64,000 nt of DNA from Streptomyces sp. NBC_01803 (lineage in GTDB: Bacteria > Actinomycetota > Actinomycetes > Streptomycetales > Streptomycetaceae): positions 4,324,501 through 4,388,500 of the forward strand of contig NZ_CP109073.1 in NCBI RefSeq assembly GCF_035917415.1. Reading direction: 5' to 3'. Below, in pieces: positions 1 through 64,000 of this stretch. Below the pieces are notes generated by a model. The model was not told the origin of the DNA. It saw only the letters and a list, made by a program, of their open reading frames with translations, and searched no databases. Both the position numbers and the translations under genes were made by a program. The stretch's first letter is position 1. Each line of letters starts with the position of its first letter.

Positions 1-228
1 GGCCAGGTGCCGATGCTGGTCGGCGAGGTCAGCCGGGGCAAGGCGCTGGCCACCGTCGTGGAGTCGGTCACCGTCACCGACAGCAACGGTGAGCCGGTCA
101 GCCTGGAGGACGAGGACGAGACCGGCGTGGAGACGGCGGAGGCCGTCGAGGCCGTCGAGGCCGCCGAGGGCGAGGCCCCGGCGGAGGTCGCCGAGGCCGC
201 TGGGACCAGCGAGAAGACCGAGGACTGA
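1..228 (+). CDS. tig: Trigger factor, C-terminal end (partial)
   Basis: The reading frame is open from the first base and ends with TGA at 226-228, giving about 75 residues of a protein that begins outside the window. The visible part is a short helical stretch ([14 protein letters not shown]) followed by an acidic, Ala/Glu/Val-rich tail. Streptomyces trigger factors (ribosome-bound peptidyl-prolyl isomerase/chaperone) end with this kind of arm plus acidic extension. The position directly upstream of clpP1-clpP2-clpX is the classic tig-clp order and is the main support. No catalytic domain is in the window, so the call rests on the tail and the neighbours. Confidence 0.85.
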
Positions 229-240
229 GGCTGGCGGTAC

Positions 241-272
241 GGGGCCGGACGCGGGAGCGCGCGTCCGGCCCC
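241..272 (+). terminator. Strong hairpin after tig
   Basis: A perfect 13-bp GC-rich stem (241-253 with 260-272) closes a 6-nt loop just after the tig stop codon. There is no U-tract, which is usual for terminators in this group. It separates tig from the clpP1 promoter region. Confidence 0.7.
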
Positions 273-313
273 GTCCGTTGTCGGCGGGCTTTCCCGCGCC
301 CCGGCCGACCCTG

Positions 314-327
314 CGCTGACAGCGAAC
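314..327 (+). promoter_or_regulatory. Candidate ClgR operator upstream of clpP1
   Basis: The sequence CGC-tgaca-GCGAAC is an exact inverted match to the Streptomyces ClgR box GTTCGC-N5-GCG as I recall it. ClgR activates clpP1P2, clpC and lon in Streptomyces. The box lies 117 bp upstream of the clpP1 start. I infer that this operon is under ClgR control. Confidence 0.65.
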
Positions 328-350
328 AGTTCCCAGGTCGGGCAGGGTCC

Positions 351-380
351 GTGAGGCCAGCGCGTTAGGGTCCGTAGATA
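351..380 (+). promoter_or_regulatory. clpP1p: Possible clpP1 promoter
   Basis: TAGATA at 375-380 resembles an actinobacterial -10 element and GTGAGG at 351-356 is a weak -35 with 18-bp spacing. The ClgR box sits about 50 bp further upstream, a plausible activator position. This is a visual match only. Confidence 0.35.
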
Positions 381-443
381 CAACGCAGATGTCGAGCGAC
401 GGCCGGCGAAAGCGGGGCCGTCCGAGAATGAGCAGGTGGATAC

Positions 444-1058
444 GTGACGCTCTTGATGCCTTCCGCCGCAGCGGAGCCGATCAGTGGCGGCCTCGGCGAT
501 CAGGTCTACAACCGGCTGCTCGGCGAGCGGATCATCTTCCTGGGCCAGCCGGTCGACGATGACATCGCCAACAGGATCACCGCGCAGCTGCTTCTCCTGG
601 CTGCCGATCCGGACAAGGACATCTTCCTCTACATCAACAGCCCGGGCGGCTCGATCACGGCCGGCATGGCGATCTACGACACCATGCAGTACATCAAGAA
701 CGACGTGGTCACCATCGCCATGGGCCTGGCCGCGTCGATGGGCCAGTTCCTGCTGACCGCCGGTGCCCCCGGCAAGCGGTACGCGCTGCCGAACGCCGAG
801 GTGCTGATCCACCAGCCCTCCGCGGGCCTGGCCGGTTCCGCCTCGGACATCAAGATCCACGCCGAGCAGCTTCTGCGCACCAAGGCGAAGATGGCCCGCC
901 TCTCCGCGCAGCACTCGGGTGTCAGCATCGAGCAGTGGGGGCGCGACGCCGACCGGGACCGCTGGTTCTCCGCCGAGGAGGCCCGGGACTACGGGCTGCT
1001 GGACGAGGTCATCACCAGTGCGTCGGACATCGCGGGCGGCGGTGGCACGGGCGCCTGA
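444..1058 (+). CDS. clpP1: ATP-dependent Clp protease proteolytic subunit 1
   Basis: This is the serine peptidase barrel of the Clp protease, which degrades unfolded substrates delivered by ClpX or ClpC. The 204-residue length is normal. The nucleophile Ser98 lies in GLAASMGQ, His123 in LIHQP, and the acid residue is within RDADRD at 167-172. The GTG at 444 is used here; an in-frame ATG four codons later (456) is an alternative. A likely N-terminal propeptide precedes the conserved core, which starts near residue 20. It is followed after 70 bp by clpP2. In actinobacteria ClpP1 and ClpP2 form mixed tetradecamers. A candidate ClgR operator lies upstream. Confidence 0.97.
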
Positions 1059-1128
1059 TCGCCACGATCGATCCGGCCCGCCCGCAGCCCCCGTCCGCAG
1101 ACCGAAACCCAAGGCGGTATCACACCTC

Positions 1129-1779
1129 ATGAACTACATCCCCGGCTCCGGCATCTACGACCGTCTCCCGGCCGAGTCGCGCTACGTCGTCCCGCGCTTC
1201 ATCGAGCGCACCTCGCAGGGTGTGCGTGAGTACGACCCGTACGCCAAGCTCTTCGAGGAGCGGGTGATCTTCCTCGGCGTGCAGATCGACGACGCCTCGG
1301 CCAACGACGTGATGGCGCAGCTCCTGTGCCTGGAGTCGATGGACCCGGACCGCGACATCCAGATCTACATCAACAGCCCCGGCGGCTCCTTCACGGCGCT
1401 GACCGCGATCTACGACACGATGGAATTCGTCAAGCCGGAGATCCAGACGGTCTGCATGGGCCAGGCGGCCTCCGCCGCGGCCGTGCTCCTCTCGGCCGGC
1501 ACCCGGGGCAAGCGCATGGCCCTGCCGAACGCGCGTATCCTGATTCACCAGCCCTACAGCGAGACCGGACGCGGTCAGGTCTCCGACCTGGAGATCGCGG
1601 CGCGCGAGGTCCAGCGGATGCGGAATCAGCTTGAGGAGATGCTCGCGAAGCACTCCACCAGGCCGATCGAGCAGATCAGCGACGACATCGAGCGGGACAA
1701 GATCCTCACCGCCGAGGAAGCCGTGGAGTACGGACTGATCGACCAGATCGTCACCACCCGCTCCACCACGGCGGTCTGA
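1129..1779 (+). CDS. clpP2: ATP-dependent Clp protease proteolytic subunit 2
   Basis: This is the second ClpP subunit, 216 residues, partner of ClpP1 in the mixed peptidase complex. The nucleophile is Ser115 (QAASAAA) and the catalytic His is 140 (ILIHQP); a conserved Asp lies near the [10 protein letters not shown] segment. The ATG at 1129 ([10 protein letters not shown]) is preferred over upstream in-frame codons because the typical ClpP2 N-terminal segment starts there. The 70-bp gap to clpP1 and shared orientation suggest one operon. The N-terminal region before the core is longer than in E. coli ClpP and probably includes a propeptide. Confidence 0.96.
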
Positions 1780-1841
1780 TCGCTCACCGGCAGCACTCTC
1801 AAGCATCACCCGGCACGACAACGCAAGACAACGACTGGCCA

Positions 1842-1891
1842 CCCCCTTTCGACGGGAAGGCCCCGCCGAGCGGGATTCCCGTCGAGGGGGG
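1842..1891. other. Inverted repeat between clpP2 and clpX
   Basis: TCGACGGGAA (1849-1858) and its perfect complement (1876-1885) form a 10-bp stem, extended by C-run/G-run pairing (1842-1846 with 1886-1891) after a small bulge. It sits about 60 bp past clpP2 and 90 bp before clpX. It could attenuate read-through or be a protein-binding site; the sequence does not decide. Confidence 0.5.
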
Positions 1892-1982
1892 ACCATTCCG
1901 CCGGGGCGACAGGGTACCGTCGTCTTCAGAAAGCACTAGGCACCGTCTCCCCGGCGGTGCGCAGGCGAAGGGGAAGCACCTC

Positions 1983-3281
1983 GTGGCACGCATCGGTGAC
2001 GGCGGCGATCTGCTCAAGTGCTCATTCTGCGGCAAGAGTCAGAAACAGGTGAAGAAGCTCATCGCGGGTCCGGGGGTCTACATCTGCGATGAATGCATCG
2101 ATCTCTGCAACGAGATCATCGAGGAGGAGCTCGCCGAGTCACCCGAGTCGGAGCTGAGCGAGCTCCCGAAGCCGCGCGAGATCTACGACTTCCTGGAAAG
2201 TTATGTGGTCGGCCAGGAAGACGCCAAGAAGGCCCTTTCGGTGGCTGTCTACAACCACTACAAGCGGGTGCGGGCCAGCGAGGCCGACGCCTCGTCGCGT
2301 GACGAGGAGATCGAGCTCGCCAAGTCGAACATCCTGCTGCTCGGCCCGACGGGCTCCGGCAAGACGCTGCTGGCCCAGACGCTGGCCCGGATGCTCAACG
2401 TCCCCTTCGCCATCACGGACGCCACGGCGCTGACCGAGGCGGGCTATGTGGGCGAGGACGTGGAGAACATCCTGCTCAAGCTCATCCAGGCCGCGGACTA
2501 CGACATCAAGAAGGCCGAGCAGGGCATCATCTACATCGACGAGATCGACAAGGTCGCCCGCAAGAGCGAGAACCCGTCGATCACCCGCGATGTGTCCGGC
2601 GAGGGTGTCCAGCAGGCGCTGCTGAAGATCCTGGAGGGCACCACCGCCGCGGTGCCGCCGCAGGGCGGGCGCAAGCACCCGCACCAGGAGTTCCTGCAGA
2701 TCGACACGTCCAACGTCCTGTTCATCGTGGGCGGCGCCTTCGCGGGGCTGGACGACATCATCCGGGCCCGGTCGGGCGGTCGGGGCATCGGCTTCGGCGC
2801 GGACATCCGCTCCAAGCGCGACCGCGACTCGGGCCAGATCCTCACGGACGCCCTTCCGGAGGACCTGGTCAAGTACGGCATGATCCCGGAGTTCATCGGC
2901 CGGCTGCCGGTCATCACCTCCGTGCACAACCTGGACCGTGAGGCGCTGCTGCGCATTCTGGTCGAGCCGCGCAACGCGCTGGTCAAGCAGTACCAGCGGT
3001 TGTTCGAGCTCGACGGTGTGGAGCTGCAGTTCGACCTCCCCGCGCTGGAGGCCATCGCCGATCAGGCGATCCTGCGCGGCACGGGCGCCCGCGGCCTGCG
3101 GGCGATCATGGAGGAGGTCCTGATGTCGGTGATGTACGAGGTGCCGTCCCGCCAGGACGTGGGCCAGGTGCTGATCACCGAGGACGTCGTCAGGTCCAAC
3201 GTGAACCCCACGCTGGTCCCGCGCTCCCGGCTGACCAAGCAGCGCGGCGGCAGCGCGGCGCCGCACGAGAAGACGGCCTGA
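1983..3281 (+). CDS. clpX: ATP-dependent Clp protease ATP-binding subunit ClpX
   Basis: This is the AAA+ unfoldase that feeds substrates into ClpP, 432 residues and full length. An N-terminal zinc-binding domain carries Cys13, Cys16, Cys35 and Cys38. Walker A is GPTGSGKT (121-128) and Walker B is IYIDE (183-187). The pore loop RKH lies near 230-232, the ClpP-docking IGF loop is at 269-271, and a sensor-2 GARGLR motif lies near residue 370. The start is GTG at 1983 with a GGGGAAG ribosome-binding site upstream. It is probably transcribed separately or semi-independently from clpP1P2, because a 200-bp gap with an inverted repeat lies between them. Confidence 0.97.
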
Positions 3282-3307
3282 GGCGCGCGCCGGGCACCGC
3301 CGACACA

Positions 3308-3358
3308 GACGCCCGCGGGGCCCGGACCGAGCGATTCGGTCCGGGCCCCGCGGGCGTC
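3308..3358. terminator. Bidirectional terminator clpX / membrane protein
   Basis: A perfect 23-bp inverted repeat (3308-3330 with 3336-3358) encloses a 5-nt loop. It lies between the convergent clpX and the minus-strand gene ending at 3374 and could stop transcription from both sides. Confidence 0.85.
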
Positions 3359-3373
3359 GTCACGGGCCCGCGC

Positions 3374-4492
3374 TCACTCGGTGGACGGCGGCGGGACCTC
3401 GATGTCGCCGAAGTCCCCGCCGCTGCCTGCGTCGCCGCTGTTCCCGCCGTCAGCGGTGGGGGTGGCGCCGCCCTCCACCTCGACCAGGGCGTCCAGCCGC
3501 AGCTGCCGGGTGTACTCGGCGGCGGTCTCCAGGCTCACCGGGGCGGGCGCGGTGAACTCCGGGATATCCGAGGAGTTGGGGTCGAAGTTCGTGGGGAACT
3601 CGGGCATCGGCAGGATGACGGTGGCGCCCAGCGTGCTGTAGTCGCCCCACACGCAGATCGCCGCCTCCAGCGGGTAGCCGAAGTCCGGGTCGGGCTCGGT
3701 GCCCTGCGCCGTCTGGCATTTGATGATCGCGCCGTCGTCGGAGAAGTCGGTCGGTTCGCCGATGAGTTCGCCCTCGAACTCCTCGCCGCTGTCGCCCTCG
3801 CCCACCGTGGCGAAGAGCCCGTCCACGGCCGCCTCGGGGTCCCGCACCTCGCCCCAGGCGCCGCCCGTCTGGAGCACGATCGTGCCTGGCTCGGGGACTT
3901 GGGCGTCGGGGTCGGTGTTCATGTAGCTGGCGGTGTCCTGCTCCATGCCGGACACGCCCGCGGCCTCAAGGTCCTCCTCGGTGAAGAACTCGTCCTCGGC
4001 ACCCGGGACCAGCGTGAACTCGCCGGTGGTGTCGGGCATGGCCAGGCTGTAACGCGGGTCGTCGGCGGACGGGCCGCCGCCCTCCTCGTCCCCGCCGATC
4101 AGGAAGAAGGCGCCGGCGCCGATGACGGCGAGCCCGGCGACGACGGCGATCGCGATGATCGCCGTGCGCTTGCCGCCCTTCGCCGGCGGGGGCGGCGGCG
4201 CCTGGCCGTAGGGCGGCTGCCCGGGGAACTGGCCCGGGGCACCGGGCGGCTGCTGCCCGTACGGGCCGGGCGCCTGGGGCTGGCCGTAGGGACCCGGCTG
4301 CTGGCCCGGCTGCTGCGGGTAGCCGTAGCCGGGGGCTCCGGGAGCACCGGGGGCCCCGCCCTGTCCGTAGGGGGCCGGGCCGCCGGGTGGCGGCGGCGGA
4401 CCCTGCGGCGGCGGCGCCCCGTACGGGCCGGGCTGTCCGGGCGGGCCCTGTGGGGGCTGCTGCCCGTACGGTCCCGGCTGGTTGTAACTCAT
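3374..4492 (-). CDS. Pro/Gly/Gln-rich single-span membrane protein, unknown function
   Basis: The 372-residue protein has a low-complexity N-terminal half of repeated PGPYGQ/PPQG-like units (residues 1 to about 100). One transmembrane helix follows (AIIAIAVVAGLAVIGAGAFFLI), then an acidic extracellular domain of about 240 residues. The C-terminal tail is Gly/Thr/Ser-rich. The start at 4492 is chosen because AGGGGAAG precedes it at good spacing; the frame is open 18 codons further upstream without such a site. Proteins of this layout are common in Streptomyces and usually have no assigned role. The outer domain contains two Cys that could form a disulfide (ICVWGD and IKCQTA). The gene is divergent from valS, with 124 bp between starts. 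Confidence 0.8.
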   Translation of the reverse strand: MSYNQPGPYGQQPPQGPPGQPGPYGAPPPQGPPPPPGGPAPYGQGGAPGAPGAPGYGYPQQPGQQPGPYGQPQAPGPYGQQPPGAPGQFPGQPPYGQAPPPPPAKGGKRTAIIAIAVVAGLAVIGAGAFFLIGGDEEGGGPSADDPRYSLAMPDTTGEFTLVPGAEDEFFTEEDLEAAGVSGMEQDTASYMNTDPDAQVPEPGTIVLQTGGAWGEVRDPEAAVDGLFATVGEGDSGEEFEGELIGEPTDFSDDGAIIKCQTAQGTEPDPDFGYPLEAAICVWGDYSTLGATVILPMPEFPTNFDPNSSDIPEFTAPAPVSLETAAEYTRQLRLDALVEVEGGATPTADGGNSGDAGSGGDFGDIEVPPPSTE

Positions 4493-4604
4493 GTGCTTCC
4501 CCTCAAGAGCCTTTACCTCAACACTTCCGCACATCCTGTCTGACAAGATGCCGCTCTGTACATCCGCCCCTGGAATCGGTTCGAGGGCATGACATCCGCG
4601 CCTT

Positions 4605-4610
4605 TAGACT
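4605..4610 (+). promoter_or_regulatory. -10 element for a leaderless valS transcript
   Basis: TAGACT ends 6 nt before the valS GTG, so a start at the usual 7 nt would place the 5' end on the start codon. No ribosome-binding site is visible upstream of valS, which agrees with a leaderless mRNA. Confidence 0.5.
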
Positions 4611-4616
4611 GACGCC

Positions 4617-7247
4617 GTGACCGAGAAGACCCAGCCGCCCGCGTACGGGCCCCACAGCGCCTCCACCGACCTGCCGACGCAGTACACGCCGGCCGATGTA
4701 GAGGGGAAGCTGTACGAGCGCTGGGTGGAACGGGGTTACTTCGCCGCGGACGCGAAAAGCGAAAAGGAACCGTACGCGATCGTCATCCCGCCGCCGAATG
4801 TCACCGGAAGTCTTCATCTCGGGCATGCTTTTGAACACACGCTGATCGATGCCCTCACCCGCCGCAAGCGGATGCAGGGTTTCGAGACGCTGTGGCAGCC
4901 CGGCATGGACCACGCCGGAATCGCCACCCAGAACGTCGTCGAGCGCGAGCTGGCCAAGGAGGGCAAGTCCCGCCACGACCTTGGCCGAGAGGCGTTCGTC
5001 GAGCGCGTCTGGCAGTGGAAGGCGGAGTCCGGCGGCCAGATCTCCGGGCAGATGCGCCGCCTCGGCGACGGCGTCGACTGGTCCCGTGAGCGCTTCACCA
5101 TGGACGAGGGCCTGTCCCAGGCCGTCCAGACCATCTTCAAGCGGCTCTTCGACGACGGGCTGATCTACCGCGCCGAGCGGATCATCAACTGGTGCCCGCG
5201 CTGTCTGACGGCCATCTCCGACATCGAGGTCGAGTACCAGGAGGACGACGGCGAGCTGGTCTCCATCCGGTACGGCGAGGGCGAGGACTCGCTCGTCGTC
5301 GCCACCACCCGGGCCGAGACGATGCTCGGCGACACGGCGGTCGCGGTCCACCCCGCCGACGAGCGGTACGCGCACCTCGTCGGCCGCACGGTCCGGCTGC
5401 CGCTGACCGACCGGTCCATCCCGGTCATCGCCGACGAGCACGTCGACCCGGAGTTCGGCACCGGAGCGGTCAAGGTCACCCCGGCCCACGACCCGAACGA
5501 CTTCGAGATCGGCCGCCGGCACGGCCTGCCGCAGCTCACGATCATGGACGAGCACGCCATCATCACCGCGCACGGGCCGTTCTTGGGCCTGGACCGGCTG
5601 GAGGCCAGGTCCGCCGTCGTCGCCGCGCTGCGCGCCGAGGGCCGGATCGTCGACGAGAAGCGCCCCTACCGGCACTCGGTCGGGCACTGTTCGCGCTGCA
5701 AGACCACGATCGAGCCGCGGCTGTCCATGCAGTGGTGGGTCAAGGTCGCCCCGCTGGCCAAGGCGGCCGGCGACGCGGTCCGCGACGGACGGGTGACCAT
5801 CCACCCCAAGGAGATGTCCGCGCGGTATTTCGAGTGGGTGGACAACCTCCACGACTGGTGCATCTCGCGGCAGTTGTGGTGGGGCCACCGCATCCCCGTC
5901 TGGTACGGGCCGGACGGCGAGACGGTCTGCGTCGGCCCGGACGAGGAGCCGCCGTCGGGCGCGGGCTGGCACCAGGAGACAGACGTCCTGGACACCTGGT
6001 TCTCCTCGGGCCTGTGGCCGTTCTCCACGCTCGGCTGGCCGGAGGAGACCGAGAGCCTGGCGAGGTTCTATCCGAACGCCGTCCTGGTCACCGGCTACGA
6101 CATCCTGTTCTTCTGGGTCGCCCGGATGATGATGTTCGGCCTGTACGCGATGGACGGCGTCCCGCCGTTCCACACCATCGCCCTGCACGGCATGGTCCGC
6201 GACCAGTTCGGCAAGAAGATGTCCAAGTCCTTCGGGAACACGGTCAATCCGCTGGACTGGATGGACGCCTACGGCTCCGACGCCGTCCGCTTCACCCTCG
6301 CCAGGGGCGCCAACCCCGGGGTGGACGTCCCGATCGGCGAGGACTGGGTCCAGGCGTCGCGGAACTTCGCGAACAAGATCTGGAACGCCACGCGCTTCGC
6401 CCTGCTCAACGGCGCGACCGTCGAGGGCGATCTGCCGTCCCCCGAGGAGATGTCGTCCACCGACCGGTGGATCCTCTCCCGGCTCCACTCGGTCGTCGCC
6501 GAGGTCGACGCCTACTACGACGACTACCAGTTCGCGAAGCTGAGCGACGCCCTGTTCCACTTCGCGTGGGACGAGGTCTTCGACTGGTATGTCGAGCTGA
6601 GCAAGACGACGTTCGCGGCCGGTGGCCGTCCGGCGGAGATCACGCGGCGGGTCCTGGGCGAGGTCCTCGACGTCACGCTGCGGCTGCTGCACCCGGTCAC
6701 GCCGTTCGTCACGGACGAGCTGTGGACCACGCTGACGTCCGGCGAGTCGGTCGTCGTCGCCGCGTGGCCGCGGGACTCCGGCTTCCGCGACCCGGCGGCC
6801 GAGCGGGAGATCGACGCCGTCCGGCAGCTCGTCACCGAGGTCCGCCGTTTCCGCGCCGACCAGGGCCTCCAGCCCGGCCAACGGGTCCCGGCCACCCTCG
6901 ACCTGACCGCCGCCGCGGGTCTGGCCGCCCACGAGGACGCGATCCGCTCGCTGCTCCGGCTCCAGCCCGCCGGTGAGGACTTCGCGGCCACGGCCACCCT
7001 CCCGGTCGCGGGTGCCACGGTGGCCCTGGACCTCTCCGGCGCCATCGACTTCGAGGCGGAGCGCAAGCGCCTGACGAAGGACTTGGCGGTGGCGGAGAAG
7101 GAGTTGGCCCAGACGACGGCGAAGCTGGGCAACGAGGCGTTCCTGGCCAAGGCCCCCGACCACGTGGTCGACAAGATCCGCGCCCGTCGCGCGGCGGCGG
7201 AGTCGGACATCTCCCGGATCACGGACCAGCTTTCGCGGCTGCCCTGA
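4617..7247 (+). CDS. valS: Valyl-tRNA synthetase
   Basis: This class I aminoacyl-tRNA synthetase charges tRNA-Val. The 876-residue length is normal for the actinobacterial form. The HIGH signature reads HLGH at 67-70 and the KMSKS loop is intact at 534-538. The editing (CP1) domain lies between them, with the [15 protein letters not shown] segment. The anticodon-binding domain and a C-terminal coiled-coil arm (Leu/Glu/Lys-rich, about 810-876) complete it. The start is GTG, with a -10-like hexamer exactly 7 nt upstream and no ribosome-binding site, so it is probably leaderless. It is followed by a hairpin and then folC. Confidence 0.97.
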
Positions 7248-7262
7248 CCCATCGCGTCCGCC

Positions 7263-7285
7263 CCGCCCCCCGCACCGGGGGGCGG
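7263..7285 (+). terminator. Hairpin between valS and folC
   Basis: A 9-bp perfect G/C stem (7263-7271 with 7277-7285) and 5-nt loop lie 15 bp after the valS stop. There is no T-run. folC appears to have its own promoter just downstream. Confidence 0.6.
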
Positions 7286-7323
7286 CGGCCCGGCGCGTGG
7301 CGTCGGGGCCCGGCCGTGGTTCG

Positions 7324-7329
7324 TAGACT
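7324..7329 (+). promoter_or_regulatory. -10 element for a leaderless folC transcript
   Basis: TAGACT ends 6 nt before the folC GTG, with the same spacing and hexamer as at valS. No ribosome-binding site is visible. Confidence 0.5.
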
Positions 7330-7335
7330 GGCACC

Positions 7336-8856
7336 GTGAGCGACCCACACAGTGACGGAGACGAGTCCTTCGACGAGACCATGGCCTCCCCCGGGGAGCC
7401 CGGTGGAGACCGTGACCCCGATCTCGCCATGATCGAGGCGGGCAGCCGTACGCTGCGGGCCCGAGCCGGGGCACCGGACGCGGAGGATCTGCCGACCCGG
7501 CCGGCGGACCCCGAGGTCGACCGGGCGCTGCGTGAGGTCGAGGCGGAGCTGGCCAAGCGGTGGCCGGAGACCAAGCTCGACCCGTCGCTGGTCCGCGTCC
7601 AGGCGCTGATGGACCTGCTCGGCGACCCGCAGCGCGCCTATCCGGCCATCCACATCACCGGCACCAACGGCAAGACCAGCACCGCCCGCATGATCGAGGC
7701 GGTGCTCGGCGCCTTCGACCTGCGCACCGGCCGCTACAGCAGCCCGCATGTGCAGTCCATCACCGAGCGGATCAGCCTGGACGGCGCCCCGATCGCGCCC
7801 GAGCGGTTCGTCGAGACGTATGAGGACCTCAAGCCGTACATCGAGCTGGTCGACTCCCGACAGGGCTTCCGGCTGTCGTTCTTCGAGGTGCTCACCGGCA
7901 TGGCGTACGCCGCCTTCGCCGACGCGCCCGTGGACGTGGCGATCGTGGAGGTCGGCATGGGCGGCACCTGGGACGCGACCAACGTGGTCGACGGCCAGGT
8001 CGCCGTCCTGACGCCGATCGCCCTGGACCACACCGACCGGCTCGGCACCACGCCGGAGCAGATCGCCGTGGAGAAGTCCGGGATCATCAAGTCCGACGCC
8101 CGGGTGATCCTCGCCCAGCAACAGATCGACGCCGCCGCCGTGGTGCTCCGGCGGGCGGTCGAGGTGGACGCCACGGTGGCCAGGGAGGGCCTGGAATTCG
8201 GCGTGCTGGCCCGGGAGAACGCGGTGGGCGGCCAGATGCTGACCCTGCGCGGCCTGGGTGGCGAGTACCCGGACATCTTCCTCCCGCTGTACGGGGAGCA
8301 CATGGCGCACAACGCCGCCGTGGCGCTGGCCGCCGTCGAGGCGTTCTTCGGTGTCGGCGTCGACCGGCCCGCCACGACGCTGGACGTCGACGTGGTCAGG
8401 ACCGCCTTCGCCTCCGTCACCTCGCCCGGCCGGCTCGAAGTCGTCCGCACCAGCCCGACCGTCGTGCTGGACGCCGCGCACAACCCGCCCGGCGCGCAGG
8501 CCGCCGCCGCGGCGATCATGGAGTCGTTCTCCTTCAGCCGCCTCGTCGGCGTGGTCGGCACCAGCGAGGGCAAGGACGCGCGCGGCCTGCTGGAGGCGTT
8601 CGAGCCGGTCTTCAGCGAGGTGGTGATCACCAGCAACGCCAGCCATCGAGCCATGGACCCCGACCAGCTGGCCGCCGTCGCCGTCGAGGTCTTCGGCGAG
8701 GACCGGGTGCAGGTCGAGCCGCGCCTGGACGACGCGCTGGAGGCGGCCATCGCGCTGGCCGAGGAGGAGCACGAGTACGCCGGGGCCGGGGTGCTGGTCA
8801 CCGGTTCCGTCGTCACGGTGGGCGAGGCCCGCCTGCTGCTGGGGAGGTCCCGCTGA
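7336..8856 (+). CDS. folC: Bifunctional folylpolyglutamate synthase / dihydrofolate synthase
   Basis: This Mur-ligase-type enzyme adds glutamate to (dihydro)folates in an ATP-dependent reaction. The 506 residues include about 85 extra acidic residues at the N-terminus, common in Streptomyces FolC. The ATP-binding loop GTNGKT is at 109-114, followed by SSPHVQSITERI. The metal/folate region includes VEVGMGGTWDATN, and the Mur C-terminal domain has LDAAHNPPGAQ. Its stop codon overlaps the start of the next gene (TGATG at 8854-8858), so the two are translationally coupled. The GTG start and upstream -10 suggest a leaderless message. Confidence 0.95.
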   Translation: MSDPHSDGDESFDETMASPGEPGGDRDPDLAMIEAGSRTLRARAGAPDAEDLPTRPADPEVDRALREVEAELAKRWPETKLDPSLVRVQALMDLLGDPQRAYPAIHITGTNGKTSTARMIEAVLGAFDLRTGRYSSPHVQSITERISLDGAPIAPERFVETYEDLKPYIELVDSRQGFRLSFFEVLTGMAYAAFADAPVDVAIVEVGMGGTWDATNVVDGQVAVLTPIALDHTDRLGTTPEQIAVEKSGIIKSDARVILAQQQIDAAAVVLRRAVEVDATVAREGLEFGVLARENAVGGQMLTLRGLGGEYPDIFLPLYGEHMAHNAAVALAAVEAFFGVGVDRPATTLDVDVVRTAFASVTSPGRLEVVRTSPTVVLDAAHNPPGAQAAAAAIMESFSFSRLVGVVGTSEGKDARGLLEAFEPVFSEVVITSNASHRAMDPDQLAAVAVEVFGEDRVQVEPRLDDALEAAIALAEEEHEYAGAGVLVTGSVVTVGEARLLLGRSR

Positions 8857-9212
8857 TGCGCACGCTCTGCGCCAGCACGCTCATCGCCGAGTTCATCGTC
8901 ATCGGCCTGGCCGCCCTCGCGGCCACCCGGCTGACCGACGTGTCCGCCGGGACGGGGACGGTCTGGACGGTCAGCGGCGTGGCCATGGCGCTGTGCCTGC
9001 TGCTGTGCGGTCTGGCCGACCGGCCGGGCTTCGTGCAGCTCGGGTGGACGCTCCAGGCCGCGCTGATCGCCGGCGGCCTGGTGCTGCCGGTGCTGTTCCT
9101 GCTGGGCGGCGCCTTCGCCGCGCTGTGGTGGGCCTCGATCCATTACGGCCGCCGGGTGGACGAGATCAAGGCCGCCCGCGCGGGGGCGGAGGCCGCCGCC
9201 GGGACGGGCTGA
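8856..9212 (+). CDS. Small integral membrane protein, DUF4233-like
   Basis: The 118-residue protein has four likely transmembrane segments (about 5-25, 33-53, 62-80, 82-98) and a short basic/Ala-rich C-terminal tail ending near VDEIKAARAGAE. The start ATG overlaps the folC stop by one base, indicating coupled translation. Actinobacterial folC genes are regularly followed by this small membrane protein (the DUF4233 family from memory). No function is known to me, and the link to folate is only positional. Confidence 0.8.
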   Translation: MRTLCASTLIAEFIVIGLAALAATRLTDVSAGTGTVWTVSGVAMALCLLLCGLADRPGFVQLGWTLQAALIAGGLVLPVLFLLGGAFAALWWASIHYGRRVDEIKAARAGAEAAAGTG

Positions 9213-9267
9213 CCGCCACGGTAATCTTGCTCGCCCGCACCACACGATCTTCCGGGAGCCGCCGCCC

Positions 9268-9681
9268 ATGAGCCAGCGCACGCTTGTCCTTCTGAAGCCC
9301 GACGCGGTCAGGAGAGGTCTGATCGGCGAGATCGTCGGCCGCGTCGAGCGCAAGGCGGGCTGGGCGATCACCGCGCTGGAGCTGCGGACCCTGGACCTGG
9401 AGGCGCTGCGGACGCACTACGCCGAGCACGTCGGTCGGCCGTTCTACGAGCCGCTGCTGGAGTTCATGGCGTCCGGCCCGAGCGTGGTGCTGGTGGTCGA
9501 GGGAGAGCGGGTCGTGGAGGGAATGCGGGCGCTGGCCGGTCCCACGGACCCGATCGCGGCGGCCCCCGGCTCCATTCGGGGGGACTACGGCACGGTCGTG
9601 CGGGAGAACTTGATCCACGCCTCCGACTCGCCCGAGTCGGCCGAACGGGAACTCAAGATTTTCTTCCCCGGTCTCGCCTGA
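9268..9681 (+). CDS. ndk: Nucleoside diphosphate kinase
   Basis: This enzyme transfers the gamma-phosphate between nucleoside triphosphates and diphosphates through a phospho-histidine. The 137-residue length is typical. It begins MSQRTLVLLKPDAVRR, contains the GS-like segment GPTDPIAAAPGSIRGD, and the active-site His117 is in NLIHASDS followed by the conserved ESAERE. The ATG has CGGGAG 8-9 nt upstream. A TAATCT hexamer at 9222-9227 could be its -10 element, giving a leader of about 34 nt. Confidence 0.97.
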   Translation: MSQRTLVLLKPDAVRRGLIGEIVGRVERKAGWAITALELRTLDLEALRTHYAEHVGRPFYEPLLEFMASGPSVVLVVEGERVVEGMRALAGPTDPIAAAPGSIRGDYGTVVRENLIHASDSPESAERELKIFFPGLA

Positions 9682-10003
9682 TCATCCGCTGAATGCGCGT
9701 CCGCGGGAGCGGGGGTGTCACCCGAGGTGTACGTCTGAATGCAGTCTTTCGGAGCACTGGATACAGTCGAACGTGGGAACCCTTCACCCGAACACGACGT
9801 CACCATGATGGAGGGTGAGCCACGTTCCGCCGACAATGGCGAAAGCGGCGCTCCGGCGCTCCGTGTTCGACCGGCCGTGGATACGATGGCTACGCCGCGA
9901 CTCTCTCCCCCGGACGGGAGGGACTCCGCCAGCGCAAGTTCATCGCACCCCCTGCCGACCTCCCCGCACAAATCGCTCCAGCTGGAAGGCCAGATGTATC
10001 CCT
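9682..10003 (+). other. Non-coding leader/promoter region of mreB
   Basis: These 322 bp hold no convincing gene; open frames here have non-coding composition. GGATAC/TACAGT (about 9760) and GATACGAT (about 9886) could be -10 elements, but neither has a convincing -35. Streptomyces mreB is known to have more than one promoter, so this is where they would be expected. The mreB ribosome-binding site is probably CTGGAAGG, about 16 nt before its ATG. Confidence 0.4.
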
Positions 10004-11035
10004 ATGGCGAACAATATGTCGTTCATCGGACGTGACATGGCAGTCGACCTCGGGACGGCCAACACGCTGGTGTACGTCAGAGGTCGCGGGATTGTCCTCA
10101 ACGAGCCGTCCGTCGTCGCCATCAACACCAACACCGGTGGCATTCTCGCGGTCGGCGCCGAGGCCAAGAAGATGATCGGCCGGACCCCGGGCAACATCGT
10201 CGCGGTTCGTCCGCTCAAGGACGGCGTCATCGCCGACTTCGAGATCACCGAGCGGATGCTCCGCTACTTCATTCTGAAAATCCACAAGCGCCGTTATCTG
10301 GCCCGCCCCCGGGTCGTCGTCTGCGTGCCCTCCGGTATCACCGGGGTGGAGCGGCGCGCGGTGATCGAGGCGTCCACCCAGGCGGGTGCCCGTCAGGTGC
10401 ACATCATCGAGGAGCCGATGGCCGCCGCGATCGGCTCGGGTCTGCCCGTGCACGAGGCGACCGGGAACATGGTGGTCGACATCGGCGGCGGTACCACCGA
10501 GGTCGCGGTCATCTCCCTCGGTGGCATCGTCACCGCCCAGTCGATCCGGGTCGCCGGCGACGAGCTGGACAACGCGATCATCCAGCACATCAAGAAGGAG
10601 TACAGCCTCCTCCTCGGTGAGCGGACGGCCGAGAGCATCAAGATCACCATCGGCTCGGCCCACGAGATGGACGCGGACGAGCACACCGAGATCCGGGGCC
10701 GCGACCTGGTCAGCGGCCTGCCCAAGACGGTGGTGATCTCCTCGGCCGAGGTGCGCAAGGCGATGGAGGAGCCGGTCAACGCCATCGTGGACGCGGTGAA
10801 GACCACGCTGGACAAGTGCCCGCCCGAGCTGTCCGGCGACATCATGGACCGCGGCATCGTGCTCACCGGTGGTGGCGCGCTGCTGCGCGGCCTCGACGAG
10901 CGGCTCCGCAAGGAGACCGGCATGCCCATCCACATCGCCGAGGACCCGCTGGACTCGGTGGCGCTGGGCTCCGGGAAGTGCGTGGAGGAGTTCGAGGCGC
11001 TGCAGCAGGTGCTGGACGCCCAGCCCCGGCGGTGA
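10004..11035 (+). CDS. mreB: Rod-shape/spore-wall actin-like protein MreB
   Basis: This actin-fold ATPase organises lateral and spore wall synthesis; in Streptomyces it acts mainly in sporulating hyphae. The 343 residues start [21 protein letters not shown]. Phosphate-1 is [10 protein letters not shown], phosphate-2 is [14 protein letters not shown], the adenosine motif is [13 protein letters not shown], and the [12 protein letters not shown] connector is present. The frame is open 63 codons upstream, but the ATG at 10004 gives the family's N-terminus. It is the first gene of mreB-mreC-mreD-PBP2-rodA. Confidence 0.96.
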
Positions 11036-11073
11036 CCCGGCGGCCCGCGAGCCGGCTCCTCGCCGCGGGTCCG

Positions 11074-11104
11074 CCGCGTGGCGGGACACCAATCCGCGTG
11101 GCGG
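11074..11104 (+). repeat. Two short CCGCGTGGCGG hairpin units before mreC
   Basis: The 11-mer CCGCGTGGCGG occurs at 11074-11084 and 11094-11104, each copy able to fold on itself (CCGC/GCGG). They lie in the 134-bp gap between mreB and mreC and could reduce read-through or stabilise the mreB 3' end. Confidence 0.5.
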
Positions 11105-11169
11105 ATCGTTAGCACCACCGAATCAGCTCAGGCATCGAGGAACGACCCAGAAAGGCACGGCCGCCGCAC

Positions 11170-12279
11170 GTGAGGGACACCCGAGAGAGCCGGCTTCTTC
11201 TCGTCCTGCTGATCTCCATCGCGTTCGCCTTCATCACGATGGACATCCGCGGCGGGGACGACTCCCCGCTCGACGGCGCGAGGGATGCCGCGGCCTCCGT
11301 CTTCGGGCCCGTGGAGGAGGGCATGGCCGGCGCGGTGGACCCGGTGGCCAACGCCATCTCCGCCGTCCGCGACTCCGGCGACCGGCACGACCGGATCAGC
11401 GAGCTGGAGCGGGAGAACGCCGAGCTGCGGCAGCAGTTGGGCAGCGAGGAGCACCGCGAGTCGCGCGTCGACCAGCTGGACGAGCTGCTCCGGACGGCGG
11501 GCGCCGGACAGTACGGGATCGTCGGCGCCCAGGTCATCGCGATCGGCGCCGCCCAGGGCTTCTCGTGGACCGTCACCATCGACGCGGGCAGCGAGGACGG
11601 CATCGCCCGCGACATGACCGTGCTCAACGGAGATGGCCTGGTCGGCCGGGTCACCACGGTCGGACCGGGCACCGCGACCGTGCTGCTGGCCAACGACCCG
11701 GACTTCACGGTCGGCACCCGCCTGGAGGACAGCCAGGAGCTGGGCTTCGCGACCGGCCGCGGCGACGACACGCTGGACGTCCAGCTGCTCAACCAGCAGG
11801 CCCGGGTGGAGGAGGGTGACCGGATGGTCACCTTCGGCTCCTCGGACAACAAGCCGTTCGTGCCCGGAGTCCCGGTGGGCGAGGTCATCAGCGTGGACCG
11901 CACCACCGGCGACCTGACCCGGATCGTCCAGGTGCGCCCCTACGTGACGTTCACCCAGCTCGACCTGGTCGGCGTGGTGGTCGAGCCGCCGCGCGACAAC
12001 CCGCGCGACTCCGTGCTCCCGCCCCGGCCCGAGGGGCCGGAGGACCAGGCGCGCGAGGAGGAGCCGGAGGAGAACGCCGAGGGCGCCGTCGCCCGGGAGG
12101 GCGAGGCGGAAGACGCCGACGGGAACGTGGCGGACGCCGAGGAGACCGTGGACGCCGACGAGATGGTGGACACCGAGGAGAACGCGGACGCCGACGAGAA
12201 CGTGGGCGCCGACGCGACCGAAGCCGCCGGTGACGCCGCGGGCGAAGATGAAGACGACGACCCGGCCACCAGGAGCTGA
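11170..12279 (+). CDS. mreC: Rod shape-determining protein MreC
   Basis: This is a bitopic scaffold linking MreB to the periplasmic wall machinery. The 369 residues comprise a transmembrane helix (about 8-26, LLLVLLISIAFAFITM), a coiled coil (about 75-105, ISELERENAELRQQL) and the paired beta-barrel domain (about 120-275, with GLVGRVTTVGPGTATV). The last 90 residues are an acidic, repetitive Glu/Asp/Ala tail, common in Streptomyces MreC but absent from E. coli. The GTG start has only a weak ribosome-binding site (AAAGG about 15 nt upstream). It ends 3 bp before mreD. Confidence 0.95.
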   Translation: MRDTRESRLLLVLLISIAFAFITMDIRGGDDSPLDGARDAAASVFGPVEEGMAGAVDPVANAISAVRDSGDRHDRISELERENAELRQQLGSEEHRESRVDQLDELLRTAGAGQYGIVGAQVIAIGAAQGFSWTVTIDAGSEDGIARDMTVLNGDGLVGRVTTVGPGTATVLLANDPDFTVGTRLEDSQELGFATGRGDDTLDVQLLNQQARVEEGDRMVTFGSSDNKPFVPGVPVGEVISVDRTTGDLTRIVQVRPYVTFTQLDLVGVVVEPPRDNPRDSVLPPRPEGPEDQAREEEPEENAEGAVAREGEAEDADGNVADAEETVDADEMVDTEENADADENVGADATEAAGDAAGEDEDDDPATRS

Positions 12280-12282
12280 TCG

Positions 12283-12993
12283 ATGCGCGTGTCCCGCACC
12301 CTGCTCGCGACCGTGCTCGTGGTCGCGGCCCTGGTCTTCCAGGTCTGCGTGCTCGCCCGGTTCCAACTCCCGGGCGCCGTCCCCGACCTGCTGCTGCTCA
12401 CCGTGCTGGCGCTGGCCCTGGTCTACGGGCCCGTCGGCGGCTGCCTGGTCGGCTTCTTCGCCGGCCTGCTCGCGGACCTGGCGCCGCCGGCCGACCACGC
12501 GGTGGGCCGGTACGCGCTGGTGCTGTGCGTCATCGGGTACGCGGCGGGGCTCACCAAGCCCGATACGGGGCAGCACCGTTCGGCCACCGGGCCGATGTTC
12601 GTCGTCGCGGCCGGGGCGGTCAGCTCCACGCTGCTGTACGCGCTCGTCGGCACGCTCGTCGGGGACACCGCCGTCCAGGACGCCGGCCTCGGCAAGCTGC
12701 TCTTCACCGCCACCATCTATGACCTGCTGCTGGCCCCGTTCACCGTGCCGCTGGTGATGGCCATGGCCCGCCGCCTGGAGAGCGATCCGCTGTCCGGCGA
12801 CGGCGGCCCGGGCCCGATCGGCGGCGCCGACGTCAGCGTGCGCTGGCTCGGCGGTGTCGGCACCGGCCTGCGGACCCGCGCCCCGCGCCGCCGCCGGTAC
12901 GGCAAGGCCGCCCGGCTCGGCCAGCGCTCGACACTGCTCAGCCGATCCGCCCGGAACAAGGCGGGACGCATCAAGGGAGTCAAGCGCCTGTGA
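12283..12993 (+). CDS. mreD: Rod shape-determining protein MreD
   Basis: This integral membrane partner of MreC has 236 residues and five to six predicted helices in the first 165 (for example LLATVLVVAALVFQVCVLA, LLLLTVLALALVYGPVGG, LLLAPFTVPLVMAMA). The last 70 residues are a basic cytoplasmic tail (RAPRRRRYGKAARLGQRS), longer than in rods. Spacing of 3 bp from mreC and 88 bp to the next gene supports one operon. Confidence 0.93.
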   Translation: MRVSRTLLATVLVVAALVFQVCVLARFQLPGAVPDLLLLTVLALALVYGPVGGCLVGFFAGLLADLAPPADHAVGRYALVLCVIGYAAGLTKPDTGQHRSATGPMFVVAAGAVSSTLLYALVGTLVGDTAVQDAGLGKLLFTATIYDLLLAPFTVPLVMAMARRLESDPLSGDGGPGPIGGADVSVRWLGGVGTGLRTRAPRRRRYGKAARLGQRSTLLSRSARNKAGRIKGVKRL

Positions 12994-13081
12994 GCGACGC
13001 ACACGCGGCCGCCGGGCCGCGGACCGTGACGATGACCGCGCCCCGCCGGGGCGCGGGCGGAGAAGCCACGAGGAAGACGCT

Positions 13082-15193
13082 GTGACCAACATCCCCGAGA
13101 CGGGCCGGACTTCCCGGATCACGATTCGGCTGGTCGTCATCCAGATATTGGTCTTCTCGCTCCTGCTCACCCTGGGCGGGCGGCTGTGGTACCTGCAGAT
13201 CCGCCAGGGCGACGAGTTCGCGGCCGAGGCCGCGGGGAACCACGTCCAGCAGGTCGTGCAGCCGGCCGTGCGCGGCTCGATCCTCGACGCGCGCGGCGTG
13301 CCGATCGCGGACAACGAGACGCGACTCGTCGTCTCCGCCGACCGCACGGAGCTGAGCGGGCTGCCGGACGACGGCGAAGGCGTGCTGGCCGCGCTGGCCG
13401 AGCTGCTCGGCATGCCCGTCGAGGAGGTCACCAACCGGGTGCGGCTGTGTGACGCCGAGACGCCGCAGCCGTGCTGGAACGGCTCGCCGTACCAGCCGAT
13501 CCCGATCACCGACGAGGCGACCACGCAGCAGGCGCTCCAGATCAGGGAGCGGGCCGAGGACTTCCCCGGCATCAGCGCCGAGCCGACCGCCGTGCGCCGC
13601 TACCCCTCGCCGGACAACGCCAACGCCGCCCAGGTGCTGGGCTACCTCTCGCCGGTCACCGACGACGAGGTCGCGGAGACCGAGGACACCGACGCGCCGC
13701 TGCTGCGGTCCGACCAGATCGGCCGCTCCGGGCTCGAACGCGCCTACGACAGCTATCTGCGCGGCCGGGCGGGCATCACGCGGTACGAGGTCGACAAGTT
13801 CGGCGGCGTGCTCGGCGAGTCGGAGAGCGAGCCGGGCGAGGCCGGGGCGAACCTCATCACCACCATCGACTCCCGGGTCCAGGGCGTGGTGGAGGACGAG
13901 CTCGCGCAGGCCATCGAGACCGCCCGCGACACGCACGACGACGTCTCCGGGCGGAACTTCGAGGCCGACTCCGGCGCCGCGATCGTGCTGGAGAACGACA
14001 CCGGCCGCGTCGTCGCCATGGCCTCCGCGCCCGACTACGACCCCAACGTGTGGGTCGGCGGCATCTCCGCCCGCGAGTACGAGCGGCTGACCAGCGAGGA
14101 CTCCGACAACCCGCTGCTCAACCGGGCCATCCAGGGCCAGGGGCCGCCCGGTTCGACGTTCAAGGTGGTCACCACCACCGCGGCGGTCAACGCCGGGTAC
14201 GACTTCGACGGCACCTACGACTGCTCGTCCACCTACGAGGTCGGCGGCCAGCGGTTCCGCAACTTCGAGTCCTCCTCCTACGGCCCGATCACCCTGGCCC
14301 GGGCCATCGAGGTCTCCTGCAACACCGTCTTCTACGGCATCGCGCACCGCGAGTGGCTGGCCGACGGCGGCACCGACCCGGTGGACAACCCCGACGACTG
14401 GCTGTTCCGCACCGCCCACGAGTTCGGCCTCGGCGCGCCCACCGGCATCGACCTGCCCAACGAGGCCGCCGGCCGGATTCCGGACCGCGAGTGGAAGCAG
14501 GACTACTGGGAGACCAACGAGGAGACCTGGTGCGAGCTCGCGGACTCCGACCGGCAGGACTACGAGGCCCGCATCGCCCGGGAGAACTGCACCGAGGGCA
14601 TGAATATGCGCGCCGGTGACATGCTCAACTTCGCCATCGGCCAGGGCGACGTGCTGGTCACCCCGATCCAGCTCGCCACCATCTACGCGGCGCTCGGCAA
14701 CGGCGGCACGCTCTACACCCCGACCGTGGGCCGGGCCGTGGTCGCCGCCGACGGCACGGTGGTCGAGGAGTTCGACCCGCAGCCGTCCGGTCAGCTGCCG
14801 GCCGACGAGGAGACCATCGAGAACCTGCGCGACGCCACCGCCTCGGTGATCACCACGGGCAGCGCCGCCTGGCGGTTCGGCGGCTGGCCACAGGGCGAGA
14901 TCCCGCTGCACGGCAAGACGGGCACCGCGGAGGCGTCCGGCGACCAGCAGACCACCTCGTGGCTGGCCACCTACTCCGACGACTACACCGTGGTGATGAC
15001 CATCGCCCAGGCGGGCACCGGCTCCGGCGCCTCCGGACCGGCCGTGCGGAACATCTGGGAGGCCATCTACGGCGTCGGCGAGGACGGCTCCATCGACCGC
15101 GACGCCGCCCTGCTGCCGGAGCCGCTCCGGGAGCTGCCGGAGATCGACGAGAACGGCACGATCGTCCCGCAGCGCGACGAGCGGAACGAGTGA
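13082..15193 (+). CDS. mrdA: Penicillin-binding protein 2 (class B transpeptidase)
   Basis: This transpeptidase crosslinks peptidoglycan with the RodA polymerase. It has 703 residues. A transmembrane anchor lies at about 17-40, then the PBP dimerisation domain (VRGSILDARGVPIADN), then the transpeptidase domain. Catalytic Ser358 is in STFK (358-361), SxN is S412-C-N414 and KTG is 612-614. The start is GTG 13082 after GAGGAAG; the frame is open further upstream without a good site. The 10-bp gap to rodA indicates co-translation. An insertion with CDAETPQPCW near 120-135 carries two Cys that may form a disulfide. Confidence 0.95.
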   Translation: MTNIPETGRTSRITIRLVVIQILVFSLLLTLGGRLWYLQIRQGDEFAAEAAGNHVQQVVQPAVRGSILDARGVPIADNETRLVVSADRTELSGLPDDGEGVLAALAELLGMPVEEVTNRVRLCDAETPQPCWNGSPYQPIPITDEATTQQALQIRERAEDFPGISAEPTAVRRYPSPDNANAAQVLGYLSPVTDDEVAETEDTDAPLLRSDQIGRSGLERAYDSYLRGRAGITRYEVDKFGGVLGESESEPGEAGANLITTIDSRVQGVVEDELAQAIETARDTHDDVSGRNFEADSGAAIVLENDTGRVVAMASAPDYDPNVWVGGISAREYERLTSEDSDNPLLNRAIQGQGPPGSTFKVVTTTAAVNAGYDFDGTYDCSSTYEVGGQRFRNFESSSYGPITLARAIEVSCNTVFYGIAHREWLADGGTDPVDNPDDWLFRTAHEFGLGAPTGIDLPNEAAGRIPDREWKQDYWETNEETWCELADSDRQDYEARIARENCTEGMNMRAGDMLNFAIGQGDVLVTPIQLATIYAALGNGGTLYTPTVGRAVVAADGTVVEEFDPQPSGQLPADEETIENLRDATASVITTGSAAWRFGGWPQGEIPLHGKTGTAEASGDQQTTSWLATYSDDYTVVMTIAQAGTGSGASGPAVRNIWEAIYGVGEDGSIDRDAALLPEPLRELPEIDENGTIVPQRDERNE

Positions 15194-15203
15194 CGAGGAA
15201 CCG

Positions 15204-16391
15204 GTGAGCGTTCACACCCTGACCCTGCCCGCGCAGCGCGGCGGCGCCTGGCGCCGGCTCTCCGCGCGGGACTCCGCGGCGCGCCGCGTCGACTGGGTGC
15301 TGCTGCTGGCCGCCGCGGCGCTGTCCGTCCTCGGCCTGCTGCTGATCTACTCCGCCACGCGCAACCGCACGGAGATAACCAACGGCGACCCGCAGTACTT
15401 CCTGATACGCCAGGTGATCAACCTGGCCGTCGGCATCGCGCTCGCCCTCGGCGTGATGTGGCTCGGCCACCACCGGCTGCGCAGCGCGGTCCCGTTCTTC
15501 TTCGCCTTCTCCATGGGCGCGATGCTCCTGGTGTTCAGCCCCCTCGGCACCGAGATCAACGGCCAGCGCGCCTGGCTGTCGGTCGGCGGCTACACCCTGC
15601 AGCCCGGCGAGTTCGCCAAGGTCGCCATCACCCTCGGCATGGCCCTGATCCTCGCCGCGCAGGTCGACGCCGGGGACAGCGAGCGGCCCGGCAGCCGTGC
15701 GATCTGGCAGTCCCTGGCCCTGGCCGCCGCGCCGCTGGCCATCGTGGTCATCGACGACATGGGCATGGCCATGGTGCTCAGCGTCATCGTGCTGGGCATC
15801 CTGCTCGCCTCGGGCGCGCCGCTGCGCTGGTCCATCGGGCTCATCCTGGCCGGGGTGGCGGCGGCGGTGCTCGTCTGGACCCTCGGCGTCCTCGACCAGT
15901 ACCAGCTCGACCGCTTCGCGGCGTTCGCCGACCCGTCCCGCGACCCGTCCGGCGTCGGGTACAACACCAACCAGGCCCGTATCGCCATCGGCTCCGGCGG
16001 GCTCAACGGCACCGGGCTCTTCCACGGCACCCAGACCACCGGCCAGTTCGTGCCCGAACAGCACACCGACTTCATCTTCACCGTGGCCGGCGAGGAGCTG
16101 GGCTTCCTCGGCGCCGGCGGGATCATCCTGCTGGTCGGCCTCATCCTGTGGCGGGCCCTGCGCATCGCGCGCGGCGCGACCGACCTCTACAGCACGATCA
16201 TCGCGGCCGGGATCGTCGCCTGGTTCGCGTTCCAGTGCTTCGAGAACATCGGCATGGCGCTGGGCATCATGCCGGTCGCGGGCGTCCCGCTGCCGTTCCT
16301 CTCCTACGGGGGTACCGCGATGTTCGCCTCCTGGATCGGCATAGGGCTGCTCCAGTCCGTGCGCATGAAACGACCGTTGTCCGCCGCTTGA
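15204..16391 (+). CDS. rodA: Rod shape-determining protein RodA (SEDS glycosyltransferase)
   Basis: This SEDS-family peptidoglycan polymerase has 395 residues and about ten transmembrane helices. Family signatures include the central Glu/Asp-rich loop with QPGEFAKV, the EQHTDFIFTVAGEELGF segment and the C-terminal PLPFLSYGGTAM. The catalytic Asp in SEDS proteins corresponds to the VIDDMGMAMV region. The start is GTG after GAGGAACC, 10 bp behind the PBP2 stop. The pairing of a class B PBP with its SEDS partner is the expected functional unit. Confidence 0.95.
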   Translation: MSVHTLTLPAQRGGAWRRLSARDSAARRVDWVLLLAAAALSVLGLLLIYSATRNRTEITNGDPQYFLIRQVINLAVGIALALGVMWLGHHRLRSAVPFFFAFSMGAMLLVFSPLGTEINGQRAWLSVGGYTLQPGEFAKVAITLGMALILAAQVDAGDSERPGSRAIWQSLALAAAPLAIVVIDDMGMAMVLSVIVLGILLASGAPLRWSIGLILAGVAAAVLVWTLGVLDQYQLDRFAAFADPSRDPSGVGYNTNQARIAIGSGGLNGTGLFHGTQTTGQFVPEQHTDFIFTVAGEELGFLGAGGIILLVGLILWRALRIARGATDLYSTIIAAGIVAWFAFQCFENIGMALGIMPVAGVPLPFLSYGGTAMFASWIGIGLLQSVRMKRPLSAA

Positions 16392-16394
16392 TCC

Positions 16395-16416
16395 CCCGGG
16401 CCCCTTGGGGCCTGGG
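16395..16416 (+). terminator. Hairpin after rodA
   Basis: CCCGGGCCCC-tt-GGGGCCTGGG is a nearly perfect 10-bp stem with a tight loop, starting 4 bp past the rodA stop. It probably ends the mre/PBP2/rodA transcript. Confidence 0.65.
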
Positions 16417-16507
16417 AGGTACTCCCACTGTCGCCGGGTCCGGGTAGGCTGGATGGTCAGCTCCGTGCCCCCGGACACGCCCCCAACAGCTCCCGAAAGA
16501 AACAGTC

Positions 16508-18433
16508 ATGCCTGTCGAGTCGGTCTTTCCGCGCCTGGAGGCCCTCCTCCCGCACATCCAGAAGCCGATCCAGTACGTCGGCGGAGAGCTCAACTCCACG
16601 GTGAAGGACTGGGACGCCTGCGACGTCCGCTGGTCGCTGATGTACCCCGACGCCTACGAGGTGGGGCTGCCCAATCAGGGCGTCATGATCCTCTACGAGG
16701 TGCTCAACGAGCGCGAGGGCGTCCTCGCCGAGCGCACCTACAGCGTCTGGCCCGACCTGGAGAAGCTGATGCGCGAGCACGGCGTCCCGCAGTTCACGGT
16801 GGACGCGCACCGGCCGGTGGGCGCCTTCGACCTGCTCGGCGTCTCGTTCTCCACCGAGCTCGGCTACACCAACCTGCTGACCGCGCTCGACCTGGCCGGT
16901 GTGCCGATCGAGGCGAAGGAGCGCACCGAGGACCACCCGGTGGTGGTCGCCGGCGGGCACGCCGCGTTCAACCCCGAGCCCATCGCGGACTTCATCGACT
17001 GCGCCGTCCTGGGCGACGGCGAGCAGGCGGTGTTGGAGATCACCGATGTCGTGCGGGCCTGGAAGGGGGAGGGCCGCCCCGGCGGGCGCGAGGAGCTGCT
17101 GCTGCGCCTGGCGCGGACCGGCGGGGTGTACGTGCCGTGCTTCTACGACGTGGAGTACCTGCCGGACGGCCGGATCGCGCGCGTCGTGCCGAACCGGTCG
17201 GGGGTGCCGTGGCGGGTCGCCAAGCACACCGTGATGGACCTGGACGAGTGGCCGTATCCGAAGCAGCCGCTGGTGCCGCTGGCGGAGACGGTGCACGAGC
17301 GGATGTCGGTGGAGATCTTCCGCGGCTGCACGCGCGGCTGCCGGTTCTGCCAGGCGGGCATGATCACGCGGCCGGTGCGGGAGCGTTCGATCACCGGCAT
17401 CGGTGACATGGTCGACCGGGGGCTGAAGGCCACCGGCTTCGAGGAGGTCGGCCTGCTGTCGCTGTCGTCCGCCGACCACAGCGAGATCGCGGAGGTCGCC
17501 AAGGGCCTGGCCGACCGGTACGAGGAGGACAAGATCGGCCTGTCGCTCCCCTCGACCCGGGTCGACGCCTTCAACATCGACCTGGCCAACGAGTTGACGC
17601 GCAACGGCCGCCGCTCGGGTCTCACGTTCGCCCCGGAGGGCGGCAGCGAGCGGATCCGCAAGGTGATCAACAAGATGGTCTCCGAGGAGGACCTGATCCG
17701 CACGGTCGCCACCGCCTACGGCAACGGCTGGCGGCAGGTGAAGCTCTACTTCATGTGCGGGCTGCCGACCGAGACCGACGAGGACGTGCTGCGGATCGCG
17801 GAGATGGCGACCAAGGTCATCGCCAAGGGCCGCGAGGTCTCCGGCTCCAACGACATCCGCTGCACGGTCTCCATCGGGGGCTTCGTGCCCAAGCCGCACA
17901 CGCCGTTCCAGTGGGCGCCGCAGCTCTCCGCCGAGGAGACCGACGCCCGGCTGGCCAAGCTGCGGGAGGCGATCCGCGGCGACAAGCGGTACGGCCGTTC
18001 CATCGGCTTCCGGTACCACGACGGCAAGCCCGGCACGGTCGAGGGCCTGCTCTCGCGCGGCGACCGGCGGGTGGGCGCGGTGATCCGCGCGGTGTACGAG
18101 GCGGGCGGCCGGTTCGACGGCTGGCGCGAGTTCTTCTCCTACGACCAGTGGATGGCCTGCGCCGGGCCCGCGCTGGAGCCGTTCGGCGTGGACGTGGCCT
18201 GGTACACGACGCGGGAGCGCGGGTACGAGGAGGTCCTGCCCTGGGACCACCTCGACTCGGGTCTGGACAAGGACTGGCTGTGGGAGGACTGGCAGGACGC
18301 GCTCGACGAGACGGAGGTCGAGGACTGCCGCTGGACGCCGTGCTTCGACTGCGGCGTGTGCCCGCAGTTCGATACCTGGCCACAGACGGGGCCCACGGGG
18401 AAGAAGCTGCTGCCGCTGACGGTCGTGAAGTGA
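16508..18433 (+). CDS. B12-binding-domain radical SAM protein (TIGR03960-like)
   Basis: The 641-residue protein has an N-terminal cobalamin-binding-like region (about 40-190, with VAGGHAAFNPEP) and a radical SAM core. The iron-sulfur Cys are 274, 278 and 281 (FRGCTRGCRFCQAG). A C-terminal region ends in a Cys cluster (DCRWTPCFDCGVCPQFD) that might bind another cluster. The family is widespread, sits near rne/rplU/obg in many bacteria and usually neighbours the DUF2344 protein found here at 19372. No reaction is established to my knowledge; RNA or tRNA modification has been suggested only by context. The ATG start has a weak ribosome-binding site. Confidence 0.9.
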   Translation: MPVESVFPRLEALLPHIQKPIQYVGGELNSTVKDWDACDVRWSLMYPDAYEVGLPNQGVMILYEVLNEREGVLAERTYSVWPDLEKLMREHGVPQFTVDAHRPVGAFDLLGVSFSTELGYTNLLTALDLAGVPIEAKERTEDHPVVVAGGHAAFNPEPIADFIDCAVLGDGEQAVLEITDVVRAWKGEGRPGGREELLLRLARTGGVYVPCFYDVEYLPDGRIARVVPNRSGVPWRVAKHTVMDLDEWPYPKQPLVPLAETVHERMSVEIFRGCTRGCRFCQAGMITRPVRERSITGIGDMVDRGLKATGFEEVGLLSLSSADHSEIAEVAKGLADRYEEDKIGLSLPSTRVDAFNIDLANELTRNGRRSGLTFAPEGGSERIRKVINKMVSEEDLIRTVATAYGNGWRQVKLYFMCGLPTETDEDVLRIAEMATKVIAKGREVSGSNDIRCTVSIGGFVPKPHTPFQWAPQLSAEETDARLAKLREAIRGDKRYGRSIGFRYHDGKPGTVEGLLSRGDRRVGAVIRAVYEAGGRFDGWREFFSYDQWMACAGPALEPFGVDVAWYTTRERGYEEVLPWDHLDSGLDKDWLWEDWQDALDETEVEDCRWTPCFDCGVCPQFDTWPQTGPTGKKLLPLTVVK

Positions 18434-18512
18434 GCCGTCGCCCGGGCGGCGGCCGGGCACAGTCGTGAATCGACGGGTTGCCGCCGCGGGTTCCCCGACG
18501 GAGGATGAGGCG

Positions 18513-19082
18513 ATGCCGGAGCTCGTCGTCCCCACCACCGCCGTCCACGTCTCGTTCCTGGAGGCGGTCGAGGAGTTCACGGCGGAGGGGCGGGGCACCC
18601 TCCAGGACAACTCGATGCTGGGCCGCGATATCGCGGTCTACGGGCCGCGCTGGCGGGAGCCGGCGGCGTTCGCGGAGTACGTCGAGCGAACGATCGCGGA
18701 CGCCCGGAAGAACAGTCCGCGCCCGCAGGGGTTCGTGCCCTCCACGATCCTGTGGTACGTGGCGGGGGACACCTTCCTCGGGCGGCTGTCCATCCGGCAC
18801 CGGCTCACCCGCCGGCTGCTGGACTGGGGCGGCCTGATCGGCTACGACGTCCGCCCTTCCGCCCGCCGCCGCGGCCACGCCACGGCGATGCTGCGCGAAT
18901 CCCTCCCGGTCGCCCGCGCCTTGGGCCACGAGCGGGTGCTGGTCACCTGCGACCATGACAACGTCGCCTCCCGCAAGGTCATCGAGGCGTGCGGGGGAGT
19001 CTTCGAGGACCAGCGGGCGGAGAAGCTGCGCTACTGGATAGCGGCGCCGGAGGAGGCGGCGGACGGCGGGTCGGTGGCCTGA
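18513..19082 (+). CDS. GNAT-family N-acetyltransferase
   Basis: The 189-residue protein carries the acetyl-CoA-binding motif region (VRPSARRRGHATAMLRESL) and the downstream VLVTCDHDNVASRKVIEACGG segment typical of GNAT enzymes. The ATG at 18513 follows GGAGGATGAGG and is preferred to an in-frame GTG 16 codons upstream. It interrupts the usual TIGR03960-DUF2344 adjacency, so it may be a later insertion. The substrate cannot be deduced. Its 3' end is partly duplicated just downstream (see the repeat at 19011-19199). Confidence 0.85.
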   Translation: MPELVVPTTAVHVSFLEAVEEFTAEGRGTLQDNSMLGRDIAVYGPRWREPAAFAEYVERTIADARKNSPRPQGFVPSTILWYVAGDTFLGRLSIRHRLTRRLLDWGGLIGYDVRPSARRRGHATAMLRESLPVARALGHERVLVTCDHDNVASRKVIEACGGVFEDQRAEKLRYWIAAPEEAADGGSVA

Positions 19083-19199
19083 CGGTCGGTCGCCGGACGG
19101 TGCGAGGGTGGCGGTGGGGGCTCCAGCCCAGCGGGCGGAGAAGCCGCGCTCCTGGACAGCGGCGCCGGACGAGGTGGCGGACGGCGGTCGGTGGCCTGA
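19011..19199 (+). repeat. Imperfect duplication of the acetyltransferase 3' end
   Basis: About 70 bp containing the last 23 codons of the acetyltransferase and its stop (19011-19083) recur 118 bp later at 19129-19199. There are scattered substitutions and a 1-bp deletion. The second copy is not attached to an open gene, so it is a relic of a local duplication. The rest of the 289-bp gap up to 19371 shows no gene. Confidence 0.75.
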
Positions 19200-19371
19200 A
19201 CGCGGGGGGTGGGATGAGCGGCGTTATGGCATAGCGACAGCGTGACGTCCGTGTGGCACGTAACCTGGAGTCAAGCAACGGCCCGTAGCCGGGCCCCGGG
19301 AAGCAGTACGTACGAGGGACTGAACAGAACTGGGCAAGCGACAGCCCGTAGGCCCGCCGCCCGCTCCGGCG

Positions 19372-20163
19372 GTGCAGCGTGTGCGGATGCGGTATACCAA
19401 GCGCGGGCGCCTGCGGTTCACCAGCCACCGCGACTTCCAGCGTGCCTTCGAACGCGCGCTGCGCCGGGCCGAGGTGCCCATGGCGTACTCCGCCGGATTC
19501 ACCCCGCACCCGAAGGTCAGTTACGCGAACGCCGCGCCGACCGGTACGGCGAGCGAGGCGGAGTATCTGGAGATCGCCCTGGCCGAGCGCCGGGACATCG
19601 CGGAGCTGCGGGCGCGGCTCGACGAGTCGCTGCCGGACGGCCTCGACATCGCCGACGCCGTCGAGGCCCTTACCGGTGACTTCGCCGAGCAGCTCGCGGC
19701 GTCCTACTGGGAGCTGCGGCTGGACCGCGTGGCGCCGGCCGAGGCCGAGGTCGCCGTCAAGGCGTTCCTGGCCGCGGAGGCCGTCGAGGTGCGGCGGCAG
19801 ACGAAGAAGGGCCTGCGCACGTTCGACGCCCGCGCGGCGGTCGTATCGCTCGCCGTGCCGCCCTCCGAGGAGCTGTCGGCAGGGTCCCGTGGGCCACACC
19901 CCCTCCCTTGTGCGATACTGCGGCTGGTAGTACGGCACCTCACACCTGCCGTGCGACCCGACGACGTCCTGTCCGGTCTCCGCGCTACGGCCGACCTGGC
20001 GCCGCCGGTCCCCGCAGCGGTGACCAGGCTGGCGCAGGGGCCGCTCGATGAGGAGACCGGTACGGTGACCGACCCGTTCGCGCCTGACCGCGAAGCTGCC
20101 GGGGCCGCCTCGACCAAGGTCGCCGGGCAGCGGGCTGCGGCGGTGCCGGGGGTCATCGTTTAG
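19372..20163 (+). CDS. DUF2344 / TIGR03936-family radical SAM-associated protein
   Basis: The 263-residue protein starts VQRVRMRYTKRGRLRFTSHRDFQRAFERA, the hallmark beginning of the TIGR03936/DUF2344 family, and continues with PMAYSAGFTPHPKVSYANAAPTG. Family members are fused to, or neighbours of, the TIGR03960 radical SAM protein (here at 16508) and are presumed to work with it. The GTG at 19372 is used; ATG 19387 is an alternative that would trim the conserved first strand. The C-terminal 60 residues are a variable acidic/Ala-rich tail. Confidence 0.85.
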   Translation: MQRVRMRYTKRGRLRFTSHRDFQRAFERALRRAEVPMAYSAGFTPHPKVSYANAAPTGTASEAEYLEIALAERRDIAELRARLDESLPDGLDIADAVEALTGDFAEQLAASYWELRLDRVAPAEAEVAVKAFLAAEAVEVRRQTKKGLRTFDARAAVVSLAVPPSEELSAGSRGPHPLPCAILRLVVRHLTPAVRPDDVLSGLRATADLAPPVPAAVTRLAQGPLDEETGTVTDPFAPDREAAGAASTKVAGQRAAAVPGVIV

Positions 20164-20299
20164 CGATGCCGTTGCTGCGCCGCCGAACCGCCTGGTGCCA
20201 GGGAGCCACTCGGGTCCGGCTGTTCCGGGCGACGCACCGACCAGAAGACTTTCGCCGTAGCCGGGCCGTATGGTCCGGAACCGGCGAGTGATAACGAGA

Positions 20300-20343
20300 G
20301 CTCCCGAGCGGCGCCCGCTCAGTTTCGCGAGGCGCCCGGGAGC
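20300..20343 (+). promoter_or_regulatory. 5'-UTR hairpin of the RNase E/G gene
   Basis: GCTCCCG (20300-20306) pairs with CGGGAGC (20337-20343), and GGCGCC (20310-20315) pairs with GGCGCC (20331-20336), giving a 13-bp stem with a 3-nt bulge. It ends 20 nt before the start codon, just upstream of the ribosome-binding site. E. coli rne is autoregulated through 5'-UTR hairpins; a similar role here is inference. Confidence 0.5.
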
Positions 20344-20363
20344 GTGACGGGAGAACCGCCCGC

Positions 20364-23300
20364 ATGCAAGAGCCCAACGAGTCCGCGGAAGCGGACGGTG
20401 CCGGCCGCATCGAGAACCAGACCACCACAACGACTACACCGAGTGACACCTTGCCGCCGCGCCGTCGGCGCGCGGCATCCCGCCCGGCCGGACCACCGGC
20501 CGCCGCGGAGCCGTCCGCCGAAGCGGCGGACACGCCTGAGCCGCGCAAGCGCCGTCGTGTGACGCGCGTGGCGTCGGCCGCGGAGGCCGCCGAGGCGCCC
20601 GAGGCCGCGGCAGAGGCGCCCGAGGCGATCGCCGGAGCGGAAGAGGCCCCGGCCGCTCCGCCGCGCAGGCGGCGTCGCGCCACCGCCGCGGCGACGGCGC
20701 CCGAGACGGCCGCCGAGGCCGCTCCGGTGGCCGAGGTGGAGCCGGAGCCCGAGTCGGAGCCCGCTCCGCCGCGCCGCAGGCGTCGTGCGACGAGTGCCCG
20801 GACGGCGCCGGAGCCGGAGGCCGCCGCGCCCGAGGCCGAGCCGGAGCCTGAGCCCGCCCCGCCGCGCAAGCGCCGCCGTGCGACGCGGGCCGAGGCCGCG
20901 CCCGAGCCGGTGGAGGCGGCGCCCGAGACGGCCGCCGAGGCCGCTCCGGTGGCCGAGGTGGAGCCGGAGCCCGAGTCGGAGCCCGCTCCGCCGCGCCGCA
21001 GGCGTCGTGCGACGAGTGCCCGGACGGCGCCGGAGCCGGAGGCCGCCGCGCCCGAGGCCGAGCCGGAGCCTGAGCCCGCCCCGCCGCGCAAGCGCCGCCG
21101 TGCGACGCGGGCCGAGGCGGAGGCGGCCCCCGAGGCCGTCGAGACCGACGAGAGCACCGTTCCGCTGCCGCCCGTCGTGCCGGTGGCGACGACCGCCGTC
21201 TTCCAGGCGCCGGTCTTCCAGCCGCCCATGTTCCAGACGCCGCAGCGTGCCGCCGAGGAGGCCGTGCGCGAGGCCGCCCCCGCCGAGGCGGAGGAGGACG
21301 AGCAGGACGTCGAGGAACTCGACGACATCATCGGCATCGCCGACGAGGAGGACGAGGAGGACGAGGCTCAGGCCGACCGTCCGGCGCGCCGCCGCCGCCG
21401 GGGTGGCCGCAGGCGCCGCCGCGGGGAGACCGCGGAGCGCGCCGCCGAGGCCGCCGCCGGGGGCGAGGAGGAGGCCGAGGCCGACCTCGGCATCGAGGAG
21501 GAGCCGGAGGCCGCCGCCGAGGCCGCCGAGGGACCGGACGAGCCGCAGGAGGAGGGCGCGGGCTCCCGCCGTCGCCGTCGCCGCCGGCGGCGCAACGGGG
21601 ACGCCGCCGAGGGTGCCGAGTCCGGCGCGCCCGGCGAGGACCCGGAGCGCACGGTCGTCAAGGTCCGCGAGCCGCGCCGCAGGCGCGAGGAGGCGATCGA
21701 GAGCTCGGACGGCGTGCAGTCCATCAAGGGCTCCACCCGTCTGGAGGCGAAGAAGCAGCGCCGCCGCGAGGGCCGCGAGCAGGGCCGCCGCCGGGCGCCG
21801 ATCATCACCGAGGCCGAGTTCCTGGCACGCCGGGAGTCGGTCGAGCGGGTGATGGTGGTGCGGCAGAGCGGCGAGCGCACCCAGATCGCGGTTCTTGAGG
21901 ACAACGTGCTGGTCGAGCACTTCGTCAACAAGGAGCAGTCGTCCTCCTACGTCGGCAACGTCTACCTCGGCAAGGTGCAGAACGTGCTGCCCTCGATGGA
22001 GGCGGCGTTCGTCGACATCGGCAAGGGCCGCAACGCGGTGCTCTACGCCGGTGAGGTGAACTTCGAGGCGCTCGGCATGGGCCACGGCCCGCGCCGTATC
22101 GAGTCGGCGCTGAAGTCCGGGCAGCCGGTCCTCGTGCAGGTGACCAAGGACCCGATGGGCCATAAGGGCGCCCGGCTGACCAGCCAGATCTCGCTGCCCG
22201 GCCGGTATCTCGTCTACGTCCCCGAGGGGTCGATGACGGGCATCAGCCGCAAGCTGCCCGACACCGAGCGGGCCCGGCTGAAGCAGATCCTGAAGAAGAT
22301 CGTCCCCGAGGACGCGGGCGTCATCGTGCGCACCGCCGCCGAGGGCGCGAGCGAGGACGAGCTGACCCGCGACGTCGAGCGGCTCCAGGCGCAGTGGGCC
22401 GATATCCAGAAGAAGGCCAAGAAGGGCAACGCCCCGACGCTGCTGTACGGCGAGCCGGACATGACCGTCCGGGTGGTCCGCGACATCTTCAACGAGGACT
22501 TCTCGAAGGTGATCGTCAGCGGCGACGAAGCCTGGGAGACCATCCACGGCTATGTCGCGCACGTGGCGCCCGACCTCGGCGAGCGGCTCCAGCGGTGGAC
22601 CTCGGACGTGGACGTGTTCGCCACGTACCGGATCGACGAGCAGCTCATGAAAGCCCTGGACCGGAAGGTGTGGCTGCCCAGCGGCGGTTCGCTGGTGATC
22701 GACCGGACCGAGGCGATGGTCGTGGTCGACGTGAACACCGGCCGCTTCACCGGGCAGGGCGGCAACCTGGAGGAGACCGTCACCAGGAACAACCTGGAGG
22801 CGGCCGAGGAGATCGTGCGCCAGCTGAGGCTGCGCGACCTCGGCGGCATCATCGTGATCGACTTCATCGACATGGTGCTGGAGTCCAACCGGGATCTCGT
22901 CCTGCGGCGGCTGCTGGAGTGCCTGGGCCGGGACCGTACCAAGCACCAGGTGGCCGAGGTCACCTCGCTGGGCCTGGTCCAGATGACGCGGAAGCGGGTC
23001 GGACAGGGGCTGCTGGAGTCGTTCTCCGAGCCGTGCGTGCACTGCAACGGCCGGGGCGTCATCGTGCACGTGGAGCACGTGCACGCGCCGGTCGGCGGCG
23101 GGGGCGGCAAGAAGGGCCGCAAGCGGGGCAAGGCGGCGGCCGAGGAGCCGCAGCCGCTCCTGGAGCCGCTGGAGACCGAGGAGCCCGTCGAGCCGATCGT
23201 GCACGCCGCGATGGTGGACAGGATGGAGCCCGTCGAGCCGGTGGACGCCGAGCCGGCCGACGAGCGGGTCGAGGCCGTGGAGGTCGTGGAGCCCGCCGCC

Positions 23301-23990
23301 GAGGCGGCGGGGACGCGGCCCGAGCCCGAGCCCGAGCCCGCTCCCGAGCCGCGCAGGCGCCGCCGGGTCAGCCGCAAGGTGAGCGCGCCCGCCGGTCCGC
23401 CGAAGACGGCGGCGGCCGAGGCGGAGGACGCGGCCGTGACCGTGGTCACCGCCGAGCCGTCCCCGGAGCCGGAGATCCCGGCGGCGGCGACACCGGCCGC
23501 GCCGGCCGAGGCCGCCGCGCCGGAGCCGACCGCCGAGAAAGCGGAGCCCGCCCCCGCGCCCGCGCGGCGCCGGGGGAGCCGTAAGGTCACCGTCCCGGCC
23601 GGGGCGCCCAAGGCGGCCGAGGAGCCGGAGGTGCTGGTCGTCGCTCCCGCCGAGCCGCCGGCCGGGGCCGTCGCGCCCGAGCCGACCGCGGAGACGCCCG
23701 AGCCGGTGGTCGCCGCCGCGCCGCCGCGCCGTCGCGCGGTGCGCCGGGCGTCGGCCCCGGCGGGGTCGCCGGAGGGTGCCACGGAGGCGGTCGTGACCGT
23801 CGTCACGGCCGGGCCCGCGAAGAAGGCTCCGGCCAAGAAGGCGGCGAAGAAGGCTCCGGCCAAGAAGACCGCCAAGAAGGCCGCGACCAAGAAGGCGGCG
23901 AAGAAGGCCCCCACCAAGAAGGCGGCCAAGGCCACCGCGGCGGCGGAGCAGCCGCAGCCGCCGTCGGTGTCCGCGTCGACCGAGGACTGA
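20364..23990 (+). CDS. rne: Ribonuclease E/G with long low-complexity arms
   Basis: This endoribonuclease of mRNA decay and rRNA/tRNA processing is 1208 residues long. The catalytic core lies at about 490-900: S1 RNA-binding domain ([23 protein letters not shown]), DNase-I-like domain with the metal ligand motif [19 protein letters not shown], and the CVHCNGRG zinc-link motif near residue 893. The N-terminal arm (about 480 residues) and C-terminal arm (about 280) are Glu/Ala/Pro-rich with Arg-rich patches. In actinobacteria the core sits centrally like this, and the arms probably bind RNA and degradosome partners. The C-terminus is a Lys/Ala-rich run (AKKAP repeats). The N-arm contains a near-perfect 222-bp-period duplication. 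Confidence 0.93.
20695..21118 (+). repeat. In-frame 222-bp direct duplication in rne
   Basis: The stretch 20700-20896 is repeated at 20922-21118 without a mismatch that I can find. This is 197 identical bases with a period of 222 bp (74 codons), so the reading frame is kept. Each copy encodes an acidic EPEPE segment followed by two Arg-rich patches ([11 protein letters not shown] and [11 protein letters not shown]). Confidence 0.85.
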
Positions 23991-24020
23991 CCGGGCGGAG
24001 GCGTCGGCCGGGCGGTGAAT

Positions 24021-24050
24021 TTGACCGCCTTGTCGGCGCCTCCGTATTCT
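24021..24050 (+). promoter_or_regulatory. Promoter of rplU-rpmA
   Basis: TTGACC (24021-24026) and TATTCT (24045-24050) with 18-bp spacing form the best sigma-70-type promoter in the window. The predicted 5' end near 24057 leaves a leader of about 137 nt before rplU. That leader is long enough to hold an autoregulatory ribosomal-protein structure, though none is recognisable by eye. Confidence 0.7.
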
Positions 24051-24193
24051 TGACCGCTGGTGTGTCGTTTCCGGCGCGCCATGCTCCTGAGCACCTTCCT
24101 CCCCGATGCGCGCACGGTTCCCGTGCCGGGGAGAGGCCGGGCTCGCCCGTCGCTGGCATCAGGGGCTCCGAATCGAGTGAGAGAGAGTTCCGC

Positions 24194-24517
24194 GTGTACG
24201 CGATCGTGCGCACCGGCGGTCGTCAGCAGAAGGTTTCTGTGGGCGACGTCATCGAGGTTGACCGGATTTCCACCAGCGAGGTCGGCGACACCGTCGAGCT
24301 CTCCACCCTGCTCGTCGTGGACGGCGAGACCGTCACCAGCGACCCGTGGGTGCTGGCGGGCGTGAAGGTCAGGGCCGAGGTCCTCGACCACCACAAGGGT
24401 GACAAGATCCGGATCCAGAAGTTCAAGAACAAGACCGGTTACCGTCGGAGGATGGGCCACCGTCAGCTCCACACCGCGCTGAAGGTCACCGAGATCCCCG
24501 CCCCGGCCGCGAAGTAA
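24194..24517 (+). CDS. rplU: 50S ribosomal protein L21
   Basis: The 107-residue protein starts [18 protein letters not shown] and carries the L21 signature [18 protein letters not shown]. The GTG start follows GAGAGAG at 24181-24187; the open frame further upstream has no family similarity. It lies 14 bp before rpmA, the universal L21-L27 arrangement, with obg following. Confidence 0.97.
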
Positions 24518-24531
24518 GGGACTGAGCGAAG

Positions 24532-24801
24532 ATGGCACACAAGAAGGGCGCGTCGTCCACCCGGAACGGCCGCGACTCCAACCCCCAGTACCTCGGCGTG
24601 AAGCGCTTCGGCGGTCAGCTCGTCAACGCTGGTGAGATCCTCATCCGGCAGCGGGGCACGCACTTCCACCCCGGCAAGGGTGTGGGCCGCGGCAGCGACG
24701 ACACGCTGTTCGCGCTCCAGGCCGGCACCGTGCAGTTCGGCCGGTCCCGTGACCGCAAGGTCGTGAACATCGTGCCGGTCGCCGTCGCCGTCGCCGAGTA
24801 G
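24532..24801 (+). CDS. rpmA: 50S ribosomal protein L27
   Basis: The 89-residue protein starts [24 protein letters not shown], the invariant L27 beginning with an unprocessed flexible N-terminus reaching the peptidyl-transferase centre. It also has [20 protein letters not shown]. It is in an operon with rplU. A short stop-rich gap of 110 bp precedes obg. Confidence 0.97.
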
Positions 24802-24911
24802 TCGACCGACCGCACCAGCACTTCCGAGGGCGGACCGCCTTCCCACGCCGGGAAGCTGGTCCGCCCTTGCCGCGTTCAGCACCGTATGAGCAAGCATTTG
24901 GAGGCACCGTC

Positions 24912-26354
24912 ATGACCACCTTCGTCGACCGCGTCGAGCTGTACGTCGCCGCGGGTAACGGGGGCCACGGCTGTGCCTCCGTGCACCGGGAGAAGTTCAA
25001 GCCGCTGGGCGGCCCGGACGGCGGTGACGGCGGGCGCGGCGGGAACGTGGTGCTCGTCGTGGACCCGGACGTGACCACGTTGCTGGAGTACCACCACCGG
25101 CCGCACCGCAAGGCCACCAATGGCAAGCCGGGCGCCGGCGGCAATCGCACGGGCGCGGACGGGCAGGACCTGCTGCTGCCGGTGCCGGACGGCACCGTCG
25201 TGCTGGGCAACGACGGCGAGGTGCTGGCCGACCTGGTCGGCGCGGGCACCACGTTCGTCGCCGGCCAGGGCGGCCGGGGCGGGCTGGGGAACGCGGCGCT
25301 CGCCTCGCCGCGGCGCAAGGCGCCGGGCTTCGCGCTGCTCGGGGAGCCGGGCGACGCGCGGGACATCGTCCTGGAGCTGAAGACGGTCGCGGACGTGGCG
25401 CTGGTCGGCTATCCCAGCGCGGGCAAGTCCTCGCTGATCTCGGTGCTGTCGGCGGCCAAGCCGAAGATCGCGGACTACCCGTTCACCACGCTGGTGCCCA
25501 ACCTCGGCGTGGTGACGGCCGGTACGACCGTCTACACCATGGCGGACGTTCCCGGGCTGATCCCGGGTGCCAGCCAGGGCAAGGGCCTGGGCCTGGAGTT
25601 CCTGCGGCACGTGGAGCGCTGCTCGGTGCTCGTGCATGTGCTGGACTGCGCGACGCTGGAATCGGACCGGGACCCGCTCACCGACCTCGATGTGATCGAG
25701 GACGAGCTCGCGCAGTACGGCGGCCTGGACAACCGGCCGCGGCTGGTCGTGCTGAACAAGACGGATATCCCCGAGGGGCAGGATCTCGCCGAAATCGTGC
25801 GCCCCGATCTCGAAGCGCGAGGTCTTCGCGTATTCGAGGTTTCCGCGGTGTCCAGAAAAGGTCTGAAGGATCTTTCCTACGCGCTCGCCGCGCGGGTCGC
25901 CGAAGCGCGGGCGGCGAAGCCGAAGGAGACCACGACGCGCGTGGTCATCCGGCCGAAGGCGGTCGATGACGCGGGCTTCACGGTGACCATGGAAGGCGAG
26001 GGGCTCTACCGGGTCAGGGGCGACAAGCCGGAACGCTGGGTGCGGCAGACCGATTTCACCAATGACGAGGCCGTGGGGTATCTCGCCGACCGCCTGAACC
26101 GGCTCGGGGTCGAGGAGGAGCTGCTCAAGGCCGGGGCCAGGGAAGGCGACGGGGTGGCGATCGGCGGCGATGACGACGCCGTGGTCTTCGACTGGGAGCC
26201 CTCGATGACCGGCGGCGCGGAGATGCTGGGCCGGCGTGGCGAGGATCACCGGATGACCCCGCTGCGCCCGGCGGCCTCGCGGCGGCGGGACCGGGAGGCG
26301 CAGCGCCTCGACGAAGCACAGCGGGAATTTGAGGAATTCACGCCTTTCGACTGA
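24912..26354 (+). CDS. obg: GTPase Obg (CgtA)
   Basis: This large-ribosomal-subunit-associated GTPase has 480 residues. The glycine-rich Obg fold spans about 1-160 ([29 protein letters not shown]). The G domain has G1 GYPSAGKSS at 166-174, switch [16 protein letters not shown] and SAVS motifs. The OCT domain lies at about 345-430, followed by an acidic tail ending EFTPFD. The ATG at 24912 follows GGAGGCACC; the frame extends upstream without similarity. In Streptomyces obg is known to influence aerial development. It is followed by a hairpin. Confidence 0.96.
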
Positions 26355-26371
26355 AATACCGGACATGAGGC

Positions 26372-26395
26372 GCCCTGCGGCGGTGGCCGCAGGGC
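26372..26395 (+). terminator. Terminator after obg
   Basis: GCCCTGCGGC (26372-26381) and its perfect complement (26386-26395) form a 10-bp stem with a 4-nt loop, 18 bp after the obg stop. Confidence 0.8.
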
Positions 26396-26520
26396 ACCTC
26401 CGTCCTGTCACAAACGGGTAACGGCCGACAACGGCACATCGGGCTTGGGGGTCAAGCTTCCGCAAGGGTTAACCTTCTCCTCGCGTAGGCGACACTTCTT
26501 GATACCCGGCAGGAGCTTCC

Positions 26521-28032
26521 TTGACCATCCATCCCCATGGACCGTCCCCCCACACCACCGCGGTCGTCCTCGCCGGTGGCACGGGCCAGCGTGTGGGTCT
26601 TTCCATACCGAAGCAACTGATCAAGATCGCGGGCAAGGCCGTTATCGAGCACACCCTGGCCGTTTTCGAAGAGGCCGAGGAAATCGATGACGTCCTGGTC
26701 ATGATGGCCCCCGGCTACGCGCACGAGGTCGAGAAGATCGTCGCCAAGAGCGGTCTGGGCAAGGTCACCCGGGTCGTGGAGGGCGGGGCCACGCGCAACG
26801 AGACCACCGAGCGCGCGATAGCCGTGCTGGGCGAGGGCCTCGGCGAGGGCGAGGAGCGCTACGTGCTCTTCCACGACGCCGTCCGCCCGCTGCTCTCCCG
26901 GCGCGTGATAGCCGACTGCGTGGCCGCCCTCGACCGGTATCGAGCCGTGGATGTCGCCATACCGTCGGCCGACACGATCATCGTCACGCGCACCCACGGT
27001 GAGGACGGCGAGTTCATCACCGACGTGCCCGACCGTTCGCGGCTGCGACGCGGTCAGACCCCGCAGGCGTTCCGGCTGTCCACCATCCGCCGCGCCTACG
27101 AGATCGCCGCGGAGGACCCGAACTTCCAGGCCACCGACGACTGCTCCGTCGTCCTGAAGTACCTGCCGGACGTGCCGATCCACGTGGTGCAGGGTGACGA
27201 GTTCAACATGAAGGTCACCCAGCCCGTCGACGTGTTCATCGCGGACAAGCTCTTCCAGCTCGCCTCCACCGCCGCTCCCGCCCAGTCCGACGAGGATGCC
27301 TACCGGGAGCGGCTGGCCGGCAAGACCGTCGTCGTCTTCGGCGGCTCCTACGGCATCGGCAAGGACATCGCCGACCTCGCCGAGCGGTACGGCGCGACCG
27401 TCTACGCGCTGGGCCGCTCCACCACCGGCACCCACGTCGAGAACCCCGGGGACATCGCGGGGGCCCTCGCCAAGGCGTACGCGGACACCGGCCGCGTGGA
27501 CTTCGTGGTGAACACCGCCGGAGTGCTGCGGATCGGCAAGCTGGCCGAGACCGAGGACGCGGTCATCGAGGAGGCGCTGACCGTCAACTACCTCGCGCCG
27601 GTCCGCATAGCCCGGGCTTCCTACAAGTACCTCGCCGAGACCGGCGGCCAGCTCCTGCTGTACACCTCCAGCAGCTACACGCGCGGCCGCGCCGAGTACA
27701 GCCTCTACTCCTCCACCAAGGCCGCCATGGTGAACCTCACCCAGGCCCTGGCCGACGAGTGGGCCGCCGACGGCATCCGCGTCAACTGCGTCAACCCCGA
27801 GCGGACCGCGACCCCGATGCGCACCCGCGCCTTCGGCGAGGAGCCGGCCGGCACGCTGCTGTCGTCCGAGGCCGTCGCCCGCACCTCCCTCGACGTGCTG
27901 CTGTCGCCCATGACCGGCCACGTCATCGACGTGCGCCAGCAGGACCCCACCGCCGACGCCAGCCAGGCCGACTCCTTCGAGCGGGCCCTGGCCGCCTCCC
28001 TCAACGCCCAAGCGGCGGGAGGGACGGCATGA
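26521..28032 (+). CDS. Bifunctional cytidylyltransferase / SDR reductase (CDP-ribitol-type)
   Basis: The 503-residue fusion has two parts. Residues 1 to about 245 are an IspD/TarI-like cytidylyltransferase (VVLAGGTGQRVG, SIPKQLIKIAG, FHDAVRPLLS). Residues 265 to about 490 are a short-chain dehydrogenase (cofactor loop GGSYGIGK, NTAG, catalytic YSSTK). This layout matches Bcs1-type enzymes that reduce ribulose 5-phosphate and make CDP-ribitol, the activated monomer of ribitol-phosphate polymers; the exact polyol is inference. TTG is the likely start, because AGGAG lies 6 nt upstream. The last four bases overlap the next gene (ATGA). It heads the glycopolymer block. Confidence 0.88.
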   Translation: MTIHPHGPSPHTTAVVLAGGTGQRVGLSIPKQLIKIAGKAVIEHTLAVFEEAEEIDDVLVMMAPGYAHEVEKIVAKSGLGKVTRVVEGGATRNETTERAIAVLGEGLGEGEERYVLFHDAVRPLLSRRVIADCVAALDRYRAVDVAIPSADTIIVTRTHGEDGEFITDVPDRSRLRRGQTPQAFRLSTIRRAYEIAAEDPNFQATDDCSVVLKYLPDVPIHVVQGDEFNMKVTQPVDVFIADKLFQLASTAAPAQSDEDAYRERLAGKTVVVFGGSYGIGKDIADLAERYGATVYALGRSTTGTHVENPGDIAGALAKAYADTGRVDFVVNTAGVLRIGKLAETEDAVIEEALTVNYLAPVRIARASYKYLAETGGQLLLYTSSSYTRGRAEYSLYSSTKAAMVNLTQALADEWAADGIRVNCVNPERTATPMRTRAFGEEPAGTLLSSEAVARTSLDVLLSPMTGHVIDVRQQDPTADASQADSFERALAASLNAQAAGGTA

Positions 28033-30083
28033 CCCGGGCAACGCTCTACCGGCTGGCCGGCGTCACCGGCGGTGCCGAGCTGTCCGCCGCCCTGCTGATG
28101 CTGGTGAGCTACCCGCTGCTGCTGCTGGCCGCGCTGCTGCCGTCGGCCGGCGCGTTCGCCGCCGCCGCGGTCCTGTCGTACGGCGGCGACCACTACCTGC
28201 ACCGCAGGGGCAGCTATCTGCTGGTCCGGCTCGGCAAGGCCAGGGTCGGCCTCACCATCCGCTTCCTGCTCCGGGAGCTCATGCTCCTGCTGCTGATGGC
28301 CCGCTCGGACTGGGCGGAGGAGACGGTCTTCCACGTCGCCGTCGTGGGCCTGCTGGCGTTCTACGCGGTCCAGGCGCCGCACACCGCGTTGATCATGATG
28401 CTGCGCAGGAAGCGGCGGCTGCCCATCGCCACCCGCAACATCGACCTGTCCACGCTGCGCGTGCCCGACGGCGCCCCGCGCCTGTTGACGCACCGGGCCG
28501 TGGAGAAGGTGCTGCACACCGAGGCGCCGATGTTCGCCGGGCTGGTGGCGGTCGTGCTCACGGACACGACCGGCTTCGGCTACGCGGGGACGGCGGTGAC
28601 GCTCGCGCTGGCGCTGGTCTACCTGGTCGCGCTGCTGCCCTACCTGAGCCCCCGGCGGCTGCCGCCCGGGCCCGACAAGACGCTGGAGTGGTTCGACGGC
28701 TGGCTGCGCGACTACCGGCCGACCGTCGCGCTGTACTTCTCCGGCTCCAAGGACGCCGTCTACCAGGTCAACATGTGGCTGGACACCATGGCCAGGCTGA
28801 ACGCCAGGCCGCTGGTGATCCTGCGCGAGCGCGCCATCCACAACCGGCTGGCCACCACCACGGTCCCCGTGGTCTGCGTGCCCAGCGCGGTCGACCTGAT
28901 GAACATGGACCTGTCCATGCTGCGGGTCGGGCTCTACCCGGCGAACGTCGGCAAGAACCTGCACCTGCTGCGCGTCCCCACCATGAAGCACGTCTTCATC
29001 GGCCACGGCGACAGCGACAAGATCGCCAGCATCAACCCGTACGCCAAGGCGTACGACGAGGTGTGGACCGCCGGCCGGGCCGGCCGCGACCGGTTCGCGC
29101 TGGCCGATGTCGGTGTCCGGGACGAGGACATCGTGGAGGTCGGCCGCCCCCAGCTCGCGCCGATCAGGCCCGCCTCGGACGTGCCGCACGGCCGTATCCC
29201 GACGATCCTGTACGCCCCCACCTGGGAGGGCTGGACCGACGACCCGGGCAACACCTCGCTGCTGCTGGCCGGCGAGAACATCGTCCGCCGGCTGCTCGCC
29301 TCCGAGCGGCCCGTGCGGGTGCTGTACAAGCCCCACCCGTTCACCGGCTCACGCGACCCCGAGGCCGGGGCGGTCCACCAGCGGATCACGGCGATGATCG
29401 AGCGGGCCGCCGTCGAGCGGGCCGCCGACCCGCGCTGGAGCGCCGCGGTCGAGCAGACCGAGGCCGACCGGGCGCGGGCCCGGGCGACCCTGCGGGCCGT
29501 CGAGGACGCGGGCGGCCTGCCCGGCGTCGCCGTGGCGGGGGTCTGGGACGACGCCTCGGTCTCCCGAGACGCCCAGACGCCGCCCGAGACCGCCGCGGCC
29601 GAGGAGCGCCGGCTCCAGGAGGGGAACGAGGCGTACTGGCGGTCGCAGGGCTGGTGGGAGCACCGCGTGATCACCGGCTCCCACCCGCAGCTCTTCGACT
29701 GCTTCAACGAGGCGGACGCCCTGGTCTCGGACATCTCCAGCGTCGTGTCGGACTTCATCGCCAGTGGCAAGCCGTACGCCGTCACCGACTCGGCCGGGCT
29801 CGGGGCCGACGAGTTCCGCCGGCAGAACACCGCCGTCCGCGCGGCGGTGATCCTGGCCAACGACGCGGCCCGGCTGGAGGAGCTGCTCGACGCCGTGCAC
29901 ACGCCCGGCGCCGACCCGCTGGCGGCCGACCGAATCGAGCTGAAGCACTACCTTCTCGGCCCCGACGAGCCGACCTCGCTGGAGCGGTTCGACAGGGCGA
30001 TCGCCGCCCTGTCGGCACGGGCCGAGGCACGCAACCAGGCCCAGGGCGAGACCGGCGCCACGGCCGTGGTGACGACCCCCTAG
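28029..30083 (+). CDS. Membrane-anchored TagF-like polyol-phosphate polymerase A
   Basis: The 684-residue protein has an N-terminal membrane region with several helices (about 10-55, 75-115 and 170-205). A CDP-glycerol/ribitol phosphotransferase-like domain follows. Its signatures include GHGDSDKIASINPYAK, YAPTWEGW, YKPHPFTGS and the DISSVVSDF motif near the end. An insertion of about 100 residues, Ala/Arg/Glu-rich, separates the HP and DISS motifs. The start ATG overlaps the stop of the upstream gene, so translation is coupled. It is clearly paralogous to the minus-strand gene at 34333-36564. I infer transfer of polyol phosphate from the CDP-precursor made by its neighbour. Confidence 0.85.
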   Translation: MTRATLYRLAGVTGGAELSAALLMLVSYPLLLLAALLPSAGAFAAAAVLSYGGDHYLHRRGSYLLVRLGKARVGLTIRFLLRELMLLLLMARSDWAEETVFHVAVVGLLAFYAVQAPHTALIMMLRRKRRLPIATRNIDLSTLRVPDGAPRLLTHRAVEKVLHTEAPMFAGLVAVVLTDTTGFGYAGTAVTLALALVYLVALLPYLSPRRLPPGPDKTLEWFDGWLRDYRPTVALYFSGSKDAVYQVNMWLDTMARLNARPLVILRERAIHNRLATTTVPVVCVPSAVDLMNMDLSMLRVGLYPANVGKNLHLLRVPTMKHVFIGHGDSDKIASINPYAKAYDEVWTAGRAGRDRFALADVGVRDEDIVEVGRPQLAPIRPASDVPHGRIPTILYAPTWEGWTDDPGNTSLLLAGENIVRRLLASERPVRVLYKPHPFTGSRDPEAGAVHQRITAMIERAAVERAADPRWSAAVEQTEADRARARATLRAVEDAGGLPGVAVAGVWDDASVSRDAQTPPETAAAEERRLQEGNEAYWRSQGWWEHRVITGSHPQLFDCFNEADALVSDISSVVSDFIASGKPYAVTDSAGLGADEFRRQNTAVRAAVILANDAARLEELLDAVHTPGADPLAADRIELKHYLLGPDEPTSLERFDRAIAALSARAEARNQAQGETGATAVVTTP

Positions 30084-30106
30084 CAGCAGGAAGAGAAGGC
30101 ACGTCC

Positions 30107-32872
30107 GTGGTGGCCAAGCCCGAAGACATGATTCCCGAGGACCTCCGGCGCCGGATGCGCTTCCTGCCGGAGGCGTCCGCCGAAGACCGCGCGAGCTTCC
30201 TGGCCGAGGCCGCGGACTTCCTGGCGTCGGCCGACGCGGCCAAGCTCACCAAGCTTCCGCCACTGGCCCGCGTCAAGTGGTACCTGGCCCGCGAGCGGCG
30301 GCTGGAGGAGCTGCTCACGGTCCTGCGGTTCGAGCGGGAGAACCCCTCGGCGTTCCCCGTGCAGGGGCGGCTGCGCCCGTACGTCTCGATCCCCGGCGTG
30401 GACGACCGCGTGCTGCCGTCCTCCGTCGCCCGCCTGCGCCCGCGCGAGATGCCGGCGCGGGCCAGGGCCACGGAGGTGCTCTGGCGGGACGGCAAGGTGA
30501 TTCTGCGCGGCTACGCCTACGTGCAGAACATCCCCGGCGGCCGTACCGGCCCGATGCCCCGGCTGGCGTGGCTGCGCCGGCCGGGCGGCGGCCGGGTGCC
30601 CGTCAAGTTCCGCCCCGAGGAGGCGCAGCGGGCCACCCGGGACTCCAAGCAGGCGCTGCACAACTACGACGACGCCGGGTTCGAGATCGTCATCGACCCC
30701 GAGCGGCTGAAGACCCGGGGCCGGTGGCGGGCGGGCACCTGGGGGCTGACGCTGGCCCTGCCCCGGCCGGGCGGCTACGTCCCCGGCAAGGTGGAGCGCA
30801 CCGACATCGGCTCCGCCGGGCACTCCCAGGCGCATGACCTCGGTGACGGCGCGCGGCTGGTGGCCGGCTTCTCGGAGGACCGGTTCCAGATCACCGTCGA
30901 CACCCCGGAGGCCGAGGTGGTGGACCAGTCCGCCGCCGGGGACGCGCTCCGGCTCGGCCTGCGGTCCCCGGCCGGTGGCAAGGAGCCGCGGGGGCTGCGC
31001 GTCGCGCTCAAGGGTGAGAAGGACGGGGCGGTGCACGAGGCCCGCCGCGACGAGGCGGCCGGCGACGCCCGCTGGAGCCGCTGGACCGTCGACATCCCGC
31101 TGGCCGACCTGTCCCGGGCCACCGCGGAGCGGACCAAGACCCTGGACTTCATCGCCCACATCGAGTTCGCCGACGGCACCTCGCGGCGGGCCACCGTGGT
31201 CGACGGCTTCGCGCCCGGCCGCCACCCGCGCCCGCTCGGCCGGGAGATCGCCGTCACCACCGACGGCCCCGGGCTGCTCAAGCTGCACGACCGGGCCCGG
31301 CAGGCCGTCGTGGACTCGCTGCGGTGGACCGGCAAGGGCGAGCTGCTGATCGAGGGCTCATACACCGGGCCCGGCGACCGGATGCGTTTCGTGCTGCGGC
31401 ACGGCGAGCGGTACGAGGAGCACCTGCTGCCGCTGACCTGGGCCGACGGCCGGTTCAGCGTGTCCGTGGCCCCGCACCGGATGACGACGTACGACGCGAT
31501 CCTGTCGCTGCGCGCCGGGCGCTGGTACTTCTCGCTGCGCGACAAGGACGCCTGGGGGCACTCGGCGGACGTGCCGGTGAAGCTGCGCGCCGACCTGATC
31601 GACAGGCTGCCGCTGCGCAAGCGTGTGGCGGGCCGCACGTACACCGTCAACCGCCGCTTCTTCGACCGGATCTTCCTGGGCGCGGGCCCGGTCCTCTCCG
31701 GCGAGGAGCGGGGCGCGTACCGGCAGCGGGAGCTGCGCCAGGTCCACTTCCCGCGCTTCCAGCGGGAGCCGCTGCGGGACGCCGTCTTCTACAACAGCTT
31801 CGGCGGCAAGCAGTTCTCCGACTCGCCGCGCGCGGTCTACGAGGAGTTCGCCCGCCGCGGCGTCGAGGTGGACCACCTGTGGTCGGTCGCCGACGCGCAG
31901 GTGAGCCTGCCGCCGGGGGTCAGGCCGGTGGAGTGGCACAGCCGCGAGTGGTACGAGGCGCTGGCGCGCAGCCGGTACGTGGTGACCAACGTCGGCCTCG
32001 GCGAGTGGTACGAGCGCCGGGACGGCCAGTGCGTCGTGCAGACCTGGCACGGCACCCCGCTGAAGAAGATCGGCGCCGACCTGCTGGGCACGCCCAAGGC
32101 GAACCCGGCGTACATCGACAGCCTGCCGCACCGCTTCCGGCAGTTCGACCTCGTCGTGTCGCCGAACGCCTTCACGACGCCGATCATGCGCAACGCCTTC
32201 CGCTGCGAGGGCGAGATCCTGGAGTCGGGCTATCCGCGCAACGACATCTTCCACCGGGAGGACCGGGAGAAGATCGCGCAGCAGGTGCGGGCGACGCTCG
32301 GCATCCCCGAGGGGCGCAAGGTGGTGCTGTACGCGCCGACCTGGCGGGACGACCAGCGGCACACCGCGTCGAAGTTCAAGCTGGACCTCCAGGTGGACCT
32401 GACGGCGGCGCGGGAGGCGCTGAGCGACGACCACGTCTTCCTGTTCCGCAAGCACCCCAAGATCCTCGACGCGATCCCGGGGGCCGGGCAGGGCTTCGTC
32501 TACGACGTCTCGTCCTATCCGGACATCGCCGAGCTGTACCTGATCGCGGACGTCCTGATCACGGACTACTCGTCGGTGCTGTTCGACTACGCGCACTCCG
32601 GGCGCCCGATGCTGTTCTTCACCTATGACCTGGAGCACTACCGGGACACCCTGCGGGGCTTCTACTTCGACTTCACGGAGAAGGCCCCGGGGCCGCTGAT
32701 CAAGACGTCGGCGGACCTGGTCGACGCGATCCGGAACATCGACCGGGTGCGGGCGGACCACGCCGCCAAGTACGCGGCGTTCGTCGAGGACTTCTGCCGG
32801 CCCTCGGACGGGCTGGCGACGGCCCGGGTGGTGGACCGGATGCTGGAGATCGCTCCGCCCCCGGGCGCGTAG
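30107..32872 (+). CDS. Large TagF/TagB-like glycerophosphotransferase family protein
   Basis: The 921-residue protein has no clear membrane helix. Residues 1 to about 520 are an uncharacterised region, probably several beta-sandwich-like modules (LWRDGKVILRGYAYVQNIPGG and later repeats). Residues 540-910 form a typical teichoic-acid polymerase domain (TWHGTPLKKIG, YAPTWRDDQ, FRKHPKI, DVLITDYSSVLFDY). The beta-sandwich plus polymerase layout occurs in poly(polyol phosphate) synthases and capsule polymerases. The start is GTG 30107 (or the adjacent GTG 30110) behind AGGAAGAGAAGG. It follows the previous gene after 23 bp, so the three genes form one operon. Confidence 0.87.
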   Translation: MVAKPEDMIPEDLRRRMRFLPEASAEDRASFLAEAADFLASADAAKLTKLPPLARVKWYLARERRLEELLTVLRFERENPSAFPVQGRLRPYVSIPGVDDRVLPSSVARLRPREMPARARATEVLWRDGKVILRGYAYVQNIPGGRTGPMPRLAWLRRPGGGRVPVKFRPEEAQRATRDSKQALHNYDDAGFEIVIDPERLKTRGRWRAGTWGLTLALPRPGGYVPGKVERTDIGSAGHSQAHDLGDGARLVAGFSEDRFQITVDTPEAEVVDQSAAGDALRLGLRSPAGGKEPRGLRVALKGEKDGAVHEARRDEAAGDARWSRWTVDIPLADLSRATAERTKTLDFIAHIEFADGTSRRATVVDGFAPGRHPRPLGREIAVTTDGPGLLKLHDRARQAVVDSLRWTGKGELLIEGSYTGPGDRMRFVLRHGERYEEHLLPLTWADGRFSVSVAPHRMTTYDAILSLRAGRWYFSLRDKDAWGHSADVPVKLRADLIDRLPLRKRVAGRTYTVNRRFFDRIFLGAGPVLSGEERGAYRQRELRQVHFPRFQREPLRDAVFYNSFGGKQFSDSPRAVYEEFARRGVEVDHLWSVADAQVSLPPGVRPVEWHSREWYEALARSRYVVTNVGLGEWYERRDGQCVVQTWHGTPLKKIGADLLGTPKANPAYIDSLPHRFRQFDLVVSPNAFTTPIMRNAFRCEGEILESGYPRNDIFHREDREKIAQQVRATLGIPEGRKVVLYAPTWRDDQRHTASKFKLDLQVDLTAAREALSDDHVFLFRKHPKILDAIPGAGQGFVYDVSSYPDIAELYLIADVLITDYSSVLFDYAHSGRPMLFFTYDLEHYRDTLRGFYFDFTEKAPGPLIKTSADLVDAIRNIDRVRADHAAKYAAFVEDFCRPSDGLATARVVDRMLEIAPPPGA

Positions 32873-32903
32873 CCGGGGCCCGGGCGCTCAGGCGTTCGGG
32901 CGC

Positions 32904-34019
32904 TCAGGCGCCGGTGGCCGGCGGGCGGCGGAAGAGCCAGTGCAGCTTCGGCTCCATCACGGGCCGGAACACCCGCCCCACCACCGGCGCGCACAGCAGG
33001 CTGACGCCGACGGCCGCGATCGCGCTGGCGATGAGGAAGGCCGCCGGCTGCTCGCGCATCACGTCCGGGTCGTACCAGCCCCACGCGCGCGAGCCCCGGA
33101 TGAGGAAGCCGTGCAGCAGGTAGCCGGACAGGGTGCCCGCGCCCAGCACCGTGAACCAGGTGCGCCGGCCGGGCACCAGGGCGAAGAAGCAGGCGGTCAG
33201 CAGCAGCGCGCAGCCGAAGAGGAGCACCGTCATCACGACGCCGGTCCACCAGGGCTCGCCGAGCTCCTGGGCGCTCTCCTTGCGGTAGAGCCAGGCGTGG
33301 TCCATGCGCGGGACCGCCCAGTACGCGACGAGCAGCGCCGCCGCGAAGACGGGCACCGCCGCCAGCCGCACCGCGCGGCGGCGCACGGCCCGGAAGTGCT
33401 CGGCCCTGAGCGTCAGGCCCAGCACGAAGAACGGCAGGAACTGGAGAACCCGCTGGATCTGGAGGTCGCCGCCGAGGGAGGGCGAGACGGCGCCGAGCGC
33501 GGCGACGGCCAGCGCGACCGGCACGGGCCACCGCAGCGCCTTCCAGAGCGGCACGGTGAGCCGCCAGATGAACAGCGCCATCAGGAACCACAGCAGCCAG
33601 CGCGGTTCCAGCAGCGGGATGTAGGTGTTCCGGCTGTCGTCCAGCCATCGCAGGAAGAGGACGTAGGCGATCTGGAAGACCGCGTACGGCACGGCGACGC
33701 CGGTGATCAGCCGCTGGACCCGGTCGGCCCGTCCGTCGAAGCTCCGCGAGAAATACCCGGCTATCAGGATGAACGCGGGCATGTGGAAGGCGTAGACGGC
33801 CATGTAGAGGGCCGTGACGGTCCGCGAGCCGTCGCGCAGGGGCTCCCAGGCGTGGCCGAGGGCGACGAGCACGATGGCCAGATATTTGGCGTTGTCGAAG
33901 AAGGCGTCGCGCTCCTTGGGGCCGCCGCCCCCGGTCGCGTCGCCGGTCCCGGTCACGGTCGCGCTCTGGCGGGGCAGGGCGACGGTGGGGGTGGCCGGGA
34001 GCTGCCTGGAGTGGGTCAC
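32904..34019 (-). CDS. Acyltransferase 3 family membrane protein
   Basis: The 371-residue protein has about ten transmembrane helices. It begins RDAFFDNAKYLAIVLVALGHA, with the conserved early His, and has the FHMPAFILIAGYFSR motif typical of membrane O-acyltransferases. Such enzymes add acyl groups (often acetyl) to surface polysaccharides. Its place between polymerase genes suggests it decorates the wall polymer. The start is GTG at 34019; no strong ribosome-binding site is visible. It is convergent with the upstream operon, with a 31-bp gap after the 32872 stop. Confidence 0.85.
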   Translation of the reverse strand: MTHSRQLPATPTVALPRQSATVTGTGDATGGGGPKERDAFFDNAKYLAIVLVALGHAWEPLRDGSRTVTALYMAVYAFHMPAFILIAGYFSRSFDGRADRVQRLITGVAVPYAVFQIAYVLFLRWLDDSRNTYIPLLEPRWLLWFLMALFIWRLTVPLWKALRWPVPVALAVAALGAVSPSLGGDLQIQRVLQFLPFFVLGLTLRAEHFRAVRRRAVRLAAVPVFAAALLVAYWAVPRMDHAWLYRKESAQELGEPWWTGVVMTVLLFGCALLLTACFFALVPGRRTWFTVLGAGTLSGYLLHGFLIRGSRAWGWYDPDVMREQPAAFLIASAIAAVGVSLLCAPVVGRVFRPVMEPKLHWLFRRPPATGA

Positions 34020-34218
34020 CCAGGCACCTTAACGGGAGATGACGGCCCGGTGTCGCCTCGGGTGACGGCGGGCGCGAGGAGCGGACCGGGCACCTGGTCC
34101 GGACTGTTCGCACCCCCGCCGGGGGCGCCCGTATCACCTGGCACACCGCTCCCGGAGACCGTGCCGCTCGTGCCGCCGTGCCGACCCTGCGGCACGGTGC
34201 GGGCGGCACGGCGCGGGC

Positions 34219-34356
34219 GGCACGGAGCTGATCGAGGTGCCCGACGGGGATCACGGCTTCGCGGTGCCCACAAGCGCGGGCGTCTCGCGGGAGGAGGCGC
34301 CGGCCGCCGTCATCGGCCCGGACAGCGGCCGGCTACTGCGGCACACCCTGGCCTGA
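34219..34356 (+). pseudogene. C-terminal remnant of an alpha/beta hydrolase
   Basis: In frame from about 34219 the sequence reads GTELIEVPDGDHGFAVPTSAGVS and ends with TGA at 34354-34356. The DGDHGFAVP segment with its His is the C-terminal catalytic-His region of the dienelactone/KANL3-like hydrolase family. Upstream in this frame the composition turns Arg/Cys-rich and shows no lid or nucleophile elbow, so the body of the gene is missing. It overlaps the 3' end of the convergent polymerase gene by 24 bp. Confidence 0.6.
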
Positions 34357-36564
34357 CGGGCGCGCCCGGCCCGGCGGAGGCGCCGACGGGCGCGCTATGG
34401 GCAGCTCCACGGGGGTGTCGGAGATCAGACGAGCCTGGCGCGCGCGGCGGGCGTCGGAGGCGGCGCACAGGGCGCGGACCGCGTCCTGGAAGCGGGCGAG
34501 CGACGGCGGCTCGGACGGCCCGAGCAGATACTCCTTGAGCGCCGCCCGTTCCGCCGTGAGCGTGTCCCGGGCGGGGTCGAGCACCGCGTCGAGCAGCGCC
34601 GGAACGCCCTCGGCGTCCGGGGACAGCACGGTGGCCGCCCGGACGGTGGGATTGGCGGCGCGGAAGTCGGCCTCGGACAGGCCGCTGGTGTTCACCACGG
34701 CGTACGGCTTGGCGCCGGCCAGGAAGTCCGCGACGACGCTGGAGACGTCGGAGATCAGCAGATCGGCCTCGTTGAAGCAGGAGTAGATGTCGGGGCGCGC
34801 CCCGGTGAGCACCAGATGGGCGCGGGGCGGCTGGGCGGCCCAGAACGCCGCCCGCCACGCCTCGGTGGCCGCCGCCACCGCCTCGGCGCGGCCCGGCTCG
34901 GGGGCGGTCTGCCGCATCATGCGCTCGACCTCGTCCGCTCCGGGACGGAACGCGCGGGCGGTCAGCGCGTCCAGCTCCCCCGTGCGGCGCTCCAGCTCCG
35001 CCAGGAGGTGGGCCTGCGCGGCGGGCCCGCGACCGTCGGCGGGCACGCTGACACCCAGCGCCCGCGGCCCGGGAGCGGCGGTGTCCGCCTCCCGCGCCTC
35101 GCCGCCCAGGGGCGGGGCGGCGAGCGCGCCGCGTTCGGCGGCGGCGCCCCGGGTGGGCAGAGCCGCCGGCCGGGCCGGGGCGTGTGGCGCGGCGGCGGCG
35201 TTGGCCTCCTCGACCAGCGCGCGGATCCGGGCGTCGGCCTCGCCCGCCTCGGGGTTCACCGAGCCGGTCATCGGGTGCGGCTTGTAGAGCAGTCGCACCC
35301 GGGGGTCGGCCAGCAGGGCGCGGGCGATGTTCTCGCCGGCCAGCAGCACGGACGTGTTGCCCGGGTCGTTGGTCCAGCCCTCCCAAGTGGGCGCGTACAG
35401 CACGGTCACGGGCCCGGCGGGGTCCGGCGGGCCGGCGGCGGGCCGGATCGGCGCGAGCTGCGGGCGGCCGACCTCGACCACGTCCCGGTCGTCCACGCCG
35501 ACGTCCGCGAGGGCGTACCGCTTGCGCGCGGCGGGGCCGGCGACCCACACCTCGTCGTAGACCTTGGCGTAGGGGTTGCAGCTCGACAGCTTGTCGCTCT
35601 CGCCGTGGTTGGTGAAGGCGTGCTTGATCGTCGGGATGCGCAGGACCTGCGAGGTCTTGGGGGCGTTGGCCGGGTGCAGCAGCATCTTGAGCGAGGAGTG
35701 CTCCAGCAGCATCAGGTGCGCGACCTTCGGCAGGCACACGATCGGCACGTCCGTCGCGGCGATCTGCTGCACCATGCCGCGCTCGCGGAGCACGACCAGC
35801 GGGTGGGCGTCCAGGGCGGCCAGCGTGGAGAGCCACATGTTCGCCTGGTAGGCGGTGCCCGAGCCGCCGGAGAAGTACAGACCGACGTCGGGGCGGTAGG
35901 CCGCGAGCCAGCGTTCGAACCACGCCAGCGTCCGTTCGTCGTCCGGCGGGCGCTTGCCCGGCAGCAGCCACGTCGCCAGGTAGGCCGTACCGCCCGCGAA
36001 CAGGGCGAGGGAGATCGCGATCCCGAGCAGGCCCCAGGCAGTGCGGTCGGTGAGCGCCGTCGCCAGCATCCCGGCGGTGGCCGGCACGGCGAACAGCGGC
36101 ATCCGGCGGCCGGGACGCATCAGCGGCCGGGGCGGCGCGGGGGACAGGCGCAGCGCGGCGGTGTCGATGTTGCGGGTGACGATCGGCAGCGTGCGCGAGC
36201 GGCGGACCAGGACGGCCAGCGCGCGGCACAGGAAGTGCGCCGCGTAGCAGGCGAGCAGGCCGCCGACGAGGGCCAGCCGCGCGCCGGTGGCCAGCCCGGA
36301 GAGGTGCCCGAGGCCCACGACGATCAGCAGGTCGCGCAGGAGCTGCCGGACCGCCTCGTCGCAGTGCAGCTTCGTGAGCAGGGCCAGGATGCCGGGCTGC
36401 CAGCGGCGCAGTAGGAAGTCGAGTCCGATGCCGACGGCCGCCGCCGCGCACAGCAGCGGGGCGTTCGGCAGCAGGGCGCCGACGAACTGGAGGAAGAAGG
36501 CACACAGCAGGGCGGCGAGGGCGATCCATCGCGCGCCGCGACGAAGCGACGGTCCCGCAGACAC
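34333..36564 (-). CDS. Membrane-anchored TagF-like polyol-phosphate polymerase B
   Basis: The 743-residue protein has helices near 10-60, 85-120 and 170-205, then the same polymerase domain as polymerase A. Near-identical stretches include YQ.NMWL, NHGESDKLSSCNPYAK, APTWEGWTNDPGNTS and YKPHPMTGS. A longer low-complexity insertion (about 150 residues, Ala/Pro/Arg-rich) lies before the FNEADLLISDVSSVVADF motif. The GTG start at 36564 has GGAG 7 nt upstream; the frame is open 26 codons further without a site. It lies opposite to the operon at 26.5-32.9 kb and is probably controlled separately. Confidence 0.83.
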   Translation of the reverse strand: MSAGPSLRRGARWIALAALLCAFFLQFVGALLPNAPLLCAAAAVGIGLDFLLRRWQPGILALLTKLHCDEAVRQLLRDLLIVVGLGHLSGLATGARLALVGGLLACYAAHFLCRALAVLVRRSRTLPIVTRNIDTAALRLSPAPPRPLMRPGRRMPLFAVPATAGMLATALTDRTAWGLLGIAISLALFAGGTAYLATWLLPGKRPPDDERTLAWFERWLAAYRPDVGLYFSGGSGTAYQANMWLSTLAALDAHPLVVLRERGMVQQIAATDVPIVCLPKVAHLMLLEHSSLKMLLHPANAPKTSQVLRIPTIKHAFTNHGESDKLSSCNPYAKVYDEVWVAGPAARKRYALADVGVDDRDVVEVGRPQLAPIRPAAGPPDPAGPVTVLYAPTWEGWTNDPGNTSVLLAGENIARALLADPRVRLLYKPHPMTGSVNPEAGEADARIRALVEEANAAAAPHAPARPAALPTRGAAAERGALAAPPLGGEAREADTAAPGPRALGVSVPADGRGPAAQAHLLAELERRTGELDALTARAFRPGADEVERMMRQTAPEPGRAEAVAAATEAWRAAFWAAQPPRAHLVLTGARPDIYSCFNEADLLISDVSSVVADFLAGAKPYAVVNTSGLSEADFRAANPTVRAATVLSPDAEGVPALLDAVLDPARDTLTAERAALKEYLLGPSEPPSLARFQDAVRALCAASDARRARQARLISDTPVELPIARPSAPPPGRARPSGQGVPQ

Positions 36565-36928
36565 AGTGAGGCTCCGGAATGGGGTGGATGTGGGGATGTG
36601 GGGATGTGTCACCCGGCATGCGGATATGCGCTGGTCCAGCACCGAGCGTAGGCCGGACGACCCCGGGCGGCAATCGCAGCGGGGCGTGGGGGACGCCGGG
36701 GAAGGGGGTGACGCGAGATGCGCCTATATGAGGGAGCGGCCTATCGGCGTGGTGGCATAGATTACGGACGGCAGTCCGGTTTGACCGGGAACGAACGAAC
36801 GCAGGGGTACCCCGGTGAGCGACGCACGCGCGGCTGTCCGGTCGCGGGTCCCGAGGACGCCCGAACGGTCGCCGCGCGGGGGCCGGCGGCACCCCCGGGC
36901 GGAGCCTGGGGGAGAGCAGGGAGACGCA
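36565..36928. other. Divergent intergenic region polymerase B / proB
   Basis: These 364 bp hold no clear gene. The stretch 36815-36928 is open in the proB frame but Arg/Pro-rich and unlike the family. A CGGAC-ggca-GTCCG hairpin lies at about 36766-36779, followed by TTGACC at 36781-36786, which could be a -35 for proB, but a matching -10 is not evident. TAGATT at 36758-36763 could be another -10. Confidence 0.4.
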
Positions 36929-38053
36929 GTGAGCGCAGCGGTACGGCAGGGTGTCTCCGATGCCCGCAGGATCGTCGTCAAGATCGGCTCATCCTCGCTG
37001 ACCACCGCGGTCGGCGGGCTTGACGCCGACCGGGTGGACGCACTCGTCGATGTGCTGGTGAAACAGGACGGGAGGCAGATCGTACTGGTTTCCTCCGGTG
37101 CGATCGCCGCGGGCCTCGCCCCGCTCGGGCTGCCGCGACGCCCGGCGGACCTCGCGCGGCAGCAGGCCGCCGCCAGCGTCGGGCAGGGGCTGTTGCTGGC
37201 CCGCTACACCGCCTCGTTCGCCCGGTACGGCCGCCGCGTCGGCCAGGTGCTGCTCACCGCCGACGACACCCGCCGCCGCGCGCACTACCGCAACGCCTAC
37301 CGCACTCTCGACCAGCTCCTGGCGATGGGCGTGATCCCGGTCGTCAACGAGAACGACACCGTGGCCACCGACGAGATCCGCTTCGGCGACAACGACCGGC
37401 TCGCCGCGCTCGTCGCCCACCTGGTCCGCGCCGACCTGCTGGTGCTGCTCTCCGACGTGGACGGCCTCTACGACGGCGACCCGTCCCGCGCCGGTACCCG
37501 GCTGATCCACGAGGTCACGGGACCGGCCGATCTGGAGGGCATCGAGCTGGGCCGGCCGGGCCGGGCCGGGGTGGGGACCGGCGGCATGGTCACCAAGGTC
37601 GAGGCCGCGTCGATCGCCACCGGCGCCGGTGTCCCGGTGGTGCTCACCTCGGCGGGCCGGGCCGCCGACGCGCTGTCGGGCTCGTCCGCCGCCGGGACGT
37701 ACTTCCACGCCACCGGGCGCCGGTCGGCCGGCCGGCTGCTGTGGCTGGCCCACGCCTCCGCCCCGCGCGGCTCGGTCACGCTCGACGCCGGGGCCGTGCG
37801 GGCCATCACCGAGCGCGGCAGCTCCCTGCTGCCGGCCGGGATCACCGGTGTGGAGGGCGACTTCGTGGCCGGTGATCCGATCGAGCTGCGCGACGAATCG
37901 GGTCGTCCGGTGGCGCGCGGGCTGGTCACCTTCGACGCCGCGGAGATCCCGCGACTGATCGGCCGTTCCACCCACGAGCTGGGCCGCGAGCTCGGCCCGG
38001 CCTACGAAAGAGAAGTCGTACACCGCGATGACCTGGTGCTGTTGCGGGCATAG
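36929..38053 (+). CDS. proB: Glutamate 5-kinase
   Basis: This enzyme phosphorylates L-glutamate, the first step of proline synthesis. It has 374 residues: an amino acid kinase domain (about 12-255; VVKIGSSSLT, SSGAIAAGL, NENDTVATDEIRFGDND, DVDGLYDGDP, GTGGMVTKVEAA) and a C-terminal PUA domain (about 285-370). The GTG at 36929 after GGGAG gives the usual N-terminus; an earlier in-frame GTG (36815) would add 38 atypical residues. Its partner proA lies 0.7 kb downstream with one small gene between. Confidence 0.95.
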   Translation: MSAAVRQGVSDARRIVVKIGSSSLTTAVGGLDADRVDALVDVLVKQDGRQIVLVSSGAIAAGLAPLGLPRRPADLARQQAAASVGQGLLLARYTASFARYGRRVGQVLLTADDTRRRAHYRNAYRTLDQLLAMGVIPVVNENDTVATDEIRFGDNDRLAALVAHLVRADLLVLLSDVDGLYDGDPSRAGTRLIHEVTGPADLEGIELGRPGRAGVGTGGMVTKVEAASIATGAGVPVVLTSAGRAADALSGSSAAGTYFHATGRRSAGRLLWLAHASAPRGSVTLDAGAVRAITERGSSLLPAGITGVEGDFVAGDPIELRDESGRPVARGLVTFDAAEIPRLIGRSTHELGRELGPAYEREVVHRDDLVLLRA

Positions 38054-38104
38054 TCCATGGGGCGAGCCTCGCGACGGGCGCGGCCGGACCGGTGCCGGAG
38101 CTGT

Positions 38105-38120
38105 GAAAGACCAGTCTTTC
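38105..38120 (+). other. Small hairpin after proB
   Basis: GAAAGA-ccag-TCTTTC forms a 6-bp A/T-containing stem about 50 bp after the proB stop. It is weak as a terminator and could instead be an operator-like site. Confidence 0.35.
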
Positions 38121-38241
38121 CACGGAAGGTTCCGGGAAACGGCCGCGCCGTCGCGCGCGAGCTGGTCAACTTTTGAGTGATGTCGCGCCCGCACCGAGTC
38201 CCGTACCCGCACCGCACCAGCACCATGTCAGGAGGCCACCG

Positions 38242-38649
38242 GTGAGACGACTGGCCAGCGTCGGACCCTCCGGGGGAGCGCAGCCGCGCGAGGAGCCCAC
38301 CCGCGAGACCCCGCGACTGTGGCACATCACGCTCAGCGTGGCGGGCGAGGCCGCGCCGCTGACGGACGTCAGGCGCGCCCTGGAGAAGCTCGCCAACGAC
38401 CACCCGTTCCTCCTGACCAGCCGCTACGCCCACGACCACGCCGAGATCAGGTACTGGGAGGAGGCGCGGGACCTGCACGACGCGGCGGCCGTCGCGCTGC
38501 GGCTGTGGGGCGAGCACCGGCGCACCGCGCAGCTGCCGCCCTGGGAGATCGTCGGTCTGGAGGTCATCGGCCGGGAGACGTACCACCAGCGGGTCGCCGA
38601 GGGGTACGGTCCGCCGCCGGCCGTTCCGGTGGGCGTGCACCCGTTCTGA
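38242..38649 (+). CDS. Conserved small protein between proB and proA, unknown function
   Basis: The 135-residue soluble protein has a disordered, charged first 35 residues and then a compact alpha/beta region (LWHITLSVAGEAAPLTDVRRALEKLANDHP, EIRYWEEARDLHDAAAVALRLWGEHR, PPWEIVGLEVIGRETYHQR). GTG 38242 is chosen because AGGAGG stands 7-8 nt before it; the frame is open back to 38173. A gene of this kind between proB and proA is usual in Streptomyces. The pattern of a folded domain with a VGLEVIGRETY end is reminiscent of small regulatory or ligand-binding folds, but I cannot name it. Confidence 0.75.
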   Translation: MRRLASVGPSGGAQPREEPTRETPRLWHITLSVAGEAAPLTDVRRALEKLANDHPFLLTSRYAHDHAEIRYWEEARDLHDAAAVALRLWGEHRRTAQLPPWEIVGLEVIGRETYHQRVAEGYGPPPAVPVGVHPF

Positions 38650-38650
38650 G

Positions 38651-38750
38651 CCGGTGCCGCGCCCGTTCGGGGCACCGGTCCGCGCCCGTTCGGGGCACTG
38701 GTCCATGCCGCTCGGGGCACCGGTCCGTGCCCGCTCCGAGCCCGTTCCGG
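38651..38750 (+). repeat. Degenerate 22-24-bp tandem repeat before proA
   Basis: Units of the type CCGGTCCGYGCCCGTTCGGGGCA recur about four times with small changes between the upstream gene's stop and the proA promoter. Each unit contains a CCCGTTCGGGG near-palindrome. Confidence 0.7.
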
Positions 38751-38768
38751 GGTCCGCCGGACGGCGGC

Positions 38769-38774
38769 TACGCT
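38769..38774 (+). promoter_or_regulatory. -10 element for a near-leaderless proA transcript
   Basis: TACGCT ends 7 nt before the proA ATG, with TTCCGG 18 bp upstream as a poor -35. No ribosome-binding site precedes the ATG. Confidence 0.45.
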
Positions 38775-38781
38775 TGATGAC

Positions 38782-40068
38782 ATGAGCAGTCCCGCACACC
38801 CCATCGGCACCTCTCCCGTCCTCGCCACCGCACGCCGGGCCAAGGAAGCCGCCGCCGCGCTGGCGCCGCTGCCCCGCTCGGCGCGGGACGCGGCGCTGGT
38901 GGCCATCGCCGACGCCCTGGAGGCGCGCGCCGACGAGGTGGTCGCGGCCAACGCCGAGGACATCGTCAAGGCCCGCGCGGCCGGCACCGCCGAGTCGATC
39001 GTGGACCGGCTCACGCTCACCCCGCGGCGCGTCGCCGCGATCGCCGCCGACGTGCGCGACGTGGTGGCGCTGCCCGATCCGGTCGGCGAGGTGGTGCGCG
39101 GCTCCACGCTGCCGAACGGCCTGGAGCTGCGGCAGGTCCGGGTCCCGCTCGGTGTCGTCGGCATCATCTACGAGGCCCGGCCCAACGTGACGGTGGACGC
39201 CGCAGCGCTCTGCCTGAAGTCGGGCAACGCCGTGCTGCTGCGCGGCTCTTCCTCCGCGTATGCCTCCAACACAGCGCTGGTCGGCGTGCTCAGGGACGCC
39301 GTCGAGAAGGCCGGACTGCCCGCCGACGCAGTGCAGTTGGTGCCGGGCGAGGGCCGGGAGGCGGTGCACGAGTTGATGCGCGCCCGCGGCCTGGTCGACG
39401 TGCTGATCCCGCGTGGCGGGGCCTCGCTGATCCAGACCGTGGTGAACGAGTCGACGGTCCCCGTCATCGAGACCGGCGTGGGCAACTGCCATGTGTACGT
39501 GGACGAGTCGGCCGACCTGGAGATGGCGGTGGACATCCTCGTCAACTCCAAGGCCCAGCGGCCCAGCGTGTGCAACGCGGCGGAGACCGTTCTCGTCCAC
39601 GCCGGGATCGCCGACCGCTTCCTGCCACGCGCGCTCGCCGCGCTCACCGCCGCCGGGGTCACCGTGCACGGCGACGAGGCGTGGCGCGCGGCCGGCCGGG
39701 CGGCGGGCACCGAGGTGACCGCGGCGACCGACGAGGACTGGGCGACGGAGTACTTGAGTTACGACATCGCCGCCGCCGTGGTGCCCGACCTGGACGCGGC
39801 GGCGGCGCACATCCGCCGCTGGGCGTCGGGCCACACGGAGGCGATCGTCACCAAGGACACGTCCGCCGCCCGCCGTTTCGTCTCGCTGATGGACTCCTCG
39901 GCCGTGATGGTGAACGCCTCCACCCGTTTCACGGACGGCGGGCAGTTCGGCTTCGGCGCCGAGATCGGCATCTCCACGCAGAAGTTGCACGCCCGGGGAC
40001 CGATGGGCCTGCCGGAGCTCACCTCCACCACCTACGTGGTCACCGGGGACGGTCACCTCCGGGACTGA
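38782..40068 (+). CDS. proA: Gamma-glutamyl phosphate reductase
   Basis: This enzyme reduces glutamyl 5-phosphate to glutamate semialdehyde with NADPH in proline synthesis. The 428 residues are full length for the aldehyde dehydrogenase-like family. Catalytic Cys264 is in [10 protein letters not shown]. Also visible are [36 protein letters not shown] and the C-terminal [19 protein letters not shown]. The ATG is at 38782, probably with a very short or absent 5' leader. Confidence 0.97.
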
Positions 40069-40123
40069 TGTCCGGTCCGGCAGCGATATCCGGATGGCCC
40101 TCCCCCTGCGGACTCATTGCGCC

Positions 40124-40129
40124 TACGCT
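40124..40129 (+). promoter_or_regulatory. -10 element for a leaderless transcript of the 40137 gene
   Basis: TACGCT ends 7 nt before the GTG at 40137. The same hexamer and near-identical spacing occur before the paralogous gene at 41006. Confidence 0.5.
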
Positions 40130-40136
40130 GGGAAGC

Positions 40137-40835
40137 GTGCCGGACGACGTGGGGGGCCAGCCGTTCCCGAACGGTGAAGGGCCCGACAGCCATGACCTCG
40201 GGGCAGCCGAGGAGGCGTTCGCCTCCGTGGTGCTCGACGAGGCGTTCGTCGAGGCCGCCCGGATCCACGAGCCCACCGCGGCCGAGCGGATCCTCTACGC
40301 GGCGATGGAGCGTGCCGAGTCCGAAGCCGGCGGAGAAGTCGGGTTCTACCGGGACCCCGACCTGGACCCCGGCGCCTCCGACGGGCTGGGCGGCTTCGAC
40401 GGTGACGACGACGTGGACGACGAGGGGCGGTTCGACCGCTCCGACTACACCCGCTATCTGCCGGACGAGGACGACGAGGACAGGCCGACGTTCGGCTCGT
40501 TCACCGCGTACGGCGGCTATGGCGCGGACGGGATACGCGGCCCCGGCGGCCGGGAGGCCCAGCCGCCCCCGGCGGCTTGGCGGCCCGCCCCGAGACCGCG
40601 CGGCGGTCTGGGCGGCGCGCCAGGCCGCTGGCAGCGCCCCGTGGCTTGTGTGCTGGCCATGGTGATGGGCATCAGCGTCATCGCCTTCGCGCTCATAGCC
40701 ATCCAGCGCGCCGGTGCCGCCCAGCCCCGGGTTCCCGGCCCGCCCGCCCCGGCCAGCGAGTCGGACGGCGACGGCGGCGGCCGGACCACGGAGGACGTGG
40801 AGTCCGCGGACAACGGACCGGACGGCGGACCCTAG
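40137..40835 (+). CDS. Single-span membrane protein with SVVLDEAFVEAAR motif (paralogue 1)
   Basis: The 232-residue protein has a long acidic cytoplasmic N-terminus with the motif SVVLDEAFVEAARIHEPTAAER (from about residue 30; matched in the next gene), then acidic DDDVDDEGRFD, a basic Gly/Pro/Arg stretch and one membrane helix (CVLAMVMGISVIAFALIAI, about 185-203). A short extracellular Pro/Ser/Asp tail follows. I do not recognise a named domain. The position between proA and nadD matches a gene that S. coelicolor work, as I recall it, has linked to the MreB-associated spore-wall complex; the role is not settled. Confidence 0.75.
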   Translation: MPDDVGGQPFPNGEGPDSHDLGAAEEAFASVVLDEAFVEAARIHEPTAAERILYAAMERAESEAGGEVGFYRDPDLDPGASDGLGGFDGDDDVDDEGRFDRSDYTRYLPDEDDEDRPTFGSFTAYGGYGADGIRGPGGREAQPPPAAWRPAPRPRGGLGGAPGRWQRPVACVLAMVMGISVIAFALIAIQRAGAAQPRVPGPPAPASESDGDGGGRTTEDVESADNGPDGGP

Positions 40836-40993
40836 CGGTTCCGGTCCCCCCGGGTCCCCCTGATCCTTCCCGTCCCTCCAGCTCCCTGGCCGCCCGTGCC
40901 GTACGGGCGTTGGGGCCGCGCGCGGTACGCACATCGCACGGGAACGGTGAAATTGCCTGCCCGGGAGGTCTGTTTACGCCTGGGTCCGCGACC

Positions 40994-40999
40994 TACGCT
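40994..40999 (+). promoter_or_regulatory. -10 element for a leaderless transcript of the 41006 gene
   Basis: TACGCT ends 6 nt before the GTG at 41006, so a normal start site falls on the start codon. AAAGGG between them is too close to act as a ribosome-binding site. Confidence 0.5.
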
Positions 41000-41005
41000 A
41001 AAAGG

Positions 41006-42091
41006 GTGGCCGGGCGGACCGACCCTCCAGAAGGGACTCCCGGGGGCACTCCGGGAGCCGGGGACGAGGAATATCAATCGACCGTCTTCGACGAGTCGTT
41101 CGTCAGAGCTGCGCGCCTGGAGGAATTCTCCGCGCAGGAGCGGCTTGAGGATCACACCACGGCCGTCCGAAGACGACCGGCCGCATCGGGGCACGGCTTC
41201 GGCAGGACGGTGCCGAAGCAGGGCTTCGCGCTGGGGCTGATCGTCCTGATGGCGTTCGCCGCCGCGATCTTTCTGGGCGCCAACAATCCGTACGAGGTCG
41301 ATCGCGCCCTTCACGCCGATCCGCCGGCCGGGAGCCTGGTCGCGCTCGCCCCAGGGGGCGAGGTGCCCGGGTCCGCCGACGCCGCCGAGCTGTACGCGAG
41401 CAGCCCGGCCGACGACTACGGCGCCGGGGCCGGGGGAGTGCGCCTGCCCGACCCGCGGCAGACGGCGGACTTCTCGCGCGAGCAGGTCCTCACCGCGCTG
41501 ACCCTCGCCAAGGAGTACGTGGTGGCCAGCGCGCTCACCCCCAACGTGCTCGCCGGGGCGACCACCGCGCCGGTGCGCGAGCTGCTCGGCGCCGAGCAGC
41601 AGCGGCAGTTCGACAGCGCCGTGGGCGGGCGGGATCCGCACTCGGACGCCACGGACTGGCTGATCCGTTTCGACGCCGACGAGGCCCTGCTCGCCGACCC
41701 GCAGGTGCGGGTGGCCGGTGATTTCACGTTCACCCAGGTCACCGAGGACATCCTCCAGGTCGACGGCCGCCACGTCTTCGTCTACGCGCTGCGTCCGCCG
41801 GGCGCCCTGGACACCGAGGCGGCGCTGTTCACCGTGCGGCGGCTGGTGCGGCTCCAGTTCGGCAAGGAGGAGCTGCGCGACCGCGACGTGGTGCTGCGGC
41901 AGACGGAGACCGTGGCCGGGCCGATGGACTGCGGCGCCGACACCTCCGCCGTGCTCACCCCGCTGCTCGCCGGGGAACGCGCCTCGCTGCCGCCGTCCGC
42001 GGGCTTCGATCCGTACGTGCTGGAGGAGCATCGGCCCGCGCCGTGCGGCAGCTTCCCGGCCGGGGGAATGCCGACCCCGGACGGCCGCTGA
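41006..42091 (+). CDS. Single-span membrane protein with STVFDESFVRAAR motif (paralogue 2)
   Basis: The 361-residue protein shares its N-terminal motif (STVFDESFVRAARLEEFSAQER, about residues 20-41) with paralogue 1. One membrane helix lies near 69-91 (ALGLIVLMAFAAAIFLGA), followed by an extracellular domain of about 265 residues. That outer region is acidic with Cys in MDCGADTS and APCGSFP, which may form a disulfide. The GTG at 41006 is chosen from the promoter spacing and motif position. No catalytic signature is seen; a membrane scaffold or regulator of wall assembly is a guess from neighbours. Confidence 0.75.
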   Translation: MAGRTDPPEGTPGGTPGAGDEEYQSTVFDESFVRAARLEEFSAQERLEDHTTAVRRRPAASGHGFGRTVPKQGFALGLIVLMAFAAAIFLGANNPYEVDRALHADPPAGSLVALAPGGEVPGSADAAELYASSPADDYGAGAGGVRLPDPRQTADFSREQVLTALTLAKEYVVASALTPNVLAGATTAPVRELLGAEQQRQFDSAVGGRDPHSDATDWLIRFDADEALLADPQVRVAGDFTFTQVTEDILQVDGRHVFVYALRPPGALDTEAALFTVRRLVRLQFGKEELRDRDVVLRQTETVAGPMDCGADTSAVLTPLLAGERASLPPSAGFDPYVLEEHRPAPCGSFPAGGMPTPDGR

Positions 42092-42198
42092 CCGGCGGGC
42101 CGCGCGCGCGAGCGTGGGGGCGGGAGGCTGTCGCGGACGGGTCCGCATACGATGACAGGCACCGAGTCCATGCCGTCCCGTTCCCGGATAGGTTCGCG

Positions 42199-42360
42199 AT
42201 GACCCACCTCACCGCTTCGCCCGCCGCCTCGGCCCTGCGCACCCTCGCCGAGGAGGGCGGTCACGAGAGCACGCTCAACGCCTACGCCGTCGGCGGTGGC
42301 GCCTTCGCCGCCCTGCTTCTTCTGCTCTGGATCACGACGCGGCTCAACCGCGACCGCTAA
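42199..42360 (+). CDS. Mini membrane protein of 53 residues
   Basis: This tiny protein has a soluble N-terminal half (MTHLTASPAASALRTLAEEG) and one membrane helix (AYAVGGGAFAALLLLLWITT) ending in a basic TRLNRDR tail. The ATG follows GGATAGG. It ends 9 bp before nadD, so it probably shares its transcript. A small protein of this type before nadD is common in Streptomyces; the function is unknown. Confidence 0.7.
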   Translation: MTHLTASPAASALRTLAEEGGHESTLNAYAVGGGAFAALLLLLWITTRLNRDR

Positions 42361-42369
42361 GGTCGGCGC

Positions 42370-42993
42370 ATGCGCGAGAAGATAGGCCACGCCAAGCGGC
42401 GGCTGGGCGTGATGGGCGGGACTTTCGACCCGATCCACCACGGGCACCTGGTCGCCGCCAGCGAGGTGGCCGCACGCTTCCACCTCGACGAGGTCATCTT
42501 CGTGCCGACCGGGCAGCCCTGGCAGAAGGGGCACCGGTCCGTGTCCCCGCCCGAGGACCGCTATCTGATGACGGTCATCGCGACGGCGTCGAATCCGCAG
42601 TTCTCCGTCAGCCGGATCGACATCGACCGCGGCGGCAAGACGTACACGATCGACACCCTGCGGGAGCTGCGCGCCGAACACGAGGACGCGGACCTGTTCT
42701 TCATCACCGGCGCCGACGCGCTGGCCCAGATCCTGGGCTGGCGCGACGCCGCCGAGCTCTTCTCGCTCGCGCACTTCATCGGGGTGACCCGGCCGGGCCA
42801 CGTCCTCGCCGACCCGGGCCTGCCGCAGGGCGGCGTGTCGCTGGTGGAGGTGCCCGCGCTGGCGATCTCCTCCACGGACTGCCGCGAACGGGTCGCCCGC
42901 GGCGATCCTGTCTGGTATCTGGTGCCCGACGGGGTCGTGCGCTACATCAACAAGCGTGCGCTGTACCGGGACCTCACCGAACCCACACGCTGA
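42370..42993 (+). CDS. nadD: Nicotinate-nucleotide adenylyltransferase
   Basis: This enzyme makes nicotinate adenine dinucleotide in NAD synthesis. The 207 residues carry the nucleotidyltransferase signature [12 protein letters not shown], the [17 protein letters not shown] region, [12 protein letters not shown] and the [10 protein letters not shown]-terminal ISSTxxR-like motif (here ISSTDCR). The ATG follows AAGGTCGG. The order nadD, LCP protein, rsfS is standard in actinobacteria. Confidence 0.95.
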
Positions 42994-43014
42994 GCGGGCT
43001 TGAAGGGCGGCACT

Positions 43015-44712
43015 GTGAACGACCGACAGGATCCGTACGGGCAGGTCTACGGATACGACGAATACGGGCGCCCGCTCTACATGCCGGCCCCTCCCCAGCA
43101 GCAGCGGGGACAGCAGGAACAGCAACAGGAACAGCAACAGGAACAGCAACAGGAACAGGAACAGCAGCGGGAGCAGCCCGCCGCGCACGAGAGCTACGGG
43201 TACGGCGCGTACGCCACGGGCCACCCGGACGCCCACCAGCGGCAGCGGTACGAGTACGGTACGGCGCAGCAACCGCCCGCCACGGACGTCTACGCGGGTT
43301 ACGGCTACGACTACGGCACCGCCGGGCAGCCCGCCGGGCAGCCCGCCGCCGCCGAGTCGGCGCCGCCCGAGCCCGCCGAGCAGCCGGGGGCCGTGCCGCC
43401 GCCCAGACAGCCGCCGGACGACGACTACCAGACCGAGCAGTTCTCCTTCGTCGACGAGCCCGACGAGGAGTCAAAAGACGTCATCGACTGGCTGAAGTTC
43501 ACCGAGAGCCGCACCGAGCGCCGCGAGGAGGCCAAGCGGCGCGGCCGGAACCGGCGCCGGCTGCTCGCCGTGGTGCTGGTCCTGGCACTGCTCGGCGGCG
43601 CCGGGTATCTGTGGGCCACCGACCGGCTGCCGTTCGTGCCCGGTGCCGGCGGCGCCGGGACCTCCGCCGAGGCCCAGGAGCGCGACGTGATCGTGGTCCA
43701 CCTGCGCCAGCTCGACTCCGACGAGACCGCCACCGCCCTGCTGGTCGCCAACGAGACCACCTCGGCGGGCACCATGCTGCTGCTCCCCAACGACTTGGCC
43801 GTGACCCCCGACAACGGCCCCACCACGCTCGGCCAGGCCGTTCTCGACGAGGCCGCCGGATCCGTGCGGGAGGCCGTCGGCGGGTTGCTCGGCGCCGATA
43901 TCAAGGGCACCTGGCGGCTGGACACCCCCTACCTGGAGAACCTGGTCGACCTGGTCGGCGGCATCACCCTCACCACCGACACCGAGGTGCCGGACGAGGC
44001 GGGCGAGGCGGGCGAGGGAGACGATGAAGGCGAGGGAGGCGAGGCGCGCGAGGGACCGCTGGTCCCGCTCGGCGAGGACGTCGCGCTGGACGGCGGGGCC
44101 GCCGTCGCCTACGCCACCTACCGGGCCGAGGACGAGCCGCAGAGCGCGCAGCTCGCGCGGTTCGGCCAGGTGATGCGGGCGGTTCTGGAGAGGATGCCGG
44201 ACACCGAGGGCGGCGCCGTCCGGATCGTGCAGGCGCTCTCCCAGATCACCGACCCCTCGCTGACCGAGGAGGAGCTCGGCGCCAGCCTCGCCCGGCTCGC
44301 CGGTTACGCGGAGGCGGGCGAATACACCACGGAGCAGCTCCCCGTCGAGGAGGGCGGGACCCTCAGTGACGAGACCGCGGACGGGCTCGTGGCGGACGTG
44401 CTGGGCGGCACCGTCAGCGACGCCGCCCCGGGCGCGGCGCCACGGGTCGGCATCCGGGACGCCGGTGGCGGCCAGGGCTCGACCGAGCAGGCGAGGGTCA
44501 CCCTGGTCAACGGTGGCTTCAGCGTGGTCGACAGCCGCGCGGCGGGCGAGACGAGCGCCGAGTCGTCGGTGGTGTACGCGGACGAGGCGCACCGGGGGAC
44601 CGCCGTCGAGGTGGCCAGGACGCTGGGCCTGTCCGAGGAGGCCGTCACCCAGGGTGAAGGTGCGGGCAATGCCGATGTGACGATCACCCTGGGCGAGGAT
44701 TTTGGGGAGTGA
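43015..44712 (+). CDS. Atypical LCP / LytR C-terminal domain membrane protein
   Basis: The 565-residue protein has a Gln/Glu/Tyr/Pro-rich cytoplasmic N-terminus (1-150, with an EQQQ repeat), a basic juxtamembrane patch and one helix (about 187-207). A divergent LytR-CpsA-Psr-like region follows (TALLVANETTSAGTMLLLPNDL, ..YATYRAEDEPQSAQLARFGQ), then a LytR_C domain (about 475-565). LCP enzymes attach glycopolymers to peptidoglycan. Here the conserved Arg/Asp-rich substrate motifs are hard to see, and an acidic insertion (GEAGEGDDEGEGG) breaks the domain, so activity is uncertain. The GTG at 43015 follows GAAGGGCGG. S. coelicolor has a related polymer transferase near this position, as I recall. 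Confidence 0.75.
   Translation: MNDRQDPYGQVYGYDEYGRPLYMPAPPQQQRGQQEQQQEQQQEQQQEQEQQREQPAAHESYGYGAYATGHPDAHQRQRYEYGTAQQPPATDVYAGYGYDYGTAGQPAGQPAAAESAPPEPAEQPGAVPPPRQPPDDDYQTEQFSFVDEPDEESKDVIDWLKFTESRTERREEAKRRGRNRRRLLAVVLVLALLGGAGYLWATDRLPFVPGAGGAGTSAEAQERDVIVVHLRQLDSDETATALLVANETTSAGTMLLLPNDLAVTPDNGPTTLGQAVLDEAAGSVREAVGGLLGADIKGTWRLDTPYLENLVDLVGGITLTTDTEVPDEAGEAGEGDDEGEGGEAREGPLVPLGEDVALDGGAAVAYATYRAEDEPQSAQLARFGQVMRAVLERMPDTEGGAVRIVQALSQITDPSLTEEELGASLARLAGYAEAGEYTTEQLPVEEGGTLSDETADGLVADVLGGTVSDAAPGAAPRVGIRDAGGGQGSTEQARVTLVNGGFSVVDSRAAGETSAESSVVYADEAHRGTAVEVARTLGLSEEAVTQGEGAGNADVTITLGEDFGE
43111..43170 (+). repeat. 12-bp CAGGAACAGCAA tandem repeat in the LCP gene
   Basis: About four copies of a CAGGAACAGCAA unit encode the EQQQ run near residues 33-52. 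Copy number could vary between strains without a frameshift. Confidence 0.8.
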
Positions 44713-44786
44713 GGGTCGGCGCGGCGTGAGACCCTGGACAGCACGGACGGGCCCCCGCCCGCGACATCGAGGAGATTGCTGCACCT

Positions 44787-45215
44787 GTGACCGCCACGGA
44801 CCGCGCCACCGAGCTGATCGAGGTCGCCGCCCAGGCCGCCGCCGACAAGCTCGCGCACGACATCATCGCCTACGACGTCAGTGACGTCCTGGCCATCACC
44901 GACGCCTTCCTGCTGGCCTCCGCTCCCAATGACCGCCAGGTCAAGGCGATCGTCGACGGCATCGAGGAGCGGCTGTCCAAGGAGCTGGGCATCAAGCCGG
45001 TCCGCCGCGAGGGCGAGCGGGAGGGCCGCTGGGTCCTGCTGGACTACGTCGACGTCGTGGTGCATGTGCAGCATGCCGAGGAGCGGGTGTTCTACGCGCT
45101 GGAGCGCCTGTGGAAGGACTGCCCGTTGCTGGAGCTGCCCGAGGACGCCCAGGCCACCCGGGGCCGCGCCGCCGAGCACGCGGTGGAGGTCGGCGAGGGC
45201 GGTGAGCGGCGCTGA
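44787..45215 (+). CDS. rsfS: Ribosomal silencing factor RsfS
   Basis: The 142-residue protein is of the RsfS/Iojap family, which binds L14 on the 50S subunit and blocks subunit joining. Signatures include KLAHDIIAYDVSDVLAITDAFLLAS, NDRQVKAIVDGIEERL, and GRWVLLDYVDVVVHVQHAEERVFYALERLW. The GTG at 44787 follows CGAGGAGATTG. The stop TGA (45213-45215) lies inside the start region of the next gene. It carries an Ala/Glu/Gly C-terminal extension of about 20 residues. Confidence 0.95.
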   Translation: MTATDRATELIEVAAQAAADKLAHDIIAYDVSDVLAITDAFLLASAPNDRQVKAIVDGIEERLSKELGIKPVRREGEREGRWVLLDYVDVVVHVQHAEERVFYALERLWKDCPLLELPEDAQATRGRAAEHAVEVGEGGERR

Positions 45216-45241
45216 GCGGCGCGAACGGCGTCCGCCGGATC

Positions 45242-45859
45242 GTGCTGTGGCGGCACGGTCAGACGCCGTGGAACCTGGAGAACCGGTTCCAGGGCACCAC
45301 GGACATCGAGCTGACCGACATCGGCCGGGCCCAGGCGCGCCGCGCCGCCGGGCAGCTGGCCCGCCTCGACCCGTTCGCCATCGTCTCCTCCGATCTGCGC
45401 CGCACGCGGGACACGGCCGCCGAGCTGGCGGAGGTGACCGGGCTCGACGTCACCTATGACGAGGCGCTGCGGGAGACGTATGCGGGCGCCTGGCAGGGGC
45501 TCACCCACGAGGAGATCATCGCCCGTTTCGGCGACGAGTACGCGGCGTGGAAGCGCGGTGAGCCGGTGCGGCGCGGGGGCGGCGAGCTGGAGACGGAGGT
45601 CGCGGACCGCGCGGCACCGCTCATCGAGCGCACGGCGGAGAAGCTGCCGCCCGGCCGGGCGCTGGTCGTCGTCAGCCACGGCGGGGCCATCCGCACCACC
45701 ATCGGCCGGCTGCTCGGGCTGCCCCCGGGGAGCTGGGAGTCGCTGGGCGGGCTGTCCAACTGCTGCTGGTCGGTGCTCGGCGAGAGCGTGCGCGGCTGGC
45801 GGCTGCTGGAGCACAACGCGAGCTCGCTGCCCGAGCCCGTCATCGGCGACGACGTCTAG
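45242..45859 (+). CDS. Histidine phosphatase family protein (start uncertain)
   Basis: The phosphoglycerate-mutase-like enzyme has catalytic His in WRHGQTPWN, FQGTTDIELTDIGRAQARRAA, SSDLRRTRDTA, an ETYAGAWQGL segment and the second His in VVSHGGAIRTT. The shown GTG (45242) starts inside the first beta-strand, giving 205 residues. The natural N-terminus (RRIVLW) implies an earlier start. In this frame the only sites between the stop at 45203 and the core are CTG 45212 and ATC/GTG near 45239-45242, so a CTG start overlapping the rsfS stop is possible. The substrate is unknown. The stop shares bases with that of the convergent gene. Confidence 0.88.
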   Translation: MLWRHGQTPWNLENRFQGTTDIELTDIGRAQARRAAGQLARLDPFAIVSSDLRRTRDTAAELAEVTGLDVTYDEALRETYAGAWQGLTHEEIIARFGDEYAAWKRGEPVRRGGGELETEVADRAAPLIERTAEKLPPGRALVVVSHGGAIRTTIGRLLGLPPGSWESLGGLSNCCWSVLGESVRGWRLLEHNASSLPEPVIGDDV

Positions 45860-46725
45860 AGCGGGTCGGCCCCGGCGGCGAGCGACTCGACGTACCGCCG
45901 GCTCTCCTCGTCGCCCGGGGTGTACACGACCAGCCGGGAATCCGGCATGCCGTTGACGGACAGGGACTGCGAGCACAGCCGGATCTCCCCGATGTCCGGG
46001 TGCCGGAAGGTCTTCACCCGCGGTCCGGGCGGCGCGACGTCGCCGCTGGCCCACATCGCGGCGAACTCCGGGCTCGCCGCGCACAGTTCGCGGACGAATG
46101 ACTCCCAGGCCGGCTCCCCGACGTGGCTGCCGTAGGAGGCCCGCAGGGTGGCGACCATGATCTTCAGCTCGTGCTCCCGCAGGACGACCGGGCACCGCAC
46201 GGGATCCGTGGTGAACAGCGTCCACAGCACATTCCGCGGTCCGTGCCGTCTCTGGTAAGCGTCGGGGAAGAGCGCCCGGTAGGTGGCGTTGTTCCCCAGC
46301 ACGTCGTAGCGCGCGTTGTAGACGACGGCGGGCAGCGGATTGAGGGCGTCGAGCACCACCCGCATGCCGTCGTCGACGGTGTCCACGCCCGGTGTGCCGT
46401 CCTCGGGCCCGGGGACGCAGGGCACTTCGGCCAGGTGGTACAGGTGCTCGCGCTCGACGGCGTCCAGCCGCAGCGTGCGGGCGATCGCGTCCAGGACCTG
46501 CGCGCTGGCGTTGATCGGTCTGCCCTGCTCCAGCCACGTGTACCAGGTGATGCCCACGCCCGCGAGCTGCGCGACCTCTTCGCGGCGCAGGCCGGGCGTG
46601 CGTCTGCGCAGGCCGGGCGGCATGCCGACATCGGCGGGGGTGATGCGGGCCCGCCTGCCGCGCAGGAAGGCGGCCAGCTCCAGCCTGCGGCGGTCGCTCG
46701 CCGTACCGCGCGTCACGGGCGTCAT
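45856..46725 (-). CDS. XRE-type regulator with MmyB-like ligand-binding domain
   Basis: The 289-residue protein has an N-terminal helix-turn-helix (about 20-75; LAAFLRGRRARITPADVGM, GLRREEVAQLAGVGITWYTWLEQG) and a C-terminal domain of the MmyB ligand-binding type (about 95-280; LPAVVYNARYDVLGNNATYRALF, VLREHELKIMVATLRASYG). Such regulators usually control a divergently transcribed gene, here the MFS transporter. ATG 46725 is chosen; ATG 46761 upstream would add 12 residues. Its stop TAG shares three bases of CTAG with that of the convergent phosphatase. Confidence 0.9.
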   Translation of the reverse strand: MTPVTRGTASDRRRLELAAFLRGRRARITPADVGMPPGLRRRTPGLRREEVAQLAGVGITWYTWLEQGRPINASAQVLDAIARTLRLDAVEREHLYHLAEVPCVPGPEDGTPGVDTVDDGMRVVLDALNPLPAVVYNARYDVLGNNATYRALFPDAYQRRHGPRNVLWTLFTTDPVRCPVVLREHELKIMVATLRASYGSHVGEPAWESFVRELCAASPEFAAMWASGDVAPPGPRVKTFRHPDIGEIRLCSQSLSVNGMPDSRLVVYTPGDEESRRYVESLAAGADPL

Positions 46726-46781
46726 GGTCGTCACGTCTCCCACCTTGCCGTTCCCCGGCACCGGCTGCCAGGTGCTGTCAA

Positions 46782-46812
46782 TACCAGTATCGAGGGGCTC
46801 TCGTTACCGGTA
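46782..46812. promoter_or_regulatory. Candidate operator pair for the divergent regulator/MFS genes
   Basis: TACCAGTA (46782-46789) and TACCGGTA (46805-46812) are near-identical palindromic octamers with centres 23 bp apart, about two helical turns. They lie in the gap between the divergent start codons. Binding by the adjacent XRE regulator is inference. Confidence 0.6.
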
Positions 46813-46837
46813 TCGCGTCGGGCGCACGCTGGTGGGC

Positions 46838-48292
46838 ATGACCACGACATCGACGATCACGCCGGCCGGGCGGGCCACGGGGGGCCGTCCGGCCGGACGG
46901 CCGGGCTGGCTGCTGACCATCGTCCTCGCCGGACTGTTCATGGCACTGCTCGACGTCTTCATCGTCAACGTCGCCGCACCCACGATCCAGTCCGATCTCC
47001 ACGCTTCCGGCGGCGAGTTGCAGCTCGTCATCGCCGGCTACACCATCTCCTACGCGGTCCTGCTCATCACCGGCGCCCGGCTCGGCGGCCGGTACGGTCC
47101 CGGGCGTCTGCTCCTGGGCGGGCTGGCACTCTTCACCCTCGCCTCGCTCGCCTGCGGCCTGGCTGTCGGCACCGGGCAGCTGATCGCCTTCCGCTTCCTC
47201 CAGGGCGCCGGCGCCTCGATGATGCTGCCGCAGGTGCTCAGCCTCATCCAGCGCACCTTCACCGGCACCGCGCGGGCCAGAGCGCTCACCCTCTACTCGG
47301 CGGTGATCGCGACCGGCGCCGCCGCCGGCCAGATCGCGGGCGGCGCGCTGATCGACGCCGACCTGTTCGGCTGGGGCTGGCGCCCGATCTTCCTGGTCAA
47401 CGTGCCGATCGGCGCGGCGCTGCTCTTCTTCGGCCTGCGGGTCGTGCCGCTGGACCGCCCGGCGCGCACCGAGCGGGCCCGCTCCCTCGACCTGCCGGGG
47501 CTGACGCTGCTGACCGCCGCCGTCATGCTGTTCACCATCCCGCTGGTGCTCGGCCAGGAAGAGGACTGGCCGCTGTGGTGCTGGCTCTCGCTGGCGGCCA
47601 GCGCGGTGCTGGTGGCGCTGTTCGTCACCTACGAGCTGCGGCTCGCGCGGCGCGGTGGGGCCCCGCTGATCTCGCCCCGGGTGCTCGGCAGCCCCGGCAT
47701 GCCGCTGGCCGCCGTCCGGATCTTCCTGGTGATGGCGACCAACAGCGGCGTCATGTTCGCCCTGTCGCTGCACCTCCAGGGGGCGGAGGCGGGCGCGGCG
47801 CTGGGATACGGCCCGCTGCACGCCGGGCTGATCTTCATCCCCACCGCCGTCACGTTCGGCGCCGTCTCGCTGATGTGGCGCGGCATACCGGGGCGCTGGC
47901 ACGGCCTGTTGGTGCCCGGTGGGTTCGCGGTCTCCGCCCTGGCGATCCTGGTGATGGGCCTCGCGCTGCGCGACGGCGACGACGTGGGGCCGGTGGCGCT
48001 GGTGGCGTTCGGCGTGAACGGCGCGGCCAACGCGCTGGCCTACAGCCCGACGTTGACCCGTTCGCTGGCCTCGGTCCGGCCGGAGGACGCGGCCGACGCG
48101 AGCGGGGTGACGGCGATGATGACACAGCTGGGCATGCTGGTGGGCATCGCGACGTTCGGCACGCTCTACCTCAACCGGACGGAGAGCACGCTGTCGTCGG
48201 CGGACGGACTGTGGGTGACAACGCTCGTGCTCGGTGTGACGGCCGCGGCGGGTGTGGCGGCCGGGGCGCTGAACCGCGCGAAGACCCGCTGA
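46838..48292 (+). CDS. MFS transporter, DHA2 (drug:H+ antiporter) family
   Basis: The 484-residue protein has about 14 transmembrane helices. Motifs include the first-helix MALLDVFIVNVAAPTIQSDL (DHA2-type), the loop 2-3 GARLGGRYGPGRLL and the helix 5 GAAAGQIAGGALID. ATG 46838 is chosen because the open frame upstream runs through the antisense of the regulator. It is probably controlled by the divergent XRE regulator. The substrate is not deducible; DHA2 members export drugs and antibiotics. Confidence 0.93.
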   Translation: MTTTSTITPAGRATGGRPAGRPGWLLTIVLAGLFMALLDVFIVNVAAPTIQSDLHASGGELQLVIAGYTISYAVLLITGARLGGRYGPGRLLLGGLALFTLASLACGLAVGTGQLIAFRFLQGAGASMMLPQVLSLIQRTFTGTARARALTLYSAVIATGAAAGQIAGGALIDADLFGWGWRPIFLVNVPIGAALLFFGLRVVPLDRPARTERARSLDLPGLTLLTAAVMLFTIPLVLGQEEDWPLWCWLSLAASAVLVALFVTYELRLARRGGAPLISPRVLGSPGMPLAAVRIFLVMATNSGVMFALSLHLQGAEAGAALGYGPLHAGLIFIPTAVTFGAVSLMWRGIPGRWHGLLVPGGFAVSALAILVMGLALRDGDDVGPVALVAFGVNGAANALAYSPTLTRSLASVRPEDAADASGVTAMMTQLGMLVGIATFGTLYLNRTESTLSSADGLWVTTLVLGVTAAAGVAAGALNRAKTR

Positions 48293-48304
48293 GCCCTGTG
48301 TATC

Positions 48305-48336
48305 GATCCCGTCTCCCTTGGTGCGGAGGCGGGATC
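48305..48336 (+). terminator. Hairpin after the MFS gene
   Basis: A 12-bp stem with one G-U pair (48305-48316 with 48325-48336) and an 8-nt loop starts 12 bp past the stop codon. Confidence 0.7.
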
Positions 48337-48476
48337 ACAAGGCTTATCCGCAGGCTCCTGCCATGGCAGAATCGTCACTACGCCGGGAGCGGGACCTCCC
48401 GGTTGTGATCACCGACTCGACGGAGGGGTATGCCTCGTGTGCACGGCCCACAACCGAGGGTGGAGCTGATAGGCGC

Positions 48477-48710
48477 ATGGGTGCACACAGCAGAAAGTGC
48501 GACTGGTGCGGAGCGGGTACGCCCATCGTCCGCGACCTGCAACCCGTCAACGTGGCTTACCAGTACTGGTGTGTGGAGTGCGCGCGGGCGCTGATCATAA
48601 AGGGCGACCCGATCGAGGTGTACCGCGAGCTGGAGGGCGAGCCGATCTACGGCCGGCTGCTGGACGAGCACTGCGCGCTGAAGCGTTTCTACTCGTTCGC
48701 GAGCGTCTGA
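48477..48710 (+). CDS. Small zinc-ribbon-like protein, unknown function
   Basis: The 77-residue protein has two CxxC pairs (CDWC near residue 8 and CVEC near 35), typical of a small zinc ribbon, then an acidic helical C-terminus (ALIIKGDPIEVYRELEGEPIYGRLLDEHCALKRFYSF). ATG 48477 with GGAG 11 nt upstream is my choice. The frame is open back to 48318 with a poorly conserved-looking leader, so ATG 48363 is an alternative. It is a conserved small protein in this group; zinc binding is an inference from the Cys spacing. Confidence 0.7.
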   Translation: MGAHSRKCDWCGAGTPIVRDLQPVNVAYQYWCVECARALIIKGDPIEVYRELEGEPIYGRLLDEHCALKRFYSFASV

Positions 48711-48727
48711 CCCCGGCCGGAACCGAT

Positions 48728-48758
48728 TTGGCAAACGAGCCCAGGGGGCGTGTACAGT
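48728..48758 (+). promoter_or_regulatory. Promoter of tRNA-Ala
   Basis: TTGGCA (48728-48733) and TGTACAGT (48751-48758) form a promoter with 17-19-bp spacing. It starts a short leader of about 50 nt before the tRNA, containing two GGGAAAGCCC units. Confidence 0.6.
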
Positions 48759-48812
48759 AGGCATCGCCGCCGAGGGAAAGCCCGGAAGGGAAAGCCCAAA
48801 GCGTCGCGACAA

Positions 48813-48885
<73 letters not shown>

Positions 48886-48914
48886 CAAGATCGAGAGGCG
48901 AGGTGTGTTCGCGG

Positions 48915-49190
48915 AAAGCGCGAACGGCCTCGCTCTTGTCATTTCTGCTCGGCTTCGCCTCGCATGGCGGGGGCTTCGCCACCCGCGCCCCCCGGGGGGT
49001 GGGGGCGGGGCGTGTGCCGGGAAAGCGCGAGCGGCCTCGCTCTTGTCATTTCTGCTCGGCTTCGCCTCGCATGGCGGGGGCTTCGCCACCCGCGCCCCCC
49101 GGGGGGTGGGGGCGGGGCGTGTGCCGGGAAAGCGCGAGCGGCCTCGCTCTTGTTGTTTCCGCTCGGCTTCGCCTCGCATGGCGGGGCCCG
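48915..49190 (+). repeat. 107-bp tandem repeat downstream of tRNA-Ala
   Basis: Two full copies (48915-49021 and 49022-49128) differ at one position, and a third copy is partial (from 49129, diverging after about 60 bp). Each contains CGCGCCCCCCGGGGGGTG, a strong hairpin, and a CTCGGCTTCGCCTCGCATGG segment. The run fills most of the gap between the tRNA and the leuS leader. Open frames through it are non-coding in composition. Confidence 0.9.
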
Positions 49191-49224
49191 GTCTGTTCGG
49201 TGGGGGCGGTTTCGGGCAGTGCGC

Positions 49225-49230
49225 TACCCT
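49225..49230 (+). promoter_or_regulatory. -10 element of the leuS leader transcript
   Basis: TACCCT ends 6 nt before the ATG of the leader peptide, so the transcript would begin at that ATG. No good -35 is seen; extended GC-rich sequence lies upstream. Confidence 0.45.
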
Positions 49231-49236
49231 GTCGGC

Positions 49237-49275
49237 ATGCGTGCCGTACGCCTTCTGCTTACGCGGCCGCGCTGA
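49237..49275 (+). CDS. leuL: Leucine-rich leader peptide upstream of leuS
   Basis: ATG at 49237 encodes the 12-residue peptide MRAVRLLLTRPR, with three consecutive Leu codons (CTT CTG CTT at 49252-49260), ending TGA at 49273-49275. CTT is a rare codon in this genome, so two of the three Leu codons are unusual, which suits a starvation sensor. It is followed by a stable stem and an intrinsic terminator before leuS, the layout of ribosome-mediated attenuation. No ribosome-binding site precedes it, and it may be translated from a leaderless RNA. The symbol is by analogy only. Confidence 0.75.
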   Translation: MRAVRLLLTRPR

Positions 49276-49330
49276 CGAACGTCGGACACGACGCCAGCGC
49301 GGCCATCCCCTCCTGTGTGAGGGGTTTTTT
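49265..49330 (+). terminator. Attenuator structures between leader peptide and leuS
   Basis: Two structures follow one another. The first is a perfect 10-bp stem, GGCCGCGCTG (49265-49274) with CAGCGCGGCC (49295-49304), whose left arm overlaps the end of the leader gene. The second is an intrinsic terminator, CCCCTC (49307-49312), loop CTGTGT, GAGGGG (49319-49324), then six T (49325-49330). This is the only classical U-tract terminator seen in the window. I could not find a clear antiterminator that competes with it. Confidence 0.8.
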
Positions 49331-49368
49331 CATTGCGTGGCAGAGACGACCCATGGAGTTCGAAGACG

Positions 49369-52215
49369 ATGAGCGAGACACACAAGTACGACGCCGCCCT
49401 GGCCGCGGACATCGAGGCTCGCTGGCAGGACTACTGGGAGCGGCACGGCACGTACGAGACGCCCAACCCGATCGGGGATCTGGCGGACGATCCGGAGCAG
49501 GCCGCCCGGCCCAAGAAGTTCATCATGGACATGTTCCCGTACCCGTCGGGCGCCGGGCTGCACGTGGGGCATCCGCTGGGGTACATCGCGACCGACGTCT
49601 ACGCCCGCTTCCAGCGGATGACCGGGCACAACGTCCTGCACACCCTGGGGTTCGACGCCTTCGGGCTGCCCGCCGAGCAGTACGCGGTGCAGACCGGCAC
49701 GCATCCGCGGGTCTCCACCGAAGCGAACATCAGGACGTACAAGACCCAGTTGCGGCGGCTGGGCCTGGGCTACGACCAGCGGCGCTCGTTCGCCACCATC
49801 GACGCGGACTACTACCGCTGGACGCAGTGGATCTTCCTGCGCATCTTCAACTCCTGGTACGACCGGGACGCCGACCGGGCGCGGCCCATCGACGAGCTGA
49901 TCGCGCGGTTCGAGGCGGGCGAGCGGGCCACGCCCGACGGCCGGCCGTGGAGTGAGCTGACCGCCGTCGAGCGCGCCGACGTGCTGAGCGGGTACCGGCT
50001 GGCCTACGCCTCCGACGCGCCGGTCAACTGGTGTCCCGGCCTGGGCACCGTGCTGGCCAACGAGGAGGTGACGGCCGACGGCCGTTCCGAGCGCGGCAAC
50101 TTCCCGGTGTTCAAGGCCAAGCTGCGGCAGTGGAACATGCGGATCACCGCCTATGCCGACCGGCTGCTGGACGACCTGGAGACTGTGGACTGGCCCGAGG
50201 CCATCAAGCTGCAGCAGCGGAACTGGATCGGCCGCTCCGAGGGGGCCCGGATCGGCTTCCGGGTCGGGGAGGAGGGCGACGGTAGCACCGTCACCGTCTT
50301 CACCACCCGGCAGGACACGCTGTTCGGCGCCACTTACATGGTGCTGGCGCCCGAGCACCAGCTGATCGACGCCGTCGTCCCGGCCGCCTGGCCTGAGGGC
50401 ACGCACGCGGTGTGGACGGGCGGGCACGCCACCCCGGCCGACGCGGTCGCGGCGTACCGCAAGCAGGCCGCCACCAAGTCGGACGTGGAGCGGCAGGCGG
50501 ACGCGAAGGAGAAGACCGGCGTCTTCACCGGCGCGTTCGCCGTCAATCCGGTCAACGGCGAGCGCGTTCCGGTGTTCATCGCCGACTACGTGCTGCTGGG
50601 TTACGGCACCGGCGCCATCATGGCCGTTCCGGCGCACGACAGCAGGGACTTCGTGTTCGCGCGGGCCTTCGAGCTGCCGATGCGGTGCGTCGTGGAGCCG
50701 GACGACGGACGCGGCACGGACCCGGCGATGTGGGAGGACGCGTTCAACTCCAAGGACGCGCGCATCGTCAACTCGGCGGCCGAGGGGCTGAGTCTGGACG
50801 GGCTGACCGTCTCCGAGGCCAAGGCGCGCGTCAACTCCTGGCTGGAGGAGCGCGGTCTGGGCGAGGGCACCGTCAACTTCCGGCTGCGCGACTGGCTGTT
50901 CAGCCGCCAGCGGTACTGGGGCGAGCCGTTCCCCATCGTCTACGACGAGGACGGCGTCGCCCACGCGCTGCCCGAGGAGCTGCTGCCGCTGGAGCTGCCG
51001 GAGATCGACGACTACTCGCCGCGGACGTTCGATCCGGAGGACGCCGACACGCGGCCGGAGACGCCGCTGTCGCGCAACGAGGAGTGGGTCCACGTCACCC
51101 TGGACCTGGGCGACGGGCCCAAGCGGTACCGCCGGGAGACCAACACCATGCCCAACTGGGCGGGTTCGTGCTGGTACCAACTGCGCTACCTGGACCCGCA
51201 CAACGACGAGAAGCTGGTCGACCCCGAGATCGAGCGGTACTGGATGGGGCCGCGCGAGGGCATGTCCACCGGCGGCGTCGACCTGTACGTGGGCGGCGCG
51301 GAGCACGCCGTGCTGCACCTGCTGTACGCACGCTTCTGGCAGAAGGTCCTGTTCGACCTGGGCCACGTCTCGTCGGCCGAGCCCTACCACAAGCTGTTCA
51401 ACCAGGGCATGATCCAGGCGTACGTCTACCGGGACAGCCGCGGCTTCCCGGTGCCGGCGGCCGAGGTCGAGGAGCGGGACGGCGCGTTCCTGTACGAGGG
51501 GCAGCCGGTCACCCGCGAGCTGGGCAAGATCGGCAAGTCGCTGAAGAACGTGGTCGCGCCGGACGAGATCTTCGCCGCGTACGGGGCCGACACGCTGCGG
51601 CTGTACGAGATGGCGATGGGGCCGCTGGACGTGTCGCGGCCCTGGGAGACCCGGGCGGTCGTCGGCCAGTACCGGCTGCTGCAGCGGCTGTGGCGCAACG
51701 TGCTGGACGAGGCGACGGGCGAGGTCACGGTCGTCGGGGATGAGCCGGACGAGGTGACGCTGCGTGCCATGCACAAGGCGATCGACGGCGTCACCCAGGA
51801 TCTGGAGCAGCTGCGCTTCAACACGGCGATCGCCAAGATCACCGAGCTGAACAACCATGTCACCAAGATCGAGCGGGTGCCGCGGGCGGCGGCGGAGACG
51901 CTGGTGCTGCTGATCGCGCCGCTGGCGCCGCATATCGCGGAGGAGCTGTGGCGACGGTTGGGCCACGGGGAGAGCGTCACCGGCGAGGCGTTCCCGGTGG
52001 CCGATCCGGCCTATGTGGTGGACGAGTCGGTGACGTGCGTGGTGCAGGTCAGGGGCAAGGTCCGCGCTCGGCTGGAGGTCGCGCCGACCGTGTCCGAGGC
52101 GGAGTTGGAGGCGCTGGCGCTGGCCGACGTGGCTGTGGTCGAGGCGCTGGGCGGCGCCGCGATCCGCAAGGTCATCGTGCGGGCGCCGAAGTTGGTCAAC
52201 ATCGTGCCCGCGTGA
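49369..52215 (+). CDS. leuS: Leucyl-tRNA synthetase
   Basis: This class I synthetase charges tRNA-Leu. The 948 residues are full length for the bacterial form. The HIGH motif is HVGH at 65-68. The KMSKS loop reads KIGKS at 720-724, a conservative variant of the MGKS form usual in this genus. The editing domain is present ([15 protein letters not shown]), as is the leucine-specific insert and C-terminal [16 protein letters not shown] 49369 is preferred with GGAG at 49355-49358. It is preceded by the leader-peptide attenuator, which suggests control by leucine or charged tRNA-Leu. Confidence 0.97.
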
Positions 52216-52232
52216 TCCGGCCGTTGGGGACC

Positions 52233-52238
52233 TACTCT
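52233..52238 (+). promoter_or_regulatory. -10-like element before the 52247 gene
   Basis: TACTCT ends 8 nt before the ATG at 52247, giving a leader of zero to two bases. GGGGA follows it but is too close to the ATG for normal initiation. Confidence 0.4.
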
Positions 52239-52246
52239 GGGGATTC

Positions 52247-52882
52247 ATGGAGATAGCTATCGCTCTGCTCGCGCTGTCCCTGGTCGTGTTCGGCGTCTTC
52301 GTCGCGGTGGTGGTGCGCGGTGTGCGCGCCGCCAGACGCGGCATCACGCGCGCCCGGCGGGAGGTGCGTCGCACGCTGACCGACGCCGCGCTCACCGCGC
52401 GGGCCGCCCAGCCGGGCGTGGTGGGTGAGATGGCGCGGATGCGCCGGGAGCTGCGGAGCTCGCTGGACAGCACGCGCGGCACGCTGCTCGCGGGCGCCGA
52501 GCGGGATCCGGCGCTGCGCGAGGCCCTGGGTTTGCTGGACCAGCTCGCCGAGCACGGGGAGCGGCTGGACGGCGAGCTGGCCCTGCTGATGGCGGCCGAG
52601 CCCGACCGGGCCCGTGTCGCCGCCCGCCTGCCGGATCTGCGGCGGCGGGCGGAGCGTATCCGTTCGTCCGCGGACTCGCTGCGCCAGGCCGCCCAGGACC
52701 GGGCGCGTCACGACGGCACCGCGGGCCTGGACTCCCTGCACCAGCAGATCGCGCTCGAGTCGAACGCGCTGCGGCACTGGTCGCCGGTGACCGACCCGCC
52801 AGCCGATCGGGCGGCGGATCGAGCGGCCGAGCGGGCGGCCGAGCGGGCGGCCGAGCGCAAGGCGGTCGAGGACGCGGACTGA
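52247..52882 (+). CDS. Membrane-anchored coiled-coil protein, unknown function
   Basis: The 211-residue protein has an N-terminal membrane helix (IALLALSLVVFGVFVAVVV, residues 4-23), then a long basic/acidic alpha-helical stretch of about 150 residues with heptad-like Leu spacing. The Ala/Glu/Arg tail repeats (R)AAERAAERAAER. The ATG start has a -10-like hexamer just upstream and no ribosome-binding site. Its composition resembles small cell-division or shape-associated coiled coils, but nothing identifies it. Confidence 0.75.
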   Translation: MEIAIALLALSLVVFGVFVAVVVRGVRAARRGITRARREVRRTLTDAALTARAAQPGVVGEMARMRRELRSSLDSTRGTLLAGAERDPALREALGLLDQLAEHGERLDGELALLMAAEPDRARVAARLPDLRRRAERIRSSADSLRQAAQDRARHDGTAGLDSLHQQIALESNALRHWSPVTDPPADRAADRAAERAAERAAERKAVEDAD

Positions 52883-53005
52883 GCCCGTCCGGGACGGCCC
52901 GCGTCGCCGTGCGGTGTGGGGAGTTGGGCTTTTACCGGCGGCGTCCGTCACATGCCGGACGCGCGTCCGGGCCGGTGCTCTGCCGGGGGCCGGGGACGGC
53001 TCCGC

Positions 53006-53011
53006 TAGTCT
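53006..53011 (+). promoter_or_regulatory. -10 element for a near-leaderless degV transcript
   Basis: TAGTCT ends 7 nt before the ATG at 53019, and no ribosome-binding site precedes that ATG. Confidence 0.45.
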
Positions 53012-53018
53012 CCGTTCT

Positions 53019-53864
53019 ATGTCCCGCTCTCTCGTCATCGTCACCGATTCCACGGCCTACCTGCCGCGGGCGGCGATCGAGAGCCACGCGATCCGGGTGG
53101 TGCCGCTGACGGTGGTGCTGGGCCGGGAGGCGCTGGAGGACGGCACCGAGGAGGCGGGGCGGAGGCTGGAGCAGGCGCTGCGGCAGCGGCAGCCGGTGAC
53201 GACGTCGCGGCCGGGGCCGTCGATGTTCGCGGCGGCCTACCGGGCGGCGGCCGAGGCGGGCGCGACGGGCATCGTCTCGCTGCATCTGTCCTCGGAGATC
53301 TCCGGCACCTACGACGCGGCGGTGGTCGCGGCGCGTGCGGCGCCGGTGCCGGTGCGGGTGGTGGACAGCGGGATGGTCGCGATGGCGCTGGGTTTCGCCG
53401 TGCTGGCTGCGGCCGAGGTGACGGCGGTCGGCGGCACGCTGGACGAGGCGGTGGCGGGCGCGGTGAAGCGGGCCGAGGCCACCCGTGCCTACTTCTACGT
53501 CGACACCCTGGAACATCTGCGGCGCGGCGGCCGGATCGGCGCCGCACAGGCGCTGCTCGGCTCGGCGCTCGCGGTCAAGCCACTGCTCGAACTGACCGAG
53601 GGCCGCATCGAGTTGCGGGAGAAGGTGCGGACGGCGGGGAAGGCCATCGCGCGGCTGGAGGAGCTGGCGGTCGACCACGCGGGAGCGGGACCCGTCGACA
53701 TCGCGGTGCACCACGTGGCGGCGGGAGAACGGGCGGCCCAACTGGCCGAGCGGCTCAGTCGGCGCCTGCCGGGGCTCGCGGAGCTGCACGTGAGTGAGGT
53801 GGGCGCGGTGCTCGGCGCGCACACCGGCCCCGGACTGCTGGGCGTGGTCGTCTCACCGAGGTGA
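53019..53864 (+). CDS. DegV family fatty-acid-binding protein
   Basis: The 281-residue protein has the DegV fold signatures: IVTDSTAYLP at the start, TTSRPGPSMF, VSLHLSSEISGTYDAA, VDTLEHLRRGGRIGA and the C-terminal GAHTGPGLLGVVV. Family members bind fatty acids; in Gram-positives they are the FakB subunit of fatty-acid kinase, but no fakA partner lies in the window. The ATG at 53019 is chosen because the upstream 35 codons are non-conserved. A bidirectional hairpin follows. Confidence 0.92.
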   Translation: MSRSLVIVTDSTAYLPRAAIESHAIRVVPLTVVLGREALEDGTEEAGRRLEQALRQRQPVTTSRPGPSMFAAAYRAAAEAGATGIVSLHLSSEISGTYDAAVVAARAAPVPVRVVDSGMVAMALGFAVLAAAEVTAVGGTLDEAVAGAVKRAEATRAYFYVDTLEHLRRGGRIGAAQALLGSALAVKPLLELTEGRIELREKVRTAGKAIARLEELAVDHAGAGPVDIAVHHVAAGERAAQLAERLSRRLPGLAELHVSEVGAVLGAHTGPGLLGVVVSPR

Positions 53865-53870
53865 GCCCGG

Positions 53871-53906
53871 GCGGGCCGGCCGCCGGAGGTCCGGCGGCCG
53901 GCCCGC
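53871..53906. terminator. Bidirectional hairpin degV / IstA-like gene
   Basis: A perfect 17-bp inverted repeat (53871-53887 with 53890-53906) with a tight loop lies between the convergent stops. Confidence 0.85.
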
Positions 53907-53910
53907 GCCC

Positions 53911-55020
53911 TCAGCCCACGCGGGACATCCGCTCCCGCGCGGTCCGGGCGGGCAGCCGGTGGCGTGCCACCTCCGCCAGCCGGGTCGGGCCGGCCAGGTC
54001 GGCGACGACGACGAGCTCCCCGTCCACCGCGCGGATCCAGACGTCGCGGCCGACCAGGCTCGGCGGCAGCGGGTAGCGCCGCGCCCCGTACGCGATGGCG
54101 CGGTCGCCGTCCACCGTCCGCCGCCGGCCGAGGGCGAGCGCGCACGGCTCGGACGGCACCGGACGCAGGCGGCGGCGCTCCATGGTGATCCGCTCGTTCC
54201 CGCTGTTCACCCGCTCGGTGAACAGCGCGCAGGCCGAGCGCAGCGCGCCGAACGAGGTGTAGCGCTGGCGCAGATCGGTGCCGATGGGCACCAGGTCGCC
54301 CGGCGCGATCCGGATCTCGGCCCACCTGCCGTCGTCCATGGAGGCCGGGCTGTACGGAACGCGCGCCCGAGCCTGGGCGCCGTAGTGCAGGCCGACCTCG
54401 GCGAGGTCGGAGTGCCGGATGCCGATTCCGGCGCCGGGCGCCGTCAGCAGGTGCTCCGGGACGCCGCCCATGGCGCGCAGCGCGGTGTCCAGGCAGCAGA
54501 CCAGCGACGGGAGCGTGCGGTCCCACGCCGGGATCACGACGCGGAATCGCGACCAGGGCAGCCAGGCGTGGAACAGCGACGTCCGGCGCGGCTGCCCGTC
54601 CGGGCCCGGCACGGTCGGGCCCTGGGTCCAGCGGAACTCCAGCCACAGACCGGGCTCAGGGACCCATGGCCGGTAGGTGCGGCGGACCCCGGCCCGCCAT
54701 CGGGCCTTGGCCTCGGCCACGAGGCGCCGGGTGGTGCGGTCCGTGCCGTCGAACCCCAGGCTCCGCAGGCGCTCATGGGCACGGGCCGCGCTCAGGCGCC
54801 CCTGGGAGCGGTCGACCCACTCCTCGACCTTCTCCACGTACATGTCGGTGAGCCGGGGGCGGCGGATGGGGGCGGCCACCGGGCGGCCGGTGTCGCGGGC
54901 CGCCACATAGCGGCGGACGGTCTTCGGGTCGCACCCGACGATCCTGGCCGCCGCGTGCGCGCATTGGGTGGCGTCGTAGGCCACCAGTATGTGGATGACT
55001 TCCTCGGCGGACTTCTTCAC
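53911..55020 (-). CDS. IS21 IstA-like protein lacking the DDE residues
   Basis: The 369-residue protein begins with a helix-turn-helix (ARIVGCDPKTVRRYVAARDTGRP, about 22-45) and a Tn5/IS21-type linker with a second DNA-binding region (ARAHERLRSLGFDGTDRTTRRLV). A core domain in the layout of IS21 transposase IstA follows (LEFRWTQGP, LDTALRAMGGVPEHLLTAPGA). At the positions of the catalytic Asp, Asp and Glu I read Arg (EFRW for E.DW), Ala/Pro (LLTAPG for TDN) and no clear Glu, so it should not be able to transpose. There is no istB and no terminal inverted repeats. The frame is intact over 1.1 kb with a good GGAGG site before GTG 55020, which argues for a conserved, non-transposing role. Confidence 0.75.
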   Translation of the reverse strand: MKKSAEEVIHILVAYDATQCAHAAARIVGCDPKTVRRYVAARDTGRPVAAPIRRPRLTDMYVEKVEEWVDRSQGRLSAARAHERLRSLGFDGTDRTTRRLVAEAKARWRAGVRRTYRPWVPEPGLWLEFRWTQGPTVPGPDGQPRRTSLFHAWLPWSRFRVVIPAWDRTLPSLVCCLDTALRAMGGVPEHLLTAPGAGIGIRHSDLAEVGLHYGAQARARVPYSPASMDDGRWAEIRIAPGDLVPIGTDLRQRYTSFGALRSACALFTERVNSGNERITMERRRLRPVPSEPCALALGRRRTVDGDRAIAYGARRYPLPPSLVGRDVWIRAVDGELVVVADLAGPTRLAEVARHRLPARTARERMSRVG

Positions 55021-55147
55021 GGCGCCTCCACAAGAGTGGGGCGGTGCGCCGGATTTTCGCGGGATATGAACATCTGATGTGCTCTCTGTCCTGCTTCTCG
55101 GGCTGATGGTGATCGGAACGCACGCGCGAGGAGCGCGTGGTGCCGGG

Positions 55148-56110
55148 TCAGCCCGGGAGTGCCAGAACGCCGTGCGGGCGGTCGCGCAGGGGGTGGTCCG
55201 GCCCCGTGGGGGGCTGATCCTCACCGGAGAGCAGTGGGTGGCCGGTCGGCAGCGCGGTCGGCTGGTCGACGCCGCGCGGGGTCTGGTCGCAGACACACCG
55301 CCCGGGGTCGGCGGTGTGGTCCCGGGAGGGGAACGGCGACGGGTGGCCGTCGCCACCTGCCGGGCCGCCGGGCCCGGCTGTCGCGGCGGGCGGCGGGGCC
55401 GTGGCCCGCTCGGCGGCGGACGACCGCTCGGCGAGCGGATCGGGGTCGGGCACCGGTGGGCCGAATCCGGGCTCTCCGGACCGGTCCTCGCGCTCGGTGC
55501 GCTCGGCGGCGGCCCGGTCGCGGCCGTCCGGAGTGCCGGTGTCGTGGTCCTCGGCGCGGTCGCCGGCCTCGGCCGGTGCCTGCCCGGAGGGCGGGGAGGG
55601 GGACGGCAGGGAGACGCGCACCGGCGGCAGCTGGTCCGTCAGGCTCGTCACCACGGGCTCAAGCACCCTGGGCGCCGCCTCGGCCACCCGGGCTATGTCC
55701 GCTATCCCGGGCAGGGATGACTCGACCGGGGCCCGGTCCGGGGCCCCCTCCACGGCTTCCGCCGGGCCAGGTGCCGCGGGGTCGGCTTCCGCCGGGCCAG
55801 GTGCCGTGGGGTCGGCTTCCGCCGGGCCAGGTGCCGTGGGGACCGGCTCGGCCGCCGTGTCGGTGGCTTCCGTCGCGGTGGCGGACCGGACCGCGCCGGG
55901 CACCGGCTCCTTCGGCGGCGCGGGCGCGGGCGCGTCCCACACCGTGACCAGCGCGGGCGGCAGGTCGTCGGACTCGTCGGCGTGTGCCGATCCCGCGAAC
56001 AGGACGGCCAGGAACAGGGCTCCGCCGAGCAGGAGGAGGACCATCAGGGCACGCCACACCGCCGTGGGACACCGGACTTCGGTGTCGGGGCGGACGGCGT
56101 GCGTGGTCAT
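55148..56110 (-). CDS. Secreted Pro/Ala-rich protein with signal anchor, unknown function
   Basis: The 320-residue protein has an N-terminal basic region and a hydrophobic helix (WRALMVLLLLGGALFLAVLFA) ending ..GSAHADES, compatible with signal peptide cleavage. Low-complexity repeats of the type PAEADPTAPG follow, then helical segments (IADIARVAEAAPRVLEPVVTSL). The C-terminal part is Arg/Asp/Pro-rich. The ATG at 56110 follows AGAGGATC. Streptomyces genomes carry many secreted Ala/Pro-rich proteins with this YAG/SAHADE-type signal. No enzymatic domain is visible. Confidence 0.65.
   Translation of the reverse strand: MTTHAVRPDTEVRCPTAVWRALMVLLLLGGALFLAVLFAGSAHADESDDLPPALVTVWDAPAPAPPKEPVPGAVRSATATEATDTAAEPVPTAPGPAEADPTAPGPAEADPAAPGPAEAVEGAPDRAPVESSLPGIADIARVAEAAPRVLEPVVTSLTDQLPPVRVSLPSPSPPSGQAPAEAGDRAEDHDTGTPDGRDRAAAERTEREDRSGEPGFGPPVPDPDPLAERSSAAERATAPPPAATAGPGGPAGGDGHPSPFPSRDHTADPGRCVCDQTPRGVDQPTALPTGHPLLSGEDQPPTGPDHPLRDRPHGVLALPG
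55753..55842 (-). repeat. Three tandem 30-bp units in the secreted protein gene
   Basis: GGCTTCCGCCGGGCCAGGTG followed by ten more bases recurs at 55753, 55783 and 55813 with one substitution. The units encode the PGPAEAD repeats near residues 90-120. Confidence 0.85.
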
Positions 56111-56262
56111 GGAGCGATCCTCTGCCCTTGTGTGAGGGGCGCACAAGTCCTCGGGCCCAGGTGTACTCACCTCGGTGACGAAGTTTTCCACAGAGCCGTG
56201 GTTGTCCACAGATCCGGCCGTGGGCCGCCGTGGGGCGTTGGCGGGCTCTAGCGTCAAGAGGC

Positions 56263-57219
56263 ATGGAGACAAGGCGAGTAGGCAGGCGGGGAGCCGGGTC
56301 CGGCCCGGCCGGCAGAGGACCGGGGCGCCGGCCGGTGCGCGCCCGCGAGGCGCGGGCGGCGCTGACGCGGACGCGCGCGGCGGTGCTGTTCCCGGCGGGG
56401 CTGACATGGACGACGGGCGAGCTGACCCCGGCGGCCTGGGAGGAGCGGGTGCGCGGGCCGGGGACGTCGGCGGCTCGGCCCCCCGGGGAGGTGGTGGCGC
56501 GGTCCCCCGGGGAGGTGGCGGAGACGCCGGCCGAGCCCGGGGAGCGGCTGTCCCTGTGGCGGCGGGGGCGGCTGGCCGCGGGGGAGCGGCTGCCGTCGTG
56601 GGTCCGGTCGCGGTGCGGGATGGAGGCGCGGACGCTGGCCGCGCTGTCCGTGGTGCTCCTGGTGGCGGCCGTGTTCGCCCTTCATCACTACTGGACGGGG
56701 CGGCCCCGGCCGGTGCCCGTCGCCGAGCGGGAGGTGCCCGCCGTGGCGTCGCCCGTCGCGTCGCCGTCGGCGGAGGTGCCCGCCGAGGTGGTGGTCGACG
56801 TGACGGGCGAGGTGCGCGAGCCCGGTCTCTACACGCTGCCCGCCGGGTCCCGGGTGGCGGACGCGATCGAGGCGGCGGGCGGTGCCGAGCCGGGCGCGGA
56901 GACCCTGGGACTCAACCGGGCCCGGCCCCTGGTCGACGGGGAGCAGATCCTGTTCGGCGCCGAGGCGCTCGCCGCACCGGCCGGGGACACGGCGGCGGGC
57001 GGTGCCCTGGGCGGCGCGCCGGGCGGGGGCCTGGTCAGTCTGAACGCGGCCACGGCCGAGCAGTTGCAGACCCTGCCCGGCATCGGGCCGGTGCTGGCGG
57101 AGCACATCGTCGGTTATCGCGAGGAGAACGGCGGCTTCACCTCCGTCGACCAGCTCAGCGAGGTCTCCGGGATCGGCGAGCGCAGGCTGGCCGACATCAG
57201 GGACCGTGTCAGTCTCTGA
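56263..57219 (+). CDS. comEA: ComEA-family DNA-binding competence protein
   Basis: The 318-residue protein has an Arg-rich cytoplasmic N-terminus of about 125 residues, a membrane helix (AALSVVLLVAAVFALHHYW), an SLBB domain (about 180-230; VVDVTGEVREPGLYTLPAGSRVADAIEAAGGA) and a C-terminal helix-hairpin-helix pair (SLNAATAEQLQTLPGIGPVLAEHIVGYREENGGF). ComEA binds incoming double-stranded DNA at the membrane. Overlap with comEC (57206) indicates coupled translation. A short -10-like TAGCGT ends 8 nt before the ATG. Confidence 0.92.
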   Translation: METRRVGRRGAGSGPAGRGPGRRPVRAREARAALTRTRAAVLFPAGLTWTTGELTPAAWEERVRGPGTSAARPPGEVVARSPGEVAETPAEPGERLSLWRRGRLAAGERLPSWVRSRCGMEARTLAALSVVLLVAAVFALHHYWTGRPRPVPVAEREVPAVASPVASPSAEVPAEVVVDVTGEVREPGLYTLPAGSRVADAIEAAGGAEPGAETLGLNRARPLVDGEQILFGAEALAAPAGDTAAGGALGGAPGGGLVSLNAATAEQLQTLPGIGPVLAEHIVGYREENGGFTSVDQLSEVSGIGERRLADIRDRVSL

Positions 57220-59704
57220 CCGGCCGGCGGCCGGGCGGCATCCCGTGCACGCCGCCTCGGGCCACCGGCTGGGCGCGGCGCATCCGAGGCAGAAGCTCCC
57301 CGGTGACCTGCGGCTGGTGCCGCCCGCGGTGGCGGCCTGGGCGGCGGCGGCCGTGGCGCTGGGCGCGCCGGGGCGGGTCACCGCCTGCTGCGTGGGCCTC
57401 TGCCTGCTCGCCGCGGTGACCGTCCTGGTCCGGGCCCGGTGGCCGACCGGGGGGTCGCGGCCGGTGCGGCCGGTGGCGGTGGCCTTCGTCATGGTGCTGC
57501 TGTGCGCGGCGGCGGGCGCCGGGGCGGCCGGGCTGCACCGGGCGGGGGTGCGCGGCGGGCCGCTGCCGGGGCTGGTCGGGCAGCGGGTCACTGCCGAGGT
57601 CACCCTCACCGCCGACCCCCGGGCCACCGAGTCGCGGCCGGGTGGCGGGCCGGGGCCGGTCGTGCTGGCCGCCGAGGCGACCCGGATCGGCGCCGGAGGC
57701 GCCGAGCGGGCCGTCCGCAGCCCGGTGCTGGTGGTGGTCGAGGTCGACGGTCAGGAGGCCGAACGCCAGGGAGAGTGGCGGGAGTTGCTGCCCTCGACCC
57801 GGCTGCGGGTCCGGGCCGCGGTGGTGGCGCCGCTGCCCGGCCGTGAGGCTGAGGTCGCCGCCGTGCTCCGGGTGGGCGAGGCCGGGCCGCCGGAGGTGGC
57901 CGGGGGACCCAGCGGGCCGCAGCGGTTCGCCGGGCGGCTGCGGGCCGGGCTGCGGGAGGCCGCCGAGGGGCTGCCGGGCGACGCCCGGGCGCTGCTGCCC
58001 GCCCTGGTCGTCGGCGACGACTCGGGCATCCCGCCCGAGCTGATGGAGGCCGTGCGAGCGACGGGGCTGACCCACGCCATCGTGGTGAGCGGCAGCCATC
58101 TCGCCATCATGCTGGCGGTGTTGATCGGCCGACCGGCCACCGCGTCGCGCGCGGAGCGGGGCGGGCTGGCCGGGCGCCTGGGGCTGCCGCTGCGTGCAAC
58201 GGCCGCTGCGGGCGGCGGGCTGGTCGTGGTGTTCCTCCTGGTGTGCCGGCCGGAGCCCAGCGTGCTGCGGGCGGCGGTGTGCGGCGGCATCGCGCTGCTG
58301 GCCGTCGCCACCGGGCGGCGCCGTTCGCTGCTGCCCGCCCTGGCCGCGGCCGTGCTGCTGCTGGTGCTGTACGACCCGGCGCTGGCCCGTTCGTTCGGCT
58401 TCCTGCTCTCCGTGCTGGCGACCGGTGCCCTGCTCACCGTCGCGCCGGGCTGGAGCCTGGCGCTGCGGCGGCGCGGGGTGCCCGCCCGGCTCGCCGAGGG
58501 GCTGGCGGTGGCGGCGGCGGCCCATCTGGTGTGCGCGCCGGTCGTCACCGTCTTCGCGTCGAGCCTCAGCCTCGTGGCCATCCCGTGCAACTTGCTGGCG
58601 GAGCCCGCCGTCGCGCCGGTCGTGGTGCTGGGCTGGCTCGCGCTGGTCGCCGCGCCGGTCTCGATGCCGGTCGCCACCGCCCTGGCGTGGGCGGCGAGTT
58701 GGCCCACGCGCTGGATCGCCGTCGTGGCCAGAGGCGGCGCGGGGCTGCCCGGGGCGGAGCTGGGCTGGCCCGGCGGCTGGCGCGGCGCCGCGCTGTTGCT
58801 GGCCGCCGGTCTGGCCGCGCCGGCGCTGGCGCGGCGCCTGCCGGGGCGACCCTGGCTGTCGGCGCTGTGCGTGCTGCTGGTTCTGCTGGCGGTCCTGCGC
58901 CCGCCCCCGGTCACCCGGCTGCTCACCGGCTGGCCACCGCCCGGCTGGCGGCTGGTGGTCTGCGATGTGGGGCAGGGCGACGCGCTGGTGCTGTCCGCCG
59001 GGAGCGGCCAGGCGGTGGTCGTGGACGCCGGGCCGGAGCCGGCGGCGGTGGACCGCTGTCTGCGGGAGCTGGGCGTCCGGCGGGTGCCGCTGCTGGTGCT
59101 GACGCACTTCCACGCCGACCATGTGGCCGGGCTGCCGGGGGTGTTGGCGGGTCGGGCGGTGGGCGCCATCCAGACGTCCACCGTGCGGGACGCCCCGGAT
59201 CAGGCGGAGTTCGTCGAGCGGGTGGCGGCCCGGGCGGGCGTGCCAGTGGTGCCGACCGTGCCGGGGGAGCGGGGCGGCGTCGGCGACGGGCTGAGCTGGG
59301 AGGTGTTGTGGCCGCCATCGGCGGCGGAGGCGGCCGGGCTGGAGGCGAACGACGCGAGCGTCACGCTGCTGGTCCGGGCCGGGGAGCTGACCGTCTTCCT
59401 GCCCGGCGATCTGGAGCCGCTCGCCCAGGAGCGGCTGCTGGCCGAGCGTCCCGGACTGTCGGCGGTGGACGTGGTGAAGGTCGCCCATCACGGCTCGGCG
59501 GCGCAGCATCCGCCGCTGCTGGAGCGGCTGCGCCCCCGGCTGGCGCTCATCTCCTCCGGCGCGGAGAACACGTATGGCCACCCCGCCCCGGCCACGCTGG
59601 CGGCACTGGAGGCGGCGGGCGCGGCGGTGCTCAGGACGGACACCCACGGCGCGCTCGCCGTCACCGGGACACCGGAGGGGCCGCGTGGCCACACTCGCGA
59701 GTGA
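57206..59704 (+). CDS. comEC: ComEC/Rec2 DNA-uptake channel protein
   Basis: This membrane channel for DNA entry has 832 residues. The N-terminal region has several helices, the competence domain lies at about 230-520 (GDDSGIPPELMEAVRATGLTHAIVVSGSHLAIML) with many helices, and a C-terminal metallo-beta-lactamase-like domain lies at about 580-830. The metal motif is HFHADH (His634, His636, Asp638, His639), and KVAHHGS and SSGAENTYGHPAP follow. The GTG start overlaps the comEA stop by 14 bp. Natural competence is not generally reported in Streptomyces, so the present role is open. Confidence 0.93.
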   Translation: MSVSDRPAAGRHPVHAASGHRLGAAHPRQKLPGDLRLVPPAVAAWAAAAVALGAPGRVTACCVGLCLLAAVTVLVRARWPTGGSRPVRPVAVAFVMVLLCAAAGAGAAGLHRAGVRGGPLPGLVGQRVTAEVTLTADPRATESRPGGGPGPVVLAAEATRIGAGGAERAVRSPVLVVVEVDGQEAERQGEWRELLPSTRLRVRAAVVAPLPGREAEVAAVLRVGEAGPPEVAGGPSGPQRFAGRLRAGLREAAEGLPGDARALLPALVVGDDSGIPPELMEAVRATGLTHAIVVSGSHLAIMLAVLIGRPATASRAERGGLAGRLGLPLRATAAAGGGLVVVFLLVCRPEPSVLRAAVCGGIALLAVATGRRRSLLPALAAAVLLLVLYDPALARSFGFLLSVLATGALLTVAPGWSLALRRRGVPARLAEGLAVAAAAHLVCAPVVTVFASSLSLVAIPCNLLAEPAVAPVVVLGWLALVAAPVSMPVATALAWAASWPTRWIAVVARGGAGLPGAELGWPGGWRGAALLLAAGLAAPALARRLPGRPWLSALCVLLVLLAVLRPPPVTRLLTGWPPPGWRLVVCDVGQGDALVLSAGSGQAVVVDAGPEPAAVDRCLRELGVRRVPLLVLTHFHADHVAGLPGVLAGRAVGAIQTSTVRDAPDQAEFVERVAARAGVPVVPTVPGERGGVGDGLSWEVLWPPSAAEAAGLEANDASVTLLVRAGELTVFLPGDLEPLAQERLLAERPGLSAVDVVKVAHHGSAAQHPPLLERLRPRLALISSGAENTYGHPAPATLAALEAAGAAVLRTDTHGALAVTGTPEGPRGHTRE

Positions 59705-59715
59705 GCCGCCGCGCG

Positions 59716-59736
59716 GGCCCGGCCGCCGTCCGGGCC
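59716..59736 (+). terminator. Hairpin after comEC
   Basis: A 7-bp stem (59716-59722 with 59730-59736) around a 7-nt loop starts about 12 bp after the comEC stop. Confidence 0.5.
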
Positions 59737-59743
59737 GGGCTCG

Positions 59744-60215
59744 GACCAGCCAGTCACCGTCGGCCGTCAGGTGCCGCCCGGCCGGCTCGTTCTCCTCCCG
59801 CCAGGCGCGGACGGCGCGGGGGCGGAAGCGGATGAACGCCCAGGCCGGGCGGCCCCTGGCGGGCCAGTTCAGCTTGCTGGCAAAGGCATCGCCCTCCGCC
59901 TCGGTGATGGCGTCGCTGGTGAGCGCCTCGGCGTCCGCCTCGATGACCACCACGTCCCTGGTGTGGCCGAGCGAGATGACAGCCCTGCCGGTCTCCCAGA
60001 CGTTGACCGCGGCGGGTTGGTGGCCCGCGTGCCGACCAGCAGCGTCCCCTCGTGCCAGACGAACGACAGCGGCACCAGTCACGGCTCACCGTTCCGGTCG
60101 GCCGTGGGACATCCGGAGGTCCTCGTCCTCCGTCAGCCGTCGCAGCACGTCCCGCCCGCGCCGCGCCGTCCCGTGGGGGGCCTTCTCGATCGCCGATCGG
60201 TCACGATGGGCCGGA
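59744..60215 (-). pseudogene. Decayed PPOX-class (pyridoxamine oxidase-like) gene
   Basis: Three frames on the minus strand piece together one flavin/F420-binding protein. RGRDVLRRLTEDEDL starts near 60180. A shift then leads to NGEP-stop-LVPLSFVWHEGTLLVGTRATNP, where a stop codon stands where Trp is usual. A second shift gives PAAVNVWETGRAVISLGHTRDVVVIEADAEA to LNWPARGRPAWAFIRFRPRAVRAW and ending DGDWLV. So at least two frameshifts and one nonsense change are present and no functional product is expected. Sequencing error is an alternative for one lesion but not for all three. Confidence 0.8.
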
Positions 60216-60267
60216 GGCGGCGGCCGGACATCGGGCGGACGGCCTGGACGGGACCGGTCCCCGGTGC

Positions 60268-60513
60268 CTAGTCGGTCTCCAGCCAGCCGTCGTACGCCTC
60301 GGCCAGCTCCGCGAGCGCCGCCGTGTCGCAGCCGTCCGGCAGGCCGTCCAGGACCACCAGCCACTGGGCGTCCTCGGCGTCGTCCTCCCCGGCCAGGGCC
60401 TCGCGGACCGGCCGGGGCTCGTCCGGCAGGCCGAGCCGCTCGGTCAGCTCGGCCGCCACGTCCTCGGCGGTGTCGCGGTCCGGCAGCACCAGGATGTGTC
60501 GCGCGTCGGTCAC
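60268..60513 (-). CDS. Small acidic protein beside holA, unknown function
   Basis: The 81-residue acidic protein reads VTDARHILVLPDRDTAEDVAAELTERL at its start and ends TAALAELAEAYDGWLETD. The pattern of beta-strand, helix and DDAEDAQWLVVLDG suggests a small alpha/beta fold; no cofactor motif is seen. The GTG at 60513 is chosen from the beginning of the conserved-looking segment. It is divergent from holA with a 46-bp gap, a common arrangement in Streptomyces. Confidence 0.75.
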   Translation of the reverse strand: MTDARHILVLPDRDTAEDVAAELTERLGLPDEPRPVREALAGEDDAEDAQWLVVLDGLPDGCDTAALAELAEAYDGWLETD

Positions 60514-60559
60514 CCGGCCATTCTGAACGCTGTCACAGGCGCGTGGGATGCTGGGGCGC

Positions 60560-61546
60560 ATGGCTGCCAGAACGACCAGCGCGGACGACCTTCTCGCCGC
60601 CGTCACCCTCGCCGTCGGCCAGGAGGACCTGCTGCTCGACCGCGTCGTGCGGGACGTGGTCGCCGCCGCGCGGGCCGCCGACGCCGACACCGACGTGCGC
60701 GACCTCGCCGCGGGCGAGCTGCAGCCCGGCACGCTCGCCGAGATCACCAGCCCGTCGCTGTTCTCCGAGCGCAAGGTGGTGATCGTCCGGCAGGCGCACG
60801 ATCTGACGGCGGACACGGTCAAGGACATCAAGGCGTATCTGGCGGCGCCCATCGAGGAGATCAGCCTCGTCCTGCTGCACGCGGGCGGCGCCAAGGGCAA
60901 GGGCCTCCTCGACGCGGCCCGCAAGGCCGGTGCCCGGGAGGTCCCCTGTCCCAAGATGACCAAGCCGGCCGACCGGCTGGCGTTCGCCCGGACCGAGTTC
61001 CGCGCGGCCGGTCGCAGCGCCACGCCCGGTGCCTGCCAGGCGCTGGTCGACGCCATCGGCAGCGATCTGCGGGAGCTGGCCTCGGCCTGCGCCCAGCTCG
61101 CCGCCGACGTCGAGGGAGCCGTGGACGAGGCGGTCGTCGCGCGCTATTACACGGGCCGTGCCGAGGCGTCCAGCTTCACCGTCGCCGACCGTGCCGTCGA
61201 AGGCCGGACCGCCGACGCCCTGGAGGCGCTGCGCTGGGCGCTGGCCACCGGGGTCGCGCCCGTCCTCGTCACCAGCGCCCTCGCCCAGGGCGTGCGGGCC
61301 ATCGGCAAGCTGGCCTCGGCCCCCGGCGGCATGCGCCAGGCCGATCTGGCGCGCGAGCTGGGCATGCCGCCGTGGAAGATCGACCGCGTCCGGCAGCAGA
61401 TGCGCGGCTGGTCGGCGGACGGGGTGGCGGTCGCGGTGCGCGCGGTCGCCGACGCCGACGCGGCGGTCAAGGGCGGCGGCGACGATCCGGCGTACGCGCT
61501 GGAGAAGGCCGTGGTCGCCATCGCGCGGGCCGCCCGGTCGCGCTGA
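60560..61546 (+). CDS. holA: DNA polymerase III subunit delta
   Basis: This clamp-loader subunit opens the sliding clamp during replication. The 328 residues (or 332 from ATG 60548) show the delta-family pattern: VGQEDLLLDRVVRDVV, SPSLFSERKVVIVRQA, the LVLLHAGGAKGKGLLDAARK segment and the C-terminal domain with LGMPPWKIDRVRQQMRGW. No intact Walker motif is needed in delta. The gene is 7 bp from the convergent interrupted secreted-protein gene. comEC-holA-rpsT-lepA is the typical order. Confidence 0.93.
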   Translation: MAARTTSADDLLAAVTLAVGQEDLLLDRVVRDVVAAARAADADTDVRDLAAGELQPGTLAEITSPSLFSERKVVIVRQAHDLTADTVKDIKAYLAAPIEEISLVLLHAGGAKGKGLLDAARKAGAREVPCPKMTKPADRLAFARTEFRAAGRSATPGACQALVDAIGSDLRELASACAQLAADVEGAVDEAVVARYYTGRAEASSFTVADRAVEGRTADALEALRWALATGVAPVLVTSALAQGVRAIGKLASAPGGMRQADLARELGMPPWKIDRVRQQMRGWSADGVAVAVRAVADADAAVKGGGDDPAYALEKAVVAIARAARSR

Positions 61547-61553
61547 GTGGTCT

Positions 61554-62411
61554 TCAGCCCTCCCGGAGCGCGCGCAGCGTGGCGTCGGAGGCGGCCACCA
61601 GCGTCTCGGTGACGCGGTCCCGGCTGGCCACGTTCACGTATTCCTCGCCGGTGACCAGCGAGTTCCACGTCACCGAGGAGGTGAACCAGCCGTCGCGGAC
61701 GGAGAGGGTGACCCAGCTCAGCGTGGAGTCGGTGATGTCGGAGCCGTAGACGATGTACGCCTCGTCGCCCAAGCCGTCGACCGGCTCGGTCTCATACGTG
61801 TAGGACGAGCAGGCGGGGTCGTCGTTGTACTGCGCGTAGGACTCGGCGTGGGCGGCGAACTCCCCGGCCGGGTCGCTGCCCTTGTGCCAGGAGGCGTCGT
61901 ACGACACGTGGACCAGCTCGTATGCGTCGGCGCCGGCCCCGGCGGGGGACAGGCTGACCTCGCAGTGCCCGAGGTCGAGATCCTCGCTCGCGAACGAACG
62001 GGACGCCGGCTCCCCGTCCGGCGACGGGTCGTAGTCGTCCTCGAAGGCCGTCATGTCGGCCTCGGCGCATCAGTCCTCGGCGAAGGCATAGTCCAGCACG
62101 GGGTCGTCCGAGGCGCCGGTCACCCCGGTGGCGAACAGCGCTCCGCCCTGCGCGGCGGAGGCGAGCACCACTCCGCCGAGTCCGCACAGCCAGCCGGACG
62201 TCCCGCCCCGCGCGCCGCCGCCCCCCGGCCCACCGGGCGAGGGCGGCATCAGCGGCCCGTAGCCGCCGCCCGGCCCCGGCGGGCCGCCGCCGGCCCCGTG
62301 GCCCCCGTGGCCTCCGTAACCCGCGTTCGGCGCGGGCCCGTACGGTCGCGGCTGCTGCCCGCCGCCGGACGGCGGGTAGGGGGTGGGCGGCGGTCCCCCC
62401 GGTGTCGACAT
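61554..62411 (-). pseudogene. Pro/Gly-rich membrane protein gene split by an in-frame TGA
   Basis: From ATG 62411 the frame encodes a Pro/Gly-rich start (TPGGPPPTPYPPSGGGQQ), a hydrophobic segment (about 75-105) and stops with TGA at 62070-62072. The same frame continues CAEADMTAFEDD and on to 61554, giving an extracellular-type acidic domain (DLDLGHCEVSL, YASYDASWHKG-like, DEAYIVYGSDIT). Both halves together make about 285 residues, similar in layout to the membrane protein at 3374-4492. ATG 62054 with GAGG upstream could restart the second half, without a membrane anchor. It is either a nonsense mutation or a base-call error. Confidence 0.75.
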
Positions 62412-62607
62412 GGCGGCAACGTACCGCGTTCAGCGCGAAGGCCCCAGACCACCGGGGAAGGGCGGAGAGGGGCCTTGCGAAAGATATGCGCCCGACTGTG
62501 GGCACCGCGCCCGCGTGGCGAACGTTTGGGATCAACGCGGTGCCGGAGCACGCCGGCCGGAGCGGAGAGAGGGGCCGCGGGAACCGGACCGGTGATGAGC
62601 GAGGCTC

Positions 62608-62626
62608 TCCGGGCGGCGCGCCCGGA
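62608..62626 (-). terminator. Terminator after rpsT
   Basis: CCGGGC/GCCCGG with one additional A-T pair and a 5-nt loop lies just downstream of the rpsT stop on the minus strand. Confidence 0.55.
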
Positions 62627-62632
62627 AGGGGC

Positions 62633-62899
62633 TCAGCTCTGGAGCGCGTTGACCTGCGCGGCCAGCGCGGACTTCTTGTTGGCGGCGTTGTTCGGGTGCA
62701 GGACGCCCTTGCTCACGGCCTTGTCGAGCTTGCGGGCGGCCTCCCGGCGCGCGGCCTCGGCCTGCTCGTAGTCACCGGCCGCGGCGGCCTCGCGGGCACG
62801 CCGGACGGCGGTCTTGACCTCGGACTTGACGGCCTGGTTCCGCAGACGCGCCTTCTCGTTCGTCTTGATCCGCTTGATCTGGGACTTGATGTTCGCCAC
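62633..62899 (-). CDS. rpsT: 30S ribosomal protein S20
   Basis: The 88-residue basic helical protein begins [21 protein letters not shown] and has [24 protein letters not shown], the S20 C-terminal signature. The start is ATG 62899; the upstream sequence has AGAAGGC. It is divergent from lepA, the standard arrangement. Confidence 0.96.
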
Positions 62900-62942
62900 G
62901 AATGAGCCTTCTCAGGTTTTTACGGAAGTGGGTGCGCCCTGG

Positions 62943-62982
62943 CAGGACCCCGACAGGACCCCGACAAGACCCCGACAAGACA
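62943..62982 (+). repeat. 11-bp tandem repeat between rpsT and lepA
   Basis: CAGGACCCCGA occurs twice, followed by two CAAGAC variants in register (62943-62982). A similar GACAGGACCCCG copy lies again at 63085-63096, where its AGGA serves as the ribosome-binding site of lepA. Confidence 0.8.
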
Positions 62983-63097
62983 CAGTGGGCCAGCGTACCA
63001 GCGGCCCCCGCCCCGCTCCCAATCCGGAGGAGCCCCGCCCGCATGGGACGATGGGAGCGACCAAGCGACCCACAGCCATGACCCGACAGGACCCCGC

Positions 63098-64000
63098 GTG
63101 CCCGCGATCCCCTCGAACGCGCCGGAGCCGAGCCGCACCGACCCGGCTCTCCTCCGCAACTTCTGCATCATCGCGCACATCGACCACGGCAAGTCGACGC
63201 TCGCCGACCGGATGCTCCAGCTCACCGGCGTCGTCGAGCAGCGCCAGATGCGTGCCCAGTATCTCGACCGCATGGACATCGAGCGCGAGCGGGGCATCAC
63301 CATCAAGTCCCAGGCCGTCCGCATGCCCTGGGCGGCCGGGGGCACGGCGCACGTGCTGAACATGATCGACACCCCGGGTCACGTCGACTTCACCTACGAG
63401 GTCTCCCGCTCGCTGGCCGCGTGCGAGGGGTGTGTGCTGCTGGTCGACGCCGCCCAGGGCATCGAGGCGCAGACCCTCGCCAACCTCTACCTGGCGATGG
63501 AGAACGACCTCACGATCATCCCCGTGCTCAACAAGATCGACCTGCCCGCCGCCCAGCCCGACAAGTTCGCCGGCGAGCTCGCCCACCTCATCGGCTGCGA
63601 CCCGGGTGACGTGCTGCGCGTCTCCGCCAAGACCGGTGAGGGCGTCGCCGAGCTGCTGGACGAGGTGGTCCGCCTGGTCCCCGCCCCGGTCGGCGAGGCG
63701 GACGCGCCCGCCCGCGCGATGATCTTCGACTCGGTGTACGACGCCTACCGGGGCGTCGTGACCTATGTGAAGGTCGTCGACGGCCGGCTCGGCAAGCGCG
63801 AGCGCATCCAGATGATGTCCACCGGCGCCACCCACGAGCTGCTGGAGATCGGCGTCAGCTCACCGGAGATGACCCCGGCCGACGGCTTGGCCGTCGGCGA
63901 GGTGGGCTATCTGATCACCGGCGTGAAGGACGTGCGGCAGTCCAAGGTCGGTGACACGATCACCGCGCAGCGCCACGGGGCGACCGTGCCGCTCGGCGGC
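63098..64000 (+). CDS. lepA: Elongation factor 4 (LepA), N-terminal part (partial)
   Basis: This translational GTPase is related to EF-G and involved in ribosome back-translocation or assembly. Only the first 301 codons lie in the window; the gene runs off the right edge. G1 is AHIDHGKS at 26-33, the RGITI switch I follows [13 protein letters not shown] is near residue 91, and NKID is in the middle. Domain II starts near residue 195 ([18 protein letters not shown]). GTG 63098 follows CAGGACCCC and gives the usual [22 protein letters not shown] start. Confidence 0.96.

Follow-up and report, generated by a model that had tools for sequence, protein, structure and literature searches.

The leuS gene of Streptomyces sp. 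NBC_01803, which encodes leucyl-tRNA synthetase, is preceded by a compact element that is probably a ribosome-mediated transcription attenuator, one that lets leuS respond to charged leucine tRNA. Here, this element was analyzed within a stretch of 64 kb (64,000 nucleotides, called here the window), all of its parts being on the + strand. The attenuator itself has already been described in Streptomyces, leaderless start included, and the window holds a copy of the described element. What is added here is its spread through the class, the identity of its sensor codon, and the fixed distance of that codon from the hairpin, P1, that follows; the element is otherwise known.

Seliverstov et al. (2005) predicted classical attenuators, each with a leader peptide, an antiterminator and a terminator, for the leuS genes of S. 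avermitilis and S. coelicolor (PMC1262725). Their element and the one in the window both have a leader open reading frame (ORF) with Leu codons and a terminator, and are almost certainly the same. That prediction covered two species, against 49 of the 114 class genera sampled here, and the excerpted text of that paper makes no mention of a leaderless start. In S. lividans TK24, leuL2 (MRAVRLLLSEPR) lies before leuS, was called "transcribed leaderless" from 5'-end RNA-seq, and is followed by a hairpin and a stretch of uridines (PMC8079986). The window peptide differs from that of leuL2 at two positions; the sensor-codon and distribution analyses come from the present work. Thus, the arrangement that the first-pass annotation of this DNA had offered as distinct, a leader of this kind used for leuS with leaderless initiation, is not new (PMC1262725; PMC8079986).

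Architecture of the element upstream of leuS

The element begins with a -10 box, TACCCT (49225-49230), that ends 6 nt upstream of the ATG of a leader gene (49237-49275). This gene has 12 codons and a stop (ATG CGT GCC GTA CGC CTT CTG CTT ACG CGG CCG CGC TGA; ATG at 49237, stop codon at 49273-49275), and would be translated from a leaderless mRNA to give the peptide MRAVRLLLTRPR. Its control codons are CTT CTG CTT (49252-49260). The last CTT (49258-49260) begins 8 nt before 49266, the conserved start of P1.

In the window, P1 is a stem of 10 base pairs. Here, GGCCGCGCTG (segment 1, the 5' arm, 49265-49274), which overlaps the leader stop codon, pairs with CAGCGCGGCC (segment 2, the 3' arm, 49295-49304), which ends 2 nt ahead of the terminator. 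The base at 49265 is a one-base extension found in this window. Inside P1 lies a second stem, P2 (49280-49293), where CGTCG (49280-49284) pairs with CGACG (49289-49293). The intrinsic terminator (49307-49330) follows, with a 6-bp stem (49307-49312 with 49319-49324) around the loop CTGTGT, reading CCCCTC-CTGTGT-GAGGGG (49307-49324), and then six T residues (49325-49330). The presumed regulated gene, leuS (49369-52215, start ATG at 49369), is identified by its match to TIGR00396 leuS_bact (894.5 bits, cut-off 548.4). From its start to the end of the terminator, the leader RNA would be about 94 nt long; the conserved unit is about 106 nt. A classical attenuator has a short leader ORF with cognate codons, and an intrinsic terminator between leader and structural gene; both are found here.

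Most of these parts had been picked out in the first-pass annotation, and the sequence bears them out: TACCCT ending 6 nt before the leader ATG, the 12-codon ORF with three consecutive Leu codons (two of them CTT), and the 10-bp stem overlapping the end of the leader. The distance to leuS that it gave for the whole, 93-132 bp, is correct for the leader gene and incorrect for the terminator, which lies 39-62 bp upstream. It had also called the terminator the window's only classical hairpin with six T residues. This is right for terminators of that kind, for the run at 49325-49330 is the sole run of at least six T on either strand of the 64 kb, and it stands directly 3' of a GC-rich 6-bp stem. 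A looser local scan of positions 48700-49700 gave 6 terminator-like sites versus 0.6 expected, with the leuS-leader terminator the strongest.

The surroundings hold two further features. A tandem repeat (48913-49186; 107-nt unit, 2.6 copies, 97% matches) lies between a tRNA gene (48813-48885) and the leuS promoter. Located 16-17 nt upstream of the leuS start, the hexamer ATGGAG (49353-49358 in the window) is retained by 80 of the 81 near loci defined below, and may simply be the ribosome binding site. It was also considered as a second Leu mini-ORF. This was rejected, as its frame is not kept: ATGGAG opens a three-codon frame that reads MEL-stop in 58 of 81 loci, not including the window, and the rest vary or are without it.

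Conservation, covariation and the probable sensor codon

The near set consists of 80 fetched leuS loci (the best 80 of 576), found without asking for Leu codons, together with the window. Because leader and terminator are present in 81 of 81 of these loci, whose copies are much alike and do not give independent counts, the element is not there by chance. Three Leu codons are found in 80 of the leaders and two in one; in 71 of 81 they are CTT CTG CTT. A loss of the Leu codons in relatives that keep the terminator would speak against an attenuator, as the first-pass annotation had pointed out; no such loss occurs among the 81 near loci, all of which have a terminator. TACCCT, TAACCT or TACTCT precedes the leader ATG in 81 of 81, at a spacing of 6 nt (78) or 7 nt (3). 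The terminator pattern CCCCTC-loop-GAGGGG, with a varying loop, also fits 81 of 81, although this pattern was itself used for finding.

A covariance model, R1, was built on alignment A1, which holds 47 of the 81 near leaders. R1 matches 297 of 297 sampled family genomes (17 of 17 genera) and 109 of 296 sampled class genomes (49 of 114 genera), 28 of the 109 belonging to the genus of the window; an R1 match is absent from the remaining 187 of 296 class genomes, about two thirds. A wider model, R2, has matches in 154 of 296 class genomes and in 19 of 246 genomes of the phylum sample, leaders of other genes included, and is without a match in 142 of the 296. Judged from these sequence matches, the spread of the leuS element is much wider than earlier described, and its build is very strict.

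Fetched R1 loci number 106. These comprise 26 matches in 25 chosen family genomes (of 297) and 80 class loci, the latter being 80 of the 82 class matches outside the genus of the window (one each in G335 and G430 was left out). The N-terminus of LeuS is encoded downstream in 102 of the 106; a LeuS match downstream was not found for L165, L209, L236 and L241, and the L209 contig ends 40 bases past the element. L165 (G141:C52) is a second attenuator-like match, lies in a genome with 7% contamination, and has no LeuS match in the stretch examined. As a separate observation, TGTCCGG is found no more than 30 nt downstream of the terminator stem in 19 of the 72 class loci that were parsed (from L166-L245), versus 0 of 106 near and family copies.

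P1 and the terminator were examined for covariation in two alignments. Both partners have changed in 12 of 22 pairs in one (70 sequences) and in 15 of 22 pairs in the other (46 sequences), numbers to be read with the knowledge that both alignments were fitted to the model and lean towards structure, and that pair changes in related sequences are not independent events. None of 500 shuffles reached the observed covariation score in either alignment. When the partner was slid by 1-3 columns, paired cells fell from 96.8% and 95.6% to 37.5%-51.9%. In the terminator helix, 100.0% and 99.3% of the cells are paired, with both-sided change in 2 and 4 of the 6 pairs. The 5' arm of P1 is found in the versions GCCGCGCTGA, GCCGCACCGG, GCCGCGTCGA and GCCGTGCTGA, each with its matching 3' arm.

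Spacing within the element was measured by a script that divides each leader into segments. Its input was 186 loci: the 81 near loci, 25 of the 26 family loci (L165 was left out), and the 80 class loci. The script accepted only copies with a Leu codon, of whatever kind, 8 nt before P1, allowed a gap of 0-5 nt between P1 and the terminator, and defined the leader start as the closest start codon that is in frame and has a TAnnnT box 4-9 nt upstream. It parsed 179 loci, missing L196, L200, L205, L216, L236, L238 and L241. With L213 dropped as a misparse, 178 copies remained (81 near, 25 family, 72 class).

In these, the Leu codon that starts 8 nt before P1 is CTT in 172, CTC in 5 and CTG in 1. 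Outside the 81 near copies, CTT holds this place in 76 of 80 distinct leaders. CTT is a rare codon in leuS genes, with 9 of 5880 Leu codons in 80 such genes and 0 of 79 in that of the window. By eye, CTT is likewise found 8 nt before P1 in five of the unparsed leaders (L196, L200, L205, L216, L238). The other two, L236 and L241, carry Ile codons and in this resemble the citramalate leaders discussed below. The two codons preceding the sensor codon specify Leu in 176 and 168 of the 178 copies, CTG and CTC being common. In the leader of L232 (VASQQQRLIGPR), the CTT at the sensor position is the single Leu codon. The distance from the end of P1 to the terminator is 0-3 nt in 175 of 178 parsed copies (0-5 allowed), and the stretch between the 9-nt arms of P1 runs from 3 to 104 nt.

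The leader start codon is ATG in 139 and GTG in 39 of the 178. A TAnnnT box stands 6 nt (150) or 7 nt (28) before it in every parsed copy, where the script allowed 4-9 nt; before other ATG or GTG codons of the same sequences, TAnnnT at such spacing occurs in 3 of 3209 cases. In S. lividans, the -10 motif is TAnnnT, at a mean distance of 6.3 nt from the transcription start site (PMC8079986). A -10 box so placed would put the transcription start at the start codon, as expected of a leaderless leader gene. The first-pass annotation had suspected such a gene, and both the fixed spacing in 178 of 178 copies and the report that leuL2 of S. lividans is leaderless (PMC8079986) support it. This suggests that leaderless ribosome loading and leuS attenuation have been kept together across many genera of the class.

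Leaders of the same design before other genes

Thirty R2 matches were chosen by hand and fetched, of which 10 lie before leuS and 20 before other genes. For 13 of the 20 (L252-L257, L261-L264, L269, L272, L275), the downstream gene is of the citramalate synthase type and the leader has Ile codons (for example, MFYGLLIIGRRAG); L253 alone was tested (TIGR00977, 449.8 bits, cut-off 450, incomplete protein), the others being assigned by eye from the translation. In 6 of the 20 (L248, L250, L251, L258-L260), the downstream gene reads by eye as acetolactate synthase, and the leaders have Leu, Val or Ile codons. In L249, it reads, again by eye, as isopropylmalate synthase. A further leader with Ile codons and a like hairpin-terminator stands before a citramalate synthase type gene in L276.

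Ten of the 13 citramalate leaders have ATC or ATT 8 nt before the stem; L263, L264 and L275 follow after a one-base shift of the stem start. The promoter boxes of the citramalate leaders are mostly CAGACT or CACACT, at varying distance. Because these are not TAnnnT, a leaderless start is less sure here. The genome of the window has its own citramalate synthase type gene (L287, C1:1742780-1744250), with the leader VLSFAMIIGDRRAGPQ, whose last Ile codon, as read by eye, is 11, not 8, nt from a GC-rich stem. It also has an acetolactate synthase type gene (L286, C1:1763466-1765264) with an ilvB-type leader, MRTRILVLGRRVG, a stem and a terminator; this is a known kind, the ilvB leader having been reported (PMC8079986).

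A third model, R3, built on 15 Ile-codon citramalate leaders, has matches in 137 of the 197 class genomes and in all 61 family genomes searched; as it also matches leaders of leuS and other genes, these are not counts of citramalate leaders. In open PMC text, no publication was found on a citramalate synthase leader or on the class-wide spread; the attenuator survey of Lopatovskaya et al. (2010) may hold part of this.

Other leaders with branched-chain codons bear comparison. That of C. glutamicum ilvBNC resembles the leuS element in its codons, in a transcript start one nucleotide from the leader start codon, and in hairpins near the terminator, and a three-hairpin model for it is backed by mutations (PMC11857589). 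It differs in that antiterminator and terminator overlap there by three bases, whereas no overlap was found here, and in its gene and control codons. The ilvB-II motif also combines a branched-chain codon leader with hairpins close to a terminator, with another gene and other control codons (PMC10272879). Further branched-chain leaders are treated in PMC10272879 and PMC13236596. The LEU element of leuA is built around a pseudoknot, in which a run of Leu codons pairs with the Shine-Dalgarno box (PMC1262725).

It may be, and we put this forward tentatively, that the leuS, citramalate synthase and acetolactate synthase genes of the class share one attenuator family. In such a family, the sensor codon would lie 8 nt before a hairpin that abuts the terminator, and the amino acid sensed would be set by that codon (CTT for leuS, ATC or ATT for citramalate synthase). 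The ribosome would then unzip the base of the hairpin instead of choosing between overlapping stems.

How the switch would work

That a Leu-codon leader peptide attenuates leuS, as first proposed from this sequence, is supported by the conserved CTT, by the covarying stem and terminator, and by the fixed -10 spacing. Sensing by the Leu codons, in particular, finds support in the Ile-codon leaders of similar build that stand before citramalate synthase type genes.

A trp-type attenuator has a leader peptide, control codons, a stem over the end of the leader, and an intrinsic terminator. The leuS element shares these four features, and differs in that its leader is taken as leaderless and in that its antiterminator is represented by candidate pairings only.

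From the parts, codon identity, spacing, stems and leaderless promoter geometry, all established by sequence and comparison, we infer stalling, read-through and a last switch step as follows. The RNA would begin with the A of the leader ATG or beside it, so that ribosomes would load straight onto its 5' end. When the charged tRNA-Leu that reads the rare CUU is abundant, the ribosome would reach the stop codon and leave, P1 would fold, and the terminator would keep most transcripts from extending into leuS. When this charged tRNA is in short supply, the ribosome would stall with the last CUU in its A-site where, given the ribosome footprint, its leading edge would cover approximately the first 5 nt of the 5' arm of P1. 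This would free the terminator-proximal end of the P1 3' arm, and termination would diminish. For the last step, the best candidate is that this freed arm (GCGCGG) transiently pairs with the terminator loop (CUGUGU/C) before the 3' arm of the terminator emerges.

Masked folding of the 178 copies gives this candidate a predicted place. With a ribosome stalled on the last Leu codon and the loop just made, folding predicts the transient pairing in 116 of 178, versus 0 of 178 without a ribosome; three bases later, the numbers are 109 and 3 of 178. When the whole terminator stem has emerged, folding predicts the finished terminator in 177 of 178. Under the same stall, P1 is predicted to persist in shortened form, with 4 pairs or more, in 141, 81 and 156 of 178 at these three transcript lengths. 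A ribosome held at the stop codon, however, frees the same arm, which then pairs with the loop in 84 and 109 of 178 while the 3' arm of the terminator is still incomplete, and therefore quick release there must be assumed.

The first-pass annotation could draw no competing antiterminator, and the gap that it saw is real. No competing pairing that overlaps the terminator stem was found, the mean pair probability of that stem being at least 0.93 in 49 of 50 foldings (10 copies, each with 5 ribosome positions). Nor does the P1 3' arm pair better with the actual terminator loop than with permuted loops (mean fraction 0.55, with 2 of 93 below 0.1, over 93 of 95 distinct combinations). Between the leader start and the P1 5' arm, pairing does not exceed that of shuffles (5.20 expected pairs versus 4.66 shuffled, median fraction 0.44, n=105), and neither does an extension of P1 into the terminator 5' arm (0.76 versus 0.85, median fraction 0.56, n=108). 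Because shuffle controls support none of these three candidate pairings, the last switch step is reported as one that we infer. Two other ideas were rejected. P1 and the terminator are not alternatives, since folding shows that both coexist and P1 abuts without overlap. In L001, leader codons 4-5 were considered for compensatory variation with the bases ahead of the terminator; by eye, this fails in the window and in several other loci.

It is unlikely that P1 is itself the antiterminator, such that a stall on the first or second Leu codon keeps P1 intact and P1, abutting the terminator hairpin, hinders it. The gap of 0-3 nt in 175 of 178 copies (0-5 allowed) would suit this mechanism. So would the fold model, where P1 keeps 4 or more pairs under stalls on the two upstream Leu codons (165-178 and 178 of 178 copies, by transcript length), as would the antiterminator of C. 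glutamicum ilvBNC, which abuts its terminator, the bases of the two overlapping by three nucleotides (PMC11857589). Against the mechanism, P1 and the terminator stem have no nucleotide in common here, and the extension of P1 is not above shuffles (0.56, 108 cases). Moreover, CTT is most strictly kept at the last Leu codon, and a ribosome stalled there should open the base of P1.

Very improbable is the view that leader and terminator set a fixed, unregulated level of leuS, or merely serve leaderless ribosome loading, with the Leu codons sensing nothing. Changes in candidate control codons of the S. coelicolor ilvB leader were without effect (cited in PMC1262725), which counts against codon sensing and is what this view would expect. 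It does not explain why a rare CTT is held at one position in 172 of 178 copies, or why Ile codons occupy a like place before citramalate synthase type genes. Control of leuS by a T-box, which governs many aminoacyl-tRNA synthetase genes in Firmicutes (PMC1262725), or by another known metabolite-sensing RNA family can be dismissed with near certainty, as the transcribed leader is only about 94 nt to the terminator end and an Rfam search of the whole window at curated (gathering) thresholds gives one tRNA and nothing else.

Read as a ribosome-mediated attenuator, the element offers a single rare codon set at a constant spacing from a hairpin, within a strictly conserved unit, that can be changed and read in ordinary laboratory streptomycetes. 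Its paired versions, Leu for leuS and Ile for citramalate synthase, provide internal controls for the sensor codon. Should there be no overlapping antiterminator, this attenuator would be simpler than the textbook one.
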